Made by a program: the position numbers and the translations under genes. Below, piece by piece: positions 1 through 16,704 of a stretch of 16,704 nucleotides of DNA. Numbering within the stretch: the stretch's first letter is position 1; each line of letters begins with the position of its first letter. The stretch covers positions 1-16,704 of the forward strand of contig JAIRLW010000034.1 of the NCBI GenBank assembly GCA_031259095.1, read 5' to 3'. The notes beneath the pieces were generated by a model. It was not told where the DNA came from and made no database searches. It saw only the letters and a list, made by a program, of their open reading frames with translations. Origin of the DNA: Planctomycetaceae bacterium. GTDB lineage: Bacteria > Planctomycetota > Planctomycetia > Pirellulales > Thermoguttaceae.

Positions 1-2
1 CG

Positions 3-143
3 GCGTATGTTAAATTGGAGAAATTAAAGTTCGCTCACAAATTAAATCATTTTGCCCTCAAAGCGAAAATCTACTGGGCGGCTTCCAAAGCCGCATGGAG
101 CGAACTAAAAAAAATAAAAATCGCAAAAGGGTGCGTAACATGA
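3..143 (+). CDS. C-terminal end of an unrecognised protein (5' end outside window)
   Basis: An open frame runs in from the window edge and ends at TGA 141-143, giving about 46 residues. The peptide is rich in Lys, Ala and aromatic residues (for example AKIYWAASKAAWSELKKIKI) and could be a basic amphipathic helix at a protein C-terminus. No start codon is needed because the gene would begin upstream. Base use in this stretch resembles the coding genes more than the AT-rich spacer that follows, and two small hairpins follow the stop. I do not recognise the family. In many bacteria adk or secY lies upstream of map, but nothing in these residues identifies either. Confidence 0.45.
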   Translation, partial: AYVKLEKLKFAHKLNHFALKAKIYWAASKAAWSELKKIKIAKGCVT

Positions 144-158
144 GTCATATATTGGATT

Positions 159-199
159 GATGCACAAAAGCATCGGAGTAGAAAAAACGTCCCGTTTTT
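159..199 (+). terminator. possible terminator hairpins after the first partial gene
   Basis: A 5-bp stem (GATGC at 159-163 with GCATC at 170-174) is followed by a second, perfect 7-bp hairpin, AAAAACG 183-189 and CGTTTTT 193-199, with a 3-base loop. The T-run in the second arm fits a weak intrinsic terminator for the gene ending at 143. The stem is AT-rich, so this is tentative. Confidence 0.35.
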
Positions 200-423
200 A
201 AACATTCTGGCATTGCAGCATAACGATTGTACTATTGCGGAAAGTAAATATATCTAAATATATCTACAACATGGAACATGGTGTGTATCGTCTATAAATG
301 TATTTTGCCGTTAAGAGTCATAAAAAACTAAAGTATTACTCCTGAAGTTTCAGAAAAAGTATGAAATATTCGGGCTAAAAGCCTTAAAACAATTTTGTTT
401 GTTATTATTTTTAATGTCAAAAG

Positions 424-468
424 ATGAATTGTTAGAGGTGTCTATTGACAGATATAAATGATTTGTTA
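424..468 (+). repeat. 45-bp direct repeat, copy 1
   Basis: This stretch is identical over 45 bases to 2779-2823. It contains TTGACA at 445-450, followed after 16 bases by TATGTT (467-472, just past the exact repeat), so it may be a conserved promoter. Weaker similarity continues on both sides (about 385-424 and 470-680 against 2730-2779 and 2824-2960). This indicates an old duplication rather than a simple short repeat. Confidence 0.85.
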
Positions 469-695
469 TGTTTATTGTTTTGTGTGTGGTAGATATTTTT
501 TCCTAGTGTCCACAGGCTGGTTGTTAAAATAGATAAAATTTCACCAGTAATCTGGAATTTTAAAAGACGGACTTTTTTTTCTAGATCTGTTTTTTCATGA
601 CATTGCTTGTTCAACATATTTGCCAATGATAAGCGTTGATAGATTTTTTGCTTATAAAAATTTACCTAAATTAACAACCACCCTGTAAACACTAG

Positions 696-851
696 GAAAA
701 TTTTTATCGTTCTGGTTCTGGTATATCACCCAAAAGTCCTAAATCACGATACCTTATGTTGCTTGCTATCAATTTATTGATTATCGGTCTTTATTTTCTT
801 TGGAAATATCATAGAATTGGAAATATTGCAGAAAATAAAAAAAGTGAATAA
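696..851 (+). pseudogene. C-terminal remnant of a paralogue of the 3165-4214 anchored protein
   Basis: Read in frame from 696 to the stop TAA 849-851, the DNA encodes about 51 residues that align with the C-terminus of the protein at 3165-4214. By hand, 29 of the first 39 positions are identical. The match includes FYR-GSGI, the SRY lead-in, and the membrane helix beginning LLAINLLIIG and ending YFLWK. The remnant has its own diverged tail (HRIGNIAENKKSE). A stop codon (TAG 693-695) sits directly upstream in frame, and no start or body is present. With the 45-bp repeat and leader similarity at 385-680, this looks like a gene copy that kept its promoter region and tail but lost about 1.1 kb in between. 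Confidence 0.8.
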
Positions 852-1014
852 AATTGAAATAGTCCTACGAATATGATCTATGCTAGGTAAAATCCGAATT
901 GCCCCCCAATAAGGTAATAAGGTTTGGATTTTTAGATAAATCGTTACTACTGAGGTTGTGTTGTTAGAAGAATAAGGTGACAAGAAGTTGTTGAAATAAC
1001 TAATTAAAAGACCT

Positions 1015-1040
1015 TCACGGAAAATTCCACTGAAATATTA
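1015..1040 (-). repeat. solitary MITE-end-like sequence
   Basis: The reverse complement of this stretch matches the left end of the 10375-10573 element (10376-10400) with two substitutions and one extra T in a T-run. It includes the inner TTCCGTGA beyond the terminal inverted repeat. No second end was found nearby, so it may be a decayed or partial copy. It lies 34 bases before the map start codon. Confidence 0.6.
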
Positions 1041-1073
1041 TGAAAAACCTTAAAATAGGAAAAAGGTTGAACG

Positions 1074-1883
1074 GTGTATTCTTATAAATCCGCAATTGAA
1101 ATTGATAAAATGAGGAAAGCGGGATTATATGTTTGGCATAGTTTGCAAATTGCCAAAAACCTTGTTCGTCCCGGAATTACAACCGGCGAAATCAATAACC
1201 GTATCGAGCAATTTTTCGAGGACATGAAGGTAATTCCCCTTTTTAAGGGAGTTCCGGGCAAAGTTCCATTTCCGGCGGCTGCTTGTATTAGTGTTAATGA
1301 AGAAGTCGTTCACGGAATACCTGGTTCGCGGAAACTCGTTGAAGGTGATATTGTTGGAGTTGACACCGGATGTAAAGCAGGCGGTTGGTGCGGCGATTCA
1401 GCAGTTACTTTTCCGGTCGGGAAAATTTCGGAAAAAAAACAACATCTCCTTGACGTAACAGAACACGTTCTTCAAATCGCCATTGAAGAAATTCCTAAAG
1501 CGACTTATTGGAATGAAGTTGCCAAGAAAATGGAAACTTATGCGAAAAAAAACGGCTATTCTGTTGTGGAAACGCTTGTCGGTCATGGAATTGGTCGGGA
1601 AATGCACGAAAATCCCCAAGTCCCAAACTACGTTTCGCGGGAAACTCTCCGCAACAGCGATTTCAAATTGGTGCCGGGACTGGTTATTGCCGTTGAACCA
1701 ATGGTGAATGCCGGAACAAAAGAGGTTCGTTTACTGAGCGATCATTGGACTATTATTACTGCGGATCATAAACCAAGCGCCCATTTTGAACATACGTTGG
1801 CAATCACCGTTTCCGGCGTGCGAGTTTTGACCGGACCGCCCACCACAGAAGAAGAAAAAATTGATATTACCCCTTACATTTGA
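1074..1883 (+). CDS. map: methionine aminopeptidase, type I
   Basis: This cytosolic metalloprotease removes the initiator methionine from nascent proteins. The 269-residue product has the usual length for the bacterial type. The five metal ligands of the family are present as D97, D108, H171, E208 (in VEPM) and E239 (in HFEHT), and the substrate-site histidines H80 (VHGIPG) and H178 are kept. The start is GTG at 1074, preceded by AAGG at 1063-1066; the protein begins YSYKSAIEIDKMRKAG, which matches the family N-terminus, so no extension is needed. It heads the ribosomal block as in many bacteria (adk-map-infA-rpmJ-rpsM), but here 222 bases with no infA separate it from rpmJ. Confidence 0.96.
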   Translation: MYSYKSAIEIDKMRKAGLYVWHSLQIAKNLVRPGITTGEINNRIEQFFEDMKVIPLFKGVPGKVPFPAAACISVNEEVVHGIPGSRKLVEGDIVGVDTGCKAGGWCGDSAVTFPVGKISEKKQHLLDVTEHVLQIAIEEIPKATYWNEVAKKMETYAKKNGYSVVETLVGHGIGREMHENPQVPNYVSRETLRNSDFKLVPGLVIAVEPMVNAGTKEVRLLSDHWTIITADHKPSAHFEHTLAITVSGVRVLTGPPTTEEEKIDITPYI

Positions 1884-2001
1884 TATTTTGGAAAAACTCT
1901 TTTTAAGAAAAAATTTTTTAAAGGGAGGTACTACTTGCAAAGAATTGGTCACGTCTTAAAATAATGACCTCTTTCAGTAAATTTGTACGTCATTCGTAAA
2001 C

Positions 2002-2039
2002 CATTTTGTAAATATCGCATTTTGTAAACATTTTGTAAA
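2002..2039 (+). repeat. three copies of CATTTTGTAAA upstream of rpmJ
   Basis: The 11-mer CATTTTGTAAA occurs at 2002-2012, 2018-2028 and 2029-2039. A degenerate CATTCGTAAA lies at 1991-2000. The copies lie 67 bases or more before the rpmJ start. They could be protein-binding sites or simple slippage. No function can be read from the sequence. Confidence 0.6.
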
Positions 2040-2105
2040 TAATCCTGAATAGTACACGGTAATTTATTCAGAATCAAAGTTAAAAAAAGGTTTTAAGGTA
2101 GAACT

Positions 2106-2219
2106 ATGAAAGTCCGAGCAAGTGTGCGACGAATTTGTGAAAATTGTAAAGTGGTAAAACGTCGGGGACGAGTTTATATCATTTGTGTTAATCCCCGTCA
2201 TAAACAACGACAGGGTTAA
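2106..2219 (+). CDS. rpmJ: 50S ribosomal protein L36
   Basis: This 37-residue protein ([14 protein letters not shown]...) is the smallest large-subunit protein and binds 23S rRNA. The zinc-binding set C11, C14, C27, H32 is intact, so it is the zinc-containing (C+) form. The basic tail NPRHKQRQG is typical. It starts at ATG 2106 with AAGG at 2094-2097 as a possible ribosome binding site. It lies between map and rpsM, its conserved neighbourhood, with 44 bases to the rpsM start. Confidence 0.96.
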
Positions 2220-2263
2220 TTTGTTTTTTTAAAACATTTACGTATAATTTGGGAGATCATTCA

Positions 2264-2647
2264 ATGCCGCGTCTTTTGGGTGTGGATATTCCGAGTAATC
2301 GGCAGATTGTCGTTTCATTGACTTATCTTTACGGCGTAGGTCCCGCAACAGCGCGGGAACTTTGTCGGAAAGCAGAAGTAACCGCAACAGTGCGGGCTAA
2401 AGATTTAGGTGAAAACGACCTTGCCAAATTAGCATCGTTGCTCGATAACGATTATACTGTTGAAGGTCAATTACGCCGTCAGGTGAATCAGAATATCAAC
2501 CGCCTCCGTGAAATCGGTTGTTATCGCGGGATTCGTCATCGTAAAGGGTTGCCGGTTCGCGGTCAACGCACCCGAACCAATGCCCGAACCCGTAAAGGTC
2601 CCAAGAAAACAGTTGCCGGAAAAAAAGGAGTCAAAGATTTACGGTAA
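2264..2647 (+). CDS. rpsM: 30S ribosomal protein S13
   Basis: The 127-residue protein is S13 of the small-subunit head, which contacts tRNA and S19. The N-terminal [14 protein letters not shown], the helix-two-turn-helix core with YGVGPATA, and the C-terminal signature [20 protein letters not shown] followed by TNARTRKG are all present, with the usual basic tail. I place the start at ATG 2264 because GGGAG (2251-2255) lies 8 bases upstream and the family starts at MPR. An in-frame TTG at 2249 would only add MGDHS. The gene is closed by a double stop, TAA TAG. In the standard order rpsK would follow directly, but here 1.7 kb intervenes. Confidence 0.96.
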
Positions 2648-2778
2648 TAGCAATTTCCGTGTGAATGTCTGTAGATTTTATAGTCTGTCGGCATCATAAA
2701 AAAAATCAACTAAGTGTAATCACGAAAACTCTTAAATTCTTTTGTTTGTGTTTGTTATCAAAATTTTAGTGTTGACGA

Positions 2779-2823
2779 ATGAATTGTTAGAGGTGTCTAT
2801 TGACAGATATAAATGATTTGTTA
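2779..2823 (+). repeat. 45-bp direct repeat, copy 2
   Basis: This is identical to 424-468. It sits about 340 bases upstream of the anchored-protein gene at 3165, just as copy 1 sits upstream of that gene's remnant at 696-851. Shared position relative to paralogous coding ends indicates that the repeat belongs to the gene module. Confidence 0.85.
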
Positions 2824-2827
2824 AATT
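2800..2827 (+). promoter_or_regulatory. sigma70-like promoter candidate for the inserted gene
   Basis: A perfect TTGACA (2800-2805) is followed by a 16-base spacer and TAAATT (2822-2827). The -35 box and spacer are conserved exactly in copy 1 of the repeat, where the -10 position reads TATGTT. Conservation in an otherwise diverged duplication supports function. It would give a leader of about 330 bases. Confidence 0.45.
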
Positions 2828-2990
2828 TACAGCATTGTGTGTGTTAAATGGATAAGATTATAACAGGAAATGGAATTTTAGAGATTGGTTTCCTGCTAAA
2901 ACTATTTGAATATCGTTTTAGATATTTAGATAATTTTTATAAATAGGCTTAGAAATTAACAAATATTCCAAAATGTTTAGAAAAATATTA

Positions 2991-3133
2991 TGAGAATCTC
3001 TAAAAATATTATTTTACGAATAATGATTTCTCACAAAGGTCATAAAGAAAAAATTTATAAATCGCTTATAAGTAAGGTTTATTGTTTTAATAGAATTTTT
3101 GTGTTTTTTGTGGGAAAAATTTAGAGATTCTCA
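2991..3133. repeat. 14-bp inverted repeat pair in the leader
   Basis: TGAGAATCTCTAAA at 2991-3004 is exactly complementary to TTTAGAGATTCTCA at 3120-3133, with 115 bases between. The same core (AGAGATTCTC) recurs after the gene at 4250-4260. The pair could close a long RNA stem ending 31 bases before the start codon, or could be paired protein-binding sites. Confidence 0.7.
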
Positions 3134-3164
3134 ATAAATATAAATTATAAATACAGAAAGCTTA

Positions 3165-4214
3165 ATGCCTATTAAAAGTATATTATTTTTTATTTGTAAT
3201 ATTTTTTTCTTATCTTTACCTGTATTTGCACAAACAAATCAGATTTTTGAAGAAGAAAAGTTGTGTTTGGAGAATAGACTCAAAATGAAAACATGGCACA
3301 TTGTTTTTAACAGGAACATAGTGGATAAGGAAGATACTGATCGAAATAATGTGATTCAAAATGTATATATTTATGACATTAATAGACAACGTTCAGATAA
3401 GACAAAATTACAAGAGTCCCTAGATAAAGAAATCAAGCCTTGCACAAGGACATACTTTTATGATGGAAAGAGAATGCATTCTTATGAATCGGGTATTGAT
3501 AAAGATGGAGCAACATGGGCGTTGGAATTTAGAACACCGGATGGATCACGTGAAAAAGAGCAATATGAATCCTATTTTGATGTTCGTATTCTTGGTATGA
3601 ATACTTCAGGTATCTATTTGAGACTCCCACTCACTGCACTCATTACTACCTCTTATCCCGAAATAAAACGTGGTGAAATAGTTGATGAGACTTGTAATGG
3701 AATTCCCTGCAAGAAAATTACTTATATTTTGGATAATCGACCCTATAGCCATTGTTGGATCGCTCCTTCCAAGGGATATTCGGTTATTCGTTTTGAAATC
3801 AGATCAACAGACGGCATATATTATGAATACACTGACTTGAAAGTTCAAGAATATAAAAATTCAGGAATTTGGTATCCTTATTACAGTAAATTTGAAAGAT
3901 ATGAAAACAACGAATTGACTATTTCTGAAGAAATGGATATTGATGTTATTTCCATTAATGAACCTATTGATGATAAATATTTCAGTCTTGCTTCTCTGAA
4001 TATTCCACCAGGAACAATGGTAGCAGACCCCGAATTGGGAAGAGGTAATTATGTATGGGACGGAAAAGAAGTTGTTTCGGAAGATTTTTATCGTTATGGT
4101 TCCGGCATACCACAGCAAAGTCCCCGATCTCGGTATTTTGTATTGCTTGCTATCAATTTACTGATAATCGGTATTTATTTTCTTTGGAAATTTCACAGCA
4201 CAAAAATTAAGTGA
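3165..4214 (+). CDS. exported protein with C-terminal membrane anchor, family not identified
   Basis: The 349-residue product starts with a clear Sec signal peptide (basic MPIK, hydrophobic 5-20, likely cleavage after VFA at 22). The body is extracytoplasmic, and one transmembrane helix at about 324-342 is followed by a basic tail, KFHSTKIK, so the C-terminus should be cytoplasmic. The body is rich in beta-strand-like, aromatic segments such as FYDGKRMHSYESG, CNGIPCKKITYILDNRPYSH and CWIAPSKGYSVIRFEIRS. This pattern recalls LolA-like beta-sandwich proteins common in planctomycetes, but that is an impression, not a match I can prove. The DNA is much more AT-rich than the ribosomal genes on either side and has no strong ribosome binding site. 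A second, gutted copy exists at 385-851. I do not assign a function. Confidence 0.85.
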   Translation: MPIKSILFFICNIFFLSLPVFAQTNQIFEEEKLCLENRLKMKTWHIVFNRNIVDKEDTDRNNVIQNVYIYDINRQRSDKTKLQESLDKEIKPCTRTYFYDGKRMHSYESGIDKDGATWALEFRTPDGSREKEQYESYFDVRILGMNTSGIYLRLPLTALITTSYPEIKRGEIVDETCNGIPCKKITYILDNRPYSHCWIAPSKGYSVIRFEIRSTDGIYYEYTDLKVQEYKNSGIWYPYYSKFERYENNELTISEEMDIDVISINEPIDDKYFSLASLNIPPGTMVADPELGRGNYVWDGKEVVSEDFYRYGSGIPQQSPRSRYFVLLAINLLIIGIYFLWKFHSTKIK

Positions 4215-4247
4215 ACGACACTAAGAGAGAATATGGTAATAAGTATT

Positions 4248-4264
4248 TTTAGAGATTCTCTAAA
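4248..4264. repeat. 17-bp palindrome TTTAGAGATTCTCTAAA
   Basis: This is a perfect odd palindrome (TTTAGAGA, T, TCTCTAAA) 33 bases after the stop of the inserted gene. It shares its core with the inverted repeat in that gene's leader, so the gene is bracketed by related sequences at 2991, 3120 and 4248. It could be an operator, a recombination end, or a weak terminator stem. There is no T-run after it. Confidence 0.65.
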
Positions 4265-4288
4265 GGAATCATTAAAAAATTAATTTTA

Positions 4289-4326
4289 TTCGACTTTGGT
4301 CGATTTTAGTTGACTGAAATCGAAAT
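4289..4326 (+). repeat. 10-bp-unit repeat array, copy C (short)
   Basis: Units TCGACTTTGG, TCGATTTTAG, TTGACTGAAA and TCG follow head to tail with a 10-base period. They are the same unit family as the arrays at 8034-8131 and 14153-14250. This copy is short and lacks the outer arms. It lies 32 bases before rpsK, at the right side of the insert. Confidence 0.6.
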
Positions 4327-4357
4327 AATTAGTCAAAATATTAATCAATAAATCAAC

Positions 4358-4741
4358 ATGGCAAAAGTAGTTAAAAAACGAAAAGTCAAAAGAATTGTTG
4401 CGGCGGGAATCGCCCACATCAAAGCGACTTTTAACAATACGACCGTAACAATCACCGACTCCAAAGGCGACGCTCTTTGTTGGTCAACGGCTGGTACTTG
4501 CAACTTTAAAGGAAGTAGAAAAAGTACGCCGTTTGCCGGTCAAATGGCTGCCCAGCAAGCGGCGGAAAAAGCAATGAAATTCGGAATGAAAGAAATTGAA
4601 GTCCGAATCAACGGACCAGGAAGCGGTCGTGAAAGTGCGATTACGGCGTTGCAGCAAGCCGGTTTAACGGTTAAATCCATTGAAGATGTTACGCCGTTAC
4701 CGCATAACGGTTGCCGTCCCAAAAAACGTCGGCGAGTTTAA
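4358..4741 (+). CDS. rpsK: 30S ribosomal protein S11
   Basis: S11 lies in the platform of the small subunit, binds 16S rRNA and helps form the mRNA exit region. The 127-residue protein has the family core [30 protein letters not shown], written here with its break at DSKG, then [21 protein letters not shown], and the closing [13 protein letters not shown] and THP-like segment [18 protein letters not shown]. The start ATG 4358 gives the expected [10 protein letters not shown]. There is no Shine-Dalgarno sequence upstream; the leader is AT-only around AATCAATAAATCAAC. Because the insert separates it from rpsM, it either depends on read-through across the inserted gene or needs its own promoter. 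Confidence 0.96.
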
Positions 4742-4904
4742 TGTTTAATTGTTGTTTCGTATTTTTTGTAACTATTGTCCTAAGTAACTCTGTTGTCTGT
4801 CGGACGGCGTTCATTATCGGGAATGCCCTAGTTTGTTTGTTTCCGTTTTAAAGTATCATCAATATTTTCAATAGTTTGTTTTGTTTCAATAGAAATTCAA
4901 TTTT

Positions 4905-5531
4905 ATGGCACGTAATACAGAAGCAGTTTGTCGAAAATGCCGGCGTGAAGGTTTCAAACTTACCTTGAAAGGAAGTCGTTGCGATACGGAAAAATGTGCG
5001 TTCAACCGCCGTTCCAACGCGCCCGGAATGCATGGATCCCGAAAAGGAAAATTGACCGATTACGGTGTTCATCTTCGTGAAAAGCAAAAGGTAAAAAATT
5101 ATTACGGCGTCCTTGAAAAACAATTCCGTAAATATTTCGGAATGGCAGAACGAATGAAAGGAAATACGGGATTAGTTCTGATGGGACTTCTTGAACGCCG
5201 TCTTGATAACATTGTTTATCGGCTTGGTTTTGGATCGTCACGTTCCCAAGCCCGTCAATGGGTTTCACATGGTCATATTCAGGTGAACGGCGGACGGGTT
5301 GATATTCCAAGTTATTTAGTGCGAATGGGCGACGTCATTACGATACGTAATCGTCCTAAAAGTACGAAAGCGATTAAAAATGTGATTGAAGAAGGTTTAC
5401 GCGATGTTCCTGAATTTCTGTATCGGGACAACGCCGCGATTCCTAAAGGCGTGGTGATGCGGTTGCCTACAGCGGAGGATGTTACATTACCGGTTGATTC
5501 GGCGTTGATTGTCGAACTTTGTTCCAAATAA
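4905..5531 (+). CDS. rpsD: 30S ribosomal protein S4
   Basis: S4 is a primary 16S rRNA-binding assembly protein and, in many bacteria, the translational repressor of this operon. The 208-residue product carries a zinc-type N-terminus, C9-X2-C12-X13-C26-X4-C31, and an S4 RNA-binding domain around residues 97-160 ([11 protein letters not shown], then [18 protein letters not shown], then VRMGDVI). The start ATG 4905 gives MARNTEAVC. No strong ribosome binding site is visible. The 163-base spacer before it contains nothing I can name. It lies in the expected order rpsK-rpsD-rpoA. Confidence 0.96.
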
Positions 5532-5611
5532 TTACAAAACATTACCGGCTGATTTTCCCGATTTCCCTAGTTATTAGATTATTTCAGCGTTCATTTTTCG
5601 GAGGTTTCTTT

Positions 5612-6697
5612 ATGCGTATTCGATGGCGAGGTTTGGAACTCCCCAGCAAAGTAACATGCGACCCGGTCTCCTTAACGGAGACTTATGGAAAATTTATCGC
5701 CGAACCGTTTGAACGCGGTTTTGGTCATACGGTCGGTAATAGTTTGCGCCGCGTTTTACTTTCCAGCCTCGAAGGAAGTGCTGTAACGCGAATCAAAATT
5801 AAAAACGCCCTTCACGAATTTATGTCCTTGAAAGGCGTTTACGAAGATGTTACGGAAATTGTTTTAAATGTTAAATCGCTTGTGGTCAAATCTTACGACG
5901 ACAAGCCGAAAGTTCTACGAATTTCCAAAAAGGTAAAAGGACCCGTTACCAGCGACGATATTCAACGCGATGACATGGTTGACGTGATTAACAAAGGTCA
6001 TCATATCGCCACACTGACCGACGATGTTCCGTTTGAAATGGAAATGGTGGTCGAAAACAGTCGTGGTTATGTTCCCGCAACCGAGCAGTTGGCTCATATT
6101 CGGGAAAAAAACGATGATATTGGTTTCATTCCGCTTGATGCGGCATTCAGTCCGGTTGTTCGTGTCCAATACAGTGTTGAGGAAACGCGCGTCGGTCAAA
6201 AAACAAATTATGACCGGTTAACAATGCAAATTTGGACGGACGGATCAATTAGTCCGGAATTTGCAATCGTTGAAGGAGCGAAAATATTCCGAAAACATTT
6301 GAATCCGTTCCTCCAATATGATCGGCTTGAAACCGGCGTTTTTGCTAAGGTGAAACCGTTTGGATCGATAGGAATTGATCCGGGATTGGAAGAAAAATTA
6401 AAAATGTCGGTAACTCAATTGGAACTTTCTGTTCGGGCAGTGAATTGTCTTGAATCGGAAAAAATTAATTTTGTTCGTGATTTGGTGGTACGAACCGAAG
6501 AGTCGCTTTTAGATATGCGAAACTTTGGCGAAACGACCTTGACCGAAGTAAAAGAAAAATTACGCAAATTTGATCTTCAACTTGGTATGAGGATTCCTCC
6601 GCAGTTATTGAATGCGACTACTCCTCAGACCACTGCCGCAACCACTGCCGCCACTGCATCAACCACTCAAACAACGGCTGCTCCCTATACCACATAA
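5612..6697 (+). CDS. rpoA: DNA-directed RNA polymerase subunit alpha
   Basis: Alpha dimerises to nucleate RNA polymerase assembly. In the 361-residue protein the N-terminal domain spans about 1-240 ([20 protein letters not shown] at 31-50, and [10 protein letters not shown]), followed by a linker and the DNA-binding C-terminal domain at about 268-326 ([31 protein letters not shown]). The start is ATG 5612, with a strong GGAGG at 5600-5604 seven bases upstream; an in-frame upstream start at 5519 would overlap the end of rpsD and add 31 non-conserved residues. Residues 334-361 form an unusual tail of Thr, Ala and Gln, encoded partly by a 12-base direct repeat (6629-6639 and 6641-6651). Confidence 0.97.
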
Positions 6698-6754
6698 ATT
6701 TTTTTCGTTTAATTTTTTTGTTTAATGATTTTCGTTTAACAAATGGTGAACGGC

Positions 6755-6792
6755 AACGGTTTTATTGTTGCAATTTTCTAAAACCGTTTTTT
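6755..6792 (+). terminator. intrinsic terminator-like hairpin between rpoA and rplQ
   Basis: A perfect 10-bp stem, AACGGTTTTA (6755-6764) with TAAAACCGTT (6779-6788), has a 14-base loop and runs into six T residues (6787-6792). It lies in the 141-base gap between rpoA and rplQ. It could end or attenuate transcription after rpoA. The stem is AT-rich, so partial read-through is likely. Confidence 0.55.
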
Positions 6793-6838
6793 ACAGACAA
6801 CCGATTATCATTGTTAAATTCATAGAGACGGTGATTTT

Positions 6839-7399
6839 ATGCGACATTTGAATAAAGGACGTAAACTTGGTCGAAACCCGAATCATCAACGGGCGTTGCT
6901 CAAAAATTTGATTGTTTCGATTTTGATGACTGAACGCGACGCGACCGACGAAGAAAACGCGCCGAAAACGCCGGGTCGGATTATTACGACCTTGCCGAAG
7001 GCGAAAGAAGTTCGTCCGCTTCTAGAAAAGTGTGTTACGATTGCTAAAAAGGCACAAACACATATTAGTGCGGCGGCGCGTTTTGAGAGTCCGGCGGAGC
7101 GCGGTTCTGAGGAATGGCGAAAGTGGCGTAACAGCGAGGGCTGGCAGGAGTGGAATAAGGCGATTGCGCCAGCATTGGCGGCACGTCGCCGGGCGCTTCA
7201 ACTTATTGGCAACAAGGAAGCGGTACAAATTCTTTTCGAAGTGGTTGCACCGCGATATCTTAACCGTAATGGCGGTTACACAAGAATCTTGAAATTATTC
7301 AAGCCGCGTCTTGGTGATGCGGGAACGCAGGCGATTCTCGAATTTGTCGGTAAAAACGACCGTGTTAAAGCCCGATCGCAACGGCTCAAAGTAGAGTAG
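6839..7399 (+). CDS. rplQ: 50S ribosomal protein L17, long form
   Basis: L17 binds 23S rRNA near the peptide exit tunnel. The N-terminus MRHLNKGRKLGRNPNHQRALLKNL and the closing RNGGYTRILKLFKPRLGDAG, each quoted across its conserved core, are diagnostic. At 186 residues it is much longer than the roughly 120-130 of E. coli. The extra length comes from an insertion at about 34-47 (DATDEENAPKTPGR) and a charged, Trp-rich stretch at about 79-112 (SEEWRKWRNSEGWQEWNKAI). Both insertions are in frame and similarly codon-biased, so they are genuine. I associate long L17 forms with planctomycetes, but cannot verify that here. The start ATG 6839 gives the family N-terminus. Confidence 0.95.
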   Translation: MRHLNKGRKLGRNPNHQRALLKNLIVSILMTERDATDEENAPKTPGRIITTLPKAKEVRPLLEKCVTIAKKAQTHISAAARFESPAERGSEEWRKWRNSEGWQEWNKAIAPALAARRRALQLIGNKEAVQILFEVVAPRYLNRNGGYTRILKLFKPRLGDAGTQAILEFVGKNDRVKARSQRLKVE

Positions 7400-7432
7400 A
7401 ATGCCGAAGTAGGACATTCGGCTGAACGTAGG

Positions 7433-8026
7433 ATGGTTACGAAATCAAAACGTCGGTCGTTTGATTATACGACGGCAATCGCTAGGGTTTGCGAAGATAT
7501 TTGTTTTCGTGTACCGGCATTGAGTCATATTGACATGTCGCGTGTTGCGGTCAGCTTCGCCCAAACGAAACATAGTGCGCCGTTTGGCATCTTCGCAACA
7601 ACGACACCGTTACGTTTCAAGGGCGGTGAACTTTTTATACAAAGTCAGGGCAAACTTTGGACGTTGCAGCGTTGTTACCGACCTGACGGAGTAGAATATC
7701 TTTACATTCTTTATTTTTACGTTCCGCGATTCATTGAACTAAAATTGTCTCAAAAGCTTGAAACGATTGTTCATGAATTATATCATATCAATCCTGACTT
7801 TAACGGTGATTTACGGCGATTCAAGGGACGTTGTTTTGCACACGGTTCTTCGCAAAAAAAATATGATCAAACCGTCCGTGATTTTGTCAATCATTGGCTG
7901 AAACAGAATCCTCCGCCCAAAGTCTGGAATTTTCTTCAATATAATTACAAAGAACTAATTACAGAATTTGGCGGCTTGCACGGAACACGCATTCCTGCGC
8001 CAAAAATCATTCTCTTCGAAAAGTAA
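7433..8026 (+). CDS. putative zinc metallopeptidase-like protein (HExxH)
   Basis: The 197-residue protein has no signal peptide or membrane segment. A helix-like segment holds the zincin motif H114-E115-L-Y-H118 (in TIVHELYHINP). H137 (CFAHG) is a possible further ligand, but the third ligand is not certain. The middle contains strand-like aromatic segments (VEYLYILYFYVPRFI). It resembles short phage or cellular putative metallopeptidases of unknown role; I cannot exclude a non-peptidase. It follows rplQ by 33 bases and may be co-transcribed with it. The start ATG 7433 is chosen because it gives the longest frame; the purines just before it (GTAGG) sit too close for a standard Shine-Dalgarno. 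Function is not established. Confidence 0.75.
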   Translation: MVTKSKRRSFDYTTAIARVCEDICFRVPALSHIDMSRVAVSFAQTKHSAPFGIFATTTPLRFKGGELFIQSQGKLWTLQRCYRPDGVEYLYILYFYVPRFIELKLSQKLETIVHELYHINPDFNGDLRRFKGRCFAHGSSQKKYDQTVRDFVNHWLKQNPPPKVWNFLQYNYKELITEFGGLHGTRIPAPKIILFEK

Positions 8027-8033
8027 GGAAATA

Positions 8034-8131
8034 GGGAACATCTAAAAACTTATTTTTTCACAGACTAAATTCGACCGAAATCGACTAAAATCGATTTTAG
8101 TCGATTTTAGTCGATTTCGGTCAATAACTTC
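8034..8131. repeat. 10-bp-unit palindromic element, copy A
   Basis: This element shares its whole left half with copy B (14153): GGGAAC, CTAAAAACT, CACAGACTAAA, then 10-base units. Its core is a perfect 22-bp stem, 8073-8094 with 8101-8122, separated by only six bases (TTTTAG). The units are TCGATTTTAG, TCGATTTTAG and TCGATTTCGG. The right outer arm of copy B is missing here. It begins 8 bases after the metallopeptidase-like gene and could also act as a terminator stem, though no T-run follows. Confidence 0.85.
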
Positions 8132-8153
8132 AAACCACTGTCTTTCGGGGCAA

Positions 8154-8182
8154 TTGCAACCGAATAAAAAAAAAACTATAAT
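8154..8182 (+). promoter_or_regulatory. sigma70-like promoter candidate for tkt
   Basis: TTGCAA (8154-8159), a 17-base spacer and a consensus TATAAT (8177-8182) lie 112 bases before the tkt start. It is located right after the copy A palindrome, which would separate it from upstream transcription. Confidence 0.5.
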
Positions 8183-8201
8183 ACCGACATTCTGTTAAAT
8201 C

Positions 8202-8242
8202 AATTAAGTAATAAGTAATTAAGTATTAAGTATTAAGTAATA
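8202..8242 (+). repeat. AT-rich short repeat tract in the tkt leader
   Basis: About five units of the TAAGTAT/TAAGTAAT type follow each other in the predicted leader of tkt. It reads as a simple repeat prone to slippage. Length variation could change the leader, but no function is evident. Confidence 0.6.
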
Positions 8243-8293
8243 ATTCTTCCGCAACTATTTTTCCTTTACACCAACCCAACAGGAACCAGTTTT

Positions 8294-10357
8294 ATGACGT
8301 TTTCGATGACTTCATTAGAGAAAAAAGCCGTTGACACCATCCGAACACTTTCGATGGAAGCCGTCCAACAAGCTAATAGCGGACACCCGGGAACTCCGAT
8401 GGCACTTGCGCCGCTTGGTTATCTTTTGTTCAACGAAGTGTTGAAATATGATCCGGCAGATCCCGCATGGATTGGACGTGATCGTTTTGTTCTTTCGGCG
8501 GGTCATGCTTCGATGCTGATTTATTCGTTACTTCATCTTTCCGGCGTGAAGCAGTTGGATACCCAACGCAAACCAACCACCGAACCGGCAGTTTCTTTGG
8601 ACGACATCAAAAATTTCCGACAACTCGGAAGTCGTTGTGCCGGTCATCCGGAATATGGTCATGTTTCCGGTGTTGAAGTTACAACGGGACCATTGGGCGC
8701 GGGAGTGGCAACCAGTGTCGGAATGGCGATTGCCGCCAAATGGTTTGCCGGACGTTACAATAGTTCCACGCATAAATTGTTTGATTCTAATGTGTTTGCC
8801 ATTTGCGGCGACGGCGATATGATGGAAGGAATCAGCGCGGAAGCGGCATCGCTCGCCGGACATCTTAAACTTTCTAACCTCTGTTGGTTTTACGACAACA
8901 ACAAAATTACTATCGAAGGAAGTACCGATTTAGCGTTCACCGAAGATGTCGGTAAACGGTTTGAGGCTTACGGTTGGAATGTGTTGCGGGTCGATGATGT
9001 GAACGATTTACCGGCATTACGGCAAGCTGTTGAAATGTTCCGAAAAACAGAAGATAAACCAACGTTAGTGATTGTGAAGAGTCAAATTGGTTTTGGTTCT
9101 CCCAAGTTAGCCGGTTCTCACGAGGCGCACGGTGCGCCGCTTGGCGAAGACGAAGTAAAAGCAACAAAAAAAATCTATGGTTTTGATCCTGAGAAAAAAT
9201 TTGCGGTAGAACCGGAAGTGTATCAATTATTCGCAGATGGAATTGGTCGGCGCGGTACGAAGTTACGAACCGAATGGGATAAACAGTTCAAGGAATATCG
9301 TCAACAATTCAAAGAGCAAGCCGAAGAATTGACTCAAATTGCGGCTGGCGAACTCCCTAACGATTGGAATACCGAAATGAAACCGTTTCCGGCGGATCCG
9401 AAGGGAATAGCGAGTCGTGTTTCGTCCGGTAAGGTTCTTAATCAGTTGGCGAGCAAGTTGCCTTGGATACTTGGCGGTTCGGCAGACCTTGCTCCATCGA
9501 ATAAATCGGATTTAACGTTTCTTGGTGCGGGCGAATTTAGTGTGGAAACTCCGGCTGGACGCAATTTTCATTACGGTATTCGGGAACACGCGATGGGAGC
9601 AATCACTAATGGTCTTACGTTGTCGGGACTTCGGGCTTATTGTGCAACATTTTTTGTGTTTGCGGATTATTTACGTCCGGCAATTCGGCTGAGTGCGTTG
9701 ATGAAAATTCCGGCAATGTACCTTTTCACACATGATTCTATTGGCGTCGGCGAAGACGGACCAACTCATCAACCCATTGAACATTTAGCGTCCCTTCGGG
9801 CAATTCCAAATGTTGCGGTATTTCGTCCGGCGGATGCGAATGAAGTAAGCGAATCGTACAAAGCGGCTATGTTGTTGAAAGAAACTCCTTCGGTTCTGGT
9901 GTTCACACGGCAAAATCTGCCAACTATTGACCGTACAAAATTCGGTTCCGCTGAAGGAGTTGCGAAAGGCGCGTATATTCTCGCCAAAGAAACCGGAAAT
10001 TCTGTTCCGCAAATTATTCTGCTGGCAACTGGCAGCGAAGTTGGGCTTTGTCTTGAAGCGTGGGAAAAATTGACCGCCGAAGGAATTAAAACACGTGTGG
10101 TGAGTATTCCCTGTTTCGAATTATTTGAACGTCAGCCGATAGAATATCGTAACGAAGTGTTGCCGCCGACCGTGAATGCTCGTGTTGGCGTGGAACTCGG
10201 AATTGAACAAGGTTGGCGAAACTATCTCGGCGATCACGGATTATTTCTTGGCATGACCGGTTTCGGGGCAAGTGCGCCGGCTGGAGTGTTAATGAAACAT
10301 TTCGGTTTTACCGTCGAAAATCTTTGCCGTCTGGCGAAACAAGTTCTTGATAAATAA
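8294..10357 (+). CDS. tkt: transketolase
   Basis: Transketolase moves two-carbon ketol units between sugar phosphates in the pentose phosphate pathway, using thiamine diphosphate and Mg. The 687-residue protein has the full three-domain length. The thiamine diphosphate site is seen as H31 (SGHPGTPM), H71, GDGDMMEG at 172-179 and N202-N203 (DNNKI). The catalytic glutamate is E431 in GIREHAMGAI, and the sugar-binding H480-D481 lies in LFTHDSIGVGEDGP followed by THQP. The start ATG 8294 has AGGA at 8281-8284; a second ATG at 8306 is also possible and would remove four residues. It is monocistronic as seen, with a promoter candidate upstream and a transposon-like element 17 bases after its stop. 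Confidence 0.97.
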   Translation: MTFSMTSLEKKAVDTIRTLSMEAVQQANSGHPGTPMALAPLGYLLFNEVLKYDPADPAWIGRDRFVLSAGHASMLIYSLLHLSGVKQLDTQRKPTTEPAVSLDDIKNFRQLGSRCAGHPEYGHVSGVEVTTGPLGAGVATSVGMAIAAKWFAGRYNSSTHKLFDSNVFAICGDGDMMEGISAEAASLAGHLKLSNLCWFYDNNKITIEGSTDLAFTEDVGKRFEAYGWNVLRVDDVNDLPALRQAVEMFRKTEDKPTLVIVKSQIGFGSPKLAGSHEAHGAPLGEDEVKATKKIYGFDPEKKFAVEPEVYQLFADGIGRRGTKLRTEWDKQFKEYRQQFKEQAEELTQIAAGELPNDWNTEMKPFPADPKGIASRVSSGKVLNQLASKLPWILGGSADLAPSNKSDLTFLGAGEFSVETPAGRNFHYGIREHAMGAITNGLTLSGLRAYCATFFVFADYLRPAIRLSALMKIPAMYLFTHDSIGVGEDGPTHQPIEHLASLRAIPNVAVFRPADANEVSESYKAAMLLKETPSVLVFTRQNLPTIDRTKFGSAEGVAKGAYILAKETGNSVPQIILLATGSEVGLCLEAWEKLTAEGIKTRVVSIPCFELFERQPIEYRNEVLPPTVNARVGVELGIEQGWRNYLGDHGLFLGMTGFGASAPAGVLMKHFGFTVENLCRLAKQVLDK

Positions 10358-10374
10358 TAAATAAACAAATAAAC

Positions 10375-10573
10375 GTAATATATCAGCGGAATTTCCGTGA
10401 TCGGTTATTTTGTCTTAGTCCCGCAGAAACGAGAGGTGCATAACCGGCGATGGAGCGCAGCGCACCGCCGGAAAGTTCCAATCCGTAGGTTGCGCTGCGC
10501 TACACCTACGGTTATGCCCATCACACCCCTAGCGGGGTTAAAATTGAAATACAAAATTCCACTGATATATTAC
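10375..10573. mobile_element. non-autonomous MITE-like element with 20-bp TIRs and 8-bp target duplication
   Basis: The left end 10375-10394 (GTAATATATCAGCGGAATTT) is complementary to the right end 10554-10573 at 19 of 20 positions. The 8-mer AAATAAAC lies immediately outside both ends (10367-10374 and 10574-10581), as a target-site duplication would. The interior codes for nothing and folds heavily: CCGGCG/CGCCGG, an 11-bp AGCGCAGCGCA/TGCGCTGCGCT pair (10454-10464 with 10491-10501), CCGTAGGT/ACCTACGG (10483-10490 with 10504-10511) and CCCC-TAGC-GGGG. Intact ends and duplication suggest a fairly recent insertion. Movement would need a transposase from elsewhere, and none is in the window. Confidence 0.8.
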
Positions 10574-10623
10574 AAATAAACAAAAGGTTTAAGGTTGGAT
10601 GTTTATGAGGATGCCGGAATATC

Positions 10624-10652
10624 TTGCTCAACGGTTCGGTTTCAGGTAGAAT
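10624..10652 (+). promoter_or_regulatory. weak promoter candidate for the iron-sulfur gene
   Basis: TTGCTC (10624-10629), a 17-base spacer and TAGAAT (10647-10652) lie 83 bases before the start codon at 10736. The -10 box is good and the -35 box is poor, so this is tentative. Confidence 0.35.
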
Positions 10653-10735
10653 GTCACGTTACTCTTGATATTTTCCGTTAATCGTCCTGTCGGCGATAAA
10701 CATGACCTTTCAAACATTTTTAATCCTATTGTTCC

Positions 10736-11737
10736 ATGTCCCAAATTATTACTCGTGAAAAATTAAATCAGATTATTGATAAACTTTTAACCGACAAAAA
10801 AATTGTTGCCGGTACGGTTGCCGCATCCGGATCACGGTTCTTTTTTCGCACGCTCCGCCAATCGGATCAACTCGTTCTCGATTCAAACATCATGCCAACC
10901 AATTCCGTCAAAGAATTTTTCTTTCCGCAACACGAAACTATTTGCAAATATCGTTACGAAGGAAAAGAACTTGTCGTCAACGACGCTGAACCGTTTGCAG
11001 TTGACCAGATTATTTTCAGCGCACGACCTTGCGACGCCGCGAGTCTGCCGATTCTCGACAAAATTTTTAACTGGGATTATCACGACCGGTTTTATCAGTT
11101 ACGGCGGGAAAAATCAATTGTTGTTACGTTGGCGTGTCGTCAGGCGGACGAAAATTGTTTTTGTACTTCTGTCGGACTTTCGCCCGATACTCAATCAGGC
11201 GCAGACGCCATGCTGCTTCAGATTAATACTGAAACGTTTGAAGTCCGAACTTTTACCGATAAAGGTAAAACATTGTTCGATGGTCAAACGGTTTCGTCCG
11301 ATCAAACCGGTCAAACAGCCGCGCCGCCGGAAGTTCGGTTTGATTCTAAAAATGTCGAAAAATATCTGACCGAACATTTTAACGATCCGGTTTTCGATGA
11401 AACCAGTATGCGTTGCGTTTCCTGCGGTGCGTGTACGTATCTTTGTCCAACCTGTCACTGTTTCGATATTGTTGACGAAGGCGGAGCGGCAAAAGGTAAT
11501 CGTGTCAAAAATTGGGACACGTGTCAGGTTCCGCTGTTCACGCTTCACGCCTCCGGTCATAATCCCCGAAACAACCAGTCCGCGCGGCAACGAAACAGAA
11601 TTCAGCATAAATTTTGTATCTATCCGGGAAAATTCGGATTGATTCTCTGCACCGGTTGCGGTAATTGCACACGCGATTGTTCCGCATCGCTCGGCGTTAG
11701 ACCATTACTGGAATTATTGGACAAAAAAATCCGGTAA
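10736..11737 (+). CDS. 4Fe-4S dicluster protein, AsrA/sulfhydrogenase beta-subunit-like
   Basis: The 333-residue protein matches the pattern of the family that includes anaerobic sulfite reductase subunit A (AsrA) and the electron-transfer beta subunit of archaeal sulfhydrogenase (HydB). The N-terminal part has the family-like ARPCDAASLPILDKIF (residues 96-111) and ACRQADENCFCTSVG (133-147, Cys 134, 141, 143). The C-terminal part has two ferredoxin motifs, C227-X2-C230-X2-C233-X3-C237 and C305-X2-C308-X2-C311-X3-C315, each expected to help bind a 4Fe-4S cluster. In the family it passes electrons to a partner with FAD/NAD-binding domains (AsrB/HydG type). No such partner or catalytic subunit lies next to it in this window, so its electron donor and acceptor are unknown. 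The start ATG 10736 has no clear Shine-Dalgarno. Confidence 0.88.
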   Translation: MSQIITREKLNQIIDKLLTDKKIVAGTVAASGSRFFFRTLRQSDQLVLDSNIMPTNSVKEFFFPQHETICKYRYEGKELVVNDAEPFAVDQIIFSARPCDAASLPILDKIFNWDYHDRFYQLRREKSIVVTLACRQADENCFCTSVGLSPDTQSGADAMLLQINTETFEVRTFTDKGKTLFDGQTVSSDQTGQTAAPPEVRFDSKNVEKYLTEHFNDPVFDETSMRCVSCGACTYLCPTCHCFDIVDEGGAAKGNRVKNWDTCQVPLFTLHASGHNPRNNQSARQRNRIQHKFCIYPGKFGLILCTGCGNCTRDCSASLGVRPLLELLDKKIR

Positions 11738-11924
11738 ATCTATCGGCAACTATCTGTTTTAATAATACAAATTTAATAACACAAAATTGACACAATTTTC
11801 ATCATTTACAAATTCAGAAATGGGTTCATTATGCAAATTTTGTTCATTCTGTTGGAAAAAAAAATTGAACAATAAATATAGACCGTTACTGCCGTTAATC
11901 CTAGAGTGAGAAAGGAGAAACACG

Positions 11925-12190
11925 ATGTTCCCTACAATTTCGATGTTCTGCGGAATTATCATCGTATGTTTTGGGAAAAAGGTGAACCGCATCATCTTCC
12001 CCATATTCACGCAGAATATCAAGACAATAATGCCGTTTTCAATATTTCAGATGGGGAAATATTGACGGGAACAATGCCAAAACGACAAACTAAGATAATT
12101 CAAGGTTGGATTGCCGAGCATGAGGACGAGTTGCTCGCAAACTGGAAATTGGCAATGAACAATGAACCACTATTTAAGATTCAAAAATAA
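11925..12190 (+). pseudogene. DUF4160 protein, frameshifted near its N-terminus
   Basis: A strong ribosome binding site (AGGAG, 11913-11917) lies seven bases before ATG 11925, which begins MFPTISMFCGIII, the usual start of DUF4160 proteins. That frame then loses the family sequence at about 11963. The rest of the domain (RMFWEKGEPHHLPHIHAEYQ, then ISDGEILTGTMPKRQTK and EDELLANWKLA) continues in another frame to the stop at 12188-12190. One missing base near 11963 (ATC-CGT expected, ATCGT present) explains it. The open frame usable without a shift would start at GTG 11906 with no ribosome binding site and a non-family N-terminus. Function is unknown; DUF4160 genes often sit beside DUF2442 genes, as here, and have been considered toxin-antitoxin-like. 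A sequencing error remains possible. Confidence 0.75.
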
Positions 12191-12191
12191 A

Positions 12192-12470
12192 ATGAAAGAC
12201 AATGATATCGTGTACGGAAAAGAACCGTTAGGACCGCGTGTCGTTCATGTTGTTCCTAATAACGATTACACGTTAACCTTAACGTTTACCAACGGCGAAG
12301 TTAAAAGTTACGATATGAATCCATTGCTTGATAAGGGAATATTTCAGGAGTTACGGAATATTGGTTATTTTAACTGTGTTCGAGTGAATGCCGGAACGGT
12401 CAAATGGTCCCACGAACAAGATATTTGTCCTGATGTCCTGTACCTTGATTCCAAACCAATTCTACGATAG
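12192..12470 (+). CDS. DUF2442 domain protein
   Basis: The 92-residue protein shows the DUF2442 pattern: TLTLTFTNGEVKSYDMNPLL in the centre, then ELRNIGYFNCVRVNAGTVKW and a closing DICPDVLYLDS. The start ATG 12192 lies one base after the stop of the DUF4160 frame, which fits translational coupling. An in-frame ATG at 12162 would overlap that gene and add 10 non-family residues. No ribosome binding site is visible at 12192. If the upstream gene is truly frameshifted, coupling may be disturbed. Function is unknown; it is paired with DUF4160 in many genomes. Confidence 0.85.
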   Translation: MKDNDIVYGKEPLGPRVVHVVPNNDYTLTLTFTNGEVKSYDMNPLLDKGIFQELRNIGYFNCVRVNAGTVKWSHEQDICPDVLYLDSKPILR

Positions 12471-12559
12471 TATCAATAATGCATCATCTTTCAGTGAATT
12501 TTTTGTTTTTTTTAAGGCAATCTTCCTTAGTTTACGTAGTTTTTTCAAATAAAACCCCC

Positions 12560-13891
12560 ATGAAACGTAATCAATTTTTTCTTTATGCCGTCTGTTTTTT
12601 AATCGGATTCTTGACCGTAATCATTCAAGCGGAAGAAACCGTAACTCCTGAACAGCAACGGATTTTACGTTTAAAAAAATTTCCGGTACAAAATCAGGCT
12701 CAATGGATGACCGATTATTTGTTGTTACCGCAAGGAGGTCTGAACAACAAAGACGTGATTGATGTGATGCGTCGGATTCCGCGTCATCGTTTTGTTCCGC
12801 CGTTACCTCAATCAGTTGCCTATTGGGATCAGGCGATTGCGATTGGTCATGCACAAACAATTTCTCCGCCATATATTGTTGCGTTTATGACGGAACAATT
12901 AACGCCGAAACCAACTGATAAAGTTCTCGAAATTGGAACCGGCAGCGGTTATCAGGCTGCGGTGCTGAGTTTACTCGTCCGCGAAGTTTATACGATTGAA
13001 ATTGTCGAACCGCTTGGAAAACAAGCCGAAAAATTACTTAAAACGCTTGAGATGGACAATGTTCATGTCCGAATCGGCGATGGTTATCAAGGTTGGTCGG
13101 AAGCGGCTCCGTTTGACAGTATTATCGTAACTTGTTCGCCGGAGTCCATCCCGCAACCGTTAATCGATCAACTTCGTGAAGGCGGACGGATGATCATTCC
13201 TGTCGGAGAACGTTTTCAGCAATCTTTTTATTTGTGTCAAAAAGTCAACGGCAAACTCAACAAAGAACGATTGAATCAAACGTTGTTTGTTCCGATGACC
13301 GGCAAAGCGGAGGAACAACGTACAGTTCAGCCGGATGTTAAAAACCCGACGATTATCGGCGGAGATTTCAATGAAGTCCGCGAAGATGGTTTGCCGGTTG
13401 GCTGGCATTATGCGCGGAATGTCGAAATTCTTACGCTCAACGACGTTTCGGGTGGAAAGAAAATGGCGCGTTTCATCAATAAACCGGAAAAAAAAATAAC
13501 CCAAAACGACCATATTAACGCCAAAAATCAAACGCTGTCGGAACCACAAATTATTTCGCAAGTATTACAAGGTTTTGCGGTTGACGGGCGTGAAGTTTCC
13601 AAACTTAAAATCAATTATTGGATTCGCGGACAACAAATTGTTGCTCGTCACGGTCATGTGATGACTCCAACCGGTATCATTTCATTTTTTGACGAAAACC
13701 GGAGACAAATTGCTGATATTCCGTTGGGCAGTTGTCGCGGAACATTTACATGGGAAGAAGTGTTACGAAATATCCCTGTCAAACCGGAAACCCGCGAAGC
13801 CGTCCTACTGATTGGACTTCCTCTTGCAACCGGACAACTTGATGTTCACAGTATTGTTGTCGGGTGCGCTGACGATACGGTTTCTGAATAA
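12560..13891 (+). CDS. pcm: exported protein-L-isoaspartate O-methyltransferase with extra C-terminal domain
   Basis: The enzyme family methylates isoaspartyl residues with S-adenosylmethionine to start repair of aged proteins. The 443-residue product has a signal peptide or N-terminal anchor at 1-24 (MKRNQFFLYAVCFLIGFLTV). It then has the methyltransferase domain at about 50-250, with RIPRHRFVPPLPQSVAYWDQ, AQTISPPYIVAFM, the SAM loop VLEIGTGSGYQAA at 122-134, and GGRMIIPVG. Residues about 265-440 form a second, beta-rich domain (GGDFNEVREDGLPVGWHYAR) resembling carbohydrate-binding sandwich modules. The usual cytosolic enzyme is near 210 residues, so this is about double. I start at ATG 12560 because it gives a proper signal peptide; an upstream ATG at 12479 would add 27 residues before it. 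Export would require SAM outside the cytosol, which is puzzling. Confidence 0.9.
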   Translation: MKRNQFFLYAVCFLIGFLTVIIQAEETVTPEQQRILRLKKFPVQNQAQWMTDYLLLPQGGLNNKDVIDVMRRIPRHRFVPPLPQSVAYWDQAIAIGHAQTISPPYIVAFMTEQLTPKPTDKVLEIGTGSGYQAAVLSLLVREVYTIEIVEPLGKQAEKLLKTLEMDNVHVRIGDGYQGWSEAAPFDSIIVTCSPESIPQPLIDQLREGGRMIIPVGERFQQSFYLCQKVNGKLNKERLNQTLFVPMTGKAEEQRTVQPDVKNPTIIGGDFNEVREDGLPVGWHYARNVEILTLNDVSGGKKMARFINKPEKKITQNDHINAKNQTLSEPQIISQVLQGFAVDGREVSKLKINYWIRGQQIVARHGHVMTPTGIISFFDENRRQIADIPLGSCRGTFTWEEVLRNIPVKPETREAVLLIGLPLATGQLDVHSIVVGCADDTVSE

Positions 13892-13955
13892 TTTTAATTA
13901 CAAAAATAAAATAGTACAAATACCTCTTGAGTAGGCAACTTTACAAGGTCGCATC

Positions 13956-14010
13956 GGCGAAACATCGCCTTAGCCCTGAAAGGGCTGTCAGATTATAGCC
14001 CTTTCAGGGT
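13956..14010. repeat. adjacent hairpins, REP-like
   Basis: GGCGA (13956-13960) pairs with TCGCC (13965-13969). Directly after it, GCCCTGAAAGGGCT (13973-13986) pairs with AGCCCTTTCAGGGT (13997-14010) at 13 of 14 positions over a 10-base loop; the left arm is itself palindromic. Located 64 bases after the pcm stop, it may stabilise the mRNA end, or be a member of a dispersed palindrome family. There is only one copy in this window. Confidence 0.6.
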
Positions 14011-14112
14011 GTAAGGAAAACACTAGTTCATGTTATATTAATTGTTGTAAAACACACAATCTATACTCAATTAGGCATCTCTGAGCAACTTAGTTTTGCG
14101 CGCTGACTGAAT

Positions 14113-14156
14113 GTCCCTTTAGTCCCTCTAAAAAAGGACTTTAGAGACTTTAGGGA
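14113..14156. repeat. imperfect inverted repeat before copy B
   Basis: TCCCTTTAGTCCCTCTAAA (14113-14131) pairs imperfectly with TTTAGAGACTTTAGGGA (about 14140-14156). An alternative AGTCC/GGACT stem lies inside it. It abuts and slightly overlaps the copy B palindrome, so the two may be one compound element. Confidence 0.5.
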
Positions 14157-14250
14157 ACTTCTAAAAACTCATTTCATCACAGACTAAAATCGACCGAAAT
14201 CGACTAAAATCGATTTTGGTTGATTTCAGTCGAAGTTTTTAAAAGTTCCC
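14153..14250. repeat. 10-bp-unit palindromic element, copy B (most complete)
   Basis: The 98-bp element has outer arms GGGAACTTCTAAAAACT (14153-14169) and AGTTTTTAAAAGTTCCC (14234-14250), which pair at 16 of 17 positions. The centre is a near-perfect palindrome around AAAATCGATTTT, made of TCGATTTTAG-type units running in opposite directions. Copy A at 8034 shares the left arm and core, and copy C at 4289 shares only the units. It is non-coding and looks like a dispersed palindromic repeat. I see no target duplication. Confidence 0.85.
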
Positions 14251-14268
14251 GATTCCCAATTGACGGGA

Positions 14269-14296
14269 TTGAGTCAATTCTTTTTGACGGTATAAT
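14269..14296 (+). promoter_or_regulatory. sigma70-like promoter candidate for pfp
   Basis: TTGAGT (14269-14274), a 16-base spacer and a consensus TATAAT (14291-14296) lie about 165 bases before the pfp start and just after the copy B palindrome. A second TTGACG at 14260 is too far from the -10 box. Confidence 0.5.
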
Positions 14297-14461
14297 TACG
14301 AACACTTTATGGAAAATTGCTGATTGTTTCACTTTTGGGTCAAAGGTCGCCTACCTCCAAATAATCAATCCAATTTATTTCCTAAAACAGGTGTTGCTGC
14401 ACCTGTTTACTACACGAACTTAACCCCATTTTCAGAACAATTAATTAAAAAAATTAACATT

Positions 14462-15820
14462 ATGAGTAATCTGATTAGTCCCAAACAACCCAAAACCGAT
14501 ATTAAAAAAGTTGCGATTCTTTTTTCCGGCGGTCCCGCTCCAACCGCTAATTCCGTCATTGGCAGTGCAGCGCTTTGTTTTGCCCGCGCCGGAATTGAAG
14601 TTTACGGTATGAAAAACGGTTATACGCATCTTGTCAATTATCAGGACGGAGCAAAACTCGAAGAAGGAAAACATTACATCCGATTAGATAAAAAAATCGA
14701 AGAAGGTCTGCGAACCTCGCGCGGTATTATTATCGGTACAGCACGGGCAAATCCGGGTAAATTGCTCAAAAATCCAATGGATTTGAAAGACGCTCAAAAA
14801 ACCGCTCCGCTCCAAACTGTTTATAAAGCTCTTTCCTCGCTGGATATCGACGCTTTAATCTCTATCGGCGGCGATGATACGTTGACCACTGCGGCAAAGT
14901 TCAAACTGGTCATGGATGCGTTGCCCGATCACCAAAAACGAATTAAAGTAATTCATCTGCCCAAAACAATCGACAACGATTACAAAGGAATCGATTTCAC
15001 GTTTGGTTATTTTACGGCGATAGAAATGTTGGCGCATGAGATTCGCAATCTTTTGGCAGATTCCGAAGCAACGGAAACCGGTTACATTGCACAGGTTATG
15101 GGACGCAAAGCGGCATGGCTTGCTTATGGCGCGTCGATTGCCGGAGAAGCCAGTATCGTCATCGGACTTGAAGATATTCATCAAAACTGGTACGCGACCG
15201 AACCAATTGTTGATCCGGAAACCGGTAGTGTGATGACCGGCGAGGACGGCAATCCGTTGTTGCGGCAGATTTTTGACGTTCAAAAAGTGGTGAATCGATG
15301 TGTTGACGTGATTCAAGCACGCGAAACAGAAGGAAAAACAGCATTCGTTGCGGTTGTTTCTGAGGGACTTGCGGAATATCTGCCGCTCTCGGAAATCAAA
15401 ATGTGTTGTTCCGACGACGAATATAAATCGTTAAAACCCGATACGTTTGGACATTTTCCCGTGTCGCAACTTAAATACAGCAGCCGTTTAGGACGGTTAA
15501 TTGCGGAAGAGTACAAAAAACGAACCGGTAAATCAAAAAAGATGGTCGGTTTACAATTTGGTTATGAAATTCGTTGCAATCAACCGACCGCGTATGATGT
15601 GGTTCTTGGAAGTCAGATTGGAGTTGGCGGTTACAAGGCGCTGGCGGAACTGGACAAAAACGGAGTCATGATTTCTGTCGGCGGGACAATGAATCTGTCC
15701 TATCCGGCTTTTGAGGAACTAATTGATATGAACCGACTCCGCGCTTATGAACGTCCGATTTCCGTCGGCAGCGATATTCATCAACTCGCCCGCTATCTCG
15801 AAGGTTGGGTCAAAGAATAA
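14462..15820 (+). CDS. pfp: 6-phosphofructokinase, probably pyrophosphate-dependent
   Basis: The enzyme interconverts fructose 6-phosphate and fructose 1,6-bisphosphate; the PPi type is reversible and serves glycolysis and gluconeogenesis. The 452-residue protein has the phosphofructokinase core FSGGPAPTANSVIG (21-34), ISIGGDDT (133-140), HLPKTIDNDYKG (165-176) and the substrate-site MGRKAAW (213-219). Two positions separate donor types: the second Asp of GGDD (ATP enzymes have GGDG) and Lys in PKTIDND (ATP enzymes have PGTIDND). Both point to PPi here. I start at ATG 14462 because the family sequence begins shortly after; the in-frame upstream codons from 14324 overlap the putative leader and look random. 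There is no Shine-Dalgarno. An ATP-using relative cannot be wholly excluded. Confidence 0.92.
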   Translation: MSNLISPKQPKTDIKKVAILFSGGPAPTANSVIGSAALCFARAGIEVYGMKNGYTHLVNYQDGAKLEEGKHYIRLDKKIEEGLRTSRGIIIGTARANPGKLLKNPMDLKDAQKTAPLQTVYKALSSLDIDALISIGGDDTLTTAAKFKLVMDALPDHQKRIKVIHLPKTIDNDYKGIDFTFGYFTAIEMLAHEIRNLLADSEATETGYIAQVMGRKAAWLAYGASIAGEASIVIGLEDIHQNWYATEPIVDPETGSVMTGEDGNPLLRQIFDVQKVVNRCVDVIQARETEGKTAFVAVVSEGLAEYLPLSEIKMCCSDDEYKSLKPDTFGHFPVSQLKYSSRLGRLIAEEYKKRTGKSKKMVGLQFGYEIRCNQPTAYDVVLGSQIGVGGYKALAELDKNGVMISVGGTMNLSYPAFEELIDMNRLRAYERPISVGSDIHQLARYLEGWVKE

Positions 15821-15949
15821 ACCAATTCAGCGCAATTATACTTTGGGCAATCATCATATTTATGTTTTGTAGCAAAATCAATGTGTCAATAACAATGATC
15901 AATATTCTACCAACATGTTATCCCGAACAGGACAAAAACATGAAAATGT

Positions 15950-15972
15950 CGGACATTCCACTGAATAATTAC
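15950..15972 (-). repeat. weak MITE-end-like sequence before the dehydrogenase gene
   Basis: The reverse complement matches the left end of the 10375-10573 element (10375-10397) at 18 of 23 positions by hand, including the GTAAT start and inner TCCG. It lies 8 bases before an ATG, as a lone end. It is much weaker than the 1015-1040 match and may be chance. Confidence 0.35.
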
Positions 15973-15980
15973 GAGGTTCC

Positions 15981-16704
15981 ATGAATTACTGGCAAAACAA
16001 AATTGTTCTTGTAACCGGCGGATCAAGCGGTTTGGGGCGAATGATCGCAGAAGAATTTTTTCGTGCCGGCGCAAAATTGACGATTGCGGCGTTGGAAAAA
16101 GACGATGTTGAAAAGTCTGCTTTTGAAATTGGTTCGGAGGTGTTGCCGGTTCATGCCGATATTACGAAACAAGAGGATGTGAACCGGATTTTTGAAACAA
16201 TCCGAAAACATTGGGGCGGACTTGATGTTTTGGTCAATAACGCCGGACGGTCTATGCGCGGAAAAGTTTTGGAAACAACGCCGGAACAGTTTCAATCGCT
16301 TTTTGATCTGAATGTTTTGGGAACAATCCGCTGTACACGGGCGGCGGCGTCAATGTTGCTGGAACGTCGCGGGCATGTGATCAATATTGGTTCGTTAGCG
16401 GCAAAAAGTGCAACACGATATGTCGGGGCATATCCGGTTTCAAAATTTGCGGTGGCGGCTTATTCGCAACAACTTCGTCTTGAACTTGGTCAAGAAGGGT
16501 TGCATGTTCTTTTGGTTTGTCCCGGTCCGATTCGCCGTGAACAGGAAAGGCTTTATCCGTTAGAGGGACTCGAAGGAATTCCCGATTCCGCCCGCGCTCC
16601 CGGCGCCGGCGTTAAAGTTGGACGCATTGATCCGCATTGGCTTGCACGGAAAATTCTAAACTATTGTGAACGCCGAAAACCGGAATTGATTGTTCCCGCC
16701 AAAG
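15981..16704 (+). CDS. short-chain dehydrogenase/reductase, C-terminus cut by window end
   Basis: An open frame from ATG 15981 reaches the window edge without a stop (241 complete codons). It is a classical SDR: the nucleotide loop TGGSSGLG at 12-19, NNAG at 86-89, and the catalytic set N111, S138 (NIGSLAA), Y151 and K155 (YPVSK). These proteins use NAD(P)H to reduce or oxidise carbonyl or hydroxyl groups; the substrate cannot be told. The proline after the catalytic tyrosine is unremarkable. GAGG at 15973-15976, four bases before the ATG, is a slightly close ribosome binding site. A 160-base spacer separates it from pfp, so it may be a separate unit. Confidence 0.93.
   Translation, partial: MNYWQNKIVLVTGGSSGLGRMIAEEFFRAGAKLTIAALEKDDVEKSAFEIGSEVLPVHADITKQEDVNRIFETIRKHWGGLDVLVNNAGRSMRGKVLETTPEQFQSLFDLNVLGTIRCTRAAASMLLERRGHVINIGSLAAKSATRYVGAYPVSKFAVAAYSQQLRLELGQEGLHVLLVCPGPIRREQERLYPLEGLEGIPDSARAPGAGVKVGRIDPHWLARKILNYCERRKPELIVPAK

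Follow-up and report, generated by a model that had tools for sequence, protein, structure and literature searches.

The locus described here raises the question of how a gene for a probably exported protein came to stand between rpsM and rpsK, and what such a position may mean for its expression. Few bacterial gene orders are as conserved as that of the ribosomal genes, rpsM-rpsK-rpsD-rpoA-rplQ included, and selection is expected to act against insertions into it. We lean, with some reserve, towards the view that the gene was carried to this site together with repeats of MITE families and that its transcription would be shared with the ribosomal genes; the 20 relatives open to comparison all lack it at that place.

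An insert between rpsM and rpsK

In the window, which is the whole stretch of 16,704 nucleotides analysed from the draft genome of a Planctomycetaceae bacterium (GCA_031259095.1, contig JAIRLW010000034.1), the two genes lie 1,710 bp apart according to its list of open reading frames (Table 1). A first-pass annotation had pointed to this 1.7-kb separation of normally adjacent genes, and the relatives bear it out, the spacing being 18 to 301 bp in all 20 that have both genes on one locus. This comparison covers 23 relatives searched with RpsK, of which 21 matched; 20 of these carried RpsM on the same locus and the other was cut by a contig end. A second scan, which overlaps the first in that some genomes are identical, agrees with it: 58 of 73 loci were examined, 21 had rpsM and 20 of those also rpsK, with gaps of 27 to 301 bp. 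The longest spacer belongs to the nearest relative (G014, top identity for Map, RplB and NusG) and carries a family-2-like repeat end of its own. The related Planctomycetaceae metagenome-assembled genomes presumably come from termite guts.

The gene at this site, termed copy A, is an insert spanning about 2714 to 4260, with a single ATG open reading frame (349 residues) inside. The insert is thus real, as proposed earlier, yet its foreign part does not fill the entire interval of 2648 to 4357: sequence resembling that of relatives reaches about 2713 on the left (by eye against G013; the pairwise alignment with G014 reaches 2678), and the relative-like rpsK leader resumes at about 4263 in two of five aligned relatives (L055 and L058, best local alignment) and elsewhere in the other three. 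Some 2 bases separate the right edge of copy A from the end of a MITE family 2 repeat. The AT richness ascribed to the insert holds against its own genome, as the gene has a GC content of 33.2% and a GC3 of 25.8%, compared to 44.2% (sd 3.5) and 40.8% (sd 5.2) for 112 reference ORFs of at least 250 residues from 55 of the 653 contigs; a GC content as low is found in 0.9% of these ORFs, and the 24% of the leader is equalled in 3.3% of 1,193 windows of 500 bp. Among 20 other drafts of the genus (65 to 90% complete) there is no close homolog, the best full-length match being 38% identical and short stretches up to 41%. The unbroken rpsM-rpsK pair in 20 of 20 relatives supports the proposal that the insert is foreign to the site. 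The same insert in all relatives of the phylum, with codon use like that of its neighbours, had been named as the mark of an old resident gene; the gene is absent at the site in the 20 relatives compared.

A wrong join in a metagenome-assembled genome, through assembly or binning, might also produce such an arrangement, and a repeat-rich draft of 653 contigs, 78% complete and 5.1% contaminated, gives some room for it. This explanation is nevertheless very improbable, because relative-like spacer sequence flanks the gene on both sides, a paralog occupies the same kind of place on an independent contig (C491) and each insert would require two wrong joins.

Copy A has the same direction as the operon and would be expressed from the ribosomal promoter by read-through. 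The growth-coupled expression predicted in this way is opposed by a terminator-like site at 4290 to 4303, between copy A and rpsK (one such site, against 0.4 in shuffled sequences). As to a promoter of its own, the other option named in the first-pass annotation, sigma-70-like matches show no excess over chance (12, against 10.7 in shuffles). If the gene was delivered and is co-transcribed, an envelope protein would be tied to growth.

Table 1. Features at the rpsM-rpsK insert (copy A) and at the decayed copy C upstream of map (window coordinates)
Feature	Location	Position	Strand	Remark
rpsM, upstream flank	window	2249..2647	+	TTG 2249 from the ORF tool; ATG 2264 is the more likely start
Copy A leader, very AT-rich	window	2714..3164	+	left limit by eye against G013; 2725-2849 common to copy C
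Family-2 MITE end motif GAGAATCTCTAAAAAT, exact	window	2992..3007	-	within copy A leader
Family-2 end motif, 2 mismatches	window	3117..3132	+	within copy A leader; orientation opposite to the motif at 2992
Copy A gene, 349 aa: signal segment, predicted LolA/LolB/RseB-type domain, C-terminal membrane segment	window	3165..4214	+	
Family-2 end motif, exact	window	4245..4260	+	right side of copy A
rpsK, downstream flank	window	4358..4741	+	from the ORF list
Copy C, remnant of shared leader	window	377..494	+	82% over 393-494
Copy C, decayed 3' end of gene	window	695..814	+	82% nucleotide identity to copy A
Copy C tail, right half of IS66-type MITE	window	907..1041	+	end motif at 1021-1041 differs from the 21-mer at one position; map starts 32 bp downstream
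map	window	1074..1883	+	

Further insertions in the same genome

Beyond what had been noticed at this locus, similar insertions occur elsewhere in the genome, and ends of mobile repeats lie at or near the right-hand junctions of three copies. Copy B, a paralog with 70% identity on contig C491, separates rplW from rplB and is oriented like the operon; the gap measures 34 to 281 bp in the 19 relatives for which the two genes could be located. RplB was present in 22 relatives; of the three left unplaced, one (L119) breaks off at a contig end, and G002 and G006 (L103, L105, L322 and L333), unlike the rest of the genus, showed no RplW beside rplB, so that these two may be rearranged there. Copy C is a decayed remnant upstream of map, on the same contig as copy A. 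That spacer (window 1-1073) has the look of a hot spot, as it holds a transposase-like ORF in G005 (by eye), a 457-residue ORF in G011 (L169 and L170 for the two genomes) and the decayed copy C here, while adk adjoins map in G001 and G013.

Copies A and C have the leader and the end of the gene in common, and copies B and C the end of the gene and the tail; the ancestral unit is therefore likely to have comprised leader, gene and tail. To this extent the idea that the insert arrived as a module has gained ground, although none of the copies forms a unit bounded by a matching pair of ends. Elsewhere in the draft, only distant members of the family are present (at most 32% identity over longer matches), and the leader sequence occurs only in copies A and C, in a draft that is 78% complete. 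Copies A and B differ with a dN/dS of 0.22, so that the protein sequence has been kept by purifying selection, and with a dS of 0.89, which exceeds the 0.40 to 0.57 between this genome and G014 over five ribosomal genes. If rates are alike, copies A and B thus separated before the two genomes did, and are not fresh copies of each other.

Other translation operons of this genome are also interrupted. A 234-residue, likely exported protein is encoded between rpsH and rplF (L158, 3075-3779, minus strand), and among 23 other genomes searched, 7 have its family; these belong to the same genus and do not include the nearest ones. The secE-nusG pair is split by a distant, likewise probably exported LolA-like member together with a DUF1573 gene (L165, 5740-7529, minus strand); of 25 relatives searched, the 24 in which the two genes could be located all have an estimated gap of 19 to 584 bp here. 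In G014, a trio of DUF1573, Cys-rich and LolA-like genes lies directly upstream of secE instead. A survey of ribosomal gene order in 19 genomes, which took in gaps longer than 350 bp and ORFs of at least 90 residues on the same strand, revealed extra ORFs of 154 residues in G005 (rpsH-rplF), 153 residues in G004 (rplB-rpsS) and 457 residues in G011 (adk-map); the ORFs listed for four outgroup genomes of the order resemble rplR, secY and adk (by eye). Many spacers of the S10-spc operons at one locus (L318, G007:C422) measure 178 to 533 bp, with no extra ORF of at least 90 residues in those above 350 bp.

Repeat families and a probable route of delivery

The tails of copies B and C terminate in the 21-mer AAAATTCCACTGAAATATTA, exact in B and with one mismatch in C. 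With up to two mismatches, this motif occurs 298 times in the present genome, 606 times in G014, 639 in G005, 201 in G012, 34 in G011 and 37 in G013, and has no match in G001, G008 and G015; the reversed motif has none in all nine genomes. Similarly, 40 unselected contigs of the present genome contain 34 matches with up to four mismatches, and none of the reversed motif. In 55 contigs of this genome and 23 of G014, some of them picked for carrying the motif, 105 ends form 25 inward-facing pairs, 23 of which are 23 to 525 bp long and the other two 3.2 and 6.7 kb. An 8-bp target duplication with at least seven identical positions flanks 5 of the 20 pairs of 50 to 600 bp with readable flanks (three of them exact), compared to 0.52 in shuffled flanks, and the remaining 15 match at six positions or fewer. 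The tails of copies B and C are 70 to 77% identical to the centre-to-end half of a near-palindromic MITE of 277 to 292 bp. The same end, with one mismatch and on the expected side, lies at IS66 transposase fragments in three loci of G014 (L233, L237 and L241). Among the other 10 of the 13 IS66 loci, eight have no such end within reach, L234 has it on the wrong side and L238 with four mismatches; the strongest IS66 match, L232 of G013, has none within reach, and the draft of the present genome itself has no match to the transposase.

Passages of PMC11946415 and PMC3916326 describe IS66 ends as beginning with GTAA and its target duplications as 8 bp long, and part of PMC12888890 documents a precedent for the capture of passenger genes by IS66. 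The repeat is an IS66-type MITE, with inverted ends that start with GTAA and are shared with IS66 transposase loci, and with 8-bp duplications. It resembles IS66-family MITEs and tIS66 elements in its GTAA-starting ends of about 21 bp and in the duplications at 5 of 20 pairs. In contrast to tIS66 elements with passengers, such as ISPa75 carrying fosZ, copies B and C have one end only and no transposase, and copy A differs further by ending near another repeat family. Mobile insertion cassettes are transposase-less units with insertion sequence ends and a passenger gene; the present copies are alike in having a gene without transposase beside such an end, and differ in that a single end is recognisable.

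The motif of that other family, MITE family 2, is GAGAATCTCTAAAAAT, with 52 matches in 317 kb compared to three for the reversed motif. An exact end lies at the right side of copy A and two more ends lie in its leader; no target duplication was recognised for this family. A complete IS66-type MITE is also found in the window at 10375-10573, downstream of a transketolase gene, with two mismatches at one end and none at the other. Two long end pairs were considered as candidate autonomous elements: the pair at L231 encloses 6,719 bp, and that at L155 (3,166 bp) was rejected, as by eye it showed neither a transposase nor a target duplication. A literature search returned no related paper on insertions or gene order in planctomycete ribosomal protein operons, nor on MITEs in termite-gut Planctomycetes.

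The likeness between copies B and C stops at the MITE end, which makes it likely that, at least once, this end formed the edge of the DNA that moved. Transposition or MITE-mediated recombination would have delivered the gene into the ribosomal spacer. An IS66-type left end is absent from copies A, B and C (shuffle p of 1.0, 0.998 and 0.78), and neither gene B nor gene C is enclosed by both terminal repeats, the right end alone being present; a complete mobile unit is thus not shown, transposition and recombination are both unproven, and either process is proposed on the strength of a single recognisable end. The eight bases after the right end of copy B, TTAATTTT, agree in seven of eight positions with TTAATTTA, found in AT-rich DNA where the relative-like sequence stops on the left (by eye), and no target duplication was confirmed at copy A, B or C. 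The rplW-rplB spacer of G014 contains an IS66-type left end in degenerate form (matching at 16 of 21 positions, p 0.004), which suggests that it was a MITE site before copy B came. The rpsM-rpsK spacer of G014, a genome lacking the gene, contains a family-2 end similar to that at copy A, so that repeat may predate the insert. Delivery of the insert by MITEs is likely, in spite of several points against it: the right end of copy A comes from another repeat family than those of B and C, only two of the five aligned relatives place the resumption of the spacer beside that end, copies A and B are not fresh copies of each other, and the gene could have moved in another way, with a MITE inserting next to it.

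The age of the split between copies A and B is more readily understood if genes of both types resided in ancestral ribosomal operons and were lost from the sampled relatives, the MITEs having landed later by chance. Other metagenomes do contain an A-like protein (P0002, 82%, on a contig of 2,572 nt) and a B-like one (P0003, 89% to B, on a contig of 3,552 nt with the source label Bacteroidales), and G014 has a repeat in both gaps. Such old residence is still rather unlikely, since it requires loss in all lineages leading to the 20 (rpsM-rpsK) and 19 (rplW-rplB) testable relatives, or gain and loss within one short branch, and since later chance landings would not make the likeness of B and C end at a repeat end. 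Alternatively, a gene with half a MITE may have recombined with MITEs already present in ribosomal spacers, by homologous recombination within the genome and with no transposase acting. The hundreds of MITE ends in the genome and the MITE-like sequence in the rplW-rplB gap of G014 would favour this route, and a crossover within a near-palindromic MITE would account for the missing left ends, given that the tails of B and C begin near its centre. It is quite improbable, however, as a donor copy would have to exist and another crossover to occur at the left, and the rest of the draft offers only the distant family members, with the leader confined to copies A and C.

The delivery of copy A by MITEs might be extended to a general rule, in which the MITE families of this planctomycete lineage are vehicles that repeatedly bring exported-protein genes into ribosomal operons, so that envelope proteins would be encoded there by preference and their expression coupled to growth. 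With four intact insertions (rpsM-rpsK, rplW-rplB, rpsH-rplF and secE-nusG) and one decayed in a single genome, we consider this generalisation speculative and unlikely as it stands. Four intact insertions of likely exported proteins in the translation operons of one genome make it testable whether core operons can be remodelled by miniature transposable elements; the use of the ribosomal transcript as a bacterial growth-rate meter for envelope proteins is testable as well.

The encoded protein and its wider family

The copy A protein has hydropathy windows above 1.6 at residues 1-24 and 322-344, in accordance with the signal peptide and C-terminal anchor assigned to it in the first-pass annotation; export and anchoring to the cell membrane are therefore likely. 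The profile and structure searches recommended there point to a LolA-like fold: the predicted structure has the half-barrel of the LolA type, though only two of five models reach a pLDDT of 73 and the Foldseek TM-score to LolA3 is 0.39 (by query length). The Pfam LolA_like profile (PF17131) gives 15.1 bits against a cut-off of 30, and the protein is left out of that family because its score is below the curated cut-off. A search of the family alignment against genome_contigs and viral_contigs produced 65 and 116 pattern-matched stretches and no confirmed relatives, with the genome itself or very near ones possibly left out.

The LolA/LolB/RseB-MucB superfamily comprises periplasmic carriers of lipoproteins or lipids as well as stress sensors. 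LolA is a soluble periplasmic protein without a membrane anchor, and the copy A protein differs from it by its hydrophobic C-terminal segment; the gene differs from the superfamily in sitting among ribosomal genes. The stress sensors RseB and MucB have a gene for an anti-sigma factor or an ECF sigma factor as partner, and among the direct neighbours, where such a partner was looked for, copies A and B are adjoined by ribosomal genes. We infer from the predicted fold, and from the Cys-rich, likely secreted or DUF1573 neighbours of distant family members, that the protein may be a carrier, which, tethered at the inner membrane, would bind a lipid, a lipoprotein or a secreted peptide in the periplasm.

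Within the genus, the wider family was examined at 28 loci (30 rows less two repeats of the same contig or gene), 12 of which have such neighbours, with partner references taken from six of the 28 loci, DUF1573 by Pfam and Cys-rich by eye; none was seen beside copies A or B. The Cys-rich, likely secreted proteins adjoin LolA-like genes at L003, L006, L029, L030, L033, L049 and L052, and the four that were tested had no Pfam match better than an E value of 0.24. C39 peptidases account for 2 of 10 further neighbouring proteins tested, and the LolA-like, Cys-rich and C39 peptidase genes possibly form a secreted-peptide system. The literature search matched nothing for DUF1573 in Planctomycetes. 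Members of the wider family also lie beside translation genes, namely secE-nusG (two genomes), ssb, and aspartyl- and tyrosyl/tryptophanyl-tRNA synthetase; no enrichment is claimed, because neighbours were identified for part of the loci and without a control. Further along the window, an ORF at 7433-8023, between rplQ and the transketolase gene, has a weak match to PhageMetallopep (E 2.4e-4, 21.6 bits, against a cut-off of 23.7).
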